NCBI GenBank assembly: GCA_002284875.1 | Contig: CP015604.1 | Coordinates: 1,240,001 to 1,304,000 of the forward strand | Origin: Actinobacteria bacterium IMCC26103 | GTDB lineage: Bacteria > Actinomycetota > Actinomycetes > Nanopelagicales > Nanopelagicaceae | Length of the DNA: 64,000 nucleotides | Reading direction: 5' to 3' | Shown: in pieces, positions 1 through 64,000 of the stretch | Layout: each line of letters starts with the position of its first letter | How positions within the stretch are numbered: the stretch's first letter is position 1 | Position numbers and translations under genes: made by a program | Notes under the pieces: generated by a model | Database searches by the model: none | What the model was told of the DNA's origin: nothing | What the model saw: the letters and a program-made list of their open reading frames with translations, nothing else

Positions 1-13
1 TTTGCATCTTCAT
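1..13 (-). CDS. Possible start of the next gene in the sulfatase operon (cut by the window edge)
   Basis: On the minus strand, 20 bases beyond the sulfatase stop codon, a GAGAGGG ribosome-binding site is followed by ATG at 13-11, and another ATG lies two codons further on. The leftward operon therefore probably continues past the window edge. Only about four codons are visible, so no product can be named. Confidence 0.35.
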
Positions 14-33
14 ATCCCTCTCGATTGTTTCAA

Positions 34-1644
34 CTACTGAATTGCCAGATAGGCATTCATTACCATGTTCTTGTTTTCGTAAATATTCATAATCTGTCTG
101 AAGGGAATTACTCCGTTGGTCTTAGCGATTTCTTCCCATTTGGCAGTTAGTTCTTTAACAACTTCAGGGTGCTTGGCGCTCAGATCTGTTATCTCACTTC
201 TATCTGTATCAATGTCATAGAGTTCCCAAGGGAAGTCATACTGACGAACTAGTTTCCACTTGCCACTTCGCAGAGCTGCATTGCCGCAGTGCTCCCACCA
301 CAAAGTTGGATTGGAAACATCTGCGCCTTTCCAGGCACCGAACATGCTCTGTCCGACAAGTGGTGGCAGCTTCACGCCAGCGCGCTCACTTGGATATTTA
401 GCACCAAGAAGTTCTAGAAGAGTTGGCATCACATCTGTTAACTGGAAGGGCTGTTCAAAAATCTCTCCCGTGCGAAGTTTCCCATTTGGCCAGTGAGCAA
501 TAAATGGGGAGGCGACTCCGCCTTCATGTGCCCACAATTTAAATAATTTAAATGGGGTATTGGATAAGTTGGCCCAACCACGACCATAACTTTGATAAGT
601 CTCTTCTCCACCTGGCATAACGAGTGGATCGTTTCCAATTCGAACGTCTCGGCCATCTTTAGTTTTCTTGTGCAGAATGTCACGGCGCTCTCTAAAATCT
701 GCAATCTCGCCAAAAGGCATTGGATCAGCTGATGCACCGTTATCTGCCAAAAACAAAACAACAGTGTCTTCCCAATCGCCATTTGCCTTAATCTGATCTA
801 GGACTCGTCCGATTGCTTGATCCATCTCGGTGACCATCGCTGCATAAACTTGCATGCGACGAGCCTGCCATTTGTGGTTTGCCGCATCTTCCCAACTAGG
901 CACGCCTTCATCTCGTGGACTTAACTCTAGGTATGAAGGTAGAAGACCTAAATCTTGCTGGCGCTTGAGTCGAGATTTGCGCAACTCATCCCAGCCAACG
1001 TCATAGACACCGTCATACTCTTTAATGGTTTTCTCACGAGCGTGCATTGGCCAATGTGGAGCTGTAAATGGAACATAGAGAAAGTATGGCTTCTCTGGAT
1101 TCTCTGATTTATGATTTTTTAAAAAAGTAACAGATTCATCGGCGATTACATCGGTGTAGAAAAAATCTTTTCGCTCTGCCTCGTGATCAATATTTTCTGT
1201 GCCGCGCGTTAGCGTTCCTGGTTGATAGAAGCTGCCGCATCCAGTCATCGTTCCCCAGAAGCTGTCAAAGCCGCGAGCAGTTGGCCAGGCATCATCGGGG
1301 GTGTGATTGCTAGGAGTTAAATGCCACTTTCCGCGGATTGCAGTAGTAAATCCTTCTTGCTTTAGAACTTCTGCAAGGGTGATGCAGCGATCATTTAGCT
1401 TGCCGGTGTAACCGCCATCAGCTGAATCATCCTTAGCAAGAATTCCCATACCTGCTTGGTGGGGATGTAAACCTGTGAGTAGCGATGCTCTGCTTGGACT
1501 ACAACGTGGAGTGTTGTGAAAGTTGCTCATCCGAACACCGCTACCAGCGAGTGAATCAATATTTGGAGTCTTTATCTCACCGCCATAGCATCCCAAATCT
1601 GAGTAACCCAGATCATCAGCAAGAAATATAACTACATTGGTCAT
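34..1644 (-). CDS. Cytoplasmic Cys-type sulfatase (arylsulfatase family)
   Basis: This 536-residue protein belongs to the alkaline-phosphatase-like sulfatases, which hydrolyse sulfate esters. The N-terminus carries the metal-binding Asp pair (D10, D11) and the signature CSPSRASLLTG, in which C48 is the residue converted to formylglycine. There is no signal peptide: the core fold begins at residue 2, so the enzyme should act in the cytoplasm. Its ATG overlaps the stop of the upstream permease (ATGA), so it is translationally coupled. The same operon encodes the maturase that makes formylglycine, two permeases and a binding protein, so the substrate is probably an imported sulfated sugar. The exact substrate cannot be read from the sequence. 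Confidence 0.93.
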   Translation of the reverse strand: MTNVVIFLADDLGYSDLGCYGGEIKTPNIDSLAGSGVRMSNFHNTPRCSPSRASLLTGLHPHQAGMGILAKDDSADGGYTGKLNDRCITLAEVLKQEGFTTAIRGKWHLTPSNHTPDDAWPTARGFDSFWGTMTGCGSFYQPGTLTRGTENIDHEAERKDFFYTDVIADESVTFLKNHKSENPEKPYFLYVPFTAPHWPMHAREKTIKEYDGVYDVGWDELRKSRLKRQQDLGLLPSYLELSPRDEGVPSWEDAANHKWQARRMQVYAAMVTEMDQAIGRVLDQIKANGDWEDTVVLFLADNGASADPMPFGEIADFRERRDILHKKTKDGRDVRIGNDPLVMPGGEETYQSYGRGWANLSNTPFKLFKLWAHEGGVASPFIAHWPNGKLRTGEIFEQPFQLTDVMPTLLELLGAKYPSERAGVKLPPLVGQSMFGAWKGADVSNPTLWWEHCGNAALRSGKWKLVRQYDFPWELYDIDTDRSEITDLSAKHPEVVKELTAKWEEIAKTNGVIPFRQIMNIYENKNMVMNAYLAIQ

Positions 1645-2486
1645 GACTTCACGGCGCCAGCTGTGAGCCCAGAAACTATCTGACGACTTGCAACAGCGGT
1701 CAAGATAATAATTGGTATCGCCGCCACGAATCCAGAAGCAGACATCTGACCAAAGGTAACTTCATAATCTTGCACTAGTGAGGCAATTCCTACCGTCAAT
1801 GGCGCCGCTCCACCGCCAGTTGTCATGATCAAGCCCATTAAGAATTCATTCCAGGCCATGATCGCAACATAGATTGCTACGGCGCCTAAGCCAGGTTTTG
1901 CAAGTGGAAGAAGTATTGAGAAAAAGACTCGCTTCTCAGATGCACCGTCTACTAGCGCGGCCTCGCGCAGCTCGTCAGGAATTTGATCGAAGTAGGACTT
2001 AATCATCAAAATCGCAAAGGGCAGATTAAAGACAGTATTGACCAAAACTAACCCAGTCACCGAACCCAATAAGTTCAAGTTTGTAAGGGTTACATAGATA
2101 CCGGGAACAAGAGTAATCGGAGGAACGATAGGAAGAAAGGAAGCGAGAATAAATACTGGAGTAGTAGCCCACTTCGGTGGCTTTAACTTAGAAAGCGAGT
2201 ATCCGGATCCGGATCCAATAACCAAAGTTAGAATAACTGTGCCAAAAGTTATTGTTAGGCTGTTAAAAACCTGTCTGAAAAATTTCTGAGAAGGGTCAGC
2301 CAAGGTTCGGAAATTGCCTAGCCAAAATGAGAAATCAAAGCTAGAACCGATAATTGACTTATTGGGTAGAAAAGCAAGAATTGCGATCCAAATTATTGGA
2401 ATTAGAGTTACGACTATTGCAATAAAAATCGATAGCTCTAAAGGAACGTTAACCTTAGATTTTTGAGCTGTCTTTTCCATGGTCAT
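1641..2486 (-). CDS. Carbohydrate ABC transporter permease, MalG type
   Basis: This 281-residue inner-membrane permease belongs to the MalG/ThuG class of sugar importers. The sequence shows an N-terminal hydrophobic segment at about residues 17-40, several further membrane spans and the cytoplasmic EAA loop (EAALVDGASE near residue 175) that docks on the ATPase. Its start overlaps the stop of the partner permease (TAATG), and its own stop overlaps the sulfatase start, so all three are coupled. No ATPase gene lies in this operon. Many actinobacterial sugar importers share one MsmK/MsiK-type ATPase encoded elsewhere, which is the likely arrangement here. Confidence 0.92.
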   Translation of the reverse strand: MTMEKTAQKSKVNVPLELSIFIAIVVTLIPIIWIAILAFLPNKSIIGSSFDFSFWLGNFRTLADPSQKFFRQVFNSLTITFGTVILTLVIGSGSGYSLSKLKPPKWATTPVFILASFLPIVPPITLVPGIYVTLTNLNLLGSVTGLVLVNTVFNLPFAILMIKSYFDQIPDELREAALVDGASEKRVFFSILLPLAKPGLGAVAIYVAIMAWNEFLMGLIMTTGGGAAPLTVGIASLVQDYEVTFGQMSASGFVAAIPIIILTAVASRQIVSGLTAGAVKS

Positions 2487-3403
2487 TACCGAGACCGATT
2501 CTTTCTTCTGAGTGAATAAGCAATTCCAACAATCAGCCCCAAAATCACAACGATGCAGAGACTGAGCGCACTGGCGTAACCAAAATCAAGGATTTCAACA
2601 AAAATCTTACGGATATGTAAGCTGATAAGGGATGTGGCGCCCTCTGGCCCGCCCTTAGTCAACAAGTACATTTCATCAAAGGCTTTAATACTCATGATTG
2701 TTCTAAGAACGGCGATTACTGCGATCGTCGGTAGTAAAATCGGCAGAATAATTCTTCTTATTAATTGGCTTTCAGAAGCACCGTCAACTCTTCCTGCTTC
2801 TAGAATCTCTTGATTTATTCCGTTAAGGCCTGCGTAAATGAATAGAAAGACAACTGGGGTCCAGTGCCAAACATCGACCACGATTACCGAGATCAATGCG
2901 CCTGTCTTACTATTTAGCCAAATTTGGGGCTCTCGACCTAAAGTTTCTAAAATCTTATTAATTAGCCCCACTGTTGGATCAAGAATTAGCAGCCACATAA
3001 CGCTTACAACAACTGGTGCAACCACGGCCGGCCACACAAATACATTTCGAGCCACGCTCTTGAAAATCCTCGAGCTATTGACCAGTAGCGCCCCGGCAGT
3101 TCCTGCGACAAGAGTCAAAATCACACATAAAGTTGAAAACACCAAGGTGACCTTGATCGAATTAATTGCCAAGGGATCATCTGGAATCTTCTTAAAATTA
3201 TCTAGTCCGTTGAAGGCAGAGAAGAACTCACCGTCTAGAACCTCGGTTTCCTGAAACGATAATTTAAGTAATTCATAGAGCGGATAAACCGCAAATACGG
3301 CAAGAAAAAGTACGAATGGTAGAAGGGCGACTACTGATGTCGCCCTTCTACCTGAAAGGGAGAACGAGCCTCTAGTACGACCACTAACTGCGGCGTTCTT
3401 CAT
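2486..3403 (-). CDS. Carbohydrate ABC transporter permease, MalF type
   Basis: This is the partner sugar permease, of the MalF/UgpA class, with six or so hydrophobic spans and an EAA loop (EAGRVDGASESQ) in the second half. I place the start at the ATG at 3403, which has a GAGAGGG ribosome-binding site eight bases upstream; an in-frame ATG six codons earlier (3421) has a poorer site. It lies just downstream of the binding-protein gene and overlaps the next permease by one base. It should form a heterodimeric channel with that permease. Confidence 0.9.
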   Translation of the reverse strand: MKNAAVSGRTRGSFSLSGRRATSVVALLPFVLFLAVFAVYPLYELLKLSFQETEVLDGEFFSAFNGLDNFKKIPDDPLAINSIKVTLVFSTLCVILTLVAGTAGALLVNSSRIFKSVARNVFVWPAVVAPVVVSVMWLLILDPTVGLINKILETLGREPQIWLNSKTGALISVIVVDVWHWTPVVFLFIYAGLNGINQEILEAGRVDGASESQLIRRIILPILLPTIAVIAVLRTIMSIKAFDEMYLLTKGGPEGATSLISLHIRKIFVEILDFGYASALSLCIVVILGLIVGIAYSLRRKNRSR

Positions 3404-3443
3404 ACTTGAATTCCCTCTCATTTCGTAATTAGTTACCTTTTAT

Positions 3444-4874
3444 TTATTTCTTTGTGTAGCCAGGTGGGCATTTAATATCTGCGCCCATTCTGGTTACGGC
3501 TATTTGCCGATCGCCCTTAACGCATTGGATGGTCGTCTTTTCATTGACCGCAAATGTTGTTGTCTTCACAACTTTTACCAGATCAGCGTTTAGCGCGTTC
3601 ATTCCAGCAAGAGGCGTGACAGTTCCAGCGGCAATTTCAGCCAGGCGTGTCTCTGTTGCAGTCAACATTGGCGCAGCAAAGGTCTGCCGGATGTTCTCTG
3701 ATACGAACGCCATTCCCTTTTGATAGACCGCAAGGTAGTCACGTTGAGTCGCAGTCAAAGTCGCATCTGCAATGACATCTGTACGAGTTGGAATTCCGCC
3801 GTATTCAGCGAATTTCATTTGGGCCTTCTTTGACATTACCCAGTTGATGTAACTCAAAGCAGCCTTCTCGCGCTCTGATGTGAGTCCAGTTGGAATAGAC
3901 ATCGCCCAAGTACCAGAGACGACACCAGGATCACAGGAAGCGCAACCCTTTGGCATAACTGCAAAGCCGATCTTGCCGGCAACCTTTGATGCAGCCGGAT
4001 CATTCATCGCATTTGCAGCTGCGAATACGACTTGACCTTGTGCCGCATCTCCAGCTTGCATTGCAGCAATTACCTGATTTTGACCAATTGTGTTGGTTGC
4101 TGCAGGACCGTATTTAGCAAGAGCACGTAAGGTCTTTGCTGCTGATATGCCCTCTGGGGAGTTAATAACTGGAAGCCAGTCTTCGCCCTGCTTGTTGAAG
4201 AATCTTCCACCATAAGAGGCAAGGATATGGATGTAGTCATAGGTAACACTCGCACCGCTCGTTGTTGATTGTGTACGAATTATGTAAGGGTATTTGACAA
4301 CGTTTGCAGCCTTAATTTTCGCACAGTTAGCCAGAACTTCTTCCCAAGTTGTTGGAACCTTGAGATTTAGTTGTTCGTAGATATCTTTGCGATATAGAAA
4401 TACGTTTGTATTTCCGTTCAAAGGCATGCTCATCACATCGCCCTTTGGATCGCTAAACCTCTTGGTCGGATTCCAGTACATGAAGTTTCCGTATGAGCCA
4501 ATATTTGGATCTACCTTGAAGTTAGGATCAATTGCCTTAAATGGCTTAACCCACTTGTTATTTGCGAATTCGTGGGTGAAGAGTTCATCGTACTGATAAA
4601 CATCATAGGTTCGGTTGCTGGCTTGAATATCTGTGACCAGTGTTGGCCGCATTTCTGCGTAAGGAAATACGCGAACATCGACTTCGATACCTGTTTCTTT
4701 GGTGTAATCGAGAATTAACTTCTTATACGCATTCAGCCATGGAGACTGATTGACGTTGATCGTCAACTTCGTAACTGCAGCCTGAGAAGCAGACATAGGT
4801 AGCGATGTAGCTAGAATTGCAAATAACGCAGTTCCGGCGACGGCCACCTTCCGCCATTTTCTTCCTTTTATCAT
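3444..4874 (-). CDS. Sugar-binding protein of the ABC importer, with a C-terminal CVKG/KCPxGY tail
   Basis: This 476-residue extracellular solute-binding protein (family 1 type) delivers a sugar to the two downstream permeases. Residues 1 to about 32 form a signal peptide (basic start, hydrophobic core, SASQAA cleavage region). No lipobox cysteine follows, unlike the binding protein at 19584-21305. After the binding-protein fold ends near residue 445 there is a separate tail of about 30 residues with the pattern CVKG...KCPPGYTKK. The secreted protein at 26019-27680 ends in a closely similar tail. The tail may hold the protein at the cell surface; that is inference. The gene lies between the sulfatase maturase and the permeases, so the ligand is probably a sulfated sugar. 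Confidence 0.9.
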   Translation of the reverse strand: MIKGRKWRKVAVAGTALFAILATSLPMSASQAAVTKLTINVNQSPWLNAYKKLILDYTKETGIEVDVRVFPYAEMRPTLVTDIQASNRTYDVYQYDELFTHEFANNKWVKPFKAIDPNFKVDPNIGSYGNFMYWNPTKRFSDPKGDVMSMPLNGNTNVFLYRKDIYEQLNLKVPTTWEEVLANCAKIKAANVVKYPYIIRTQSTTSGASVTYDYIHILASYGGRFFNKQGEDWLPVINSPEGISAAKTLRALAKYGPAATNTIGQNQVIAAMQAGDAAQGQVVFAAANAMNDPAASKVAGKIGFAVMPKGCASCDPGVVSGTWAMSIPTGLTSEREKAALSYINWVMSKKAQMKFAEYGGIPTRTDVIADATLTATQRDYLAVYQKGMAFVSENIRQTFAAPMLTATETRLAEIAAGTVTPLAGMNALNADLVKVVKTTTFAVNEKTTIQCVKGDRQIAVTRMGADIKCPPGYTKK

Positions 4875-4908
4875 TGCTTACCTTCTCTCATTTGCTCCTT
4901 TGCTGCGT

Positions 4909-5853
4909 TCACAGTGAACTCAGCGCTTCTATATTTTTATCCGCTACGCAACGAAATCCGATGTGCGCAGTGAAACCATTTTTGGGTTGAGATGTTCTGG
5001 CGGAAAGGCGATATCGATTGCAATATGAGTCATGGCATAGGTAAGAGCCACCTTTGATCACTTTGCTTTCGTCTGAAAGTTGTGAGTTATCGCTCCACGA
5101 GTCCAGGCACCATTCCCAGACATTTCCGCAGACGTTATAAAGCCCATAGCCATTTGCAGCAAATGCATAAACCGGAGCCGTGGCGATGTACCCATCTTCG
5201 CCAGAGTTAAAATCAGGAAAATCTCCCTGCCAAATATTGCAGTGAAATTCGTTGTTAAGTGTTAATTCATCGCCCCATGAATAGAGAGAACCTTCGCGAC
5301 CTCCACGAGCAGCCTTTTCCCATTCAGCCTCTGTTGGAAGTCTCTTTCCGTTCCATTGCGCGAATGCATTTGCGTCATCCCAGGAGATGTGAACTACTGG
5401 GTGATCAAGAAGTTCTGCAATTGATGAACTAGGTCCCTGCGGGTGGCGCCAATCTGCGCCATTTACCCCAACCCACCATGGAGTATTTGAAGACTGACCC
5501 ATCAAATGCTTCTCATCGAGTTCGGAAATTAAACTAGCGGGAACAAATGACCACCCTAATAGCTCTGCTTCAGTTTTGTAATTAGTGGCTTCAACAAATT
5601 TTGAGAAATCTAAGTTTGTAACTGCAGTCTCATCGATCCAATATTCATCGAGTTCCACAGATCGTTGTGGGCCTTCTCCATCTACTGGATAGGCCATTGC
5701 GTTATTGGTTCCCATTAAGAATGGGCCTGCTGGGATTTTCACCATTCGTGAGTAATCACGTATTGCAGTTTTCAGGGCTGTGGCTTGGGAAATCTGTTCG
5801 CTGCGATTTTCGACAGTCAGGGTCCCAGCCGGACTACAGCATCCACTGCCCAT
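4909..5853 (-). CDS. Formylglycine-generating enzyme (sulfatase maturase)
   Basis: This 314-residue protein is a SUMF1/EgtB-fold formylglycine-generating enzyme, which oxidises the sulfatase signature cysteine to formylglycine using oxygen and copper. The C-terminal active site GGSYLCHDSYC contains C273 and C278, five residues apart as in characterised enzymes. The fold motifs NVCGNVWEWC, LPTEAEWEKAARGG and GFRCVA are all present. The N-terminus has a CCSP motif seen in many family members. There is no signal peptide, so it acts in the cytoplasm like the sulfatase. It is the first gene of the leftward operon, with an AAGGAGAG ribosome-binding site before ATG 5853. Its presence indicates the sulfatase is matured aerobically. 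Confidence 0.93.
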   Translation of the reverse strand: MGSGCCSPAGTLTVENRSEQISQATALKTAIRDYSRMVKIPAGPFLMGTNNAMAYPVDGEGPQRSVELDEYWIDETAVTNLDFSKFVEATNYKTEAELLGWSFVPASLISELDEKHLMGQSSNTPWWVGVNGADWRHPQGPSSSIAELLDHPVVHISWDDANAFAQWNGKRLPTEAEWEKAARGGREGSLYSWGDELTLNNEFHCNIWQGDFPDFNSGEDGYIATAPVYAFAANGYGLYNVCGNVWEWCLDSWSDNSQLSDESKVIKGGSYLCHDSYCNRYRLSARTSQPKNGFTAHIGFRCVADKNIEALSSL

Positions 5854-6055
5854 GAGCTCTCCTTAAATAATCACAGTTAACTAAACTTCCTTACAGATCT
5901 GGTGCTTAATCCAGAAACATCTCCTCCATGTACTTTTATATAGTTAAGCCTCTATACTAAAACTAATCATCCCCAAGTGATGTGTCAAGGGTCACCAAGG
6001 GTCGATTATTTTGGCAAGTCGCGTAGGCGACTTCTTATACGAAACGAGGTTGCAG
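5854..6055. promoter_or_regulatory. Divergent promoter region between the sulfatase operon and the ROK regulator
   Basis: This 202-base intergenic region must hold promoters for both directions. On the minus strand TTGACA (5988-5983), a 17-base spacer and TAGTTT (5965-5960) form a good promoter for the sulfatase operon. Candidate operator elements for the neighbouring ROK protein are GTTAACTAAACTT (5876-5888) and the ACTAAAACTAAT stretch (5957-5968) that overlaps the -10 box; they resemble the AACTAAAC/TTAGTTT half-sites of XylR-type ROK proteins. On the plus strand TATACT (5953-5958) could serve the regulator gene, but no good -35 box accompanies it. Confidence 0.5.
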
Positions 6056-7294
6056 ATGCCAGCAAGCAAATCTCCCTCGAATAAGCCCAAAAATGGGGAA
6101 ATCCTGGAACAGTCGGGGCTGCGTCGACACAATTTGGGGATCATCTTCAGGGCATTGCGAGATTCTGGGCCACTTTCTCGGGCGCAGTTGGCCAATGCAA
6201 CTGGAATGACAAAACCCGGGGTGAATAACATCGTTGACGAATTACTCGAGCGAGGTCTGCTGACTCAAGGGGTAGAAGAGTCAAAGCCAGAGCGGGGCCG
6301 TCCTGGCGTTCTCCTGACAATCAATGCTCAAGCCACATCGATCATCGTCATCGAACTTCGAGCGTTTTATACGGCGATTATCGCATTTGATTTGCTCGGT
6401 CAAGAGTTTTATCGCGAGCGAGCTACGACTTCTTACAATCTCACTCCTGAAGAGCGCACTACAGAAGTTGCGCCATTTCTCGAAAGAGCAATCCAATCAG
6501 CTACCCGCCAGGCATCGCGCATCGCCAAATTAATTGTTGTTTTTCCTGGAATTATTGATGCAGAATTGAAAGTTACTTCCTCATCGCTCAATTGGCAAAA
6601 GTTAGAGTTGATGCAGTACGTAAAAAACGTGGTTCCATCAAGTATTCCAATAGAAATTAACACCGTCGCAAAACTCGCCGCATTTGCCGAATACGAAAAT
6701 CTCTTGAAAGAAAATAAAACATCAAAGCTTTTAATGCACCTCGAATTAGGAATTACTCCAGGCATTGCTGTTGTGCAAAATGGAGAAATACAATTGGGCG
6801 CAAACTTATCTATGGGCAATATCGCTCACATTTCTATAAATGAGCACGGAAAATTATGCAGGTGTGGAAAAATTGGGTGCACCGAGACTGAAATTGGCTT
6901 TAAAGTCCTGATTGAAAACACTTGTCCAGATCTAGTTAAAGACTGGAGTAAGGACAGTGAGTTCTACCTAAGTGAGATTATCAGTAGGGCTAAAAATGGC
7001 GATGACGTTGTATTTAAAGGCATTGATCTTATTGCGCAATCTATAGCCACAACTCTCGCAATATTAATTCCCATTTTAGACCCAGATAGGGTGATTTTAG
7101 GAGGATATGCAGTACGTATCACTGACTTGCTGATACCGAGACTGAAGCATCACTTGGAGAAAAAAAATAAAGACATTAGTTCTTTCTCAATAGATACATC
7201 TGCCCTAGATACTGATGCGGCCCTTTTTGGCGCCTGTATTTTGGCCCAAGCTGAACTGTTTAATTCTCCTCATTCAATTTCAGAACTTACATGA
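6056..7294 (+). CDS. ROK-family transcriptional regulator
   Basis: This 412-residue protein has an N-terminal winged helix-turn-helix (about residues 20-85, containing LSRAQLANATGMTKPGVNNIVDEL) followed by a sugar-kinase-like ROK domain. The zinc-binding ROK signature CRCGKIGC is present with cysteines at about 268, 270 and 275. I chose ATG 6056 because a GAGG ribosome-binding site lies six bases upstream; a TTG at 6011 would give a 15-residue extension. It lies between, and divergent from or upstream of, the sulfatase and rhamnose operons, so it probably controls one or both in response to a sugar. The ligand is inference. Confidence 0.9.
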   Translation: MPASKSPSNKPKNGEILEQSGLRRHNLGIIFRALRDSGPLSRAQLANATGMTKPGVNNIVDELLERGLLTQGVEESKPERGRPGVLLTINAQATSIIVIELRAFYTAIIAFDLLGQEFYRERATTSYNLTPEERTTEVAPFLERAIQSATRQASRIAKLIVVFPGIIDAELKVTSSSLNWQKLELMQYVKNVVPSSIPIEINTVAKLAAFAEYENLLKENKTSKLLMHLELGITPGIAVVQNGEIQLGANLSMGNIAHISINEHGKLCRCGKIGCTETEIGFKVLIENTCPDLVKDWSKDSEFYLSEIISRAKNGDDVVFKGIDLIAQSIATTLAILIPILDPDRVILGGYAVRITDLLIPRLKHHLEKKNKDISSFSIDTSALDTDAALFGACILAQAELFNSPHSISELT

Positions 7295-7418
7295 TTTTTC
7301 TAAATCAAAGACAGGTACCTATTGTCAATTCTGCGCGATCAAATACAATTTGCCTCTGGAGTAATTCTTATATTTTCAATAACTTAACAACTTTAAATAT
7401 TAAGGAGAGCACCTAGCA
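7295..7418 (+). promoter_or_regulatory. Promoter of the rhamnose operon
   Basis: A strong promoter is visible: TTGTCA at 7322-7327, a 16-base spacer, and TACAAT at 7344-7349. The leader that follows contains CTTAACAACTTTAA (7383-7396), which loosely resembles the candidate operator upstream of the sulfatase operon, and a full AAGGAGAG ribosome-binding site before the first gene at 7419. The operator reading is inference. Confidence 0.55.
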
Positions 7419-7742
7419 ATGCAACGAGTAGGTTTTCGCTTGCAGGTTCGTCCAGAGATGATGGATGAATATGTTCGGCGCCATGAACAGGTTTGGCCCG
7501 AGATGTTGCAGGCGCTGCGCGATACTGGCTGGACTAACTATTCGCTATTTCTAGATCGCAACGATGGAACACTCTTTGGCTACTTTGAAACCCCAGATCT
7601 GGCGGCAGCAAAAGCAGGAATGGCAGCGCTGGAAATCAATGATAAATGGCAGGCAGATATGGCTCCTTTCTTCAACGGACTCGAAGGCAAGTCAGCCGAT
7701 GAAGGTTTCAAGACTCTCGAAGATGTTTTCTATTTAAAATGA
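7419..7742 (+). CDS. rhaM: L-rhamnose mutarotase
   Basis: This 107-residue protein matches the usual length of the RhaM family, which interconverts the alpha and beta anomers of L-rhamnose so that the isomerase receives its preferred form. The family pattern is clear: RVGFRLQVRPEMMDEY, the catalytic-site His at residue 22 in RRHEQVWPEM, and the YSLFLD and LFGYFE strands. It is the first gene of a four-gene rhamnose operon, has a strong ribosome-binding site and should act in the cytoplasm. Confidence 0.93.
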   Translation: MQRVGFRLQVRPEMMDEYVRRHEQVWPEMLQALRDTGWTNYSLFLDRNDGTLFGYFETPDLAAAKAGMAALEINDKWQADMAPFFNGLEGKSADEGFKTLEDVFYLK

Positions 7743-7776
7743 ATTACTTTCAATCACAAGTTAAGGGAGTGTAAAA

Positions 7777-8943
7777 GTGGCCACAACAAAAGAGGCAAAG
7801 GATGTGCTCAAGCGCTTCTGGATTGAAACTCCCTCCTGGGCTTACGGTAACTCCGGAACTAGATTTAAGGTATTTGCTCAATCAGGTGTGCCACGTGATC
7901 CATATGAAAAAATTGCTGATGCGGCGCAGGTTCATAAGTTCACAGGTGCTGCCCCATCAGTAGCTCTTCATATTCCTTGGGATAAGGTCGATGATTACAA
8001 GCATTTGGCTGATTACGCATCTGGACTAGGAGTGCGCCTTGGAACAATTAACTCAAATACTTTTCAAGATGATGATTACAAATTAGGTTCGGTCTGCCAT
8101 CCCGATGCCAAGATTCGCCAGAAGGCGCTCGACCATCTATATGAATGTATCGAGATCATGGGTAAGACAGGCTCCACCAATCTAAAACTCTGGTTTGCCG
8201 ACGGCACTAACTATCCAGGACAGGATAATTTGGCAGCACGTCAGGATCGCTTATCTGAAGCCCTTCTTAAATGCTATGACCGACTAGGCCCAGATCAACG
8301 GATGCTTCTGGAATACAAATTTTTTGAGCCAGCATTTTATTCAACGGATGTTCCTGATTGGGGAACTTCATATGTCCACTGCCTTGAACTCGGCGAGAAG
8401 GCAATGGTCTGCGTTGATACTGGCCACCATGCTCCAGGCACCAACATTGAATACATAGTTGCCTTCCTGCTTCGTAAGAAACGCCTTGGCGCATTCGACT
8501 TCAATTCACGCTTCTATGCTGATGATGACTTAATTGTTGGTGCGGCAGATCCCTTCCAACTCTTTCGAATTATGCACGAGGTAAATCAAAATGGTGGTTT
8601 TGATGTCGGAACTCCCGTTTCTTACGTACTCGATCAATGCCACAACATTGAACCAAAAATTCCGGCACAAATTCGTTCCATTACCAATGTGCAAGAAGCT
8701 GTAGCTAAGGCTCTTCTTGTCGACCATGCTGCGCTCAAAAAGGCCCAACTAGCAGGCGATGTGCTTGCTGGTAATGACATCTTGATGCACGCTTACAACA
8801 CAGATGTTCGACCACTTCTTGATGAACTTCGTAGCGAGATAGGCGTTGAAGCAGATCCTAAAAGTGCATATGCTCGAAGTGGTTATGCAGAAAAAATTGC
8901 AGCAGAACGAGTTGGCGGCGTTCAAGCGGGATGGGGCGCATAA
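7777..8943 (+). CDS. rhaI: L-rhamnose isomerase (Pseudomonas stutzeri/RhaI type)
   Basis: This 388-residue TIM-barrel enzyme converts L-rhamnose to L-rhamnulose. It resembles the broad-specificity RhaI family rather than the E. coli RhaA family, with a conserved metal-site stretch (CVDTGHHAPGTNIE) and the DFNSRFYADDDL segment. It starts at GTG 7777 behind an AAGGGAG ribosome-binding site. Its stop codon overlaps the next start (TAATG), so translation is coupled to the aldolase/dehydrogenase gene. Confidence 0.92.
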   Translation: MATTKEAKDVLKRFWIETPSWAYGNSGTRFKVFAQSGVPRDPYEKIADAAQVHKFTGAAPSVALHIPWDKVDDYKHLADYASGLGVRLGTINSNTFQDDDYKLGSVCHPDAKIRQKALDHLYECIEIMGKTGSTNLKLWFADGTNYPGQDNLAARQDRLSEALLKCYDRLGPDQRMLLEYKFFEPAFYSTDVPDWGTSYVHCLELGEKAMVCVDTGHHAPGTNIEYIVAFLLRKKRLGAFDFNSRFYADDDLIVGAADPFQLFRIMHEVNQNGGFDVGTPVSYVLDQCHNIEPKIPAQIRSITNVQEAVAKALLVDHAALKKAQLAGDVLAGNDILMHAYNTDVRPLLDELRSEIGVEADPKSAYARSGYAEKIAAERVGGVQAGWGA

Positions 8944-10982
8944 TGACAATGCCGAAAGTTGTAAAAGAACTTCTGGAACGCAGCAACTTTCTAGGTTCAA
9001 ACCCAAAATTTACTAATTTCGCCGGTGGTAATACATCGGCAAAGGGTTTCATTACCAATCCTGCAACAGGTGAAGAGACCACGGTGCTCTGGGTTAAAGG
9101 CTCGGGTGGCGATCTCGGCACGATGACTGAATCTGGCTTGGCCGCCCTCGTACAGGAGAAATTTATAGCGCTCAAAAAAGTTTATCGCGGCGTTGAGCAT
9201 GAAGATGAGATGGTTGCCCTTTTTGATTACTGTCTCTTCGGCACATCCAAAGCAGCCCCCAGTATCGACACAACAGTGCATGCGCTTATTCCATTTGATC
9301 ATGTTGATCACCTTCATCCTGATTCGATAATCGCTCTTGCCACATCTGTTGATGGTAAAGAGTTAACTCGTGAATGTTTTGGCGATGAGATTCTCTGGGT
9401 CGATTGGCGCCGTCCGGGATTCCAACTTGGGTTAGATATGGAAAAGATTGCCAGCGAAAACCCCAAGGCAAAGGGTTGCGTTCTCGGAGGACATGGCCTA
9501 ACAACCTGGGGTTCAACAAGTAAAGAGTGTCAAGAGCGCTCTATTGCAGCAATTACCAAGGCTGAAGAATTTATTAAATCAAAGGGTAAGAAGAACCCCT
9601 TTGGTTCAGTTGTTGAAAAGTACAAACCGCTTGATTCGGCATCACGTACCGCGCGCGCATCCGAACTTGCCCCTTATCTGCGCGCCGTAGCATCACGCGA
9701 TTCGCGTATGGTCGGCCACTTTACCGACTCAGAAGTAGTTCTTGATTTCACACAGGGCGCTGAACTTTTTCGGTTAGCCGCACTTGGTACTTCTTGTCCA
9801 GATCACTTCTTGCGTACAAAAATTTCCCCAATGGTTCTAGATACATCGCCTGATGCACCGCTAGAAGATGTACTTAAACGTGTTTCAGAAATTCATGAGA
9901 AGTACCGAGAATCCTACGCAGCTTATTACTCGCGGCACGCGTCAAAGGATTCCCCCGCAATGCGCGGGGCTGACCCAACAATTATTCTCGTGCCAGGAAT
10001 CGGAATGTTTTCATTTGGAAAAGATAAGCAGACCGCTCGAGTTTCTAGTGAGTTCTATATCAACGCCATCAATGTTATGCGGGGTGCAGAGGCTCTCTCA
10101 ACATATGCTCCCATCGTCGAGTCTGAAAAATTCCGCATTGAGTATTGGGATCTTGAAGATGCCAAACTAAAGCGCGCTCCAAAGCCCAAACCACTTGCTG
10201 GACGAATTGCGCTCGTAACTGGCGCAGCTTCTGGTTTGGGTAAAGCAACCGCTCTGCGCTTGGCAACAGAGGGGGCCTGTGTTGTGGTTGCAGACCGGGA
10301 TAAAGATGGAGCAGTTGCTGTTGCAAAAGAGATTGGAAATTCGGATAAAGCAATTGGTATTGCAATGGATGTCACTGATGAAGACGCAATTACGGAGGCA
10401 ATTGCAGCTACTAACCTAGCTTTCGGTGGCGTCGACATTGTTATCAATAATGCCGGCATATCAATTAGCAAATCTTTAGTTGAAACAACTGTCCAAGATT
10501 GGGATTTGCAACACGAGATCATGGCCCGCGGATCTTTCTTAGTATCGCGTGAAGCAACAAAAGTGATGATTGCACAAAAATTGGGAGGCGATATTGTCTA
10601 TATCTCCTCCAAAAACTCAGTATTCGCCGGTCCAAATAACATTGGTTATGGATCAACAAAGGCAGATCAAGCGCATCAAGTACGGCTATTAGCGGCAGAA
10701 CTTGGGGAGCATGGCATCCGCGTTAATGGCATCAATCCTGATGGCGTTGTAAAAGGTTCAGGAATCTTCTCATCGGGATGGGGAGCAAATCGCGCTGCCG
10801 TCTATGGAGTTGAAGAATCTAAACTTGGCGAGTTCTATGCCCAGCGAACCATTTTAAAGAAGGAAGTTCTGCCAGAACATATCGCCGCCGCTGTATTTGT
10901 TCTGCTTAGCGGAGAACTATCTCTCACAACTGGACTGCATATTCCTGTCGATGGTGGGGTGTCTGCAGCCTTCCTGCGGTAA
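8943..10982 (+). CDS. Bifunctional rhamnulose-1-phosphate aldolase / lactaldehyde dehydrogenase
   Basis: This fusion of about 679 residues joins two activities of rhamnose breakdown. The N-terminal half (to about residue 400) is a class II aldolase/adducin domain that cleaves L-rhamnulose 1-phosphate to dihydroxyacetone phosphate and L-lactaldehyde. The C-terminal part (from about residue 415) is a short-chain dehydrogenase with the NAD motif TGAASGLGKA, the NNAG motif and the catalytic YGSTK, which should oxidise lactaldehyde to lactate. The same architecture occurs in B. subtilis RhaEW. I prefer ATG 8943, which overlaps the upstream stop; an in-frame ATG at 8931 is possible. The fusion may channel the reactive aldehyde. 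Confidence 0.92.
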   Translation: MTMPKVVKELLERSNFLGSNPKFTNFAGGNTSAKGFITNPATGEETTVLWVKGSGGDLGTMTESGLAALVQEKFIALKKVYRGVEHEDEMVALFDYCLFGTSKAAPSIDTTVHALIPFDHVDHLHPDSIIALATSVDGKELTRECFGDEILWVDWRRPGFQLGLDMEKIASENPKAKGCVLGGHGLTTWGSTSKECQERSIAAITKAEEFIKSKGKKNPFGSVVEKYKPLDSASRTARASELAPYLRAVASRDSRMVGHFTDSEVVLDFTQGAELFRLAALGTSCPDHFLRTKISPMVLDTSPDAPLEDVLKRVSEIHEKYRESYAAYYSRHASKDSPAMRGADPTIILVPGIGMFSFGKDKQTARVSSEFYINAINVMRGAEALSTYAPIVESEKFRIEYWDLEDAKLKRAPKPKPLAGRIALVTGAASGLGKATALRLATEGACVVVADRDKDGAVAVAKEIGNSDKAIGIAMDVTDEDAITEAIAATNLAFGGVDIVINNAGISISKSLVETTVQDWDLQHEIMARGSFLVSREATKVMIAQKLGGDIVYISSKNSVFAGPNNIGYGSTKADQAHQVRLLAAELGEHGIRVNGINPDGVVKGSGIFSSGWGANRAAVYGVEESKLGEFYAQRTILKKEVLPEHIAAAVFVLLSGELSLTTGLHIPVDGGVSAAFLR

Positions 10983-10988
10983 ACAAAT

Positions 10989-12386
10989 ATGAAGTTCTGT
11001 GCAGCGATTGATCTCGGCGCCTCAAGTGGACGCGTAGCCGTGGGGTCTCTTGAATCAGGTTCGCTCGTGATTCAAGAAGTCCATCGTTTTAAACACGAGG
11101 CGAAAGTATTTTCAGATGGCAGCCTGCGATGGGAATGGGCCAAGATTGTCGATGAAGTTAAGACCGGTCTGTTAAAGGCACAAGAGTTTGGTGAAATCAT
11201 TTCTATCGGTATCGATACCTGGGCAGTTGACTACGGATTACTGGACATTCAAGGAAACCTAATCGAAGAACCATATTGCTATCGCGACTCAAGAACTGAT
11301 GGTTTGATGCAATCGATCTCAGCCTCACTTGGAGCAGAGTGGATATATCAGAAGACCGGAATTCAATTTATCTTTTTTAATACTGCCTACCAATTGCATG
11401 CTGCGCGAAATACGGCGGCGATCAAAGGTGCAACTACTTTTTTAATGCTCCCAGATTTACTTAACTATGTTCTATCTGGAGTACAGAGCAACGACATTAC
11501 CAACGCATCATCTACGCAGCTCCTAAATGCACACTCGCAAGAATGGGATTGGGGGCTCATCGACAAACTTGAGATACCGAGATCTATCTTCCCTGTTTTG
11601 CATAAGCCAGGTGTAAAAATTGGTAACATCAAAGGCCATGGAAAACTCGATGGCATCGCCGTCGTTGCAGTAGGTTCTCATGACACAGCATCTGCAGTTG
11701 CTGGGGTGCCGCTGCGGTCTACAAAAGATTCAGCCTATATTTCAAGTGGTACTTGGTCGCTAATTGGTCTTGAGTTAGATACGCCAATCACTAACGCAAA
11801 AGCGCTTTCGTACAACATTACTAACGAAGCGGGTGTGGCAGATCGCATTCGATTTATCAAAAATGTATCAGGAATGTGGTTGCTCGAAGAATCTCTTCGC
11901 TATTGGAAGTCTCAAGGTCTTACTTTAACCGCCGCAGATTTAACCCGAGATGCCAGCCAGCTTGAAAGTGAACAGATTATAAATACTAACGATCCCCGCT
12001 TTGCTAAGCCTGGTGCGATGCCAGAGCGCATCGCTGCTTATTGCCGCGAAACCAATCAAAAGGTTCCTCAAACACCAGCTGAATTTGCACGCTGCATCTT
12101 TGACAGTCTGTCTCATGCTTATGTGCAATCACTTCGCGAACTTGAAGAAGCCGCCGATGTTAAAGTAAAGGAAATCAATATTATTGGTGGCGGATCATCA
12201 AATGATCTCTTAAATCAATTGACTGCGGATGTGACGGGTCTTCCCGTTATTGCAGGACCAGCAGAGGCAACTGTGATGGGTAATCTAATTATCCAGATGA
12301 TCAGCGCTGGATGGATTTCAAATCTTGAAGAGGGACGAAAACTTATTTCAGAATCTGCTAAACGAAAAGAATTCCAACCCAAATAG
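10989..12386 (+). CDS. rhaB: L-rhamnulokinase
   Basis: This 465-residue FGGY-family sugar kinase phosphorylates L-rhamnulose to rhamnulose 1-phosphate. The N-terminal phosphate-binding loop reads AAIDLGASSGRVAVG, and the C-terminal nucleotide-binding signature NIIGGGSSNDLLNQ is intact. It is the last gene of the rhamnose operon, six bases after the aldolase/dehydrogenase stop. Mutarotase, isomerase, kinase and aldolase/dehydrogenase give a complete phosphorylated route from rhamnose to dihydroxyacetone phosphate and lactate. No rhamnose-specific permease is in this operon. Confidence 0.93.
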   Translation: MKFCAAIDLGASSGRVAVGSLESGSLVIQEVHRFKHEAKVFSDGSLRWEWAKIVDEVKTGLLKAQEFGEIISIGIDTWAVDYGLLDIQGNLIEEPYCYRDSRTDGLMQSISASLGAEWIYQKTGIQFIFFNTAYQLHAARNTAAIKGATTFLMLPDLLNYVLSGVQSNDITNASSTQLLNAHSQEWDWGLIDKLEIPRSIFPVLHKPGVKIGNIKGHGKLDGIAVVAVGSHDTASAVAGVPLRSTKDSAYISSGTWSLIGLELDTPITNAKALSYNITNEAGVADRIRFIKNVSGMWLLEESLRYWKSQGLTLTAADLTRDASQLESEQIINTNDPRFAKPGAMPERIAAYCRETNQKVPQTPAEFARCIFDSLSHAYVQSLRELEEAADVKVKEINIIGGGSSNDLLNQLTADVTGLPVIAGPAEATVMGNLIIQMISAGWISNLEEGRKLISESAKRKEFQPK

Positions 12387-12411
12387 TCAGCAAGGGCGGG
12401 GAGTTAGTTTT

Positions 12412-12651
12412 TTAAAGGCTGGCGATCTTTTCTACAACTTGCTTGGCTGAAGGATTGGTCATGGCGCTGCCATCTGAGAAGACCAGTGTGGGCACAGTGC
12501 GATTGCCGCCATTTACCTTTTCGACGATCTCGGCGGTGCTGGGGACTTCTTCGATATTGATCTCATCGAAGGTAACTCCGAGATCTGCGAGTTGGGATTT
12601 TAAACGTTTGCAATAGCCGCACCAAGAAGTTGAGTACATAACAAATGACAT
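12412..12651 (-). CDS. Mycoredoxin/glutaredoxin-like thiol oxidoreductase
   Basis: This 79-residue thioredoxin-fold protein has the redox motif WCGYC at residues 9-13 and the cis-Pro segment TVPTLVF. The length and CGYC motif match actinobacterial mycoredoxin-1, which reduces mycothiol-mixed disulfides; NrdH-type proteins are the alternative. It is transcribed leftward and converges on the rhamnose operon with 25 bases between the stops. Confidence 0.88.
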   Translation of the reverse strand: MSFVMYSTSWCGYCKRLKSQLADLGVTFDEINIEEVPSTAEIVEKVNGGNRTVPTLVFSDGSAMTNPSAKQVVEKIASL

Positions 12652-12811
12652 GGGCGAAATCTTACATGTCAGACGTTACGCGGGGTAATAAAAGCAAAGT
12701 GGCCCCACGCGACAAACCGTATGGCGGAGATAGTTGTGGATAAATATTAAATGCTATTATTTGATCGCATAGTCAATGCGGCGCAATAGTTACAGTAATT
12801 GAGCTACAAAG
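12652..12811. promoter_or_regulatory. Intergenic region with an isolated DnaA-box match
   Basis: This stretch lies upstream of the mycoredoxin gene and should hold its promoter. On the minus strand TTGACT (12776-12771) is followed by an AT-rich region, but no well-spaced -10 box stands out. A perfect DnaA-box sequence TTATCCACA occurs on the minus strand at 12743-12735. A single box with no replication genes nearby does not indicate an origin. Confidence 0.25.
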
Positions 12812-12843
12812 AAAAGACCCCGTCAGAAATGGCGGGGTCTTTT
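12812..12843 (-). terminator. Strong intrinsic terminator overlapping the end of the DoxX-like gene
   Basis: AAAAGACCCCG (12812-12822) pairs perfectly with CGGGGTCTTTT (12833-12843) around a 10-base loop. The A-rich and T-rich flanks make it work in both directions. The stop codon of the leftward DoxX-like gene (12825-12823) lies inside the loop, so the last codons of that gene form one stem arm. Confidence 0.85.
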
Positions 12844-13236
12844 GTTTCTATAACTTGTCCACGCTCCGGTTGAGAGAAGAGCCCAAGCAACTAATAGAGG
12901 TTGAAAGAGCAGCCGGATAAAGCGGGCGCGATCGCTATTTAAACCAAAGGCGTCAACCTTATTTATATATTGCGAGATATTTCCCCAGAAGACTGCCGTG
13001 AAGAAGAGGGCAACTAGCCAACCAATTTGAACGCGATATTTCCAGAGCGCAATCAAACTAAGGCCGAGCAAGATTTCAATCACACCTGAAGCCAGCACAA
13101 CAAAGTCTTCGTAGCCCTTAAATAAGGTGGGCACCTGTGCGCGGAAAGTTAAGCGGCTGGTAGTTAGGTGACCAATGCCGGCATAGGCAAGGGCTGCGCC
13201 CAAAACTATTTGTGGTGCCCTGCGCACTAGTTGCAT
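12823..13236 (-). CDS. DoxX-family membrane protein
   Basis: This 137-residue integral membrane protein has about four hydrophobic segments and the DoxX-like pattern GAALAYAGIGHLT...FRAQVP near the N-terminus. The DoxX/DoxD family is linked to quinone or thiol redox chemistry in membranes, but the role of most members is unknown. Its last codons, for KRPRHF, come from the stem of a transcription terminator. It is followed upstream by a small CDGSH-like gene on the same strand, 21 bases away. Confidence 0.75.
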   Translation of the reverse strand: MQLVRRAPQIVLGAALAYAGIGHLTTSRLTFRAQVPTLFKGYEDFVVLASGVIEILLGLSLIALWKYRVQIGWLVALFFTAVFWGNISQYINKVDAFGLNSDRARFIRLLFQPLLVAWALLSTGAWTSYRNKRPRHF

Positions 13237-13257
13237 GTATTAATTAAGCTGAAAGGT

Positions 13258-13407
13258 TTAGTTATTTTTCACGTACTCAGCAGCGTGAGGAAAACCATTG
13301 GCTTCTAGCTTCTCTGCCAATTCTGCCTTAACCGCCTTTACGACCTTGTGTGTTCCGTCGCAGTTCTTCTCTTCATCTCTGGTGTAAGTACAAGTGCAGG
13401 CGCCCAT
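13258..13407 (-). CDS. CDGSH-like iron-sulfur mini-protein
   Basis: This 49-residue protein begins MGACTCTYTRDEEKNCDGTH. The arrangement CxC-x2-T-x6-CDGTH resembles the CDGSH [2Fe-2S] motif (three Cys and one His), with one more residue between T and CDG than the usual form. I chose ATG 13407 because AAAGGA lies about seven bases upstream; the open frame extends 18 codons further but has no better site. It sits in a redox-flavoured group with the DoxX-like and mycoredoxin genes. A cluster-binding or electron-transfer role is inference. Confidence 0.65.
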   Translation of the reverse strand: MGACTCTYTRDEEKNCDGTHKVVKAVKAELAEKLEANGFPHAAEYVKNN

Positions 13408-13482
13408 GGTTGATCCTTTTCTAAAGTTGAATTTCGCAAATCTTATAATAAGGATAATCATTGTGCCTGCTGAAAGTAAAAC

Positions 13483-14508
13483 CTAAGGCTTAATGATTGT
13501 TATTCCGCCAAAGGCTTGATTATCTAACTCGGCCAACGCAATTGCACCTTCTGCTAGCCCAACTTCGCGCTTAACAAGTAGCGATGGATTTAGAACGCCG
13601 CTGGCAACCAGTGCCAACATTTCTGGGTAATCACGCGCGGCCATTCCGTGTGAACCAAGAAGGTCTAGCTCCCAAGCGATAACTCGGGCCATCGGCATTG
13701 CAGTTAAACCATCTGGTGTTAGCAGCAAACCTAATTGCAGGTGTCGCCCGCCTCGCGCAAGCGATAGAACAGAGGCGTTTGCTGTGGCTTGGCTACCCAA
13801 AGCATCTACTGCAACATCTACTCCCCCAAGCTTTTGTAAGAATTGCACAGCGCCTACTGCTTTTGAGTTAATAGTTTGCGCGCCAAGGGAAGCGGCAACT
13901 TCTAGCGCGGCATCGCTAATGTCTACCGCATAGACAGTGGCACCTTGTGCTTTAGCAATCATGATTGCGCTTAGGCCGACTCCCCCACAGCCATAGATAA
14001 CAACGCTTTCGCCGGCCTCTAACTGGGCGCGCTTTATTAGGCCGCGATAGGCGGTGGCAAAGCGACAACCTAAGGCGGCTGCTGTTGCAAAGGAGACTTC
14101 TTGCGGAATCGTTATTAAATTAAAGTCAGCGTTATCGATTGCCACATATTCGGCAAATGAACCAAAGCCGGTAAAGCCGGGTTGAGTTTGAGTTGGACAT
14201 ACTTGGGCATCACCGCGCAGGCAGTATGTGCACTTGCCACAGCCGCAGACAAAGGGAACGGTAACGCGATCTCCAACTTTAAAGTTAGTAACCGCGTTAC
14301 CGATTGCTGAAATAATCCCCGCAAATTCATGGCCCGGCACATGCGGCAAGACGATATCTAAATCGTGCCCCATCCATGCATGCCAATCACTGCGACATAA
14401 ACCTGTTGCCTCGACCTTGATTACAACCCCATGATCAGTTGGATCAGGAATGGGATTATCAAATACCGATAACGGTCCTTTGAATTGGGTGAAGTAGATC
14501 GATTTCAT
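13483..14508 (-). CDS. Zinc-dependent alcohol dehydrogenase
   Basis: This 341-residue medium-chain dehydrogenase oxidises an alcohol to an aldehyde or ketone using NAD(P). The catalytic zinc site is visible (C38, GHE at 59-61), as are the four structural-zinc cysteines (C90, C93, C96, C104 in CGCGKCTYCLRGDAQVC) and the nucleotide-binding GCGGVGLSA. It stands alone on the minus strand just downstream of a DUF2256 gene. The substrate cannot be told from the sequence. Confidence 0.9.
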   Translation of the reverse strand: MKSIYFTQFKGPLSVFDNPIPDPTDHGVVIKVEATGLCRSDWHAWMGHDLDIVLPHVPGHEFAGIISAIGNAVTNFKVGDRVTVPFVCGCGKCTYCLRGDAQVCPTQTQPGFTGFGSFAEYVAIDNADFNLITIPQEVSFATAAALGCRFATAYRGLIKRAQLEAGESVVIYGCGGVGLSAIMIAKAQGATVYAVDISDAALEVAASLGAQTINSKAVGAVQFLQKLGGVDVAVDALGSQATANASVLSLARGGRHLQLGLLLTPDGLTAMPMARVIAWELDLLGSHGMAARDYPEMLALVASGVLNPSLLVKREVGLAEGAIALAELDNQAFGGITIIKP

Positions 14509-14561
14509 TTATGTATCTTAGTTGGCTGAAGTTAAGCCATACCCCCGCCATCGACAAGTAA

Positions 14562-14696
14562 TTAGCCTGACTTACATTTTTCAGAGCAGTACTTAACCGA
14601 CTCCCAATCGCGTGACCATTTCTTGCGCCACTCAAAGGCTCGCTGACAACGCTGGCAGATCTTGGGAGCGAATCCATTTTTGATCTTTGCCTTCAT
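14562..14696 (-). CDS. DUF2256 family zinc-ribbon-like mini-protein
   Basis: A 44-residue frame reads MKAKIKNGFAPKICQRCQRA and continues with FEWRKKWSRDWESVKYCSEKC. This is the DUF2256 pattern: a CxxC pair (C14, C17), the conserved FxWRKKWxRDWxxVKYC core and a second pair (C37, C41). The four cysteines probably bind zinc. The gene starts 15 bases after the acetamidase stop, so it is probably in that operon. Elsewhere DUF2256 genes often lie near cryptochrome/photolyase genes, and one lies about 8.5 kb away here. The function is unknown. Confidence 0.85.
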   Translation of the reverse strand: MKAKIKNGFAPKICQRCQRAFEWRKKWSRDWESVKYCSEKCKSG

Positions 14697-14710
14697 TTGG
14701 TAATTGGAGA

Positions 14711-15631
14711 TCAACTCTTAAACGGAGCCGGACAGGCTGAGATTTTTGGGACTCGCATTCGTGCAATGACGCTGCCAGGTGAGGGATGGCAATACTGAGC
14801 AATACCGAGATCGCCTGCAACAGAGAGAAAGATAAAGGCATCTTCAATGGTAAATCCCCATTGATCAACTAATAGCTTGGCTGCTTCTTCACAAGCGCTC
14901 TTTAGCGCACCATCAATACTGTCGGCGGTTGTGCCATGGGTGTACCAAGCTTGGGAATCTTCTGTAATTGGCCAACCGCCTTGTTTGCCCTTGATCAGAT
15001 CTACTCTGATTGTTGCGCTCCCGCCAATTTCCACACCGGTTCCAGATATTTCACCATCACCCATCGAGGCATGCATATCGCCAATGGCGAGCATTCCACC
15101 TGATTGAAATACCGGCATGTGTAGCGTGGCACCAATTCCATTTTGATGATCATCCATATTTCCGCCATGTCGATCAGCTAAAAATGTCGGAATTACACCC
15201 GATGCCGGCGCAACACCCACAACACCAAACATGGGACGCGTTGGGAATGACACCTTTTCATTCATGGTGATGATGCCGTCTTTGACTTTAAAGATGCGCG
15301 TCGTCGGAGCTTTGCAATGTTCGACTAACTGGCCCCATTCAGGAATGACCATCGCCGCACCTTGTGGCCCCGGCTTAATGTCTATAAAAGTTACAGAGAG
15401 AGAATCTCCTGGCTCAGCACCGTTAACTGCAATTGGACCGGTTGCGCTATTTACTCGACTTAAATCTAATTGCGCAATGGTGTCGTGCTCCGTCTGGACC
15501 TGTCCAGTAAAGCAATCCCAGGTTTCGATTTCAATTACAGTTCCGGGATCAACGCTGACTACCGGTTGCATTGCGCTATCGAATGCCCAGATGTGCTGAT
15601 CTTTACTTATCTTAACCGTTGGAGTTGCCAT
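14711..15631 (-). CDS. Acetamidase/formamidase family amidase (paralogue 1)
   Basis: This 306-residue enzyme belongs to the FmdA/AmdA family, which hydrolyses short amides such as formamide and acetamide to ammonia and the acid. Family motifs are present throughout: TWDCFTGQV, GPIAVNGAEPGDSL, RHGGNMD, GDMHASMGDGEISGTGVEIGG and DAFIFLSVAGDLGI. It follows an Opp/Dpp-type transporter on the same strand, with a purine-rich leader in between. A second paralogue at 21383-22315, roughly half identical by eye, lies on the other side of the transporter. The substrate may be an amide that the transporter imports; that is inference. Confidence 0.9.
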   Translation of the reverse strand: MATPTVKISKDQHIWAFDSAMQPVVSVDPGTVIEIETWDCFTGQVQTEHDTIAQLDLSRVNSATGPIAVNGAEPGDSLSVTFIDIKPGPQGAAMVIPEWGQLVEHCKAPTTRIFKVKDGIITMNEKVSFPTRPMFGVVGVAPASGVIPTFLADRHGGNMDDHQNGIGATLHMPVFQSGGMLAIGDMHASMGDGEISGTGVEIGGSATIRVDLIKGKQGGWPITEDSQAWYTHGTTADSIDGALKSACEEAAKLLVDQWGFTIEDAFIFLSVAGDLGIAQYCHPSPGSVIARMRVPKISACPAPFKS

Positions 15632-15637
15632 TTTTGA

Positions 15638-15663
15638 TCTCTCTTCTCTCTCTTTTTTCTCTT
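15638..15663 (-). promoter_or_regulatory. Long purine tract acting as ribosome-binding region of amidase 1
   Basis: The 26 bases ahead of the amidase start are all purines on the minus strand, with repeated GAGAG and AAGAG units. This offers several overlapping Shine-Dalgarno-like sites and could keep the leader free of structure. No separate promoter is visible between the ATPase gene and the amidase. Confidence 0.35.
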
Positions 15664-15668
15664 GGTAA

Positions 15669-16631
15669 TTAATCGGGAAAATGGCAGGAGACTTTACGTC
15701 CTGCGACTTGGATCAACTCAGGACTTTGTGTGCGACAAATATCTTGCACCTTTGGGCAGCGCGGATTAAAGGCACAACCTGCCGGACGATTAATTGGATT
15801 GGGGATATCGCCCTTTAAAATTATCCGTTCACTCTTATCGTTGGTATCCATGCGCGGATTAGCCGATAAGAGAGCCTGCGTATAAGGATGTGATGGATGC
15901 GCATAGAGGTCATCTGCGCTAGCTAGTTCTACGATCTTTCCTAAGTACATAACAGCGATGCGATCTGAAACGTGGCGAACGACCCCTAAGTCATGGGCGA
16001 TAAAAATATAGGTAAGCCCCAACTCTTTCTGGATATCTTTAAAGAGGTTGAGAACTTGGGCTTGAATTGAAACGTCTAATGCGCTCACTGGCTCATCTGC
16101 TACTACTAGCCTTGGTTTTAGAGCAAGAGCACGGGCGATCACAACGCGCTGGCGCTGCCCACCTGAGAACTCATGTGGGTATTTTTCATAAGAGTTCTCA
16201 TCTAGTCCAACTTTATTTAGTAAATCTAGTGCGATCGCTCTGCGCTCAGCTTTCTTAAAACCGTGAATGCGCAGCGGCTCTTCCACAATCTTGCCAATCT
16301 GGCGGCGCGGATTTAGCGATGCATACGGATCTTGGAAGATCATCTGCAGACGCTTGCGAATTGAACGCAGGGCGCGGTTTGATTCCTTGGCTAAATCTCG
16401 TCCTTCAAAAATGATTGAGCCATTAGTCGGTTCTTCCAATCGAACGATCATCCGGCCAAGAGTTGATTTACCACAGCCTGATTCTCCGACGATGCCTAGA
16501 GTTTCACCTTCAATTATCTCAAGTGAAATATCTTCCACTGCATGAACGAAATCTTTAGATGCGCGGCCAAAACTTCCTGATAAACGATAATTCTTCGATA
16601 GCTTCTTGATCTGCAAAATCTCGTTACTCAA
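15669..16631 (-). CDS. Oligopeptide/dipeptide-type ABC transporter ATPase (DppF/OppF-like)
   Basis: This 320-residue ATPase powers import through the two permeases upstream. It has Walker A GESGCGKST, signature SGGQRQRV, Walker B VVADEPVSALD and the C-terminal oligopeptide/dipeptide extension with its cysteine cluster (CAFNPRCPKVQDIC). Its start overlaps the stop of the paired ATPase gene. It is the last transporter gene of a five-gene leftward operon. Confidence 0.92.
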   Translation of the reverse strand: MSNEILQIKKLSKNYRLSGSFGRASKDFVHAVEDISLEIIEGETLGIVGESGCGKSTLGRMIVRLEEPTNGSIIFEGRDLAKESNRALRSIRKRLQMIFQDPYASLNPRRQIGKIVEEPLRIHGFKKAERRAIALDLLNKVGLDENSYEKYPHEFSGGQRQRVVIARALALKPRLVVADEPVSALDVSIQAQVLNLFKDIQKELGLTYIFIAHDLGVVRHVSDRIAVMYLGKIVELASADDLYAHPSHPYTQALLSANPRMDTNDKSERIILKGDIPNPINRPAGCAFNPRCPKVQDICRTQSPELIQVAGRKVSCHFPD

Positions 16632-17599
16632 GTGCGCCTCCCCAAGTAACAGGCATTTCCATAGCCACTGCTATCGCCTTGAAATTCTGGCACAACTGAA
16701 CACTCGCTATGCACCTTTGCGCAACGAGTAGAAAAAGCACAACCTTGAGGAAGAGCCAACAGCGATGCAGGTAGTCCCGGAATTGCTTCTAAGCGATCAC
16801 TTCGCGGACGATCTAATCTAGGAACTGAGTTCATTAGCCCTTGGGTATAAGGGTGCACCGGGTTACTAAAGAGATTGGCCTTAGTTGCGCGCTCAACTGC
16901 GCTTCCCGCATACATAACTAACACATCATCGGCGATTTCAGAGACAACTCCCATATCGTGGGTAATTAAGATGATTGATGAGTTATGAGTTTTCTGCAAT
17001 TGTTTTAGTAAATCTAAAATCTGCGCTTGAATGGTTACATCTAGCGCCGTCGTTGGTTCATCAGCGATTAGAAGTGCTGGGTTAAGCGCTAGCGCCATTG
17101 CAATAATGGCGCGCTGGCGCATACCGCCTGAAAATTCGTGTGGATATTGATCGACTCGGCGCTTGGCATCAGGTATGCCTACTTCATCTAATACCGCAAT
17201 CGCACGTTGCTTAGCTTCGGTCTTACTCATTTGCGTATGTAAACGAATCTGCTCAACGATATGCCAACCAACTGTATAGACCGGAGTCAACGCAGTCATT
17301 GGATCTTGGAAGACCATAGAAATTTCTTTCCCACGAATATTTCGCATCTCATCATCTGAGCGAGTAAGTAGATCCATGCCGTCGAAATTCACTGAACCCG
17401 TAATCGTGACATTTGTATCTCGAATTAGCCCCATTACTGCGCTCATTGAGACAGATTTACCGCTGCCTGATTCACCGACGATACCCAGCGTCTGGCCCTT
17501 AGCTAGTGAGAAAGATAAGTTTCTTACAGCGCGGACTGCTCCCCGCCTAGTATCAAAGGTGACATTTAAATTATCTACTTGCAAAAGTTTTTCAGACAC
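16628..17599 (-). CDS. Oligopeptide/dipeptide-type ABC transporter ATPase (DppD/OppD-like)
   Basis: This 323-residue ATPase is the partner of the one at 15669-16631. It shows Walker [11 protein letters not shown], signature SGGMRQRA, Walker [12 protein letters not shown] and the C-terminal [14 protein letters not shown] cluster typical of the OppD/DppD branch. It overlaps the permease gene upstream by eight bases and the ATPase gene downstream by four, so the operon is tightly coupled. Confidence 0.92.
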
Positions 17600-18560
17600 G
17601 TCGCACCCGTGGATCTAATACGGCATAGAGAATATCTACCACCGCATTTGCCAAGACTACGAAGAATGAGGCATACATAACCGTTGCCATGATCAGTGGC
17701 AAGTCAAAGTTTTGGAGCGCACTAAAGGTTAACTTTCCGACTCCTTGGATTCCAAAGACAACTTCAGTTAATAAGGCAGATCCCCCGACCAGGGCGCCGA
17801 AATCTAAACCAAAGAGTGAAACGATCGTTATAAGACTCATGCGCGTTGCATGTTTATAAAGAATTCGTTTTTCGCCAGCACCTTTGGCGCGTTCGGTCTT
17901 AATGTAATCCTCACGCATCACAGTTAAAATCTCACTTCGCAGAACGCGAATATAAATACCCGCATATAACAGAGCCAGAGTCAGCCAAGGAAAGATTAAG
18001 TGTAAGAACCACTGCCATGGGTTTTGCGTGAGCGGGATATAACCCAAAGGGGGAACCCAGCGAAAAACTGAGTTATGCAGTTTGGATTGGGTAATTAAAT
18101 TTACGACCTCACCTAGCCAATAAACAGGCAGTGATATTCCAACGATTCCGAGAAAACTTATCGTGGGATCCATCCATTTACGTTTGGAGCTGGCAGCAGC
18201 AATTCCCATAAATATGCCCACAAGTAACCAGATAATCGCGGCACCAAAAACGAGTGAGAGGGTTGCTGGTATCGCTTGGGTCAATTGCGGCAATACCTTC
18301 GCGCCACGATTTACATAAGAAGTGAGATCTTGCGAGACAAATAAATGGTTCATCATCGAGAGATAACGCAACGGAATCGGTTTATCTAACTCAAATGAGG
18401 CGCGCACCTGCTGCAGAGTTAATTGGTCAGCATTGCGCCCAGCAATTCGCGCGGCAGGATCTACTCCTGGTGTAGCAAAGAAGATTAAGAAAACTAGAAC
18501 TGAGATAGAAAATAGAACAAAGAACATTGCAGCAATTCTCTTTAAGATAAAGGTGGTCAT
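17592..18560 (-). CDS. Oligopeptide/dipeptide-type ABC transporter permease (DppB-like)
   Basis: This 322-residue membrane permease has an N-terminal span (residues 5-27, KRIAAMFFVLFSISVLVFLI), six spans in all and the DppB-type loop MREDYIKTERAKGAGEKRIL that contacts the ATPases. It is usual in length for the family. It overlaps the DppC-like gene upstream by four bases. Confidence 0.92.
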   Translation of the reverse strand: MTTFILKRIAAMFFVLFSISVLVFLIFFATPGVDPAARIAGRNADQLTLQQVRASFELDKPIPLRYLSMMNHLFVSQDLTSYVNRGAKVLPQLTQAIPATLSLVFGAAIIWLLVGIFMGIAAASSKRKWMDPTISFLGIVGISLPVYWLGEVVNLITQSKLHNSVFRWVPPLGYIPLTQNPWQWFLHLIFPWLTLALLYAGIYIRVLRSEILTVMREDYIKTERAKGAGEKRILYKHATRMSLITIVSLFGLDFGALVGGSALLTEVVFGIQGVGKLTFSALQNFDLPLIMATVMYASFFVVLANAVVDILYAVLDPRVRRV

Positions 18561-19573
18561 GAATCACCTCGTGGGCGAGTCTTTGGATCTAGGCCATCGC
18601 GGACGGCGTCACCAAATAAATTTAGCGAGGCAGCTGTCAGGACGATCAGCAACCCTGGGGCTAAGGCAACAATCGGGCGGGTATACAGCAAGCCGAGCCC
18701 ATCATTAATGATTGTCCCCCACGATGCTTGTGGTGGCTGAACACCGATTGATAAGAATGAGAGTGCAGATTCAGTCAACATTGCAAGTGCAAACATAATT
18801 GGAATAAATACCAAGACGCTCGGAAGAACGTTGGGCAGAATTTCACGGAAAATTATTGTGGAATGTTTTGCGCCACTTCCGACGGCGGCACGAACAAATT
18901 CTCGCTCACGCAAGGCCAATACTTGGCCGCGAATTGGGCGGGCAACATATGGGATGTAAACAATTCCAATAATAAATATAGGAAGCGCAATAGATCCTGG
19001 ACCAAAATGTATAAAGCCAAGTGATAGCCCTGAAGTTAAAAGTACAACTGATAAAGAAATTGATAGTAGATAAACCGGAAAGGCCCAGATCACATCAAGT
19101 AAGCGGCTTAAGACTGAATCCACAAAACCACGGCGATAGCCAGCAATTAATCCGATTAGAAGGGATAGAAGAATGGTAACTAGCGCAGCAGATACACCAA
19201 TAAATAAAGTATTGCGAGCGCCATAAAGTAACCGCGCTGCCACATCGCGCCCTTGATTGTCGGCGCCGAGAAAATATGCACCTGGGCGTCCGGTTGGGCC
19301 GATTGGGGTAATACCTAAACCGAGGCCTTCTGTAGATGGCTCTAAAACTTGTCGAGTAACCCCACCTACGCTGATGGTGGCATTTAACGTTGATTTAAAA
19401 GGGTCGGTATGGGCGATAGAGGACGCATAAAAGGGCGCGATAAGTGCAAGTAAAAGAATTACGCCAAGGATTGAAAGTGAGATCCAGCTGCGCCTATCAC
19501 GAGCCAGCGTCCGTAACGCAATTTTCCCCGGAGATTCCGAGAGCGTTACAGACGCTGGCTCATTAATAGACAC
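18557..19573 (-). CDS. Oligopeptide/dipeptide-type ABC transporter permease (DppC-like)
   Basis: This 338-residue permease has the DppC N-terminal domain with one membrane span near residues 33-52, the motif FLGADNQGRDVAARLLYGAR, and the coupling loop REREFVRAAVGSGAKHSTI. It forms the channel with the DppB-like permease. It lies ten bases after the binding-protein gene. Confidence 0.92.
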   Translation of the reverse strand: MSINEPASVTLSESPGKIALRTLARDRRSWISLSILGVILLLALIAPFYASSIAHTDPFKSTLNATISVGGVTRQVLEPSTEGLGLGITPIGPTGRPGAYFLGADNQGRDVAARLLYGARNTLFIGVSAALVTILLSLLIGLIAGYRRGFVDSVLSRLLDVIWAFPVYLLSISLSVVLLTSGLSLGFIHFGPGSIALPIFIIGIVYIPYVARPIRGQVLALREREFVRAAVGSGAKHSTIIFREILPNVLPSVLVFIPIMFALAMLTESALSFLSIGVQPPQASWGTIINDGLGLLYTRPIVALAPGLLIVLTAASLNLFGDAVRDGLDPKTRPRGDS

Positions 19574-19583
19574 GTTTAAGTAG

Positions 19584-21305
19584 TTACTTGACCTGTAACT
19601 GACTTACGAACATCTTGTACTGCTTTGAGAAGTGGTAGTTCTTAGTTCCCTTAGAGATAAAGTCAACTTGCTTTGGCGTAAAGGCAACTGCAACAGGTGC
19701 ATCGGCCATTACCTCCTTGTCGATATCTCCCCACATCTTATTTGCAGCAGCTGCATCGGTTAGACCAAGGGTCATCGCCTTCTGCATCTTCGCATCAAGG
19801 CCCTTGTTGCAATAACCCGCCATGTTAATTGATGAGTCAGATCCTGGTGTAAATGACCCGCAGCTAAGCAGGATATACAAGAAGTCTGAAGCAGCTGGAT
19901 AATCCTGATACCACTGAGATAGTGATATCTGAACTTTATTATTGGTGTTCTGGATATATGTAAATTGGATATTTCCAGAAATTGGCTTCAACGTTGCCTT
20001 ATAGCCGATTTCAGTAAGTACGCTCTGGATATATTCACCCATCTGCTTATTTACTTCATCATCAGATACAACAATGCCAACTTTTTGGCCCTTAGTTCCA
20101 GATTCTTCAACTAGCTTCTTTGCCATTTCAATATCTGGAGCTGACCATGCTGATGCTGGAGATTCAACGGAACCACCTGCGGTGTATTGACAGTAGTCAA
20201 CGTGGCCAGGGAACCCTGGTGGCAAGAATGAACAAACTGGGGCGGCGAGTTTCTCGCCTCCGAAGATCTTCACCATTGCAGCGCGATCAAGGGCGTAGTT
20301 AACGGCTTGACGAGCTTTCACGTTATTAAATGGTGCAAGGTTTACATTCATTGGCAAGTACCACATCGCAGTTAGCGGCTGGATGTGAACTTGATCTGCA
20401 TACTTGGTGCCGATCTCATTGAGACGATCGGATGGAATCGGATCGAACATCCAGTTTGCTTGATCGTTTTGCACAGCAGTTACCTGCGCAGTTGCAGTCA
20501 ATCCAAACTTGAAGTGGATCTCATCTGGGTAGCCTTGTGGCTGGGCATCATGTGACCACTCTTTAAAGTAAGGGTTACGCACCATTATCAATTCTTTATT
20601 TGGGTCATAGGACTTGTACATATATGGACCAGTTGTTGGGATGATGGTTGTTCCAGCATCTTTAGCTGGTGCGTTAGCTGGATTTATAGCAGCATGTGGC
20701 ACAGCAAGCTTTGACTGGATAGTTTCATCAGCTGCGACCAAATTAAGTACAACGCTATTTGTAGCAGCATCTACTACAACGCCTTGATCTAACTTACATG
20801 TGGCTGGCGCCTTAAGGCAGGCATCTGCTCCAACGATTCCGTTGTAGAAGCCACCTGCAGTAGGTGATAACACCTTGAATATTCTTTCAAATGAAGCTTT
20901 AACATCGTTAACAGTTACATCGCTTCCGTCTGAGAATTTAATTCCCTTACGTAATTTAAATGTCAGAGTCTTTCCATCGTTTGAGACTTCTGGAAGCGCT
21001 TCTGCCAAGTTAGGGACAATTTCGAATGAACCAGCATCATCAGCATATTTAAAACCTAGCAAACCGTCATAGCTTGCCTGGTAGAGCTGCCAGTACTGTG
21101 CTGTGTAATTTACCTTTGGATCAAGGGTTCCACCGGCTGCTGAAGCCACAAAAGTGACAATGCCGCCTGCTTTATCTTTTTCATATGCACCAAATGATGA
21201 GCCACCAGTCGACGTGCTAGCAGAATCACTTGATCCTGAGCATGCAGATAGCAAAAGAGTTGCTACCGCTAACACCGACGCAAGATGTAAGGGACGTTTA
21301 CGCAA
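19584..21305 (-). CDS. Lipoprotein substrate-binding protein of the Opp/Dpp-type transporter (family 5)
   Basis: This 573-residue family 5 solute-binding protein starts at TTG 21305 behind a full AGGAGGT site. Its signal sequence ends in the lipobox LLLSACSGSS, so C22 should be lipid-modified and anchor it to the membrane. The family segment LAEALPEVSNDGKTLTFKLR is clear. It is the first gene of the leftward transporter operon. The flanking amidases suggest an amide, short peptide or amino-acid amide as ligand; that is inference. Confidence 0.92.
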   Translation of the reverse strand: MRKRPLHLASVLAVATLLLSACSGSSDSASTSTGGSSFGAYEKDKAGGIVTFVASAAGGTLDPKVNYTAQYWQLYQASYDGLLGFKYADDAGSFEIVPNLAEALPEVSNDGKTLTFKLRKGIKFSDGSDVTVNDVKASFERIFKVLSPTAGGFYNGIVGADACLKAPATCKLDQGVVVDAATNSVVLNLVAADETIQSKLAVPHAAINPANAPAKDAGTTIIPTTGPYMYKSYDPNKELIMVRNPYFKEWSHDAQPQGYPDEIHFKFGLTATAQVTAVQNDQANWMFDPIPSDRLNEIGTKYADQVHIQPLTAMWYLPMNVNLAPFNNVKARQAVNYALDRAAMVKIFGGEKLAAPVCSFLPPGFPGHVDYCQYTAGGSVESPASAWSAPDIEMAKKLVEESGTKGQKVGIVVSDDEVNKQMGEYIQSVLTEIGYKATLKPISGNIQFTYIQNTNNKVQISLSQWYQDYPAASDFLYILLSCGSFTPGSDSSINMAGYCNKGLDAKMQKAMTLGLTDAAAANKMWGDIDKEVMADAPVAVAFTPKQVDFISKGTKNYHFSKQYKMFVSQLQVK

Positions 21306-21382
21306 TTTTTACCTCCTAGATTAGGTGGCTGATCCTCTCATTAGGGGCTAGATTCCGCAGTAGAAAATGGGGGAAATTTTCA
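21306..21382. promoter_or_regulatory. Short divergent promoter region between the transporter and amidase 2
   Basis: Only 77 bases separate the two divergent starts, so the promoters and any operator must overlap. TAGATTAGG (minus-strand leader) and TAGATTCCG both occur here, but I see no clear -35/-10 pair. The layout suggests that the transporter and the second amidase are controlled together. Confidence 0.35.
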
Positions 21383-22315
21383 ATGTTATCCAAATTTAAC
21401 AATTCCGATCACTATCTAAGTCGCGAGCACCACACACAGAGTTTTGGTGCGAATCTGACGCCTGCGCTACGGGTAAAAGCTGGACAGGTGATCCATGTGC
21501 AAACTTGGGATTGTTATAAGGGACAAGTGCTGACTGAGGCCGATCTCATCAAAGAGATCGCCGATGAATTTATCAACCCTGCAACCGGGCCAATCTTTAT
21601 TGAAGGTGCCGAACCAGGTGACACACTTTCGGTTACTCTGCTAGAAATTGAACCGGAGGCCCGTGGCGCTGCTCGTTTAAGCTTTGGCGAAGGCCAGCTT
21701 CACGACAAAGTCAGAGCTCCTTATGGTCGTTTCTTTTCGGTTGTTGATGGCACGGTAACTATGAATGAAAAAGTCTCATTTCCGGCGGTGCCAATGCTTG
21801 GTGTTATTGGCGTAGCGCCAGAATCTGGGGAGATCCTTACCATGCCGGCCGGACGTCATGGCGGCAATCTCGATAACAATATGAATCGAAAAGGTTCGAT
21901 CCTGCACTTACCTGTAAAACATCCTGGCGCCTTACTTGGTCTCGGAGATATGCATGCGTCTATGGGCGATGGCGAAATCTGTGGCACTGGCGTTGAAATT
22001 GGTGGCGATGTGCTTATAAAAGTTGATGTAATCAAATCGCTAACAACTAATTTTCCAGTAACTGAAACAGCTGATTCTTGGATCACGCACGGAGTCGCTG
22101 TTGCAGATCTTACCCAAGCCCTAAAACTTGCATGCGAGGAAGCGGCCAGTTTGCTAGTTAGCCAATGGGGATTTACATATGAAGATGCATTTATCTTTCT
22201 CTCAGTTGCGGCAGATTTGGGGATTGCACAGTCGGTCCATCCCAGCCAAGGCACCGTTATTGCAAAAATGCGGGTGCCAAAGATTGCGGCTTGCCCAAAA
22301 CCGTTTAAGATTTAG
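21383..22315 (+). CDS. Acetamidase/formamidase family amidase (paralogue 2)
   Basis: This 310-residue FmdA/AmdA-family amidase shares the motifs of paralogue 1 (TWDCYKGQV, GPIFIEGAEPGDTL, RHGGNLD, GDMHASMGDGEICGTGVEIGG, DAFIFLSVAADLGI), but its N-terminus is different and longer. It is transcribed away from the transporter, with a GGGGGAAA site ahead of ATG 21383. Keeping two diverged copies suggests different amide substrates. It is followed by an alpha/beta hydrolase gene 24 bases downstream. Confidence 0.9.
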   Translation: MLSKFNNSDHYLSREHHTQSFGANLTPALRVKAGQVIHVQTWDCYKGQVLTEADLIKEIADEFINPATGPIFIEGAEPGDTLSVTLLEIEPEARGAARLSFGEGQLHDKVRAPYGRFFSVVDGTVTMNEKVSFPAVPMLGVIGVAPESGEILTMPAGRHGGNLDNNMNRKGSILHLPVKHPGALLGLGDMHASMGDGEICGTGVEIGGDVLIKVDVIKSLTTNFPVTETADSWITHGVAVADLTQALKLACEEAASLLVSQWGFTYEDAFIFLSVAADLGIAQSVHPSQGTVIAKMRVPKIAACPKPFKI

Positions 22316-22339
22316 CGCATTAGTTAAATAGGAGAAAAT

Positions 22340-23218
22340 ATGTCAGAGATGCAGTGGAAGCACGGTAAGACTTGGTATCGCATTGTTGGCGATCTGAAAT
22401 CTGGCAAGACCCCAGTATTAGTTCTACATGGCGGACCTGGTGCCGGTCACAATTACTGTGAACCTATCGCTGAACTAATTGCTCAAACAGGTCGCGCTGC
22501 CGTTCTCTATGACCAAATCGGTTGCGGTAATTCGACTCATTTACCAGATGCCCCTAAAGATTTTTGGCAACCAGAGTTATTCATGGAAGAGATAACCGCC
22601 CTGACAAGCCATCTCGGAATCGCAGATGATTACCTCATCGTTGGGCAATCTTGGGGCGGAATGCTTGGTATGCAATTCGCAATCTCGCGCCCGGTTGGGC
22701 TAAAAGGTTTAGTTGTTGCTGACTCCCCTGCCAGTATGGATGTTTGGGTTAAAGAAGCCAATAAGTTACGCGCCGAGCTTCCATCAGAAGTACAGGCAAC
22801 ACTTTTAAAGCACGAGGCAGATGAAACAACAGATCACCCTAATTATGTTGCCGCTGTTGAAGTTTTCTATGCCAAACATGTCTGCCGTATTCCACAACCT
22901 ACATGTGTGGTTGCAAGTTTTGAGCAACTTGGTGCCGAGCCAACGGTTTATCACACGATGAATGGACCCAGCGAGTTCCATGTAATCGGCTCACTTAAGA
23001 ATTGGGATATACGCAAAGATTTAGGAAAGATAAATATTCCAACGCTCTTGGTATCTGGCCAATTCGACGAAGCAACTCCTGCAATGGTTGATGAGATTCA
23101 TAAATTAATTCCTGGTTCAAAGTGGGAGCTATTTCCGGATTCCTCGCATATGCCACATGTGGAAGAGCCCGCTCGGTTTAAGCGAATCGTTTGCGAATTT
23201 CTTGACGCAATCGCTTAA
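22340..23218 (+). CDS. Proline iminopeptidase / amino-acid amidase-like alpha/beta hydrolase
   Basis: This 292-residue serine hydrolase resembles proline iminopeptidases and L-amino-acid amidases (peptidase S33). It has the oxyanion motif HGGPGAGHNY, the nucleophile elbow GQSWGG, an acidic residue in SGQFDEATP and the catalytic His in SSHMPHVEEP. It has no signal peptide. Its position directly after amidase 2 supports work on small imported peptides or amino-acid amides. Confidence 0.88.
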   Translation: MSEMQWKHGKTWYRIVGDLKSGKTPVLVLHGGPGAGHNYCEPIAELIAQTGRAAVLYDQIGCGNSTHLPDAPKDFWQPELFMEEITALTSHLGIADDYLIVGQSWGGMLGMQFAISRPVGLKGLVVADSPASMDVWVKEANKLRAELPSEVQATLLKHEADETTDHPNYVAAVEVFYAKHVCRIPQPTCVVASFEQLGAEPTVYHTMNGPSEFHVIGSLKNWDIRKDLGKINIPTLLVSGQFDEATPAMVDEIHKLIPGSKWELFPDSSHMPHVEEPARFKRIVCEFLDAIA

Positions 23219-23231
23219 TTAGCAGATCTCT

Positions 23232-24737
23232 GTGTCTTCAACTGCGAAGCTAGTTTCTGGCGCAAAGTTTAAAATTATCTATATTCCCTTTGATCATCTG
23301 CATCGTGAATTTGGAGCGCTAAAGGGCGCAGATCCATCTGTCGATGTAATCGCCATGGTGGAAAGTGCCCGAATGACAACTGGGCGAAATTGGCATAAGG
23401 AAAGGCTCTTCTTCTTAATTTCTAGCGCTCGTCACTTTGCAAAGTCATTAGAAAGTGAAGGCTTTAAAGTCGAATATGTAAAGGCCGCAACTACCATCGA
23501 TGGGCTTGATGCAATTTCAGGTAAGTACCCAGGTTTACCAATTATTTGTGCCGAACCAAGTTCTTTTCGGCAATATGAAGCCCTTAAAAACCATGGTGTC
23601 ACTTTTGTTGAAAACGATTTCTTCTTGACGTCAAGATCTCTATTTAAATCTTGGGCTGATGGGCAGAAGAGCTATTTGATGGAGAACTTCTATAGAAAAC
23701 AGCGTGTGCGGCTTAACATATTGATGGAAGGTGCTGAGCCCGCTGGAGGTGCTTGGAACTTTGATAAAGAGAACCGTCTGCCGCCACCTAAGAAATATGA
23801 AGGACCGCCATATCTTGAGCATGCACGCGATGAGATAGATGCAGAGGTCGCTGCCGAAATTGGCCACACGCTAACTACAACTTGGGCGACTACGCGCGCA
23901 GGTGCCTTGCTTCAGTTGAAGAACTTTATAGATAACCATTTTGCTGAATTTGGACCGCTGGAAGATGCCATGACAGTTGAAAACTGGGCGCTGCATCATT
24001 CTCTTCTCTCGCCTTATCTAAATAATGGGCTGCTTCATGCCAGCGAGGTAATTGCGGCTGCAGAAAAGGCATATAAGAAAGGTAAAGTTCCGATTGAATC
24101 TGCCGAAGGTTTTATCCGCCAGATCATTGGTTGGCGCGAATATGTAAATGGCATGTATTGGTTTCTTGGCCCGGATTACCGCGAAAATAATGAATTACAA
24201 GCCAAGCGAAAACTCTTGCCGCTCTTTACCGATCCAAGTGCCACAAAGATGAACTGCATCAAAGAGACAGTTACAGATATCAATGATCGTGCTTGGGTTC
24301 ATCACATCCCCCGTTTGATGCTGCTATCTAATTTGGCACTTGTTACTGGCACAAACCCGCAAGAGTTTCTTGATTGGATGCGCGAAGTCTTTATCGATGC
24401 CAATGAATGGGTGATGGTTCCAAATGTCATCGGCATGGGTGTTCACGCCGATGGCGGTCAGATGATGACTAAGCCTTATGCAGCAGGCGGTGCCTATATT
24501 TCACGAATGTCTAACTATTGTAAGCCTTGCGAATACAACCCGAAGCTGCGCACTGGTGAGACTGCCTGTCCATTCACGACTTTATATTGGGATTTTCTGG
24601 ATCGCCATAAAGAAACATTTGCCAAGAACCATCGCATGAGCCAGCAAATATTTGGGCTCAATCGCTTGAGTGATTTGCCTGAGTTAAAAGAACGCGCGCT
24701 GGAAGTTTTAGAAGGTTTAGACAAGGGAATTATCTAA
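23232..24737 (+). CDS. Iron-sulfur bacterial photolyase/cryptochrome (PhrB-type, probable 6-4 photolyase)
   Basis: This 501-residue protein belongs to the FeS-BCP family, which uses FAD and light to repair UV-induced (6-4) photoproducts. Four cysteines (C342, C430, C433, C446) have the same spacing, 88-3-13, as the [4Fe-4S] ligands of Agrobacterium PhrB. The family stretches IIGWREYVNGMYW, VHADGGQMMTKPYAAGGAYISRM and HHIPRLMLLSN are intact. It starts at GTG 23232 with a weak ribosome-binding site 13 bases after the upstream stop. Its 3' end overlaps the convergent SOUL gene by 21 bases. A photoreceptor role is the alternative. Confidence 0.92.
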   Translation: MSSTAKLVSGAKFKIIYIPFDHLHREFGALKGADPSVDVIAMVESARMTTGRNWHKERLFFLISSARHFAKSLESEGFKVEYVKAATTIDGLDAISGKYPGLPIICAEPSSFRQYEALKNHGVTFVENDFFLTSRSLFKSWADGQKSYLMENFYRKQRVRLNILMEGAEPAGGAWNFDKENRLPPPKKYEGPPYLEHARDEIDAEVAAEIGHTLTTTWATTRAGALLQLKNFIDNHFAEFGPLEDAMTVENWALHHSLLSPYLNNGLLHASEVIAAAEKAYKKGKVPIESAEGFIRQIIGWREYVNGMYWFLGPDYRENNELQAKRKLLPLFTDPSATKMNCIKETVTDINDRAWVHHIPRLMLLSNLALVTGTNPQEFLDWMREVFIDANEWVMVPNVIGMGVHADGGQMMTKPYAAGGAYISRMSNYCKPCEYNPKLRTGETACPFTTLYWDFLDRHKETFAKNHRMSQQIFGLNRLSDLPELKERALEVLEGLDKGII

Positions 24738-25262
24738 ATAAGCAGGAATGACGATCTCGTTATATTGCAAGAAGCCTGGTTTAACTGGTGGATCAAAGCG
24801 ACAGATGCGAGTCTCATTCGAAAGTGAGATCTTCTCTTTTGCCGCAGCTGCCCGAAGTTCAAGGGCCTTCTTGGTAGATAACTCCTCTGTTGCCTTTCCA
24901 CGAAATGAAAGTGCAACACAGGTTTCAGTAGGTAATTCGCGCAGGTGCACATTCGGATCATTTGGGTCTGGCAAGTGCTCGCTATTGCTGCCAGCTGGCA
25001 TAACGAAAGATACGAACCATTCATCAGCATCAGAGCTTTCTGCTCTTTGCGCAGCAATAACCGGTGCTGTCATAGCGATCTTCTCTGATGCCTGATTGCC
25101 CTTTGAAATATATCTAAATAATGAACCAAAGGCGCTGCTGGTTGCAATGGAATATTGCGCTGAGACTTTAACTTCTGCGACCACGCATGGCTTGTATTCG
25201 CGGACTTCGAAATCGCCATAGGTGCGAAGTACTCTGAATTCCTGTCTCTGGGTCATACTCAA
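24717..25262 (-). CDS. SOUL-family heme-binding-like protein
   Basis: This 181-residue protein matches the SOUL/HBP family: FRVLRTYGDFEVREYKPCVVAEV at the N-terminus, AFGSLFRYISKGNQASEKIAMTAPV in the middle and PAYLDN near the end. Family members bind heme or tetrapyrroles, though in bacteria the role is unclear. No signal peptide is visible. Its last seven codons overlap the photolyase gene on the opposite strand. Confidence 0.85.
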   Translation of the reverse strand: MSMTQRQEFRVLRTYGDFEVREYKPCVVAEVKVSAQYSIATSSAFGSLFRYISKGNQASEKIAMTAPVIAAQRAESSDADEWFVSFVMPAGSNSEHLPDPNDPNVHLRELPTETCVALSFRGKATEELSTKKALELRAAAAKEKISLSNETRICRFDPPVKPGFLQYNEIVIPAYLDNSLV

Positions 25263-25323
25263 ATCTTAGTCGCTCACGTGCGCACAACACTCTTAGCGCT
25301 TTGAGTATTTTGGCGAGCTCTAT

Positions 25324-25752
25324 CTAGCCGGTAGTTACATAGTCCCTTAGCGCTTGATTTTCTGATTCCATTTCACCAAGGCGATTCTTCACAACATCAC
25401 CAATGGACACTATGGATATCAGTAGGCCGTCCTTATCAATTACGGGCACATGACGGATGCGATGTTCGGTCATCATCTTCATTAGCTCTGTCGTTGTGGA
25501 CTCCGCTGTACAGGTGTGGACTTCCACGGTCATTATGTCGCGAACATGCATTCCTATTAATTGATCTAACTTGCCCGGCATCGCCCGAACAACATCGCGT
25601 TCGGAAACTATGCCGTCAATATGTCTGCCATCATTGGATACGACCAGTGCGCCGATGTGATGAGAGCTAAGTGAGTTAACTAGATCTTGAATACTTGCAC
25701 TGGCCGAAATTGTTTCAACGCGCTTGCCCGAGATGATGCTGCTGATCTTCAT
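25324..25752 (-). CDS. Two-CBS-domain protein
   Basis: This 142-residue protein consists of two CBS domains (about residues 7-60 and 72-128) with the characteristic VSNDGRHIDGIVSERDVVRAM and VIDKDGLLISIVSIGDVV segments. Stand-alone CBS pairs usually bind adenosine nucleotides and sense energy state. It is a single-gene unit. The partner protein is unknown. Confidence 0.85.
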   Translation of the reverse strand: MKISSIISGKRVETISASASIQDLVNSLSSHHIGALVVSNDGRHIDGIVSERDVVRAMPGKLDQLIGMHVRDIMTVEVHTCTAESTTTELMKMMTEHRIRHVPVIDKDGLLISIVSIGDVVKNRLGEMESENQALRDYVTTG

Positions 25753-25792
25753 ATGGCACCTTTCGCAGTAGGTTCTTAAATCGTGCTCCTAG

Positions 25793-25933
25793 ATTCGACG
25801 CAAGGCAATAGGTTTTGACTCTCAGGAAAGCTCGCGCGTTCTGAAAGAAGCTGCCAAAAACCGTAAGCAGCGCGAAGGAGATAAGCAGGTTATCCCGCCG
25901 CTGGCGCTGGATGCGCCAAAAGCTGCAGATTAA
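25793..25933 (+). pseudogene. Possible gene remnant with coding-like 3' end
   Basis: Within the gap between the CBS gene and the secreted-protein gene, one plus-strand frame stays open from 25793 to the TAA at 25931. It reads with normal-looking codon use and a charged, Ala/Lys-rich composition (SSRVLKEAAKNRKQREGDK). It has no ATG, GTG or TTG start, and a TAG lies just upstream. It could be the tail of a lost gene, or chance. The rest of the gap up to 26018 shows nothing else clear. Confidence 0.25.
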
Positions 25934-26018
25934 TAGGTGCATAAAAGTCGGGGCTCATTGACGGCGAATATGGGAGCAGAACTAGGCTTTCCCCAAGTTC
26001 ACCCGAATGGAGTCTTAC

Positions 26019-27680
26019 GTGAAGTCAGTCCGTAAATCTGGTTCATCGTTAATTGCCGCCCTCTTATTGGGTTCAGTTATTTCAGCAACTGTGGCCGAAG
26101 CCGGTGCGAAAATTCCTTCGACGGTTCCTTACTTCGGTCTCTATCTGACTGAAAGCTTTGACTTAAATGGCGAGCCGGATAATTTCTATGCCGATCCCAA
26201 CAACCCGGATTCAACAAAAATCCTTCGGTGTTCAAGTGTTGACGATGAAATTTGCACAAATGCAACGTCAGTCATGGTTATCCATAATCTTCCAACTTGC
26301 GTTATTGATTCATCATTTGATTGCATTAAATCAGTCTGGGCTATTGACCCTTCTGGTAAGAAAATAGAAGGACAATTTCTAAATTCCCTTCCAGTTAAAG
26401 GAACTACAGACCGTCCAGCAATTCCCTCTATGTTGCTATCGGCGACAAATGGGTTTGGTGGCCTTTGGAAGATTCCAGGTGTAGTAAATAGCGGTGGAAC
26501 TGAAAACTATTTTGTTTCCACTCGCATCAGCTCTTGGAATGAAAAAGCTGTGGGACAGAAATTGAGCACAACTCAATATTATTATGGCCAAGTTAGTTCA
26601 GGAATCATCCCTGTTAAGCCGGTTAGCGGAAATTATTCACCAGTGAATTCACGTATTAGTTGGGGTCGAGATATGACAACAACAAATACACCACCAACTT
26701 ATACGCCGCAAAAAGAGCGTTGTACTGTTGTCGACACTGGCGTGTGCCAACTTCCTCAAGACTTTCCCGATGGATACCGATTTGGAATGTCCGTTCAGCT
26801 TGCTCAGAAGGTAAGCGGTTGGTTTCACGGACGTATCGCACTTCCGCTCATTAGCGTTAGCCCCGATGGTAAAGGTCAAATTGTTAGTATCGAAGCTGAG
26901 CCTGTAAAGATTTCAACTCTCGACTTCACAATTCCGAATGCGCAGATACCCGAATCCGTAAGAAAAGTTATCTTTAACGGCTCTGACTGGGGTGTTATGG
27001 GTGCTGATAACGGCGGTGAGCAAACAATGCTTAACGGTCTCTCAGATCCACTCACTATGCAGATCATGAACGATATGTTGCCGACTATTGGAGATAAGGC
27101 CACTAAGACTTCGCAATATTGGTCATACAGCGCGCTAAATACGTGGCAGAACCCAGAGATTCAAAAGTGCACTAAGTCGAAAGACGAACTCGGTGGAGTC
27201 GTGACGACTAATGCGCTCACATATAGCGCCGGACCACCTATTTATAACAAGTCCACTGGATCACTCGAATATAAAGTTGCATCTCCACACTTCGAAGCAA
27301 GTGGTGCTGTGGCACTTGGAAGCTATGACCTAGTAATTAATAGCACTGTTGCCCGCTGTATCTACGAATTCTCAAGCGCACCAATTCAAGCTGAAATCTC
27401 AGTTACAACTTCTGACGGTGAGAAGAAAGTTGCAACCACTGTCGTCAATGAGAAGAACGGCTGGTTATATCTATCAGCTAAGGGATTTACCTTCTCCTCT
27501 CCTACGATCAATGTGAAGTTATCGCAGGAGAAAGTAGTTGCTCCAACTCCTTCTGCGACTCCGGTTGCAACGGTAACTGTTGTGAAGAAATCGGTCACAA
27601 TCACCTGTGTTAAAGGCAAAACCACTAAGAAAGTAAGTGGAACTAGCCCTAAGTGCCCAGCAGGATATAAAAAGAAGTAA
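26019..27680 (+). CDS. Large secreted protein of unknown function with C-terminal CVKG/KCPxGY tail
   Basis: This 553-residue protein has a signal peptide (KSVRKSGSSLIAALLLGSVI, cleavage near AEAGA) and no recognisable catalytic domain. I chose GTG 26019 because GGAG lies six bases upstream; ATG 26007 would add four residues. The body has scattered cysteines, probably disulfide-bonded after export, and beta-rich stretches with Ig-like flavour near the C-terminus (VTTSDGEKKVATTVV). A Pro/Thr-rich linker (VAPTPSATPVATVTVV) leads to a 28-residue tail, TITCVKGKTTKKV...KCPAGYKKK, like that of the binding protein at 3444-4874. A surface or envelope role is likely, but the function is unknown. Confidence 0.8.
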   Translation: MKSVRKSGSSLIAALLLGSVISATVAEAGAKIPSTVPYFGLYLTESFDLNGEPDNFYADPNNPDSTKILRCSSVDDEICTNATSVMVIHNLPTCVIDSSFDCIKSVWAIDPSGKKIEGQFLNSLPVKGTTDRPAIPSMLLSATNGFGGLWKIPGVVNSGGTENYFVSTRISSWNEKAVGQKLSTTQYYYGQVSSGIIPVKPVSGNYSPVNSRISWGRDMTTTNTPPTYTPQKERCTVVDTGVCQLPQDFPDGYRFGMSVQLAQKVSGWFHGRIALPLISVSPDGKGQIVSIEAEPVKISTLDFTIPNAQIPESVRKVIFNGSDWGVMGADNGGEQTMLNGLSDPLTMQIMNDMLPTIGDKATKTSQYWSYSALNTWQNPEIQKCTKSKDELGGVVTTNALTYSAGPPIYNKSTGSLEYKVASPHFEASGAVALGSYDLVINSTVARCIYEFSSAPIQAEISVTTSDGEKKVATTVVNEKNGWLYLSAKGFTFSSPTINVKLSQEKVVAPTPSATPVATVTVVKKSVTITCVKGKTTKKVSGTSPKCPAGYKKK

Positions 27681-27715
27681 GCCTTACACTTACGTCATTC
27701 TTTTAGGAGGCGTAA

Positions 27716-29308
27716 GTGGCGACATTCTTTAGCGGTGGCACGATCTGGTGTGGTGCTGGCTGTGTTGCCCAAACACTGCGCATTGAATCTGGCGTTGTTA
27801 CTGAGATAAATGGTGTTGCCGCAACTGGTGATGAGATCGTTGATCTGCAAGCTGGATTTCTAGCGCCGGCATTTATGGATGGACATGCGCATCCTTTATT
27901 CGGTGGACGTGAGGCTCAAGGGCCTTTAGTAAATGGTTTGCAGACAGTGTCTGAAATGGTGGCAGAAGTTAAACGCTTTGCAGATAGCAATCCCAATACG
28001 CCTTGGATTATTGGTGGAGCATATGAAGCAGCTGCTGTTGGTGGTGGAGATTTTCTGGCTAGTTGGCTAGATGCTGTAGTTAGCGATCGTCCAGTTGTTC
28101 TGCAAGCTGTTGATCACCATACGATCTGGGTAAATAGCAAAGCGATTGAAATCGCAGGAATTACCGCGGCAACGCCTGATCCTGATGGCGGATCAATTGC
28201 GCGAAATCCTGATGGAACAGCACGTGGCACGTTGCGTGAGCCATCTGCGATGGATTTAATTATGAAACATGCCCCAGAGCGCACTCTGGATGAAGATATT
28301 GCGGCGATTGCTTGGGCATCAGATAGATATCTAGAAAGTGGCGTGACTGCGGCAACTGATGCGTGGGTGGAACCCGGAATGGCAGAGGCCTACATCGCAG
28401 CTGATAAATCTGGTGCTTTGAAGATAGATATGAATCTATTCTTCTTGGCCCAGCGTGATTCTTGGCGTGATCGCATTTCTTACTTTGCAAAACTACGTAA
28501 AGAGATTGAATCTTTAGGCGCTGGGTCAAAGCTTGCTGCAAAAACTATAAAGATTATTGGCGATGGCGCATTATCTGCTGGTACTGCTGCTGTGTTAGCG
28601 CCTTACCTAGATGATCCAACTTCCAAGGGCTTATTGATTTGGGAAGATGACGAGCTATTGGATGCGGCAGTTACCTTTGATGCCGCCGGTTATCAATTAC
28701 ATATGCATGCCATTGGGGATGCGGCAGTGCGCCAGGCGCTAGATACGATTGAAAAAATGATGGCGGTTAATCCAAAATGGGATCGTCGCCCGGTAATTGC
28801 ACATGCGCAGTTGATAGATGCTGCCGATATGCCGCGCTTTGCAGCTTTAGGTGTGATTGCAAATTACCAACCGCTTTGGACTTATTTGGATCCGATGAAT
28901 AAAGAGTTAATTGCACCTCGTTTAGGAGATGCGCGAAATGCGCAGCAATATCAATTAGCGTCGATGGTGAAATCTGGGGCGCGACTTAGTTACGGCAGCG
29001 ATTGGCCCGTTACTTCGTACATTCCGCTGTTAGCGCTGGCTGTGCCAACGCATCGCCAATCACCGGATCGTTATCCGAAAGATGGTTGGAGTCCGCAGGA
29101 AGCGATAACTGTTGAAGAGAGTCTGAGTTTCTATACCGCAGGTGTGGCCTATCAATGCTTCAACGAAAAGCGTTTTGGGCAGATCGCCGTTGGCGCGCAG
29201 GCTGATCTAATGGTTCTGGCTAGTAATCCAATAGAGGTAGCACCTCATGATGTGGCGGGGATCAAGATTTTAGGCGTTTATAAGAACGGGGTTGCCGTCA
29301 TAGGATGA
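27716..29308 (+). CDS. YtcJ-like metal-dependent amidohydrolase
   Basis: This 530-residue amidohydrolase of the YtcJ/AepA group has the metal motif MDGHAHPLFGG near the N-terminus, KIIGDGALSAGTAAV in the middle, LHMHAIGDAAV, and the Asp-containing SYGSDWPVTS. The family includes N-substituted formamide deformylase, but most members have unknown substrates. It starts at GTG 27716 behind an AGGAGG site (27705-27710). A 7-base inverted repeat (27688-27694 with 27711-27717) flanks that site. It may form an operon with the two inositol-pathway genes that follow four bases later. Confidence 0.85.
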   Translation: MATFFSGGTIWCGAGCVAQTLRIESGVVTEINGVAATGDEIVDLQAGFLAPAFMDGHAHPLFGGREAQGPLVNGLQTVSEMVAEVKRFADSNPNTPWIIGGAYEAAAVGGGDFLASWLDAVVSDRPVVLQAVDHHTIWVNSKAIEIAGITAATPDPDGGSIARNPDGTARGTLREPSAMDLIMKHAPERTLDEDIAAIAWASDRYLESGVTAATDAWVEPGMAEAYIAADKSGALKIDMNLFFLAQRDSWRDRISYFAKLRKEIESLGAGSKLAAKTIKIIGDGALSAGTAAVLAPYLDDPTSKGLLIWEDDELLDAAVTFDAAGYQLHMHAIGDAAVRQALDTIEKMMAVNPKWDRRPVIAHAQLIDAADMPRFAALGVIANYQPLWTYLDPMNKELIAPRLGDARNAQQYQLASMVKSGARLSYGSDWPVTSYIPLLALAVPTHRQSPDRYPKDGWSPQEAITVEESLSFYTAGVAYQCFNEKRFGQIAVGAQADLMVLASNPIEVAPHDVAGIKILGVYKNGVAVIG

Positions 29309-29312
29309 GCCT

Positions 29313-30803
29313 ATGACTACCACCGTAAACCACTGGATCGACAATAAAGAGTTTGTAAGCACATCAGGTCGTACCGCACCTGTTTATGACCCAGCACTGG
29401 GTGTTGAAACAAAGCGTGTGGCACTTGCAAACGGTGCTGAGATAAACGCGGCGATTGCAGCGGCTAAGAAAGCATTTCCAGGTTGGTCAAAGACTTCACT
29501 TGCCGCGCGCCAGCAAGTTATCTTTAAATTTCGCGAGCTATTAAATGCTAAAAAAGGCGAGCTAGCAGAGATCATCACCAGCGAACACGGCAAAGTTTTA
29601 TCTGATGCCCTTGGCGAAATTACACGTGGTCAAGAAGTAGTCGAATTTGCAGTTGGTATGCCACAACTCATTAAGGGTTACTACTCAGAAAATGTTTCAA
29701 CCGGTGTTGATGTTTACTCAACTCGCCAAGCACTTGGCGTTGTTGGAATCATCTCCCCCTTTAACTTTCCTGCGATGGTGCCGATGTGGTTCTTCCCTAT
29801 CGCAATCGCCGCCGGCAATACCGTTGTCTTAAAGCCATCGGAGAAAGATCCATCGGCTGCGATCTGGGTCGGCAAACTTTGGAAAGAAGCGGGCTTGCCA
29901 GATGGCGTATTTAACGTTTTAAATGGCGATAAAGAATCAGTAGATGGCTTATTGCATTCACCTGATGTGGAAGCGATTTCATTTGTTGGCTCAACTCCGA
30001 TTGCGCGCTATATCTACGAAGAATGCGCCAAGGCTGGCAAGCGGGTGCAATCACTCGGTGGCGCCAAGAACCATATGTTGGTCCTGCCCGATGCTGATCT
30101 TGAACTTGTTGCAGATTCTGCAATTAATGCCGGTTTTGGTTCTGCCGGAGAACGCTGCATGGCGATCTCAGTTGTTGTTGCCGTTGAACCAGTTGCCGAT
30201 GCGCTAATTGAAAAGATTGTCTCCCGCATGGATAAATTGCGCACTGGTGATGGTCGCCGCGGCTGCGATATGGGTCCACTAGTTACCAAAGAACACCGCG
30301 ATAAAGTCGCCGGTTATATCGATGTTGCTATTAAAGATGGCGCAAAGGTTGTCGTAGATGGCCGAGGCGTTAAAGCAGATGGTGAGCCTGCCGGTTTCTG
30401 GCTTGGGCCAACCTTGATCGATAACGTGCCAACTACATCTAGCGTTTATAAGGATGAGATCTTCGGACCTGTCCTATCTATTGTGCGCGTTAAGAGCTAT
30501 GACGAAGGTGTTTCACTAATTAATAGCGGTGCTTTCGGAAATGGAACTGCCATCTTTACCAACGATGGTGGAGCTGCGCGTCGCTTCCAGAACGAAATAC
30601 AAGTTGGCATGGTCGGCATCAACGTTCCAATTCCAGTACCAGTTGCCTATTATTCATTCGGTGGCTGGAAGCAATCACTATTTGGCGATACCAAAGCACA
30701 TGGCGAAGAAGGCGTTCACTTCTTTACCCGTGGCAAGGCGATCACCAGTCGTTGGCTTGATCCAAGCCATGGCGGTATCAACCTTGGTTTCCCACAGAAT
30801 TAA
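29313..30803 (+). CDS. CoA-acylating (methyl)malonate-semialdehyde dehydrogenase
   Basis: This 496-residue aldehyde dehydrogenase belongs to the MmsA/IolA group, which converts malonate or methylmalonate semialdehyde to acetyl- or propionyl-CoA with release of CO2. The signature is clear: VGIISPFNFPAMVPMWF, QSLGGAKNHMLVLPD and the catalytic Cys in GSAGERCMAIS. IolA acts last in myo-inositol breakdown and MmsA in valine breakdown; the IolD gene next door favours inositol. It acts in the cytoplasm. Confidence 0.9.
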   Translation: MTTTVNHWIDNKEFVSTSGRTAPVYDPALGVETKRVALANGAEINAAIAAAKKAFPGWSKTSLAARQQVIFKFRELLNAKKGELAEIITSEHGKVLSDALGEITRGQEVVEFAVGMPQLIKGYYSENVSTGVDVYSTRQALGVVGIISPFNFPAMVPMWFFPIAIAAGNTVVLKPSEKDPSAAIWVGKLWKEAGLPDGVFNVLNGDKESVDGLLHSPDVEAISFVGSTPIARYIYEECAKAGKRVQSLGGAKNHMLVLPDADLELVADSAINAGFGSAGERCMAISVVVAVEPVADALIEKIVSRMDKLRTGDGRRGCDMGPLVTKEHRDKVAGYIDVAIKDGAKVVVDGRGVKADGEPAGFWLGPTLIDNVPTTSSVYKDEIFGPVLSIVRVKSYDEGVSLINSGAFGNGTAIFTNDGGAARRFQNEIQVGMVGINVPIPVPVAYYSFGGWKQSLFGDTKAHGEEGVHFFTRGKAITSRWLDPSHGGINLGFPQN

Positions 30804-30838
30804 ATCGACTTCGTTAGCTTAGAAAGGCGAAAGTAATT

Positions 30839-32758
30839 ATGGCCACTCGCAAGATGAGCGTGGGACAGGCGATCATTGAATTCCTTTCACATCAGTACAC
30901 CGTCGATGGCGATCATCGCGAACGCACAATCCAGGGCGTCTTTGGAATCTTTGGCCACGGAAATGTTGCTGGAATAGGACAGGCGTTAAAGCAGCTTTCA
31001 ACAACTGATCCAGGGCTAATGCCATATCACCAAGCGCGCAATGAGCAAGCAATGGTTCACGAATCATCTGCCTTTGCACGTATGAAGCGTCGCCGCGCAA
31101 CATTTGCTTGCGCATCATCTGTGGGTCCTGGCGCTACAAATATGTTGACTGGCGCAGCAGTTGCAACAACGAATCGCTTACCTGTTCTTTTATTTCCGGC
31201 AGATACCTTTGCAAATCGCGTCTCAGATCCAGTACTGCAGCAACTAGAACAACCGTATGACCTATCTATCTCAGTAAATGATGCCTTTAAGCCACTGTCT
31301 AAATTCTTTGACCGCATCAATCGCCCAGAACAACTCTTTAGTTCACTACTTGGCGCAATGCGCGTATTAACTGATCCAGCTGAAACTGGCGCTGTAACTA
31401 TCTGTCTTCCAGAAGATGTGCAGGCTGAAACTATTGAAGTTCCGGAAGAATTTTTAGCCGATCGCGAATGGCATATCCGCCGGCCTCGTCCAGATATCGG
31501 AATCTGCGCAGTTGCAGCACGCGCCATCGCTAAATCAAAAAAGCCTTTTATCGTTGCAGGTGGCGGAGTTATTTACTCTGATGCGCACGATGCGCTGGCT
31601 AAATTTGTGGAAGCAACTGGAATTCCAGTTGGCGTTTCTCAAGCCGGAATGGGCTCCCTTGCCTGGGATCACCCACAAATGTGTGGCTCAGTTGGCGCAA
31701 CCGGTACGACTGCTTCTAATCGCCTGGCCAAAGAAGCAGATTTAGTTATCGGTATCGGAACTCGCTATAGCGATTTCACAACTGCATCGCGCAGTATCTT
31801 TCAAAACCCTGATGTGAAATTTATCAATATAAATGTCACCGCCTTTGATGCCTTTAAACATGGCAGCGCGATTCCAATAGTCGCAGATGCCCGAACTGCT
31901 CTAGAAGAGCTCACTACTGAACTCTCTAAATTTAAGGTAACCGCCGATTACGCAAAGCAGATTGCAGATGAGAATAAGCAATGGGATGCCATCGTTGATG
32001 CCGCCTTTATTGATCAAAAGTTGGCTAAGCCCAGCCAGAGTGAAATCATCGGCGCAGTTCTAGCAGCTACTGATCCGCGCGATGTTTTAGTTGGCGCAGC
32101 AGGTTCACTTCCTGGCGATCTTCACAAGCTATGGCGCGTGCGCGATCCCCTTGGTTATCACATGGAATATGCCTTCTCTTGCATGGGTTATGAAATCGCC
32201 GCTGGCTTGGGCGTGGCCCGAGCAGATTCTTCTCGTACACCAGTTGTAATGATGGGCGATGGTTCATATCTAATGATGCATACCGAACTTGTGACAGCAG
32301 TTGCCGAAGGTCTGAAATTCATAGTTGTTCTCGTGCAGAACCATGGCTTTGCCTCCATTGGCCATCTCTCTGAAGATATTGGCTCACAAAGATATGGAAC
32401 TAAATATCGCTTCCGTGACTCAAAATCCAATAACCACGAAGCAGGCGATGTACTGCCAGTTGATCTAGCAACTAATGCTGAAAGCCTTGGAATGAACGTT
32501 ATTCGCATTGCCGAAAGCTCAAGTGCAATCGCTGATTTATCTGCGGCAATGAAAGTTGCTAAGGCCCATCCAACTGCGACGCTGATTCATATCAATAGCG
32601 ATCCATTGCTATATGCACCAGGTGGCGAGGCATGGTGGGAAGTTCCGATCCCAGAAATTTCAACTTTAGAGTCAACCCAGAAGGCCTACGCTAATTACAC
32701 GCAGGCACGTAAAGCGCAGAAGAAGTATTTAGGTAAAGGTTCTAGCGAACGTAATTAA
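30839..32758 (+). CDS. iolD: 3D-trihydroxycyclohexane-1,2-dione acylhydrolase (inositol pathway)
   Basis: This 639-residue thiamine-diphosphate enzyme opens the ring in myo-inositol catabolism, giving 5-deoxyglucuronate. It has the N-terminal pyrimidine-binding domain with GIFGHGNVAGIGQAL, a central domain, and the C-terminal cofactor-binding segment VVMMGDGSYLMMHTELVTAV. Length and motifs match IolD. It follows the dehydrogenase by 35 bases with its own ribosome-binding site. The other inositol genes are not in this window. Its last bases overlap the convergent gene by four. Confidence 0.92.
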   Translation: MATRKMSVGQAIIEFLSHQYTVDGDHRERTIQGVFGIFGHGNVAGIGQALKQLSTTDPGLMPYHQARNEQAMVHESSAFARMKRRRATFACASSVGPGATNMLTGAAVATTNRLPVLLFPADTFANRVSDPVLQQLEQPYDLSISVNDAFKPLSKFFDRINRPEQLFSSLLGAMRVLTDPAETGAVTICLPEDVQAETIEVPEEFLADREWHIRRPRPDIGICAVAARAIAKSKKPFIVAGGGVIYSDAHDALAKFVEATGIPVGVSQAGMGSLAWDHPQMCGSVGATGTTASNRLAKEADLVIGIGTRYSDFTTASRSIFQNPDVKFININVTAFDAFKHGSAIPIVADARTALEELTTELSKFKVTADYAKQIADENKQWDAIVDAAFIDQKLAKPSQSEIIGAVLAATDPRDVLVGAAGSLPGDLHKLWRVRDPLGYHMEYAFSCMGYEIAAGLGVARADSSRTPVVMMGDGSYLMMHTELVTAVAEGLKFIVVLVQNHGFASIGHLSEDIGSQRYGTKYRFRDSKSNNHEAGDVLPVDLATNAESLGMNVIRIAESSSAIADLSAAMKVAKAHPTATLIHINSDPLLYAPGGEAWWEVPIPEISTLESTQKAYANYTQARKAQKKYLGKGSSERN

Positions 32759-33243
32759 ACGTAGGTTACTTCGCGGAAAGATCGCTTGATCGAAAGCGTG
32801 TACTTGTCATCTTTGGGATCTGCGACGCGGAAGAAACAAAAAATCTTCTTGCCATACTTCTTCTCTTCCGCTCCTGGATCAGGAAAGAAGTAACCGTAGG
32901 TAAGAGTTGGTGGCAGATCCTTCTGCCCCGTTAAAGTTGCGATCGCCGCGTTGTCGCAAGCAAGTCCTGCTTCCTTCTTTGCAGCATCAGAATTTAAATC
33001 TTTAGCTTTAATTAACCCGGTATAGAAAACTTCGTAGTGATGGGCTGCGGCGCAATTTGTTGAATATAGAGTCTTGTAATTTGTATCCGACCATTTACTT
33101 GGCTTTGTCGCCGATTTATTGGCGGCATAGCACCCGTTTTTTAGCTCGAGATAAAAGGTGCCTTTGCTCAAAGCTTGGGCTGAAGAGGCTCCCAAGATAA
33201 GAAATAGCGATATCGCAGTAGCTAGAAATTTGCGGCGACTCAT
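32755..33243 (-). CDS. Small secreted protein, possibly Septum_form-like
   Basis: This 162-residue protein has a clear signal peptide (RRKFLATAISLFLILGASS, cleavage after AQA near residue 24). The mature part contains NGCYAANK, a CAAAHHYEVFYTG segment and two further cysteines. The C...CxxxHxxEVF pattern resembles the actinobacterial Septum_form domain, found in small envelope proteins of poorly known role. The match is by eye and weak. It is a single gene convergent with iolD. Confidence 0.6.
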   Translation of the reverse strand: MSRRKFLATAISLFLILGASSAQALSKGTFYLELKNGCYAANKSATKPSKWSDTNYKTLYSTNCAAAHHYEVFYTGLIKAKDLNSDAAKKEAGLACDNAAIATLTGQKDLPPTLTYGYFFPDPGAEEKKYGKKIFCFFRVADPKDDKYTLSIKRSFREVTYV

Positions 33244-33423
33244 AGGCTCAATCTTATGACCTCAACCTCTAGTTGATGGTTGAAGTTAATCAAATCGTAA
33301 TAGAAATTAATTCATTGCTAACGGCGCGTGAATAGCAGATTGCCAGCGCTCGGATAGTCTTCGCGTACAAACGTTTTGTAGGCCGATTGCCCTAATTGGC
33401 CGCGTCTAAATAAGGAGCTCCAC
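33244..33423 (+). promoter_or_regulatory. Upstream region of the nucleoside-importer operon
   Basis: This 180-base region must hold the promoter for the binding-protein gene and, leftward, for the small secreted protein. An interrupted palindrome ACAAACGTTTTGT (33367-33379) could be an operator. AAGGAG (33412-33417) sits six bases before the TTG start. I see no convincing -35/-10 pair. Confidence 0.3.
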
Positions 33424-34458
33424 TTGATTAAGAGAATTTCAGCTGTAACAGCTGCACTCGCTCTTGCAACAGTTGGTTTCATTGTTCCAGCACAAGCTGC
33501 GACAACAGAAGCTGATTGCGGTACAGCCGGTGCATTCTGTGTTGGTCTCGTAACTGACCTCGGAAAAGTTGATGACAAGTCATTTAACCAATCTGCATGG
33601 GAAGGCGCTAAAGCTGGCGCTGCAAAGGCCGGCGGATTCGCTAAGTACATCGAAACAACAGATTCAAAAGACTATGCAAAGAACATGGCACTTTTCGCTG
33701 ATAAGGGTTACAACGTAATCGTAACTGTCGGCTTCTTGATGGGCGATGCAACAGCAGCTGCTGCTGTTAAGTACCCAAAGATCAAGTTCATTGGTGTTGA
33801 CCAGTTCAATGCTTCAACAGCAACAAATAACACAGGTTTGATCTTCGACGAAGATAAGGCTGGCTTCTTGGCCGGTTACCTTGCGGCATACCTAACCAAG
33901 ACTAATAAGGTCGGCGCAGTATTCGGTATGAAGGAAGTTCTTCCTGTTCGCAAGTTCGGTGAAGGATACGAAAACGGTATTGCATACGGAGCTAAAGAGC
34001 GCAGCAAGAAGATCAAGTCAACTGTTGTTTACCACGCAGCTGGCGATAACGCGTTCTCAGATCCAGCATGGGGTGCAACAACTGCTAACCAGCTACTTAC
34101 ACAGGGATATGACATTATCTTCGGTGCAGGTGGATCAACTGGTAACGGTGCACTAGGCAAGGTTGCACAAAAGGCTGGAGCGTTCTGTATCGGTGTTGAC
34201 ACTGATCAGTACTACACAGTTCCTGAAGCAAAGGCTTGTATCGTAACTTCAGCTGAGAAGAAGCTTTCTCTTGGAGTATCAACACTTATTGCTCAAGCAA
34301 AGGCTGGAACAATCAAGGGTGGAAACTTCACAGGTCAAGTTGGACTCTCACCATTCCACGATCTAGATTCAAAGGTTCCTGCAGTTGTTAAGGTTCGTTT
34401 GAAGAAGGTCACAACTGGCATTCTTGCTGGTTCAATCTCAACTGGCTTTAAGGGTTAA
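33424..34458 (+). CDS. BMP/PnrA-family nucleoside-binding protein
   Basis: This 344-residue protein belongs to the basic membrane protein family, which binds purine nucleosides for ABC import. It starts at TTG 33424 behind AAGGAG. The signal peptide ends at PAQA-ATTEADC; that cysteine does not sit in a proper lipobox, so the protein appears to be secreted without a lipid anchor. Family stretches include LVTDLGKVDDKSFNQSAWEG and FGAGGSTGNGALG. A strong hairpin terminator directly downstream should make it more abundant than the permeases that follow. Confidence 0.9.
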   Translation: MIKRISAVTAALALATVGFIVPAQAATTEADCGTAGAFCVGLVTDLGKVDDKSFNQSAWEGAKAGAAKAGGFAKYIETTDSKDYAKNMALFADKGYNVIVTVGFLMGDATAAAAVKYPKIKFIGVDQFNASTATNNTGLIFDEDKAGFLAGYLAAYLTKTNKVGAVFGMKEVLPVRKFGEGYENGIAYGAKERSKKIKSTVVYHAAGDNAFSDPAWGATTANQLLTQGYDIIFGAGGSTGNGALGKVAQKAGAFCIGVDTDQYYTVPEAKACIVTSAEKKLSLGVSTLIAQAKAGTIKGGNFTGQVGLSPFHDLDSKVPAVVKVRLKKVTTGILAGSISTGFKG

Positions 34459-34480
34459 TTAGAACTCTTAAACGTTAGTC

Positions 34481-34512
34481 AAAGAGCGGGTGTGCGAAAG
34501 CGCACCCGCTCT
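34481..34512 (+). terminator. Hairpin terminator/attenuator after the nucleoside-binding protein gene
   Basis: AAAGAGCGGGTG (34481-34492) pairs perfectly with CACCCGCTCTTT (34503-34514 region), followed by a T-rich run. It lies between the binding-protein gene and the permease genes on the same strand, so it probably causes partial termination and sets a high binding-protein to permease ratio. Confidence 0.75.
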
Positions 34513-34562
34513 TTCTTTTCTCGCCCTTTCATTATTCCTAAAAAGCAATAAGATATGGAATT

Positions 34563-35651
34563 ATGAGCCAAACGAAAGTTGCCCCGAAAGAAGTTGGAAA
34601 ACCGGCTAAAAACTTTGATGTTGGATCTTGGTTAGTTCCAGTTATTGCAGTCTTAGTTGCCATGTCGCTAGCGGCGATTCTTATGAGGTTGCAGGGTTCT
34701 AATCCACTAACTGCTTATAAATCTCTCTTCACAACAGCTTTCGGATCAGCTGCAGGTATCGGTGCAACCCTCGGTAAATCAACTCCACTTGTATTAAGTG
34801 GTCTTGCCGTTGCAGTTGGTCTGCGCGCTGGCTTATTTAATATAGGTGCGCAAGGACAATTGCTTTCAGGCGCACTTGCCGCCGCTTGGGCGGGCGTAAC
34901 ATTTGAAGGTTTGCCTGGCTATATACACATTCCGATTGCGCTAATCGTTGGCGCCTTCTTCGGCTCAATCGTTGCTGGTATTTCAGGCTTTTTAAAGGCA
35001 TACCGCGGCGTACATGAAGTTATTACCACCATCATGCTCAATAGCATTGTGATGGGTATCGCAGATTACTTAGCATCACATCAACTTCGTGAACCAGATC
35101 AATTTTTAACTCGCACCTCTGAAATTCAAGCCAGCGCAAAGATGCCGGTCTATGCCCACCTTCCTTTAGGTTTCTTCATCGCCGTAGCCTTGGCTGGCGC
35201 AATTTGGTGGATCTTAGGTCGTACAACTAGCGGCTTCCGCATCGAAACTGTTGGTCGCAACCGCCATGCTGCTTGGTATGCCGGTATCTCAGTAAAGCGC
35301 ACCGTTATCTCTGCAATGTTAATTTCAGGTGCCATCGCAGGTTTAGGTGGAGCCGTTGAAACTCTTGGTATTACCTATCGTTATGCACCGGCTTTTAACC
35401 TAGGTCTGGGCTTTGATGGAATCACTATTGCACTGCTTGGTCGCGTACATCCGCTGGGAATCATTCCTGGTGCGATCTTGATCGGTGGCATGCGCGCAGG
35501 TGCTGCCAATATGCAATTTGATTCTGGCGTAGCACCCGAACTCGTTGATCTGCTTATGGCACTTATCTTGTTATTGGTAACAGCTCCCCTGATTACCCGC
35601 TTCTTTAAAAATAGCTCCAACAAATCCATGACTAGCGGATGGGGCAGCTAA
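34563..35651 (+). CDS. Nucleoside ABC transporter permease (NupP/YufP-like)
   Basis: This 362-residue permease of the branched-chain/monosaccharide permease superfamily has about eight or more hydrophobic spans and family motifs GLRAGLFNIGAQGQLLSGA and GVHEVITTIMLNSIV. This pairing with a BMP-type binding protein marks purine-nucleoside importers. It overlaps nothing but ends two bases before the next permease start. Confidence 0.9.
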   Translation: MSQTKVAPKEVGKPAKNFDVGSWLVPVIAVLVAMSLAAILMRLQGSNPLTAYKSLFTTAFGSAAGIGATLGKSTPLVLSGLAVAVGLRAGLFNIGAQGQLLSGALAAAWAGVTFEGLPGYIHIPIALIVGAFFGSIVAGISGFLKAYRGVHEVITTIMLNSIVMGIADYLASHQLREPDQFLTRTSEIQASAKMPVYAHLPLGFFIAVALAGAIWWILGRTTSGFRIETVGRNRHAAWYAGISVKRTVISAMLISGAIAGLGGAVETLGITYRYAPAFNLGLGFDGITIALLGRVHPLGIIPGAILIGGMRAGAANMQFDSGVAPELVDLLMALILLLVTAPLITRFFKNSSNKSMTSGWGS

Positions 35652-35653
35652 CT

Positions 35654-36637
35654 ATGAAGCTACTTAGCAAACGCAATGGTTACTTCCTCTTTGCAATTCT
35701 GGCGACCGCTTTCTTCTATTCTAAAGATGGCGATATAACCACCTCTGTATATGCAACTGGCGCAGCTTTTGCACTGCCATTGGCACTTGCTGCCATGGTC
35801 GGAATCATGTGCGAACGCACCGGAATCGTGAATATCGGTATTGAAGGCACCATGTTGTTATCTGCCTTCGTGGCTTTCTTCGTCTCCTCCCTTACCCAAA
35901 ATATAATTATCGGGCTTATCTGTGCAGTATTTACCGGTTCGATGATGGGCTTGATCTTGGCGGTAATGGCTGTTTCGTGGCGGATGGATCAGATCATCGC
36001 CGGAACTATTCTTAATATTCTGGCTACCGGACTTACCTCATTCTTATACGTTCAAGGAAAGACAATTCCATCTGTTTTCCAAGCAATTGAGGTTCCTGTG
36101 CTGTCAAAGATTCCATTCTTTGGTCCAGTGCTCTTTATTCATGGCGCACTCACCTTCATAGGAATTGCCATCATCTTGGCTTTATATGTCGCCATTTATC
36201 ACACCTCGTGGGGCCTTCGCTCGCGCGCAGTTGGTGAGCATCCATCAAGTGCTGACACAGCAGGTGTTTCAGTTGCGCGACTGCGTTATATAAATGTCAC
36301 GATCGCAGGTGGTATCGGCGCACTGGCCGGTGCGTACTTAAGCCTTGAACTTGTTGGCTCATTTGAACGCGGCTTCACCGCAGGCAAAGGCTTTACCGCA
36401 CTTGCCTTGATGATCTTCGGTCGCTGGAATCCACTTGGTGCGTTAGCTGCGGCGCTCTTCTTCGGTTTAGCCCAGGCCTATGCCAACCAGTTAATGATCG
36501 ATCAAGTTGTAAATATTCCAACCCAGTTCACTGCCATCTTGCCTTATGTAATGACAATTGTGGTCTTAACGATTTCCGCCGGAAAGGTTCGTCCTCCTGC
36601 TGCAGAAGGACAACCATATGAGAAGGGACAAGCATAA
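35654..36637 (+). CDS. Nucleoside ABC transporter permease (NupQ/YufQ-like)
   Basis: This permease of about 327 residues has the motif CERTGIVNIGIEGTMLLSAF and multiple spans, as in the second permease of nucleoside importers. I prefer ATG 35654, just after the upstream stop and with GGATGGGG nine bases before it; an in-frame ATG at 35639 would overlap the preceding gene. Its stop overlaps the ATPase start (TAATG). Confidence 0.9.
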   Translation: MKLLSKRNGYFLFAILATAFFYSKDGDITTSVYATGAAFALPLALAAMVGIMCERTGIVNIGIEGTMLLSAFVAFFVSSLTQNIIIGLICAVFTGSMMGLILAVMAVSWRMDQIIAGTILNILATGLTSFLYVQGKTIPSVFQAIEVPVLSKIPFFGPVLFIHGALTFIGIAIILALYVAIYHTSWGLRSRAVGEHPSSADTAGVSVARLRYINVTIAGGIGALAGAYLSLELVGSFERGFTAGKGFTALALMIFGRWNPLGALAAALFFGLAQAYANQLMIDQVVNIPTQFTAILPYVMTIVVLTISAGKVRPPAAEGQPYEKGQA

Positions 36638-38145
36638 TGAGCGCTCTTCTTGAAGTAACTGGCGTTACCAAACGCTATCCAGGCGTTGTCGCCAATGACA
36701 ATGTTTCGCTAACCGTTAACGCAGGTGAAGTAGTCGCACTGCTTGGTGAAAATGGCGCAGGCAAATCAACTCTGCTAAAGGCAGTCTTCGGACTCATCAA
36801 ACCTGATTCAGGTGAGATCAAAATTGGTGGAACTCCAATCGTATTTGGCGATACTGCAGGTGTTATCTCACGCGGTGTTGGCATGGTGCACCAGCACTTC
36901 CAGCTGGTTCCGGTTATGACTGTTGCTGAGAATTTAATACTTGGTGATGAGCCAAAGCGTGGCATATTTATTAATAAGAAAGCCGCATACGATGAAATCA
37001 TCGCGCTATCTAAGCGCTATGGCCTAGAAGTAGATCCCGATGCAGTTATTGAAGACCTACCTGTTGGCATGCAGCAGCGAGTAGAAATCCTCAAGGCGCT
37101 GCGCAAGGATGTTAAGTTATTGATCCTCGATGAACCCACTGCAGTTCTTACTCCGCAAGAAATTGATGAACTGCTAGTTGTTATCCGCAACTTAGCCAAA
37201 TCAGGCGTTGGTATCGTTCTAATTACCCACAAATTGCACGAGGTCATGGCTGTAGCCGATCGCGTCGTTGTTTTACGTGGCGGCAAATTAGTTGGCACAA
37301 CTTCACCTAAAGAGACCGATGAAGCAGGCCTTGCTCAGATGATGGTGGGGCGCTCTGTTGTATTGCAGGTCAATCGCACTGAAGCAAAACGCGGTGGCGT
37401 AGTTCTAGAAGTTAAAGCGTTGGAAGTCCGCGATGATCGCAAGATCTTGTCGGTTAAGGGCGTTGATCTACAACTGCATAAGGGCGAGATCTTGGGAGTT
37501 GCCGGCGTTGAAGGCAATGGCCAGCGCGAATTAGTGGAAGCAATCTGTGGCATGCGCCATCGTGAAGCGGGTTCTGTTTTGATTAATGGAGTTGCTACTA
37601 AAGATATGCACCCACATGCGGTGCACGAAGCTGGAATTTCGCACATCCCTGAAGATCGCGAAAAACATGGCTTAGTTTCTAATTACACCATCGCCGATAA
37701 TTTGGTCCTAAATCAATTTGATCAAGCACCTTTTGCTAAGGGCTGGATCCGTGACCTAAATGAAATTGCTAAGAACGCAATCGCAACCGTTGAAAAGTTT
37801 GATATCCGCACTCCTTCTGCCTTCAATACCGCAGGTTCTCTATCTGGTGGAAATAAGCAGAAGGTCGTGGTCGCGCGCGAGCTAAGTGAAGAGCTACCAG
37901 TACTAGTTGCCGCGCAACCAACCCGTGGTGTGGATGTGGGCTCTATCGAATTTATCCATAACCAACTAATTTCAGCGCGCGATAAGGGAGCTGCAGTCTT
38001 ATTGGTATCGGCAGAACTCGATGAGATCCTTTCTTTATCTGATCGCATTGCAGTTATGTCAGATGGCAAGATCGTGGCGATCGTGGATTCTAAAGATGCC
38101 GACCGCAACTACATCGGCCGCCTCATGGCCGGTCTTGATAAGTAA
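36637..38145 (+). CDS. Nucleoside ABC transporter double ATPase (NupO/YufO-like)
   Basis: This 502-residue protein has two ATP-binding cassettes in tandem. The first has Walker A GENGAGKST, signature LPVGMQQRVEI and Walker B LLILDEPTAVL. The second has a degenerate P-loop (GVEGNGQREL) and the signature LSGGNKQKVV, as usual in this family. It energises the two permeases just upstream and is followed nine bases later by a nucleoside phosphorylase gene. Confidence 0.92.
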   Translation: MSALLEVTGVTKRYPGVVANDNVSLTVNAGEVVALLGENGAGKSTLLKAVFGLIKPDSGEIKIGGTPIVFGDTAGVISRGVGMVHQHFQLVPVMTVAENLILGDEPKRGIFINKKAAYDEIIALSKRYGLEVDPDAVIEDLPVGMQQRVEILKALRKDVKLLILDEPTAVLTPQEIDELLVVIRNLAKSGVGIVLITHKLHEVMAVADRVVVLRGGKLVGTTSPKETDEAGLAQMMVGRSVVLQVNRTEAKRGGVVLEVKALEVRDDRKILSVKGVDLQLHKGEILGVAGVEGNGQRELVEAICGMRHREAGSVLINGVATKDMHPHAVHEAGISHIPEDREKHGLVSNYTIADNLVLNQFDQAPFAKGWIRDLNEIAKNAIATVEKFDIRTPSAFNTAGSLSGGNKQKVVVARELSEELPVLVAAQPTRGVDVGSIEFIHNQLISARDKGAAVLLVSAELDEILSLSDRIAVMSDGKIVAIVDSKDADRNYIGRLMAGLDK

Positions 38146-38154
38146 GGTCTCTTA

Positions 38155-38892
38155 ATGAAGATTGGCATTATTGCTGGTACCGGTTTTTATAATTTACCGG
38201 CGCTGGCAGGTTCCACGCCGCAAGCCGTTGATACTGTCTTTGGCCAAGCGTTAATTACATCTGGTAAATGGCACGGGGCTGAAATTGCATTTCTAACTCG
38301 CCATGGCGTTGACCATAGCGTTCCACCTAGCGCAGTTAACTATCGTGCAAATATCACAGCGCTTAAGAACTCAGGAGTTGACTTTGTAATCGCCGTAAAT
38401 GTCGTCGGTGGTATCGATCCCAAGTTACCTGCTGGGTCGCTGCAATTACTTGATGACTTTGTCGATTTCACACATGGGCGCGCCGATACCTTCTTTGATG
38501 GTGTGCAACCAGGTGGTGTGCAACATGTCGATATGTCCCATCTCTACGATGCCGAAGTAAAGGCTGCGATGTCAGGTGCGGCAAAGGCTGCTGGAATTAC
38601 TTTAAATACCGGCGGAATCTATGCCGGATTTAATGGACCGCGATTTGAAACACCGTCCGAAATTAGATTGGCGCGTCTGGCCGGTGCCACCGTTGTTGGC
38701 ATGACAGGTGTTCCGGAAGTATCGCTGGCAAAGGAAGCCGAGCTTCGCTACGCCGCAATTGCTTTAGTCGTCAACCCCGCAGCTGGCGTAAGTGATACCC
38801 CGATAACTATGGATGATATTAATGTGGCGCTCAAAGCTGCCAGCGAAAAAGTCATCACAATTATTGATGGCACGATCAAGGCCTTTGCCTAA
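38155..38892 (+). CDS. Methylthioadenosine/methylthioinosine-type nucleoside phosphorylase
   Basis: This 245-residue purine nucleoside phosphorylase of the MTAP/PNP-II family splits a purine nucleoside with phosphate to a free base and (methylthio)ribose 1-phosphate. It has the N-terminal phosphate loop IIAGTGFYNL, the segment FLTRHGVDHSVPPSAVNYRAN and the C-terminal GMTGVPEVSLAKEAELRYA. The deaminase gene overlapping its stop suggests it works on deaminated (inosine-type) substrates, as the Pseudomonas methylthioinosine phosphorylase does. The exact substrate is inference. Confidence 0.88.
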   Translation: MKIGIIAGTGFYNLPALAGSTPQAVDTVFGQALITSGKWHGAEIAFLTRHGVDHSVPPSAVNYRANITALKNSGVDFVIAVNVVGGIDPKLPAGSLQLLDDFVDFTHGRADTFFDGVQPGGVQHVDMSHLYDAEVKAAMSGAAKAAGITLNTGGIYAGFNGPRFETPSEIRLARLAGATVVGMTGVPEVSLAKEAELRYAAIALVVNPAAGVSDTPITMDDINVALKAASEKVITIIDGTIKAFA

Positions 38893-40193
38893 TGCTGGAC
38901 TTATTAATAAAAAACGCGCGCTATGCCGTTACCTCAAATTCCAAGAATGAAATCCTGGAAAGCGTTTCAATTGGAATTGAAGGCGGTAAGATCGCCTATA
39001 TCGGCACAGATTCACCAGATGCCAAGCAAATTAATGATGCAACTAATAAGTTAATTTCACCAGGGCTGATCAATAGCCACACCCACTTAGGGATGTCGTT
39101 GTTGCGTGGGTGGGCAGAAGGCGTGAATCTGCAAGGTTTTCTAGAACGCGTCTGGGCGGCAGAAGGCGCCATCATGGATGAAGCAACTTGCGAACTCGGT
39201 ACCGAACTTGGCGCACTTGAAGCGTTATTATCTGGCACAACAACAACAATGGATATGTATTTAAATCCTGCCGCCACGCATCGTGGTGCGGTTCGAGTTG
39301 GCCTGCGTCATATCGCAGGTCCCATCTTCTTTGATTTCCCCGGCTTAGATGGTCTGCAATGGGAGAAACGCATTGAACGGGCGCACCAATGGCCGGCTGT
39401 CCTTGCTGAAATCGGCGGGCCATACATCCCAACATATTTCATGCCGCATTCTACATACACAGATTCGCCCGAAAATTTAACCCAGGTAGCTGCCATCGCT
39501 AAAGAACTTGGTGCACGTATTCATCTACATGTCTCGGAAACTCAAGCAGAAAATGATGATATTGCAAACCGTTACTCAAAGACTCCGACTGAAGTCTGTC
39601 GCGATACCGGGATATTAGATGTGCCAACTATTTTTGGCCACGGGGTTCACTTATCTGATTCCGATATGGCAATTGTCGCAAGTAAAGGCACATCAGTTGG
39701 CCATTGCCCAGGCAGTAACTTAAAACTTGGCTCAGGCCTGGCCCGCTTTAACGATATGCGCAAAGCTGGAATCAAAGTTGGCCTAGGAACAGATAGCTGT
39801 TCATCATCTAATGATTTAGATATGTTCTCGGTAATGCGCATGGCAGCTCATGTAATTGCGCTGCGCCAATCCCCCGCAGATGTTGATCTAACTTCAATCG
39901 TTCGTGCTGCAACTATCGAAGCAGCCCATGCTGTTGGCCTTGGCGATCGTGTCGGCAGTATCGAGATCGGCAAAGAAGCAGATTTAATCGCCCTTGATCT
40001 ACATGCTGCTCATTTAACCCCTGTGCATGATGTAAATGCCCTGCTGGTCTTTGCTGCAGGTCGTGGCGATGTCACAGATGTTTGGGTGGCAGGTGATCAA
40101 GTCGTTGCAAAGCGAGTTAGCACCAAGATTGATCTAACTGATTTGATAACGCGAGTAAATCTGCGTATTAAAGCGCTGGAGCCGCTGAAGTGA
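38892..40193 (+). CDS. Methylthioadenosine/S-adenosylhomocysteine-type deaminase
   Basis: This 433-residue amidohydrolase of the TrzN/MtaD group deaminates adenosine-type nucleosides. The metal and catalytic residues are in NSHTHLGMSLLRGW, HLHVSETQAEND, FGHGVHL and GLGTDSCSSSNDLD. It overlaps the phosphorylase stop by one base and the following dehydrogenase by four, so it is part of one operon with the nucleoside importer. Guanine or 8-oxoguanine deaminases are alternatives within the same superfamily. Confidence 0.87.
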   Translation: MLDLLIKNARYAVTSNSKNEILESVSIGIEGGKIAYIGTDSPDAKQINDATNKLISPGLINSHTHLGMSLLRGWAEGVNLQGFLERVWAAEGAIMDEATCELGTELGALEALLSGTTTTMDMYLNPAATHRGAVRVGLRHIAGPIFFDFPGLDGLQWEKRIERAHQWPAVLAEIGGPYIPTYFMPHSTYTDSPENLTQVAAIAKELGARIHLHVSETQAENDDIANRYSKTPTEVCRDTGILDVPTIFGHGVHLSDSDMAIVASKGTSVGHCPGSNLKLGSGLARFNDMRKAGIKVGLGTDSCSSSNDLDMFSVMRMAAHVIALRQSPADVDLTSIVRAATIEAAHAVGLGDRVGSIEIGKEADLIALDLHAAHLTPVHDVNALLVFAAGRGDVTDVWVAGDQVVAKRVSTKIDLTDLITRVNLRIKALEPLK

Positions 40194-40894
40194 GCTTTGC
40201 CGGCAAGAGCATCTTAATTACCGGTGCCTCAGGCCTGATCGGCCAAGCCTATGTTTCACGCTTTCTCGAACTCGGCGCAACGGTGTGCGCACAAGTAAAT
40301 ACCGGCGAACTATCGGCGCGTGGCAATTTGCACGTTATCGCAGCTGACTTATCTGTAGCAAAATCTGGCAATTCGCTTATACAAGAAGCGGTATCGAGAG
40401 CCGGCAAGTTAGATTTTGTAATCAATAACGCCGCCAATCAAGCAGTTCTTGATCCGACGCAAGCAACTCGCGCTGAAATTGAGTTAATGATGCGCATAAA
40501 CGTTGATGCCCCGAAAGAAATCATCGATGAGTCAGCAAAATCTGGTGTGAAAGTAGTTTTAAATATCTCCTCCGTTGAAGCGCTCAATCCGCGGCCGGGG
40601 CATGAAATATATGGCGCCAGCAAAGCAGCGTTAGATGTCTTAACTCGTTCAGCATCGCGCGCTCATGCTCCGATGCGCGTACTTGGTCTGCGCCTTGGGC
40701 TAATTGGTCGCGACGGAATTGATCAAGCTTGGCCGGAAGGCGTTGCAGCATGGAAGGCGGCAACACCGCTGGCACGTTATGCAAGTGCTGCAGAAGTTGT
40801 CGGCGTTACTGAATTTTTATTATCCGATGCAAATGCTTGGGCAACCGGATCAACATACGACTTTGATGGCGGCCTCGGTACACAGCCTTGGTAA
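40190..40894 (+). CDS. Short-chain dehydrogenase/reductase
   Basis: This 234-residue SDR has the cofactor motif TGASGLIGQA, NNAANQ, the catalytic YGASK and a C-terminal YDFDGGLGTQPW typical of sugar or alcohol dehydrogenases. It is the last gene of the nucleoside operon and overlaps the deaminase gene by four bases. It may act on a product of nucleoside sugar breakdown, but the substrate is unknown. Confidence 0.85.
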   Translation: MSFAGKSILITGASGLIGQAYVSRFLELGATVCAQVNTGELSARGNLHVIAADLSVAKSGNSLIQEAVSRAGKLDFVINNAANQAVLDPTQATRAEIELMMRINVDAPKEIIDESAKSGVKVVLNISSVEALNPRPGHEIYGASKAALDVLTRSASRAHAPMRVLGLRLGLIGRDGIDQAWPEGVAAWKAATPLARYASAAEVVGVTEFLLSDANAWATGSTYDFDGGLGTQPW

Positions 40895-40913
40895 TTTACA
40901 AATAGTTAATGCG

Positions 40914-40986
40914 TAGCCCCGAAGGGATTCGAACCCTCGTAGCTGACTTGAGAAGCCAGAGTCCTAGGCCGCTAGACGACGGGGCC
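40914..40986 (-). tRNA. tRNA-Glu (CTC)
   Basis: The minus strand folds as a 73-base tRNA: acceptor GGCCCCG with CGGGGCT (one G-U pair), an anticodon stem CTGGC/GTCAG around TTCTCAA, giving anticodon CTC, and a T-arm with GTTCGAATC. CCA is not encoded. It lies in a tRNA pair beside gltX. Confidence 0.93.
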
Positions 40987-41041
40987 CTAGTACATTTTTA
41001 GATCTTTACTGCCATCTTGCCTTGTAGTGCTTGGTACTGCG

Positions 41042-41113
41042 CTGGGGTACCAGGACTCGAACCTAGACTTACTGAACCAGAATCAGCAGGGCTGCCAATT
41101 ACCCCATACCCCA
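41042..41113 (-). tRNA. tRNA-Gln (CTG)
   Basis: The minus strand folds as a 72-base tRNA: acceptor TGGGGTA with TACCCCA, an anticodon stem GCTGA/TCAGT around TTCTGGT, giving anticodon CTG, and a T-arm with GTTCGAGTC. CCA is not encoded. It lies 40 bases after the gltX stop and on the same strand. Confidence 0.93.
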
Positions 41114-41153
41114 ATACAACAGGGGAAAGGATACCTCAAATTTTTACTGCGAT

Positions 41154-42614
41154 TTATAGGTCGATCGCCGCAGCAATACGGGCTAACGAGGATTCTTTAC
41201 CCAGTAACTCCATAGATTCAAAGAGCGGTGGCGAAATTGTAGATCCGGTAGTTGCAATACGAACTGCGCCAAATGCGATACGTGGCTTAAGCCCCATCTC
41301 TTCAATTAGCGAAGCGCGTAGCGCAGCTTCAATTGAATCGTGGTTCCAGGTAGCAAGTGGAGTTAACTCAGCCAAGGTGCGCTTTAAAACATCTTTCGAC
41401 GCACTATCTGTGACCTTAGATAGTGATGCTTCCTCAACTGCAAAGTTCTTAACAAATAAGAAGCGCAACATTGCTGGTACTTCATCTAACTTCACGATTC
41501 TTTCTTGAATCAGCGGCAGCGCCTGCTTAACAAGTGCGATTTCAGCTTCTGTTCCAGTGATGACGCTTGCCTTAGTTAAGAATGGCAGTGACCACTTTAG
41601 GAATTCATCTAAAGTCAGCGCACGAATCTTGTCGCCATTGATCGCTTCTAACTTCTTCATATCAAAGCGGGCAGGAGATGAGTGAACTTTATCTACGGTG
41701 AACATCTCACAGAGTTCAGCCATCGTGATATTTTCCCGATCATCGCCAGGTGACCAACCAAGCAGCGCTAAGTAATTACAGATCGCCTCTGGCAAATAAC
41801 CTTGATCGCGATACCAAGAGATTGAAGCTTCACCATTGCGCTTGGAAAGCTTGGCGTTATCTTGGCCCATCACAAATGGCAGGTGGGCAAAGACTGGATA
41901 ATCAGCGATGGCAACGCCCATCGCTTGATAAACCCGGATCTGACGTGGGGTGGAAGATAGTAAATCTTCGCCACGCAAGATGTGGGTTACCTTCATCAAA
42001 ATATCATCGACGGCAACAGCTAACGTGTAGAGAGGTGAACCATCTGCACGAACCAACACAAAGTCAGGTACGAACTTATGATCAAAGGTTACTTCGCCGC
42101 GAATCTCATCAGTAAAGGTAGTGCTCCCATCTGGCATGCGCATACGGACCACCGCTTCGCGACCCTGCGCTTTATAGGCTGCAATTTGCTCATCGGTTAA
42201 ATCACGACAGTGGCCGTTGTAGCCAGGTGCCACATTTGCGGCGCGTTGTGCTTCACGTACTGCTTCTAACTCTTCCGGTGAGCAGTAACAGTGATAAGCA
42301 TCTTTCTGATCTAAGAACTTCTGCGCCCAATGTGCATATTTATCTAGACGTTGTGATTGTAGATAAGGACCGTTCTCGCCACCGACTTCAGGACCCTCAT
42401 CCCAGTTAAGGCCGAGCCATTTCAAGGTATCGATCGCAGCTTGAATATATTCATCGGTAACGCGCGTGGTGTCGGTATCTTCAATGCGGAATAGGAATGT
42501 GCCACCCGTGTGGCGGGCATAGGCCCAATCAAATAAAGCAGTGCGGATATTTCCGACGTGCAAGTCACCTGTTGGAGATGGCGCAAAACGTACCTTAACT
42601 TTTTTCGCACTCAC
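41154..42614 (-). CDS. gltX: Glutamyl-tRNA synthetase
   Basis: This 486-residue class I synthetase charges tRNA with glutamate. The HIGH-type motif is PSPTGDLHVGNIRTALF and the KMSKS-type motif is KLSKRNG. The length is normal. Genes for tRNA-Glu and tRNA-Gln follow directly on the same strand. If the genome has no glutaminyl-tRNA synthetase, as in many actinobacteria, this enzyme would charge both and GatCAB would complete Gln-tRNA. Its start overlaps the stop of the FAH-family gene upstream. Confidence 0.96.
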   Translation of the reverse strand: MSAKKVKVRFAPSPTGDLHVGNIRTALFDWAYARHTGGTFLFRIEDTDTTRVTDEYIQAAIDTLKWLGLNWDEGPEVGGENGPYLQSQRLDKYAHWAQKFLDQKDAYHCYCSPEELEAVREAQRAANVAPGYNGHCRDLTDEQIAAYKAQGREAVVRMRMPDGSTTFTDEIRGEVTFDHKFVPDFVLVRADGSPLYTLAVAVDDILMKVTHILRGEDLLSSTPRQIRVYQAMGVAIADYPVFAHLPFVMGQDNAKLSKRNGEASISWYRDQGYLPEAICNYLALLGWSPGDDRENITMAELCEMFTVDKVHSSPARFDMKKLEAINGDKIRALTLDEFLKWSLPFLTKASVITGTEAEIALVKQALPLIQERIVKLDEVPAMLRFLFVKNFAVEEASLSKVTDSASKDVLKRTLAELTPLATWNHDSIEAALRASLIEEMGLKPRIAFGAVRIATTGSTISPPLFESMELLGKESSLARIAAAIDL

Positions 42615-43399
42615 GGCTTTGCACTCACCTTATTTGTAAGTTGACCCAACCCATCGATGCCGACAACGACGCTGCCGCGCGCAATTAGTGGTCCAATTCC
42701 TGCTGGGGTGCCGGTGATGATTACATCGCCTGGCAATAAAGTCATAACTTGCGATACAAAGACAACGATATCGGCGACGCTAAAGATCATCTGATCTAGA
42801 GTCGCATCTTGGCGAATCTCATCATTTACCTTAGAGAAGATGCGCTGTGTGCCGGGTACGAAATCTGTTTCAATCCACGGGCCGATTGGGCAGAAAGTAT
42901 CAAAGCCTTTAGCGCGCGCCCATTGCCCATCGCTCTTCTGTAGCTCGCGACAAGTCACATCATTTGCCAAGGTGTAGCCAAAGATAACTTCGTTAACGCG
43001 CTCCTTAGGAACATCTTTACAAACTCGACCAATCACAACGGCAAGTTCTGCTTCGTAATCAATCGTTGGCGCCATTGCTGGCCAGACAATTGTGTCCCCC
43101 GGACCAATCACAGATGTATTTGGCTTTAAGAAGATGATCGGTTCTTTCGGAACATCCGAACCCATCTCTTTGGCGTGGTCGGCGTAGTTTTTGCCGACTG
43201 CAACTATCTTGCTGCGAGGAATAACTGGAGCTAATAAGCGCACCTTAGTTAGCTCGACCTTGGCCGCAGTCTTGGTGACGCCGTGATAAATCGGATCTCC
43301 CGAGATTACGGTGATTGAGTTATCGTCTTCGAGGACCCCAAAGAGCGGGTCGGTACCCAGGCCTGATTCGGGTCCGGGAGTAAATCGAACGATACGCAT
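42611..43399 (-). CDS. Fumarylacetoacetate hydrolase family protein
   Basis: This 262-residue protein has the FAH fold, with GKNYADHAKEMG, the metal-binding acidic stretch DYEAELAVVIGR, and the C-terminal DVIITGTPAGIG. Family members hydrolyse or decarboxylate diketo acids, for example acylpyruvates or oxaloacetate. A small gene of this type next to gltX is common in actinobacteria. The substrate is not evident. Confidence 0.9.
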   Translation of the reverse strand: MRIVRFTPGPESGLGTDPLFGVLEDDNSITVISGDPIYHGVTKTAAKVELTKVRLLAPVIPRSKIVAVGKNYADHAKEMGSDVPKEPIIFLKPNTSVIGPGDTIVWPAMAPTIDYEAELAVVIGRVCKDVPKERVNEVIFGYTLANDVTCRELQKSDGQWARAKGFDTFCPIGPWIETDFVPGTQRIFSKVNDEIRQDATLDQMIFSVADIVVFVSQVMTLLPGDVIITGTPAGIGPLIARGSVVVGIDGLGQLTNKVSAKP

Positions 43400-43408
43400 T
43401 GGGCTATC

Positions 43409-43732
43409 TTACGCCCTAGTTACTTGCCCATCTGCATCGATATGAAAGATAGTTGCCTGCGGAGAATTATCGGTAATAACTGCAGTTAGCGCTACTTTTT
43501 CACCAGCAAGTACAACGCCTTCAATTCCCGCAATTTGTGAAGCGGCAGCAACTGTAAAGACGGCTTGCACAGCATCGAGTGTGAGATTAGGTGCAGCAAT
43601 ATTTATCGCCACATATGTGCGTCCAGTTGTGTCACGTAGCGCCGCTGCTTGTTTTGCACCTGTGCGCGCCAGCGTTGAAATCGCCAGCGTTGCTAGCTTT
43701 TGATCTTCTGGATTTTCAAAAGTATTACTCAT
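43409..43732 (-). CDS. Degenerate cytidine-deaminase-like protein
   Basis: This 107-residue protein occupies the place between corC and downstream genes where many actinobacteria carry a cytidine-deaminase-like gene. It keeps the fold-like pattern (AAALRDTTGRTYVAINIAAPNL, then AVFTVAAASQIAGIEGVVLAG), but the zinc and catalytic residues (the CAE or HAE motif and the PCxxC motif) are absent; it has no Cys at all. It is unlikely to be an active deaminase. Its start overlaps the corC stop by eight bases. Confidence 0.6.
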   Translation of the reverse strand: MSNTFENPEDQKLATLAISTLARTGAKQAAALRDTTGRTYVAINIAAPNLTLDAVQAVFTVAAASQIAGIEGVVLAGEKVALTAVITDNSPQATIFHIDADGQVTRA

Positions 43733-45005
43733 GATCTTCTATCTTCTCATCCTTCAGTCTTTCAATTATTACGCTACTAATTTTACGGCGTCGACCTAGT
43801 GGTCGCTCAGATGTAATAGACCAGCCAGCTAGTGAAATAGTGCTGCCGGCAATTGGGACGCGGCCGAGTTTCTGCGCCATTAGACCACCAATAGTGTCGA
43901 CATCTTCAGAGTCAGCTTTATCAAAGTCAATCTTTAACTCATCAGCTAAATCTTCAATATGCAAGGTTGCTTTGGCGCGTGCTTTATCTTCAGTAATCCA
44001 GATAAAGGCTTCTACCCCATCATCGAACTCATCGGCAATCTCGCCTACGATCTCTTCAATAATATCTTCGATAGTAATAATTCCGGCAGTTCCGCCATAT
44101 TCATCTATAACGATGGCTAGGTGGATCTGATCGCGCTGCATCTCTTTCAGTAGATCGGCGGCAATTTTTATTTCCGGAACAAAGACGGCCGGACGCATAT
44201 GCTGCTCTACCTTTTCAGTAGTTTCGGCCTCATGATGATCTAGCGCACGCTTGGCTAAATCTTTTACATAGGCAATGCCAATAATATTGTCGAGGTTTTC
44301 ACCGACTACAGGAATACGTGAATAACCCGAACGCAGCGCTAGCGACAGTGCTTGGCGCAAGTTCTTATCGCGTTCGATCCAAACCATATCGGTGCGGTGG
44401 ACCATAAGTTCGCGCACCAAGGTATCGCCGAGTTCAAATACCGAGTGGATCATCTCGTGTTCATCAGATTCCACTAAGCCGCGCTCGTGCGCCTGATCTA
44501 CCAAGTCACGCAGCTCGGCTTCATTGGTAAATGGACCGCTGCGAAAACCTTTTCCTGGTGTTATGGCATTACCGATTGCGATCAATAAATTGGTAACCGG
44601 ACCCAAGATAAATGCTAAGAAGTAAGCAACTGATATGCCCGCCCGCGCCCATTTATGTGGTTGCTGGCGACCTAATGTGCGTGGTCCAACACCGATTACA
44701 ACGTAGGACAAGACAACCATGATCGCCACTGTGAGTGCCATAGCTTGGGCAGATGAATATTGGCGCAAGAGCGCAACCGCTAAAAGTGCGGCGGCGGTAA
44801 ATTCGCAGATCTTTCTAACCAAAAGTAAAACGTTTAGATAACGTGCTGGTTGCTGTGAATACTTCTTAAGTAAATGTCCACCGCGCTTGGTCTCAATCTC
44901 TTCAATCAGAACGCGTGAAATAGAAGTCAGCGCAGATTCAGAGGCGGCCAGAAAACCAGCAAAGGCAATCAGTGCGATGATCGCAGTGATGTTAAAGGCG
45001 TTCAT
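43725..45005 (-). CDS. CNNM/CorC-family membrane protein with CBS domains
   Basis: This 426-residue protein has an N-terminal DUF21 membrane domain (about residues 5-180, four spans), a CBS pair (about 200-330, with VMVHRTDMVWIERD-like and IVIDEYGGTAGIITIEDIIEEIVGEI segments) and a C-terminal CorC_HlyC domain. The family is linked to magnesium or divalent-cation transport. It overlaps ybeY by four bases, in the usual actinobacterial order phoH-ybeY-corC. Confidence 0.92.
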   Translation of the reverse strand: MNAFNITAIIALIAFAGFLAASESALTSISRVLIEEIETKRGGHLLKKYSQQPARYLNVLLLVRKICEFTAAALLAVALLRQYSSAQAMALTVAIMVVLSYVVIGVGPRTLGRQQPHKWARAGISVAYFLAFILGPVTNLLIAIGNAITPGKGFRSGPFTNEAELRDLVDQAHERGLVESDEHEMIHSVFELGDTLVRELMVHRTDMVWIERDKNLRQALSLALRSGYSRIPVVGENLDNIIGIAYVKDLAKRALDHHEAETTEKVEQHMRPAVFVPEIKIAADLLKEMQRDQIHLAIVIDEYGGTAGIITIEDIIEEIVGEIADEFDDGVEAFIWITEDKARAKATLHIEDLADELKIDFDKADSEDVDTIGGLMAQKLGRVPIAGSTISLAGWSITSERPLGRRRKISSVIIERLKDEKIEDHE

Positions 45006-45439
45006 ACAATTGCCTGGTACTTCTTAACTAATTCTTCTTGCAAGGCAAACATAACTTTCTCATCGGCAGCATTTGCGTGGTCATAGCCCAAGATATGTAG
45101 CAAACCGTGGGCGGCCAATATAAAGATCTCATGGTCAGTTGAGTGTCCAGCGCTGGCAGCTTGTTGGGCAGCGACGGTAGGTGAAATGACAATGTCGCCC
45201 AGAGTTACTGCATCATTTGCATCCCCTGGCATATCCATTGGGAAAGACAGGACATCGGTGGGTCCGCCCTCATCCATCCATTTGATGTGTAGCTCAGTCA
45301 TTTCTGTTACGTCGACAAAGACTAAATTAACTTCGCATTCTGGGTTTAACTTCAATTCAATTAGCGAATTCTGCAGCAGATCCCGCACGCTATCGGTGGG
45401 CACGAGTTCGCCAGATTTATTGGTGATTTCAATAGTCAT
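45002..45439 (-). CDS. ybeY: Endoribonuclease YbeY (rRNA maturation factor)
   Basis: This 145-residue zinc-dependent endoribonuclease helps 16S rRNA 3' processing and ribosome quality control. The zinc motif HGLLHILGYDH, with three histidines, and the segment TDVLSFPMD are intact. It lies between phoH and corC, as in most actinobacteria. Confidence 0.95.
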   Translation of the reverse strand: MTIEITNKSGELVPTDSVRDLLQNSLIELKLNPECEVNLVFVDVTEMTELHIKWMDEGGPTDVLSFPMDMPGDANDAVTLGDIVISPTVAAQQAASAGHSTDHEIFILAAHGLLHILGYDHANAADEKVMFALQEELVKKYQAIV

Positions 45440-45450
45440 TTAATTTATCT

Positions 45451-46434
45451 TTATGAGTTACGGATATTGCGGGGCGCAGATTTTGCTTCATCATATTTTT
45501 CGTAAGCTTTTACGATATCGCCAATAAGGCGGTGACGGACCACATCTTCGGCTGTGAGCTCCATAAATGCGATATCGGAGATATCTTTCAAAATATCTGT
45601 AATAACACGTAAACCAGAGCGCGCGCCATTAGGTAGATCTATCTGAGTCACATCGCCGGTAACCACCATCTTTGAACCAAATCCCAAACGAGTTAAGAAC
45701 ATCTTCATCTGTTCAGGTGTGGTGTTCTGGGCCTCATCCAAGATAATAAAAGCATCATTTAAGGTGCGCCCGCGCATGTAAGCAAGAGATGCAACCTCAA
45801 TCACGCCACTTTGAATTAACCTTGGGATTGTGTCGACATCGATCATGTCATGCAGGGCATCAAAGAGCGGACGCAAGTAAGGATCAATTTTTTCACTCAG
45901 CGAACCAGGTAAAAATCCTAAATGCTCGCCTGCTTCAACTGCAGGACGAGTCAAGATAATGCGATTTACTTTCTTGGCTTGCAAAGCTGCAACGGCTTTG
46001 GCCATGGCCAGATAGGTCTTACCGGTACCTGCCGGGCCAATACCAAAGGTGATGGTGTTATCTTCGATCGCATCAACGTAACGCTTCTGATTGGCAGTCT
46101 TTGGGCGAATTGTGCGCCCGCGATTGGAGACGATATTTAGTGATAAAACTTCGGCTGGGCTATCAGCTGGTTCTTGTCCCAACATCGCAATGCTGCGCGT
46201 TACTGCATCAACTGTCAGTGCCTGCCCGGAGCGAATAACAACGACCATTTCCGCAAATAACTTTTCAAGTGCGAGGCAATCAATATGTGGTCCGCGCAGA
46301 GTGATCTCGTTACTGCGCACAGTGATATTTACACTTGGAAATGCAGCTTCAATAATTCTTAAATTTGCATCGCCGGCGCCGATGAGTGAGACCATTGCAA
46401 TTGCAGGCGGAATGGTGATCAGAGTTCGTTCCAT
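45451..46434 (-). CDS. phoH: PhoH-family ATPase
   Basis: This protein of about 327 residues has the PhoH ATPase domain with Walker A GPAGTGKTYLA and Walker B AFIILDEAQNTTPEQ, preceded by a KH-like N-terminal region. Its place before ybeY suggests a role in RNA metabolism. I chose ATG 46434 (MERTLITIPP); the frame extends further to 46527 but would then run into the HIT gene, and the extra residues look non-homologous. Confidence 0.93.
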   Translation of the reverse strand: MERTLITIPPAIAMVSLIGAGDANLRIIEAAFPSVNITVRSNEITLRGPHIDCLALEKLFAEMVVVIRSGQALTVDAVTRSIAMLGQEPADSPAEVLSLNIVSNRGRTIRPKTANQKRYVDAIEDNTITFGIGPAGTGKTYLAMAKAVAALQAKKVNRIILTRPAVEAGEHLGFLPGSLSEKIDPYLRPLFDALHDMIDVDTIPRLIQSGVIEVASLAYMRGRTLNDAFIILDEAQNTTPEQMKMFLTRLGFGSKMVVTGDVTQIDLPNGARSGLRVITDILKDISDIAFMELTAEDVVRHRLIGDIVKAYEKYDEAKSAPRNIRNS

Positions 46435-46453
46435 ATAGTCAGTGATACTACTT

Positions 46454-46801
46454 TTAACCGGGTGGCCACGCGAGCCCACGCCCGCCAAGCAGGTGTAGAT
46501 GAGCGTGAAAGACGCTCTGCCCAGCATCTGCGCCAGTATTAAAGACGGTTCTATAACCAGTTAGTCCACGAACGCCCGCAATTTCATCGGCGGCGGTAAA
46601 GAGCGCTGCGGTAATTGTCGCTGACATCTTTGCTAAGCCAGCTGCGTTCTCGGTATGAACTGTTGGGATAAGCAAGACATGAGTTGGGGCCTGCGGATTT
46701 AAATCGTTAAAGGCCACCACGTTTTCATTACGGAAGGCGATATCGGCAGGGATTGCACCATCGATAATTTTGCAGAAGATGCAATCTGGATCTAACGCCA
46801 T
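46454..46801 (-). CDS. HIT-family nucleotide hydrolase
   Basis: This 115-residue protein has the N-terminal CIFCKIIDGAIPADI and the histidine triad FHAHLHLLGGR. Bacterial HIT proteins of this size hydrolyse nucleoside phosphoramidates or related nucleotides. It lies between rsmE and phoH on the same strand. Confidence 0.93.
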   Translation of the reverse strand: MALDPDCIFCKIIDGAIPADIAFRNENVVAFNDLNPQAPTHVLLIPTVHTENAAGLAKMSATITAALFTAADEIAGVRGLTGYRTVFNTGADAGQSVFHAHLHLLGGRGLAWPPG

Positions 46802-46816
46802 AAGTTGACTATACCT

Positions 46817-47536
46817 TTACCAGATTTTCAAAGCCGCGTTTAGGCCAGAAAGCGCCGCCATTCCGGCGTGCGCCGAGCGAAATATGGGACGACCCATATG
46901 TGCAACTTTGGCACCAGCGCTAGCAAATAGCGCAAGCTCTTCATCTGTCAGCCCGCCTTCTGGGCCGATGATTACAAGTACTTTCTTTACTCCAGTACTT
47001 ACAACTTGGCTTAACTTATCAACTGCGCTCTCGTGTAAAACAATCGCTAGATCATAATTAGCAATTTCAGCAGCAATCTTCTTGTCATCTAAAACGCCCA
47101 TTACAAAGGGAATGCGATTGCGCCGGGTCTGCTTGCTCGCTTCGCGTGCAGTCATAGCTAACTTCTGCATTAAATCTGGGGTTGCCTTACCGATAGAACG
47201 AGCAGCTGCCCACAATAAAATTACATCAGCGCCACCTGCGGTGTTTAACTCGATTGCTTCTTTAATCCGATCGCCCTTAGTTAAAGCTTGGGCGACGGTA
47301 AATTCAACGGGTAGCGCCTCCTCAAAACCAGATGAGGTAACACGTACAGTCATAGATTTCTTAGCAATCGCGATAACTTCAACTACCGACCAGGCACCTA
47401 GTCCGTTAGAAAGGGCGAGCGATTCACCGATCTGGGTACGCAGCACACGGATGGCATGGCCGGCGTCATCGCCTGCAAATTCGTAAGCACTGCCAACTTT
47501 TGTTGGAAGATCGGCGACAAAGAAGAGAGTCAGCAT
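46817..47536 (-). CDS. rsmE: 16S rRNA m3U1498 methyltransferase
   Basis: This 239-residue SPOUT-fold enzyme methylates U1498 of 16S rRNA. It shows the N-terminal PUA-like domain with HAIRVLRTQIGE, and the C-terminal SAM knot with LVIIGPEGGLTDEE and RPIFRSAHAGMAAL. It directly follows dnaJ, sharing one base, as in many Gram-positive bacteria. Confidence 0.94.
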   Translation of the reverse strand: MLTLFFVADLPTKVGSAYEFAGDDAGHAIRVLRTQIGESLALSNGLGAWSVVEVIAIAKKSMTVRVTSSGFEEALPVEFTVAQALTKGDRIKEAIELNTAGGADVILLWAAARSIGKATPDLMQKLAMTAREASKQTRRNRIPFVMGVLDDKKIAAEIANYDLAIVLHESAVDKLSQVVSTGVKKVLVIIGPEGGLTDEELALFASAGAKVAHMGRPIFRSAHAGMAALSGLNAALKIW

Positions 47537-48636
47537 CAGCGACCGAAAGCATCTCTAAACTTGCTAAAGAATCCTTGCTCGTGTCCCTTTATCTTTACAT
47601 CGCCAGGCTTTTCCCCACGCGATGTTGCAAATTTACGTAATAACTCTTCTTGTTCCCGGCTTAGCTTGTGTGGTGTCTGAACTTCGACGTGAACGATTAA
47701 ATCTCCGCGGGTGGATGCACGCAGACGCGTCATACCTTTACCGCGAACTGAAATCGTTGCCCCGCTTTGGGTTCCGGCACGGACTTCAACTTCTAGTGGA
47801 CCATCTAAAGTTTCGACCATCACTTTGGTACCAAGCGATGCGGCAGCAAATGAAACTTCAATGGCAACGTGCAAGTTGTGGCCATCGCGAATTAAGAATG
47901 GGTGTTCTGCTTCAACGATTTCCACGTATAGATCACCTGCCGGCCCGCCGCCAGCGCCGACTTCACCGCGGCCAGCAAGCTGAATACGATTGCCAGTTTC
48001 AACACCTGCCGGAATCTTGACTGAAATATTTTGGCGCGCACGTACTCGCCCATCACCAGCGCATTCGCGACATGGATTTTGAATTACGCTGCCATAACCC
48101 TGACAAGATCCGCAGGGACGAGATGTCATAACTTGACCTAAGAATGAACGCTGTACCTGTTGGGTTTCACCACGACCTTTACATACCTGGCACATGGCAG
48201 GCGCAGATGAATCAGCTGATCCTTGACCACTGCACTTAGTACATGTGACTGCATTTTCAACCGAAATATCGCGTTCGGTACCAAAACAGGCTTCGTTTAA
48301 ATCAACTTCTACGCGAATTAGCGCATCTTGTCCTTGGCGCATACGTGGCCGAGGTCCGCGATTTTGTCCACCGCCAAAGAAAGCATCCATGATGTCGCTA
48401 AATCCACCGCCACCGAATCCCCCACCGAAACTAGAACCACCCATGTCATATGACTGGCGCTTTTGCGGGTCACTTAATACTTCATAGGCTGCGGTAACTT
48501 CTTTAAATTTATCTTGCACTGCAGGATCCGGATTTACATCTGGGTGTAGTTCACGCGCGATCTTGCGATACGCCTTTTTTATTTCATCGGCGCTGGCGCC
48601 GCGAGCAACGCCGAGCGTTTGGTAAAGATCAGACAT
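47536..48636 (-). CDS. dnaJ: Chaperone DnaJ
   Basis: This 366-residue type I Hsp40 has a J domain (residues 1-70 with HPD in ELHPDVNPD), a Gly/Phe-rich linker, a zinc domain with four CxxCxGxG repeats (CTKCSGQG, CQVCKGRG, CGSCQGYG, CRECAGDG) and the substrate-binding C-terminal domains. It follows hrcA by three bases, the usual actinobacterial order, and so is probably the DnaJ2-type copy under HrcA control. Confidence 0.95.
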   Translation of the reverse strand: MSDLYQTLGVARGASADEIKKAYRKIARELHPDVNPDPAVQDKFKEVTAAYEVLSDPQKRQSYDMGGSSFGGGFGGGGFSDIMDAFFGGGQNRGPRPRMRQGQDALIRVEVDLNEACFGTERDISVENAVTCTKCSGQGSADSSAPAMCQVCKGRGETQQVQRSFLGQVMTSRPCGSCQGYGSVIQNPCRECAGDGRVRARQNISVKIPAGVETGNRIQLAGRGEVGAGGGPAGDLYVEIVEAEHPFLIRDGHNLHVAIEVSFAAASLGTKVMVETLDGPLEVEVRAGTQSGATISVRGKGMTRLRASTRGDLIVHVEVQTPHKLSREQEELLRKFATSRGEKPGDVKIKGHEQGFFSKFRDAFGR

Positions 48637-48639
48637 AAA

Positions 48640-49377
48640 TTAATTGCTCTCCGATATATAACGTCCAACGTAACGAGCTACGGCAGTTACCGCGGCCATC
48701 GAACCTGCATAATCCATACGGGTCGGCCCTAGAACTCCAACGGCTCCAATCGGGGAATTATCTGCCCCATACCCAACTGTTACCAAAGAAGTCTGACGCA
48801 AATTAGTCTCGCTCTGTTCGCCACCGATACGGACTCGCACATTTTCGTTGGCATCATCAAGTAGGCGCAGCAATACAACTTGTTCTTCTAACGCTTCGAG
48901 TATTGGTGAAAGTGATGTACCTAAATCTTCGCCTGAACGCGCCAAGTTAGCGGTTCCAGAAATCGTCATTTTTTCGCTTCCAGTGCCTTCACCAAGTATT
49001 GGGTGGGTAATTACTGCAACCTGCTTAGTTAAATCTGCTAACAACTTGGCAGATCTCTTCATCAACTGTTCTAGGTTATTTGCTTCATCTAAAAAGGTTT
49101 CAATGGCGCGACGTTCTGCAGTAGATAACGGCTTAACGGTCGCCAATTTATCCACGAAGACGCGATAGCCCAGATCTGTTGGGATTCTTCCCGCAGATGT
49201 ATGGGGATGGGTAATCAAGCCTTCATCTTCTAAAACTGCCATCTCATTGCGGATAGTTGCAGGTGAAAGTCCAAGGGATGATTTATCAGCAATTGATTTT
49301 GAGCCAACTGGCTCTTGGGTAGCTACGTATTCATCGACGATAGCGCGCAAGATCTCCAGACGACGTTGAGATTGCAT
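48640..49377 (-). CDS. hrcA: Heat-inducible transcription repressor HrcA, shortened
   Basis: This 245-residue protein begins with the HrcA winged helix ([25 protein letters not shown]...[14 protein letters not shown]) and ends with the conserved [21 protein letters not shown]. It is about 95 residues shorter than the usual 340. The missing part is internal, near residues 120-145, where VAVITHP is followed almost at once by SGTANLA, so the inserted dimerisation domain appears to be lost. The frame is intact. I see no CIRCE operator in the sequence before it. Confidence 0.9.
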
Positions 49378-49402
49378 AGTAATTTCCCTGTTATTCGCTT
49401 CT

Positions 49403-49741
49403 TTAGATCAGTACGAGGGCGATAGAAATTAAAGTTAGAAGAAAGAAGGCAGGAAATGCGGTCTTACCTTTACCGGCACGAAAGTGTACGAAAATTGCAC
49501 CAGCCATAAAGAACCACAAGCCCAAGAGTGGGAAGTAAGCCATCCATGTCCACTTCAGACCGAGAATTAAACCGAGGGCTAGCAAAGCTTCAAATACGCC
49601 GATAACGCGAGCAAGACCATCTTTAACATTTACATCGCGAGTGCCAGATAGACCTTTTTCATTTCCACTGGCTTTGCTTAAGCCTGATACAACGAATACA
49701 AGCGCCAGAAAGGATAAAAGGATGGTTGCGTTAGTGGTCAT
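49403..49741 (-). CDS. Small DoxX-like membrane protein
   Basis: This 112-residue protein has four hydrophobic segments and the DoxX-like pattern [26 protein letters not shown] and [15 protein letters not shown]. It is a different branch from the protein at 12823-13236. It sits between hemW and hrcA on the same strand. The function is unknown. Confidence 0.75.
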
Positions 49742-49763
49742 GGGCTAAAGGTACTACAGGGCC

Positions 49764-50882
49764 TTAGCCCAGCGCCTCTTGGACTAAGCGATCGGCGATT
49801 AGCCGACCTTGAGCCGTCAATTGCAGGTGTTTATCAATCAGATTTAAATGACCACTATTTTGATATTGCAAAATTCGAGTTTGTGCAGCATCACTCAGCA
49901 AATCTAGCGCAAGCCCAGTACGCATTCTGATCGCCAGCATGATCGCTTCATCATGCAGTTGTTCATCAGTCAATAGTTCAGAGTCTACGATCGGAGATTG
50001 CTGCGCAAATAATTTCTGCTTATAGGCAGTTGGATGTTTCACATTCCAGAAACGCTTTTTATCAATATGTGAATGCGCACCAGGTCCAAGTCCCCACCAA
50101 TTAGCGCTCTTCCAGTAAGCGATATTGTGCACACACTCGTGCCCTGGTTTTGCCCAGTTAGAAAGTTCATACCAATCTAGCCCTGCCTCATTACACATCT
50201 GATCAACCAATAAATACATGTCAGCCATCAGATCATCATTAGGCATTGATAAATCACCTCGTTTAATTTGTGCTGCCAGCTTTGTGCCAGTTTCCACAAT
50301 CAAGGCATACGCGCTGATGTGATCGATATCTAATGAAAGCGCTTCAGTTACTGTGGCACGCCAATCTTCCAGTGATTCACCAGGTGTGCCATAAATTAAA
50401 TCAACGCTAATACTTTTAAAACCTGCAGCGCGCGCCATATCAACTGCCCGCTTCACATTTACCGGATTGTGGGTGCGATCTAGAACTGCCAATACATGCG
50501 GCTTTGCCGATTGCATACCGAATGAAATTCGATTAAATCCAGCAGCTAGATATCCCTGCAATTTCTCATCCGTTACCGAATCAGGATTGGCCTCCAGAGT
50601 TATTTCGCAATCTGTAGTCAGCCCATTACGCGCCTTAATCGCTGCAACTACCCGCCCCAGATCTTTCGCAGGCAACAAAGATGGTGTGCCTCCCCCGAAG
50701 AAGATTGTTGGCACTTGATCAGTCGGTGCGGCATCTAACTCTAAAAGAACCGCATCTATGTAATCATTTGAGACTATTTCAAGGGATGCGCCATCTTGTA
50801 GTTCATTTGGCGTATATGTATTGAAATCACAGTAACCACATCGCTTAATGCAATATGGGATATGTACGTAGAAGGAGAGCAC
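49764..50882 (-). CDS. hemW: Radical SAM heme chaperone HemW
   Basis: This 372-residue radical SAM protein has the cluster motif CIKRCGYCDFNTY (CxxxCxxC plus the extra C/F pattern of the HemN/HemW group), GGGTPSLL, and a C-terminal HemN-type domain. HemW binds heme and is thought to insert it into respiratory enzymes; it lacks the residues needed for coproporphyrinogen oxidation. It lies directly after lepA, as in most actinobacteria. Confidence 0.92.
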   Translation of the reverse strand: MLSFYVHIPYCIKRCGYCDFNTYTPNELQDGASLEIVSNDYIDAVLLELDAAPTDQVPTIFFGGGTPSLLPAKDLGRVVAAIKARNGLTTDCEITLEANPDSVTDEKLQGYLAAGFNRISFGMQSAKPHVLAVLDRTHNPVNVKRAVDMARAAGFKSISVDLIYGTPGESLEDWRATVTEALSLDIDHISAYALIVETGTKLAAQIKRGDLSMPNDDLMADMYLLVDQMCNEAGLDWYELSNWAKPGHECVHNIAYWKSANWWGLGPGAHSHIDKKRFWNVKHPTAYKQKLFAQQSPIVDSELLTDEQLHDEAIMLAIRMRTGLALDLLSDAAQTRILQYQNSGHLNLIDKHLQLTAQGRLIADRLVQEALG

Positions 50883-50884
50883 GA

Positions 50885-52762
50885 TCAGTCTTGCTTACGC
50901 GCGGCTTTAATCTTTTCGATATCAGCATCTGTCGCAAGGGCGGCAACGAAAGCTTCTTGCGGAACTTCCACGCGGCCAACCATCTTCATGCGCTTCTTTC
51001 CCTCTTTCTGCTTTTCCAGCAGTTTACGTTTACGGGAAATATCGCCACCATAACATTTAGCCAAAACATCTTTACGGATAGCGCGGATACTCTCGCGCGC
51101 AATAATGCGTGAGCCAATCGCTGCCTGGATCGGAACTTCGAATTGTTGGCGCGGAATTAACTCACGCAACTTGCCAGTCATCATCACGCCATAGGCATAT
51201 GCCTTATCGCGGTGCACGATCGCGCTAAAGGCATCTACTGCTTCACCTTGGAGCAAGATATCGACCTTAACTAAGTTGCCTTCTTCGTCCCCTAGTTCTT
51301 CATAATCAAGGGATGCATAACCTTTAGTGCGGCTCTTTAGTTGATCGAAGAAGTCAAAGACGATTTCAGCCAGTGGCAAGGTGTAACGGATTTCCACACG
51401 ATCTTCAGAGATGTAATCCATGCCCTGCAGCGCGCCGCGACGTTCTTGGCAGAGCTCCATGATGGTGCCGATATATTCCGATGGCGCCAAGATGGTGCAC
51501 TTTACGATCGGCTCTTTCACGTTATTAATCTTGCCATCAGGAAATTCTGATGGGTTGGTAACAATAAACTCTTTGCCATCTTCTAGCGTTACCCGATAGA
51601 CCACGTTAGGTGCAGTTGAAATCAAGCTAATGCCAGATTCGCGCTCTAATCTTTCGCGCACAATTTCCATATGCAGCAAACCTAAGAAACCACAGCGGAA
51701 TCCAAAACCAAGGGCGGCAGAGCTTTCGGGCTCATAAACCAGGGCCGCATCATTTAACTGCAACTTATCTAGCGCATCGCGCAATAACGGAAAGTCAGCG
51801 CCATCTAACGGAAATAGCCCAGAGAAGACCATTGGCTTCGGATCTTTATATCCGGCCAAAGCTGTCTTAGTTGGGTTTTGATAATTTGTGATTGTGTCGC
51901 CAACACGAGATTGGCGAACATCTTTAACGCCGGTAATTAAATAACCTACTTCGCCAACGCCTAAACCTTTGCTAGGTACTGGCTCTGGTGAGATAACACC
52001 GACTTCAAGTGCTTCATGGCGTACACCAGTTGAGAACATTTGAATTTGTTCGCGTGGATTAATGCGACCATCTATTACGCGAACATAGGTAACTACGCCA
52101 CGATATGAGTCATAGACTGAGTCAAAAATAAGTGCGCGGGCAGGTGCATCGGCATCGCCTACTGGTGCAGGAATTTGGGCAACGATCTGATCAAGTAATT
52201 CAGCAACGCCATCACCGGTCTTGCCAGATACACGTAAACAATCTTCCGGCTTACAGCCAATTAAACGGGCAAGTTCTGCGGCAAACTTTTCAGGCTGGGC
52301 ATTGGGTAAATCAATCTTATTTAGCACTGGAATAATTGTTAAATTATTTTCCATTGCCAGATATAAATTAGCCAGTGTCTGCGCTTCTATACCTTGTGCG
52401 CAATCAACCAACAGGACTGCGCCTTCGCATGCTGCTAGCGAGCGCGAAACTTCATAAGTAAAGTCAACGTGTCCCGGAGTGTCGATCATATTAAGAATGT
52501 ATTCCTGGCCATCGATTCCGCTGCGCCAAGGTAAGCGAACTGCTTGGGATTTAATCGTGATGCCGCGTTCGCGTTCGATATCCATACGATCTAGATATTG
52601 GGCACGCATATTGCGCGCTTCTACGACTTCGGTAATACCGAGCATACGATCGGCAAGGGTTGATTTACCGTGATCGATATGGGCGATGATGCAGAAGTTA
52701 CGGATCTGCGCCGGATTTGTTGCGGCAGGTTGCGGAGCCTTAGCAAGGGAAATTGCAGGCAC
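50885..52762 (-). CDS. lepA: Elongation factor 4 (LepA)
   Basis: This 625-residue translational GTPase has the G1 motif [18 protein letters not shown], and NKIDLP, followed by EF-G-like domains and the LepA-specific C-terminal domain. It associates with the ribosome and influences initiation and biogenesis. The usual neighbours hemW and rpsT flank it. Confidence 0.96.
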
Positions 52763-52796
52763 TGTTATCCGCCCCTATTTATTTCTGGAGCTGAAA

Positions 52797-53066
52797 TTAA
52801 CGAGCGCCGGCTTTGGCAGCTGCCTTAGCCATTGATGACTTCTTATTAGCAGCTGTGTTGCGGTGAATTACACCCTTTGAAACAGCTACGTCGAGAGCCT
52901 TTGATGCAGCACGTAGTTCAGTCGTTGTTGTTGCAGCATCACCCTTAGCAACTGCTTCGCGGAATTTGCGAACAGCGGTCTTGATAGATGATGAGACAGA
53001 CTTGTTGCGAGCCTGAGACTTATTGTTTGTCTTAACGCGCTTGATCTGCGACTTGATATTTGCCAC
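52797..53066 (-). CDS. rpsT: 30S ribosomal protein S20
   Basis: This 89-residue, Lys/Arg/Ala-rich protein begins [20 protein letters not shown] and ends [14 protein letters not shown], the S20 pattern. It binds 16S rRNA early in small-subunit assembly. It has its own promoter region (53067-53175) and is divergent from nothing; holA lies upstream on the same strand. Confidence 0.96.
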
Positions 53067-53126
53067 GTGTATTACTCCGAACGTCTAAAGCTGTGATAAC
53101 CCTTTTGGTTGCCAGGTGAGATGCGT

Positions 53127-53156
53127 AGGTTATCAGCGCAAGGGGTACAGGCTCAA
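53127..53156 (-). promoter_or_regulatory. Candidate rpsT promoter with overlapping inverted repeat
   Basis: On the minus strand TTGAGC (53156-53151), an 18-base spacer and TAACCT (53132-53127) form a plausible promoter for rpsT. The -10 box lies within TGATAACC (53135-53128), which is repeated in inverted form as GGTTATCA at 53101-53094 in the leader. Feedback control of S20 is known in other bacteria; any link here is inference. Confidence 0.4.
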
Positions 53157-53175
53157 ATTGAGGTGAAATCCCCGC

Positions 53176-54126
53176 CTAGCGAGCAGCGCGAGCAGAGGTA
53201 ATGGTGGCGAGGGCTTTTTCTAGCGCATAGATCGGATCTGTGGCTGCTCCCTTTACTTGCGCATCGGCTAGGGCGATGGCTTGTACCGCCTTTGATAATG
53301 CACGTGGAGTCCAGCCTTGTAATTGGCGGCGGGCCTTATCAATCTGCCATGGCGCCATCCCAAGTTCGCCAGCTAATTCAAAAGATTTTGCACCGCTAGC
53401 AGATCCTGACACTTTTGCTAAAGAACGCAGCGCAGATGCGATTGCAGATGTAACCATCACTGGATCTGTACCAGTTTCAATTGCGCTACGTAGTGAAATT
53501 AAGGCAACCGGTAAATTACCATCGACGGTGGCATCTGCGACATCAAAGCCGGTTGTCTCAACGCGACCTTGGTGAAATTTATCGATCATTGCTTCATCAA
53601 TAACGCCAGCAGGTGAATCCAGGGCAATTTGTGAGACGGCTTGTTGCAGCTCGCGCATATCACCGCCCAGTGCACCGACAAGGGCGGCAACTGCGCCAGC
53701 AGATGCCTTACGTCCACTATTTAAAAATAAATCTTTAACAAAGGCTTCTTTCTCCGCCTCTTTCTTTAACGGCTCGCAGGCTATTATCTCCGGCTTAACT
53801 TTCTTGATTGTATCGAGCAAAGCTTTACCTTTGACGCCACCTTTATGAACAAAGACCAAAGTGGTTAGCTCATCTGGTTCGGCTAAATATCGCGTGACCT
53901 CATCTTTAGAATCTTCCGGCAGATCTTGCAGATCTTTAATAATGAGTGCACGGCGTTCGGAAAAGAGCGATGGCGCAAGAGCATCTGAAATATCACCAAG
54001 CAAGGCATCGGCAGCAAAGATAGTTGTGATTTCTGCGCTTTCTTCCTTTAGCTGCGCCGTCAATTTACTTAGCGCGCGATCAGAGAGCGCACCTTCTGAA
54101 CCCAGGATGAGATAAAACGGATTCAC
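53176..54126 (-). CDS. holA: DNA polymerase III subunit delta
   Basis: This 316-residue clamp-loader subunit begins NPFYLILGSEGALSDRAL and shows the HolA order: degenerate AAA+ domain, VFVHKGGVKGKALLD, then the C-terminal helical collar (PWQIDKARRQLQGW). It opens the sliding clamp during replication. It starts three bases after the comEC stop. Confidence 0.92.
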   Translation of the reverse strand: MNPFYLILGSEGALSDRALSKLTAQLKEESAEITTIFAADALLGDISDALAPSLFSERRALIIKDLQDLPEDSKDEVTRYLAEPDELTTLVFVHKGGVKGKALLDTIKKVKPEIIACEPLKKEAEKEAFVKDLFLNSGRKASAGAVAALVGALGGDMRELQQAVSQIALDSPAGVIDEAMIDKFHQGRVETTGFDVADATVDGNLPVALISLRSAIETGTDPVMVTSAIASALRSLAKVSGSASGAKSFELAGELGMAPWQIDKARRQLQGWTPRALSKAVQAIALADAQVKGAATDPIYALEKALATITSARAAR

Positions 54127-54129
54127 GCT

Positions 54130-56244
54130 TTACTCCCATCTAATAAAGTTAAAGTTGCCCTTACTGGTTCGTATCTTTAGCCGATGCCTATGTGCTGCGA
54201 TCGCAATCGCCCCATCAACATCAGTACGCAGTACTTTAGCGCTTACCTGTGCCAATAGCGCCAAAGTCTTTGCGGCGGGATGCCCGTAGCTATTGCCTAC
54301 CCCAACGCTAATCATCGCAACTTGTGGGCTAAGCGCCCGAGTAAAACTCTCATCTTGATATGCAGACCCGTGATGACAAACTTTATAGATATCAACTCTT
54401 CTTAATTCGGGTGCGATAACTGCTTGGGTAAGCGGTTCCATATCGCCACCTGCAAAGAGTGAAAAATCTGGTGTATCAATGCGCACAGCGATACTGGAAT
54501 TATTTGGATCATATTCACCGTCATCGGGCCACATGACTTTGATATTTGCGCGCCCTATTTGCGCACTTGTTCCGCGTCTGACATTGCCAAACCAAGTTGC
54601 ACCTACCTTGCGGCCGCGAACTGCGCCAGCTAAACCTGCGATGTGATCGGCGTGGCCATGCGTCAAGATCAATAACGGGATTTCCCGGATCGATAACTGC
54701 TTTAAACACCGATCAATCAATTCGGGGGCAGGGCCGGTATCAATAACAATTGCGCGATGGTTCCCTAAATTAATTGCTGCGCCATCGCCTTGTCCGATAT
54801 CGCAATTAGCGACCTGCCAATCACCACCTGGAAAACGTTGCAGATAAGTCAGGGCCAAGATTATAAGTAAGCCCGTTATAAATACTTTGCGCGGCAAGGT
54901 AAAGATCAGTGCGATCACCAATAGCGCCAGCAAGAAACCCATCAACCCTTTGCTCAAGGTAATTACGCGAAAGCCAGCCGCCCAATCAGCAACACTGGCA
55001 ATCCACCAAGCAAGTGGTTTTACGCAAGTAACAAGCAATACCGATACTTGGGGCAAGAACGGCGATATCAAGGCTGCAATAAAACCCACAACTGTTATGG
55101 GTGCAACCACTGGCGCTGCCAATAAATTAGCCAGGATGCTCATCGGTGAGAGATAGCCGGCAATCGCAACTATTACCGGCGCACAAAAGACCATTGCAGC
55201 TATCGGTGGTGCGATCGCTTGCGCCGCAAAATTTGGCAACCAACGCGCTAAGTAATTAACAATTAGTGGTGCAAAGAGAAGTAAACCTGCGGTAGCCAGT
55301 ACAGATAAAGCAAAACCAGGATCGCGCCCCTGCCAGGGATCTCCAATAACAACGGCTGCAATTGCAAAACCTAACGCGGGCAGCGAATCTGATCCGCGTT
55401 TAGTGGCATATGCAATTAGTAAGACGGCAGCCATTGCAGCTGCACGCAAGACCGAAGGTGATGGCCGAACAAGTGCGATAAAGGCAGTTAGCGCAAAGGC
55501 GGTTGCAATTATGCGAAAGCGCATGGTGCGAAAGAGAAATTGCGCGCACCATAATATAAAGGCGGAAACAATTGCAAAGTTGGCACCTGATACTGCAACT
55601 AAATGGGTAAGTCCCGAGCGGCGCATATCCCCACGAAAGTTCTCGTTTTGCAGCGAGGTATCGCCTAAGACCATTCCGGGAATTAACGAGCCTGCATCTC
55701 CGGTGCCACTGGCCGATCTAAGACCAAGTCGTATCTTGCCAAGTGTTGATGCCCAAAGTGATGGTTTACTTACAACGCTTACCTCTTGATTTGCCAGCAA
55801 CATCGCTGCCACGCGCAGTTCTTTACTGCGCACAATCTGTACCGTGGCCGATACTTTCTGGCCCGGCAATAACTTTGCAATTTGGCGATCGGTGGCAATT
55901 AATCGCACTGGGACATGTAATTTATAGGTGCGTCCATCGATTTGGATTTCCTGGAGACTGGCTAGCGCGCTGTAACTGGGCGGCAGAAAGTTCTGTCCGC
56001 TAACTTTTTTTGAGCTCTGATGTGGATCGGTTGATAATTGCGCTATTACCGATGCGCTGGCACCAAAGTGCTTTGCAACAAGGCTAGATTGCAAGCTTTG
56101 TTGGCGCAGCGACATAACCGATGAACCCAGCGCCAGCGCACAGGCCAGCACTATAAAACGGTTACGCCGACCCGATAAAGCGAAAAGTACAAGTAGCGCC
56201 GTGGCAATTGTTGTTCGCCACGGCGCTACATAACTCTGGGCCAA
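54130..56244 (-). CDS. comEC: ComEC/Rec2 DNA-uptake channel protein
   Basis: This protein of at least 704 residues has an N-terminal DUF4131-like region, a Competence domain with many spans (about residues 200-460) and a C-terminal metallo-beta-lactamase domain with LTHGHADHIAGL. It forms the channel for transforming DNA. TTG 56244 is the only standard start, but family-like sequence (DYRALALGGALWCGA) continues upstream in frame to an ATT at 56292 that overlaps the comEA stop. The true start may therefore be ATT or CTG (56277). Confidence 0.9.
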   Translation of the reverse strand: MAQSYVAPWRTTIATALLVLFALSGRRNRFIVLACALALGSSVMSLRQQSLQSSLVAKHFGASASVIAQLSTDPHQSSKKVSGQNFLPPSYSALASLQEIQIDGRTYKLHVPVRLIATDRQIAKLLPGQKVSATVQIVRSKELRVAAMLLANQEVSVVSKPSLWASTLGKIRLGLRSASGTGDAGSLIPGMVLGDTSLQNENFRGDMRRSGLTHLVAVSGANFAIVSAFILWCAQFLFRTMRFRIIATAFALTAFIALVRPSPSVLRAAAMAAVLLIAYATKRGSDSLPALGFAIAAVVIGDPWQGRDPGFALSVLATAGLLLFAPLIVNYLARWLPNFAAQAIAPPIAAMVFCAPVIVAIAGYLSPMSILANLLAAPVVAPITVVGFIAALISPFLPQVSVLLVTCVKPLAWWIASVADWAAGFRVITLSKGLMGFLLALLVIALIFTLPRKVFITGLLIILALTYLQRFPGGDWQVANCDIGQGDGAAINLGNHRAIVIDTGPAPELIDRCLKQLSIREIPLLILTHGHADHIAGLAGAVRGRKVGATWFGNVRRGTSAQIGRANIKVMWPDDGEYDPNNSSIAVRIDTPDFSLFAGGDMEPLTQAVIAPELRRVDIYKVCHHGSAYQDESFTRALSPQVAMISVGVGNSYGHPAAKTLALLAQVSAKVLRTDVDGAIAIAAHRHRLKIRTSKGNFNFIRWE

Positions 56245-56291
56245 TGCACCACACCAGAGCGCACCGCCTAAAGCCAGTGCGCGGTAATCAA

Positions 56292-56906
56292 TTAGACGCG
56301 TAGCTTCTCTTTAAATTGTGCGAACTTGGCAGCCCCAATTCCGGAAACTTTTAAAAGATCTTCTACCGTTAGAAATGGACCATTTTGATTTCGGTAGGCA
56401 ATTATTCGCGCAGCCAAAACGGGGCCAATTCCATCTAGCGATTCCAGATCTTTGGCGCTTGCTCTATTTAGCGCAAAGGGACCGGTGTTCTTGGCTTTGA
56501 CGCGTTGTGGGGAAATTTGATAAGAATTGCCGCCTTTGCTGGGTGGATATATATAAATCTGTTCGCCATCTTTGATTACTCGTGCCAAGTTAATATCAGA
56601 AAGATCGGCACCTTTTAATTTATCGCCAGCAGCTTTGATCGCATCGGTTACGCGAGAATTAGCGGGCAAGGTATAAACCCCGGGATTTGTTACAGCGCCG
56701 GCAACATCAACAGTTACTTGGGCAACCGCTTCTGTGACAGTTAGATCTGATGGCGCTAACGGGATTTCATGTGATGTGCCACGTACGACAAGGAATAGTG
56801 AGAGCGCAATAACGAGCGCTGAGATTGATAGTAGGGAACGCTTCTGGGGCGCCGAGAAAGTGATGTGGCCCCACCAATTGCGGAGCTTTTCAGTTAGTAA
56901 ATTCAT
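56292..56906 (-). CDS. comEA: ComEA DNA-binding competence protein
   Basis: This 204-residue membrane-anchored protein has one span at about residues 25-43, an SLBB domain (VDVAGAVTNPGVYTLP) and a C-terminal helix-hairpin-helix pair (NRASAKDLESLDGIGPVLA and VSGIGAAKFAQF). It binds double-stranded DNA at the surface and passes it to ComEC, encoded next. The pair suggests natural DNA uptake or salvage. Confidence 0.93.
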   Translation of the reverse strand: MNLLTEKLRNWWGHITFSAPQKRSLLSISALVIALSLFLVVRGTSHEIPLAPSDLTVTEAVAQVTVDVAGAVTNPGVYTLPANSRVTDAIKAAGDKLKGADLSDINLARVIKDGEQIYIYPPSKGGNSYQISPQRVKAKNTGPFALNRASAKDLESLDGIGPVLAARIIAYRNQNGPFLTVEDLLKVSGIGAAKFAQFKEKLRV

Positions 56907-56962
56907 GGCGCGATCATCTGGCAGATTCGCCAGTTAGATTTAAAAAATTGGTGGGGCTGTGG

Positions 56963-59434
56963 TTAAAGAACGATATTTACAAGCTTTGGTGCGCGCGCAA
57001 TAACTTTCTTAGGAGCGGCTCCATTTAATGCAGCGATAATTGTGGGGTGGGCCAAAGCCTGCGCCTCGATTTCGCTATCTGTAACAGTTGGGGCAACTTC
57101 AATTCTTTCGGTGATCTTGCCATTGATCTGGATAACTGCTTCAACGGCATCTGCCACAAGTAGTTTTTCATCCACAACTGGCCAACCGGCGGTTGCAATC
57201 GCAGGTTTATGGCCTAAGCGCTCCCACATTTCTTCAGCGGTAAATGGCGCAACTAGCGACAACATAATTGCAATTGCTTCCGTTGCTTCGCGTACTGCTG
57301 GATCTGCGGCCCCAGGACCTGAATCAATTGCCTTACGTGTGGCATTAACTAGCTCCATAACGCGCGCGATAGCTACGTTAAAACGGAAAGATTCGACAGC
57401 AAATGCAGCATCATGCAGTGCCTTATGGGTTGCTTTACGTAACGAAATATCACCAGTAGCAAAGTCAACGCCAGGCATCGATGTGACGTCCCCTGATAAA
57501 CGCCAAGCGCGACTTAAGAATTTAACTGAGCCAGATGGTGAAACATCTGACCAATCCACATCATCTTCTGGTGGACCAGAAAAGACCATCGATAAACGGA
57601 TCGCATCCACGCCATGGTTTTCAAGCTCATCAGATAAGCGCACAAGGTTTCCACGAGATTTAGACATCGCCGAGCCATCCATCACAACCATGCCTTGATT
57701 TAACAAGCGGGTAAATGGTTCGGTAAAGCCGAGCATTCCAATATCGTGCAAGACCTTTGTGAAAAAGCGCGAGTACAGCAAGTGCAAAATCGCATGTGTT
57801 ACGCCGCCAACATATTGATCAACCGGCAACCAAGTATCAATATCCGCGCGTGAAAATGGTTCATCGTGATTTGTCGATGATGGATAACGCAGGAAGTACC
57901 AAGATGAATCTACGAAGGTATCCATCGTGTCGGTATCGCGCAGCGCAGCTCCCCCACATGTTGGGCATTTGGTATTTACCCATTCAGTTGCGGCAGCAAG
58001 CGGTGATTGCCCCTTGGGCTTTAGATCTAAACCTTTAGCATCGGGCAATTGCAACGGCAATTGATCGGCAGGAACAGCAACTTCGCCGCATTTATCGCAA
58101 TGCACAATCGGAATTGGCGTGCCCCAGTAACGCTGGCGAGAAACCAACCAGTCACGCAATCGATAATTTCGCGCAGATTTTCCTAAACCATCAGCCTCTA
58201 ACTGCTTATTTATCGCAGCTATTGCATCTGTCTTATTTAAACCATCTAACGCACCCGAATTAATTAACTTGCCATCGCCGGTTGTGGCAACTCCTGTCTC
58301 GTTTGGATCTTCATCGCCAGTCTTAACTACAACGCGCACAGGTAACTTCATTGCGCGCGCAAAATCTAAGTCGCGTTGATCGTGGGCCGGCACCGCCATA
58401 ATTGCGCCAGTTCCGTAATCTGCTAAAACATAATCAGAGGCCCAGATCTGTAACTTCTCACCATTTACTGGGTTGATAGCATAACGTTCTAAGAAAACAC
58501 CAGATTTAGGACGATCGGTGGCTAAGCGATCGATATCAGATGCTGCCTTTACGGAATCGCGGTATTGCTTAAATTTATCTTCGGCCGCTGTTCCAGCAGC
58601 AAGCTCTGCAGCAAGTTCGGAATCGACTGCGACTACCATAAATGTTGCACCGTATAAAGTATCGGGACGAGTTGTGTAAATCGTTACGGGTGTAGCGCGA
58701 CCTTCGATAATAAATTTTACGTTGGCGCCTTGTGAGCGGCCGATCCAGTTGCGTTGCATCGTTAAGACTTTATCGGGCCATTTGCCTTCAAGTTCTTTCA
58801 TGTCATCAAGTAAACGGTCTGCATAATCAGTGATCTTGAAATACCACTGATTTAACTTCTTCTTGGTAACAGCCGTATCGCAACGTTCGCAAAGACCTGC
58901 GACAACTTGTTCGTTAGCTAAAACCGTTTGGCAACTTGGGCACCAGTTAACTGCGCTATCTTTGCGATAGGCCAATCCACGTTTATGCAGTTCAATAAAT
59001 AACCATTGGTTCCATTTGTAATATTCCGGGTCGCAAGTATTGAATACGCGATCCCAGTCAAAGGAACAGGCATAGCGACGCATCGATGCCTTCTGCGTTG
59101 CGATATTTTCATAAGTCCAAATACGCGGATCTTCATTGCGCTTAATCGCGGCATTTTCTGCCGGCAGACCAAAGGCATCCCAACCGATTGGGTGCATGAC
59201 GTTAAAGCCTTTTTGGATCCAGTAACGGGCGATTACATCGCCAAGTGCATATGCCTCAGCATGGCCCATGTGGAGATCACCTGATGGATACGGAAACATA
59301 TCTAAGACATATTTCTTTGGTCTCTTATCATCAGGGCGACCTGATTTAAATGGTTCTATTTTGTCCCAGATTGGCAGCCACTTCTCTTGAACATAGGCAA
59401 AGTCATATGCCTGATGTTCTTGTGAAGTGCTCAT
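56963..59434 (-). CDS. leuS: Leucyl-tRNA synthetase
   Basis: This 823-residue class I synthetase has the HIGH-type motif [15 protein letters not shown], an editing domain ([12 protein letters not shown]), the KMSKS-type motif AMSKSRGN and the C-terminal anticodon-binding domain. Length and motifs are normal for bacteria. It lies upstream of comEA, as in many actinobacteria. Confidence 0.96.
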
Positions 59435-59453
59435 TAACTTAGTTTATCGGGCT

Positions 59454-60368
59454 TTAACCCCAAGTAACGCCAGTTAATTCTTCGCTAATAGTCCATAAAT
59501 CCTTTGCTAACCGTTGGTCATATGCAATTGCGGCGGCGCGAGTCAGTTTGGGAAATCCGCGCATCTCAAGAAAACCATCTGGGCCAATATATGAGGCGCC
59601 ATAAAGGCCGGGGAAAGTTGCCGCACATAGCGTTGGCAGAGCGCCGCGTTCGGCGCTCTGCGCAAAGATGGCGTTGGCAAATGCACCAGCACGATCTTGC
59701 ACGGTTGCCCCAGCGATCAAATTTGTATCGGCATAACCCGGGTGTGCGGCAACTGCTTCGATATTCCAGTCATGGCGCATCTGGCGACGTTCTAACTCGT
59801 GGATGAAAAGTAAGTTTGCTAATTTGCTATAGGCGTATGCAGACCATGGGTTATATGCGCCAATTCCTTTAGCTTTATTGCGCATTTCTTCGATCGTGAA
59901 ATTACCAATGCGAGACATTCGATGGGCTTGCGATGAGACAGCAACAACGCGATGTTTTATCTGCTTTTGTAATAGACCAGCCAGAGCAAAATGGCCCAGA
60001 TGATTGGTACCGAACTGCGTCTCGAAGTTATCTTTAGTAAGCGAAAATGGCGTAGCCATAACACCTGCGTTAAGGATTAAGGTATCTATAGGTGTTGTGA
60101 ATTCTTTAGCAAAGCTGCGTACCGATGAAAGATCAGCCAGATCCAGTAACTTGTAATCGACGCGATCGCTAGCAATTTCTGCAACAGTTGCCGCACCTTT
60201 TGTGGCGTTGCGGGCGGTGATAGTCACGTGTGCGCCAGCGCGGGCTAACTCCATCGCGGTAGCTTTTCCGAGCCCGCTGGTGCCACCAGTAATTAAAAAG
60301 TTCTTTCCCTTTTGATCGGTAATATCAGTTGCTTGCCAGCCTCTTGGAATTGTGGTGACGCTAGACAT
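59454..60368 (-). CDS. Short-chain dehydrogenase/reductase (retinol-dehydrogenase-like)
   Basis: This 304-residue SDR has the cofactor motif ITGGTSGLGKA, NAGVMATPF, FGTNHLGHFAL and the catalytic YAYSKLAN. The NHLGHF pattern places it with the retinol-dehydrogenase/protochlorophyllide-reductase-like branch. It lies between leuS and tRNA-Ala. The substrate is unknown. Confidence 0.88.
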   Translation of the reverse strand: MSSVTTIPRGWQATDITDQKGKNFLITGGTSGLGKATAMELARAGAHVTITARNATKGAATVAEIASDRVDYKLLDLADLSSVRSFAKEFTTPIDTLILNAGVMATPFSLTKDNFETQFGTNHLGHFALAGLLQKQIKHRVVAVSSQAHRMSRIGNFTIEEMRNKAKGIGAYNPWSAYAYSKLANLLFIHELERRQMRHDWNIEAVAAHPGYADTNLIAGATVQDRAGAFANAIFAQSAERGALPTLCAATFPGLYGASYIGPDGFLEMRGFPKLTRAAAIAYDQRLAKDLWTISEELTGVTWG

Positions 60369-60414
60369 TTAATTTCCAATCTGAAATTACTTAAATTCTT
60401 AACTACTACCTAAG

Positions 60415-60487
60415 TGGAGATAAGGGGATTCGAACCCCTGACCTCTTCCATGCCATGGAAGCGCGCTACCAACTGCGCCATATCCCC
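60415..60487 (-). tRNA. tRNA-Ala (GGC)
   Basis: The minus strand folds as a 73-base tRNA: acceptor GGGGATA with TATCTCC (one G-U pair), anticodon stem CTTCC/GGAAG around ATGGCAT, giving anticodon GGC, and a T-arm with GTTCGAATC. CCA is not encoded. Confidence 0.94.
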
Positions 60488-60518
60488 TTTATTACCCGCC
60501 TTAAGCGAGAAGGTAACT

Positions 60519-61187
60519 CTAGCGCACGTGATCTGGCACATCAGCACCAGATTCTTCGCCAAATACTGGCTCCAAAATAGAACCGGCGTTATGTTCGGCT
60601 AAATGCCATCCCTTAGGACTGGTCTGCAAAATAGACCAGCGCGCATTAGATAGCCCGCCGATCTTTCCCCAATGCGCCATCGGCAAATGTAAATAATGGC
60701 CCATTAAGCAACGAGCAGTGCCGCCATGAGTTGCGACAACAACTAACTGGTTCTCTTTATCGCCTAAGAATTCATCGATCGCAGCGCTTGCGCGCGCGGC
60801 AACTTCACTGCGCTTTTCACCAATAGTTCCAGCAGGATTATCGTTGCCATCAATCCAGCGCACAAAGTTCTCTAAATCTGCCGCGCGATTTTCAGCGCCA
60901 GTCTTGCCTTCCCAATGTCCGCCATTGGTCTCACGTAAACGCTCGTCAATTAGAACTTCCATATTTACTATCTCACCGAGCTTTGATGCAGTATCGCGGG
61001 CTCGGGATAGATCGCTAGATAAAATTGCCGTTGGTTCCATACCCGCAATAATTGGCGCGGCAAGTTCGGCTTGATAAATACCAACTTTATTTAACGCAAT
61101 ATCGGAATGGCCCTGAAAGCGGTTTATGATATTCCAATCAGTCTGGCCATGACGCCATAAAAGTATGCGGTTGTTCTTACCTGCCAT
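60519..61187 (-). CDS. Histidine phosphatase (phosphoglycerate-mutase family)
   Basis: This protein of about 222 residues has the catalytic RHGQTDWN near the N-terminus, ETNGGHWEG, and the second His in VVATHGGTARCL. Family members next to rsfS in actinobacteria are often annotated as glucosyl-3-phosphoglycerate phosphatase or phosphoglycerate mutase; the choice cannot be made here. I chose ATG 61187, eleven bases after AAGGA; a frame start at 61211 would overlap rsfS more. Confidence 0.88.
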   Translation of the reverse strand: MAGKNNRILLWRHGQTDWNIINRFQGHSDIALNKVGIYQAELAAPIIAGMEPTAILSSDLSRARDTASKLGEIVNMEVLIDERLRETNGGHWEGKTGAENRAADLENFVRWIDGNDNPAGTIGEKRSEVAARASAAIDEFLGDKENQLVVVATHGGTARCLMGHYLHLPMAHWGKIGGLSNARWSILQTSPKGWHLAEHNAGSILEPVFGEESGADVPDHVR

Positions 61188-61554
61188 TTGCCACATTTTC
61201 CTTAACGACATCTAGTTCAATTGTTGGGCAATCATTCCAGAGGCGATCGAGCATGTAATAACGGCGCAGATCAGCGCTCTGGATATGCACGACTAAATCT
61301 GAGTAATCGAGCAAGATCCATTCATCGGTACCTTCGCGGCGGGCCGGCTTTTCACCGATCAAACGTAGCTTCTCTTCTACTTCATCTGCGATCGCATCAA
61401 CCTGGCGAATATTTGCACCAGTTGCAATTAAAAAGACTTCAGATAAAACCATTTGATCAGATAAATCAATAGCGATCATCTCTGTGCCAAATTTGTCGGC
61501 GATTGCGCGAGCTGCAACCTGGGTTAACTCGGTAACGCTCTTACTTGCTGGCAT
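61177..61554 (-). CDS. rsfS: Ribosome silencing factor RsfS
   Basis: This 125-residue protein has the RsfS pattern: LSDQMVLSEVFLIATGANIRQVDAIADEV, EGTDEWILLDYSDLVVHI and YYMLDRLWNDCP. It binds L14 and blocks subunit joining when nutrients are scarce. It overlaps nadD by 14 bases, the usual neighbour. Confidence 0.95.
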   Translation of the reverse strand: MPASKSVTELTQVAARAIADKFGTEMIAIDLSDQMVLSEVFLIATGANIRQVDAIADEVEEKLRLIGEKPARREGTDEWILLDYSDLVVHIQSADLRRYYMLDRLWNDCPTIELDVVKENVANGR

Positions 61555-62095
61555 AGAGATCGTGCTCCTTTATATAAGTTGCTACATGTGTTGAAACCGA
61601 AGCTAAATCTCCAGCGCGCACGCGCGTTGCTGAGATATTAAGCGCTCCGATATCAAGGTTGTGCTCGCCGGGAAATTCCGGGCGATCTATAACTATGAAC
61701 TCGACCATATCCTGTAATTCGCTGGTGCGATGCCACTGATTGATCTTGGCAAAGGCATCTGTTCCGATAATGAGCGCGATTTGATCATCAGGATAACTCT
61801 TGGCAACTGCTTCAACGGTATCGATTGTAAAAGATGGCCCTTGGCGCAAAATCTCAATCGGATTTACTTCTACTTTTGCCGCAACTTCAGCCGGCAAATC
61901 TAATATCGCAGCTTGACACATTGCCCGGCGATCACTTGCTGGCGCAACTGGTTGTTGGCCCCGCAGTTGTGGTTGCCCAGCAGGAATTAAAAGAATCCGA
62001 TCGGCAAGTCCGCGAGAAATTATTTCGGCAATTACATGCAGATGGCCTTTATGGATGGGGTCGAAGGTTCCGCCGTAGATTGCAATCTTTGCCAT
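61541..62095 (-). CDS. nadD: Nicotinate-nucleotide adenylyltransferase
   Basis: This 184-residue enzyme makes deamido-NAD from nicotinate mononucleotide and ATP. It has GGTFDPIHKGHLHVIAE with the nucleotidyltransferase HxGH motif, LIIGTDAFAKINQWH and the C-terminal ISATRVR. It precedes rsfS, as in most bacteria. Confidence 0.95.
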   Translation of the reverse strand: MAKIAIYGGTFDPIHKGHLHVIAEIISRGLADRILLIPAGQPQLRGQQPVAPASDRRAMCQAAILDLPAEVAAKVEVNPIEILRQGPSFTIDTVEAVAKSYPDDQIALIIGTDAFAKINQWHRTSELQDMVEFIVIDRPEFPGEHNLDIGALNISATRVRAGDLASVSTHVATYIKEHDLYASK

Positions 62096-62133
62096 AGTAA
62101 AATTATTGAAAGCGCAGTTAACTGGCTTTACTT

Positions 62134-62256
62134 TTAATCGTTATCTAGGCGAAGTACTAGATAGAGAAAGAGGGCAAAGACTACGAAGACGCCGATACCG
62201 AAGGCATATGGCGGAACTGGTAGTTCGCGAAGTTGTTCTGATGCGCTGTTAAACAT
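62134..62256 (-). CDS. Small single-span membrane protein conserved near nadD
   Basis: A 40-residue frame reads MFNSASEQLRELPVPPYAFG, then a hydrophobic span (residues 18-35) and a short LRLDND tail. The LPxPPY(A/V)(F/Y)G start followed by one span matches a small protein often found beside nadD in actinobacteria, as far as I recall. Its function is unknown. It sits between nadD and ligA on the same strand, with the ATG at 62256. Confidence 0.7.
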   Translation of the reverse strand: MFNSASEQLRELPVPPYAFGIGVFVVFALFLYLVLRLDND

Positions 62257-62265
62257 GGGTACAGA

Positions 62266-64000
<1,735 letters not shown>

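Follow-up and report, generated by a model that had tools for sequence, protein, structure and literature searches.

A short two-cysteine tail on unrelated secreted proteins of Nanopelagicales as a candidate non-covalent envelope-retention module

Two secreted proteins encoded in one stretch of DNA of Actinobacteria bacterium IMCC26103 (order Nanopelagicales; 64,000 nucleotides, hereafter the window) end in the same short sequence, and the locus raises the question of what such a tail does for the proteins that carry it. A sequence-only reading had described a detachable C-terminal tail with two cysteines and a basic end and had proposed that it serves envelope retention or sorting. Both tails lie in frame where that reading had placed them (Table 1). 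The main domains are indeed unrelated, one protein matching SBP_bac_1 and the other, of 557 residues, matching no Pfam family at E ≤ 1 and no NCBIfam model at E ≤ 0.1. By eye, each has an ordinary Sec signal peptide and no lipobox, as had been stated, and the Pro/Thr-rich linker reported ahead of one tail is present; in the AlphaFold2 model of the 557-residue protein, pLDDT in this linker falls below 50 at residues 521–525. The tail of the sugar-binding protein has two extra residues between its cysteines.

Table 1. Features of the window and of phage contigs that are discussed in the text (window positions are counted from its first letter; L numbers designate other stretches).
Feature	Location	Strand	Remark
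Secreted protein, family A, 557 aa	26007..27680	+	ends TITCVKGKTTKKVSGTSPKCPAGYKKK
Pro/Thr/Ala/Val-rich linker ahead of the tail	27531..27593	+	from sequence; its last part lies within the profile match
C-terminal tail module, two Cys, Lys-rich	27579..27677	+	profile match E = 1.2e-15
ABC-type sugar-binding protein (SBP_bac_1)	3444..4874	-	ends TTIQCVKGDRQIAVTRMGADIKCPPGYTKK
C-terminal tail module of the sugar-binding protein	3447..3551	-	profile match E = 1.5e-15
Sugar-binding gene cluster	34-7294		sulfatase, two ABC permeases, tailed binding protein, sulfatase-activating enzyme, ROK regulator
Phage tailed trypsin-like proteases	L321:10871-12079 (others: L453-L457, L459, L460, L462-L480)	- (L321)	
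Phage protein of about 570 residues, signal peptide	L481:6593-8296	+	immediately follows the large terminase subunit on L481
Other loci of the phage protein of about 570 residues	L458, L461, L490-L511		

Taken alone, the pair is weak evidence, because a search of the own genome with the family-A tail as single query (18 matches at E ≤ 10) ranked the tail of the sugar-binding protein only 17th, at E = 0.013. The relationship is nevertheless secure, since the whole family supports it: leave-one-out profiles recovered the sugar-binding tail at E = 1.1e-4 and the family-A tail at 3.2e-13, and a profile built from 111 tails of other records recovered them at 1.4e-4 and 9e-15, all four values being computed for 20,000 sequences. 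A profile of 16 tails found 17 clear copies on 14 proteins in the own genome (1,456,516 bases, one contig), with E between 1.4e-17 and 2.4e-14, plus one marginal match at E = 0.5. A chance match between two proteins was ruled out by these single-query, 16-tail and leave-one-out results together with the order-wide search described below. The motif is thus not limited to two proteins, and two were seen before because those two happen to fall inside the window.

The 14 tailed proteins of the own genome are the sugar-binding protein and 13 paralogues that we call family A, among them the 557-residue protein, so that the earlier label of an orphan protein was mistaken. The family-A genes of this 1.46 Mb genome have reading frames of 419–774 residues; some are grouped by three, three and two, and the rest lie singly. 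The 557-residue protein has a layout of signal peptide, beta-rich body, linker and tail, and the family has many conserved cysteines. Weak matches to the phloem lectin PP2 were found in 20 of 79 family-A members (best E = 6e-4), and comparison of the fold with the PDB (Foldseek, VIA-align 2) yielded nothing beyond weak, partial matches: Foldseek reached E-values of about 1e-5 and 2e-5 for its top two, at a TM of 0.14, and the best Z was 4.5. Many of these structures are beta-domains of carbohydrate enzymes; we draw no inference from these or from the PP2 matches. The tail was present in 144 of 152 family-A ORFs, a rate biased by the choice of stretches for their tails; of the eight without a full tail, two have a degenerate two-cysteine end, two are truncated and four run off the stretch. 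In 'Ca. Planktophila lacus' (L215, NZ_CP016769.1), a family-A gene is apparently split in two frames, with the tail on the second alone.

Beyond the own genome, a profile search at E ≤ 0.001 found the tail in 204 of 296 genomes of the order Nanopelagicales, in 85 of the 108 good genomes of the order and in 15 of its 17 genera. Among 396 genomes sampled from the phylum, it was found in the own genome and in two genomes of one other family, hence in 2 of the 395 others. The number of tails per genome ranges from 0 to 23, even inside the genus of the window, and two nearly complete one-contig genomes have no tail at E ≤ 0.001; the function of the tail is therefore not essential. A DNA scan of named genomes for KCPxGYKKK followed by a stop returned at least 115 stretches, each with a profile match, among which L238 and L296 have the second half of the tail alone in frame. 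This collection is uninformative on the position of the tail or the conservation of KC-P-x-GYKKK, since the pattern includes these residues and the stop codon. Among 80 titled stretches were 'Candidatus Planktophila lacus' MMS-21-148, several Nanopelagicaceae MAGs and a few records titled acIV or Acidimicrobiaceae; some titles (Bifidobacterium, Streptomyces and others) look automatic and were not relied on. In the genomes sampled, the tail thus appears to be nearly restricted to one order of freshwater actinobacteria.

The proteins that carry the tail are diverse. From 302 tailed ORFs, 12 were removed as too short and 27 as redundant, and the remaining 263 fell into 39 host clusters without mutual match at the threshold used, 15 of them with at least two members and 24 single (some possibly fragments). 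The largest clusters are family A (138) and trypsin-like proteases (40). Pfam families in 40 hosts outside family A were Trypsin (7), Trypsin_2 (4), Ig-type (3) and neocarzinostatin (2), and further SBP_bac_1, Peripla_BP_6, AT3 with SGNH, DUF1501, CAP, FMN_bind and fn3, among others. One of these 40 hosts matches SucT (NCBIfam NF058601, E = 2.3e-23), an enzyme that modifies the mycobacterial cell-wall arabinogalactan, and we infer that this host is the tailed membrane acyltransferase recognized by Pfam as AT3-SGNH. The description of the tail as detachable is borne out by its occurrence on 39 dissimilar host clusters and by its alternation with tail-less ends among the phage homologues considered below.

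Nearly all of these hosts have a predicted signal peptide. A simple rule recognized a signal peptide in 108/114, 110/115 and 16/17 complete ORFs of three sets, compared with 21/54 ORFs of the window; the rule catches membrane proteins too, and the count skipped 44 incomplete or short ORFs (8, 33 and 3 in the three sets). A crude lipobox rule flagged 4/114, 1/115 and 0/17 of the complete tailed ORFs. On inspection, four of the five flags came from a wrong start or from a cysteine that lies inside the hydrophobic core, ahead of a normal cleavage site, and L140 is ambiguous. The seven ORFs with neither signal were, by eye, a multi-pass acyltransferase, a protein whose signal peptide is visible behind an unusual start, and five fragments. 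The pairing of tail and signal peptide, which had been raised as a check, holds for nearly all proteins, and by eye no tailed protein among the complete ORFs of the three sets looked cytoplasmic.

The position of the tail was taken from 122 tailed ORFs (14 from the own genome, 106 from 17 genomes of the order and 2 from the other family), and its conservation from 119 proteins chosen by profile. In 117 of the 122 ORFs it lies within six residues of the stop. The five others comprise three homologous proteins with an N-terminal tail directly behind the signal peptide, one weak internal case and one own-genome protein with four tandem copies, the last of them 16 residues before the end. A strong C-terminal preference is thus observed, and the tail is not always terminal. 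Internal copies had been named in advance as grounds for refutation; they disfavour a strictly terminal signal and are still compatible with a binding module, which the four tandem copies and the N-terminal copies fit. The linkers ahead of the tails are rich in Ala, Pro, Thr, Lys and Ser, and in some proteins a long Ala/Lys/Glu stretch precedes the tail.

Among the 119 profile-chosen proteins, both cysteines are invariant, and Ile before the first cysteine, Lys-Gly after it, and Pro and Gly after the second are kept in at least 90%. A larger tail alignment (113 rows) shows many more conserved lysines, some of which were built in by the search pattern. The mean net charge over the 122 ORFs is +9.1 in the last 34 residues and −3.3 in the bodies, in agreement with the basic character first ascribed to the tail. 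AlphaFold2 predicted the isolated tail as a beta-hairpin (mean pLDDT 84, pTM 0.45), and the model of the 557-residue protein has a beta-rich body and the same terminal hairpin (mean pLDDT 80.7, pTM 0.80). We propose that the tail is a small autonomous module of about 30 residues, a Lys-rich beta-hairpin that would be closed by one internal disulphide. The tail peptide had no Pfam match at E ≤ 1, a search of solved structures by sequence gave a best E of 0.28, and a fold search with the tail alone gave a best E of 0.98. No Pfam or NCBIfam model for the tail was found, as an existing model should match most tailed proteins, and the commonest matches were the above PP2 in 20 (Pfam) and PspA in 2 (NCBIfam) of the 79 family-A proteins, and trypsin in 7 (Pfam) and ZirU in 3 (NCBIfam) of the 40 other hosts.

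The disulphide was considered through the cysteines of the host proteins, counted in the mature part with an estimated start. Exactly two cysteines were present in all 109 complete terminal tails, a number that the selecting profile favours. Outside the tail the number was even in 107 of the 109 (family A 74/75, others 33/34), amounting in family A to 4, 6, 8, 10 or 12 with a single exception of 13; among the ORFs of the window, an odd number occurs in 20 of 54. Because the outside cysteines are even, the pair in the tail needs no external partner, and the two tail cysteines probably pair with each other. The odd exception among the other hosts is the sugar-binding protein of the window itself, which has three outside cysteines and counts against the rule. 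VKOR is a common actinobacterial disulphide enzyme. It (PF07884) was found above the cut-off in one of 16 genomes, with weak matches under the cut-off in two more and none in the own genome, and was accordingly rejected as the disulphide enzyme of the tails; its scarcity in these 16 genomes weighs against the proposed disulphide-closed module.

The similarity of the tails does not come from recent copying. The 12 own tails of standard length have a mean amino-acid identity of 0.72, and at identical residues their third positions agree at 0.45, compared with 0.47 for random synonymous codons. Among 3051 cross-cluster pairs of 106 tails, none exceeded 0.85 in amino acids and 0.8 in third positions together. 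With amino acids conserved and synonymous sites randomized, the tail seems to be maintained by selection, and the randomized third positions rule out recent gene conversion as the source of the similarity. To judge from these alignments, the tail looks old and under selection.

The sugar-binding protein allows the tail to be compared with another anchor. The actinobacterial lipobox, like the tail in our reading, would hold a binding protein at the cell, and in the protein of the window, which has a signal peptide, no lipobox and a C-terminal tail, the tail seems to stand in for it. Among 201 genomes of the family only one other close orthologue (92% identical) was found; within the order, both close orthologues, the own protein included, carry the tail and lack a lipobox. 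A search of 394 genomes of the class gave seven relatives outside the order (31–38% identical), all with an N-terminal lipobox-type cysteine and no tail. Because the orthologue occurs in just one other family genome, the sulfated-sugar gene cluster (Table 1) was probably acquired, and it looks as if a lipid anchor was exchanged for the tail within it; with lipobox relatives so distant, the exchange is not visible stepwise. The tail is C-terminal, unlike the lipobox, and is no general replacement for the lipid anchor. This was excluded by the presence of Lgt, which acts in lipoprotein synthesis, in all 16 genomes searched and by the set of five own SBP_bac_1 proteins, of which one is tailed, one has a lipobox, two have neither anchor and the fifth has a different N-terminal two-cysteine motif. 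The two with neither lipobox nor tail (L433, L436) do have a signal peptide, so the tail is not required to keep a binding protein, which counts against the retention reading.

Considering these results, we favour, with modest confidence, the reading that the tail is a non-covalent envelope-retention module. A flexible linker would join it to Sec-exported proteins, and after export the tail would bind, non-covalently, some component of the cell's own envelope that is negatively charged or specific in another way, perhaps a cell-wall polymer or peptidoglycan; to our knowledge, actinobacteria of this kind have no outer membrane. Such retention would keep enzymes, binding proteins and surface proteins on the cell. 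Hosts that should stay at the cell, such as the binding protein and the acyltransferase, support a module that binds the envelope. On the multi-pass acyltransferase, the tail cannot serve simply to prevent loss, which counts against retention. Of the two functions originally proposed, retention is thus the better supported, and a strict sorting signal is disfavoured. The latter would be a covalent signal, by which a transpeptidase or processing enzyme would attach the protein to the envelope on recognizing its tail, in the manner of sortase and LPXTG. The terminal position of 117 of 122 copies and the strict motif common to different hosts would suit it, but the N-terminal, internal and tandem copies would not; LPxTG was absent from the last 80 residues of all 109 complete terminal tail proteins, and of these 109 only two show, within their final 50 residues and ahead of the tail, a 17-residue segment that is weakly hydrophobic. 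Furthermore, no sortase (PF04203) was found in 15 of 16 genomes, including the own genome with its 17 tails and five others with 15–23 tails (G165, G166, G167, G172 and G076); the only one with a sortase has two tails (G287). We consider covalent sorting improbable.

The target of the tail might instead lie outside the cell, as algal or detrital polysaccharide, surfaces or prey, which would make the tail an adhesion or substrate-binding module. Several hosts look degradative or adhesive, a basic module would bind anionic polysaccharides, and the sugar-binding protein is encoded inside a sulfatase gene cluster. Against this, an ABC sugar-binding protein should remain beside its permeases, the membrane acyltransferase is already anchored, the 39 host clusters with different likely substrates use the same tail, and for the phage copies the infected cell would be the more plausible site of action. 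External binding therefore seems unlikely to us. A disulphide hairpin might also be a protective or folding cap that shields the C-terminus from peptidases or adds solubility and has no specific partner. We give this little credence: the nearly constant terminal position, the compact predicted hairpin and the number of hosts that are themselves proteases would agree with a cap, yet internal tandem copies cap nothing, Lys-Gly, Pro and Gly are conserved beyond the cysteines, and the charge contrast between tail and bodies is large.

Several known systems resemble a retention module of this type. LysM, GW and choline-binding repeats are non-covalent wall-binding modules of Gram-positive bacteria; like the tail, such modules are short, recur on secreted proteins that are unrelated, at the N- or the C-terminus and in some cases in tandem, and stand behind a linker. 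CWB2 of Clostridioides difficile is another example (PMC4973711). The tail differs from these modules in being one 30-residue two-cysteine hairpin rather than a set of longer repeats, in having no Pfam match and in its occurrence in one order, two genomes of another family and a few acIV- or Acidimicrobiaceae-titled records. No wall-binding model was among the Pfam families listed for the 119 full proteins (25 of 28 families for the 40 outside family A), and one of the 79 family-A proteins weakly matches NCBIfam wall_bind_EntA (E = 0.055). The C-terminal sorting signals LPXTG, PEP-CTERM and GlyGly-CTERM share with the tail the principle of one conserved tag, basic at its end, at the C-terminus of secreted proteins that are otherwise unrelated; in contrast to them, the tail has no hydrophobic membrane segment or LPxTG, occurs mostly in genomes where no sortase was found and has non-terminal copies. 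Models for PEP-CTERM, GlyGly-CTERM and T9SS C-termini are included in NCBIfam, and none was among the NCBIfam matches of the 79 family-A proteins (E ≤ 0.1) and the 40 others (E ≤ 0.01), a search in which short profiles can miss. A reused surface-retention module is a known kind of device; our search of the open-access literature found no paper describing this tail, its almost exclusive occurrence in one order or its adoption by phages.

Some phages of these actinobacteria apparently use the tail on secreted proteins as well. A search of IMG/VR with the whole-tail pattern gave 30 stretches, all with the tail in frame, 27 of them encoding all or part of a secreted trypsin-like protease and three a protein of about 570 residues. 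A shorter pattern gave at least 120 stretches, which seem to be mostly chance hits, because among them a clear tail was seen in L321 alone and a weak, partial match in L410. On a few of these putative phage contigs the phage nature of the neighbouring genes was checked: L481 encodes a large terminase subunit and a UvsX-like recombinase, L321 an endolysin and L455 a WhiB-like regulator. One report suggests WhiB as a key indicator of actinophages (PMC10202952). The five phage proteases checked all match Pfam Trypsin. Of eight near-copy loci related to one protease by its body, six are tailed, among them L487, where the tail has a reading frame of its own, and two run off the contig end. When 36 proteases are placed in a tree, the labels phage and host need four changes, three of which are forced by well-supported branches. 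This suggests that tailed proteases moved between host and phage more than once, in a direction not known and in a tree where some long branches meet. As all 36 rows are tailed, the tree cannot test gain of the tail.

The second phage protein gives the comparison that the proteases do not. Of 27 loci related to one member of about 570 residues, eight, that member among them, are tailed, 14 are tail-less and five are incomplete or distant, and the tail-less forms finish in a short basic end. The 21 complete other loci are 72–80% identical to that member, and since many contigs are near-copies, these counts are not independent. No Pfam or PHROG match was found for the members scanned, and among the deposited phages of INPHARED there was no match for the 557-residue window protein, one phage protein and two phage proteases.

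As a speculation that we hold to be rather doubtful, the tail could be a lineage-wide surface address of Nanopelagicales that is read by a specific envelope receptor. Phages would then have repeatedly taken up tailed proteases and would dress the infected cell with retained enzymes, for example destroying receptors against superinfection or trimming family-A surface proteins, and the tail would also be a host label for phages of a group without CRISPR spacers. The host group is reported to lack CRISPR-cas systems in a paper that also describes a 'Ca. Planktophila' strain in culture together with two phages, which makes the idea of the tail testable. Whatever the target, the tag, with its presence in 204 of the 296 Nanopelagicales genomes, makes a set of surface proteins recognizable at once, points to a candidate sortase-free mechanism of retention and is a label that may link phage contigs to their host group.

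A second short two-cysteine module, roughly GxxC-x3-G...YxC-x-K-x-GKKLVW, was observed right behind signal peptides. It had no Pfam match in three examples, was seen near the ORF starts of L434, L013, L037, L057, L078, L242, L256 and L289, and is possibly a companion N-terminal module.
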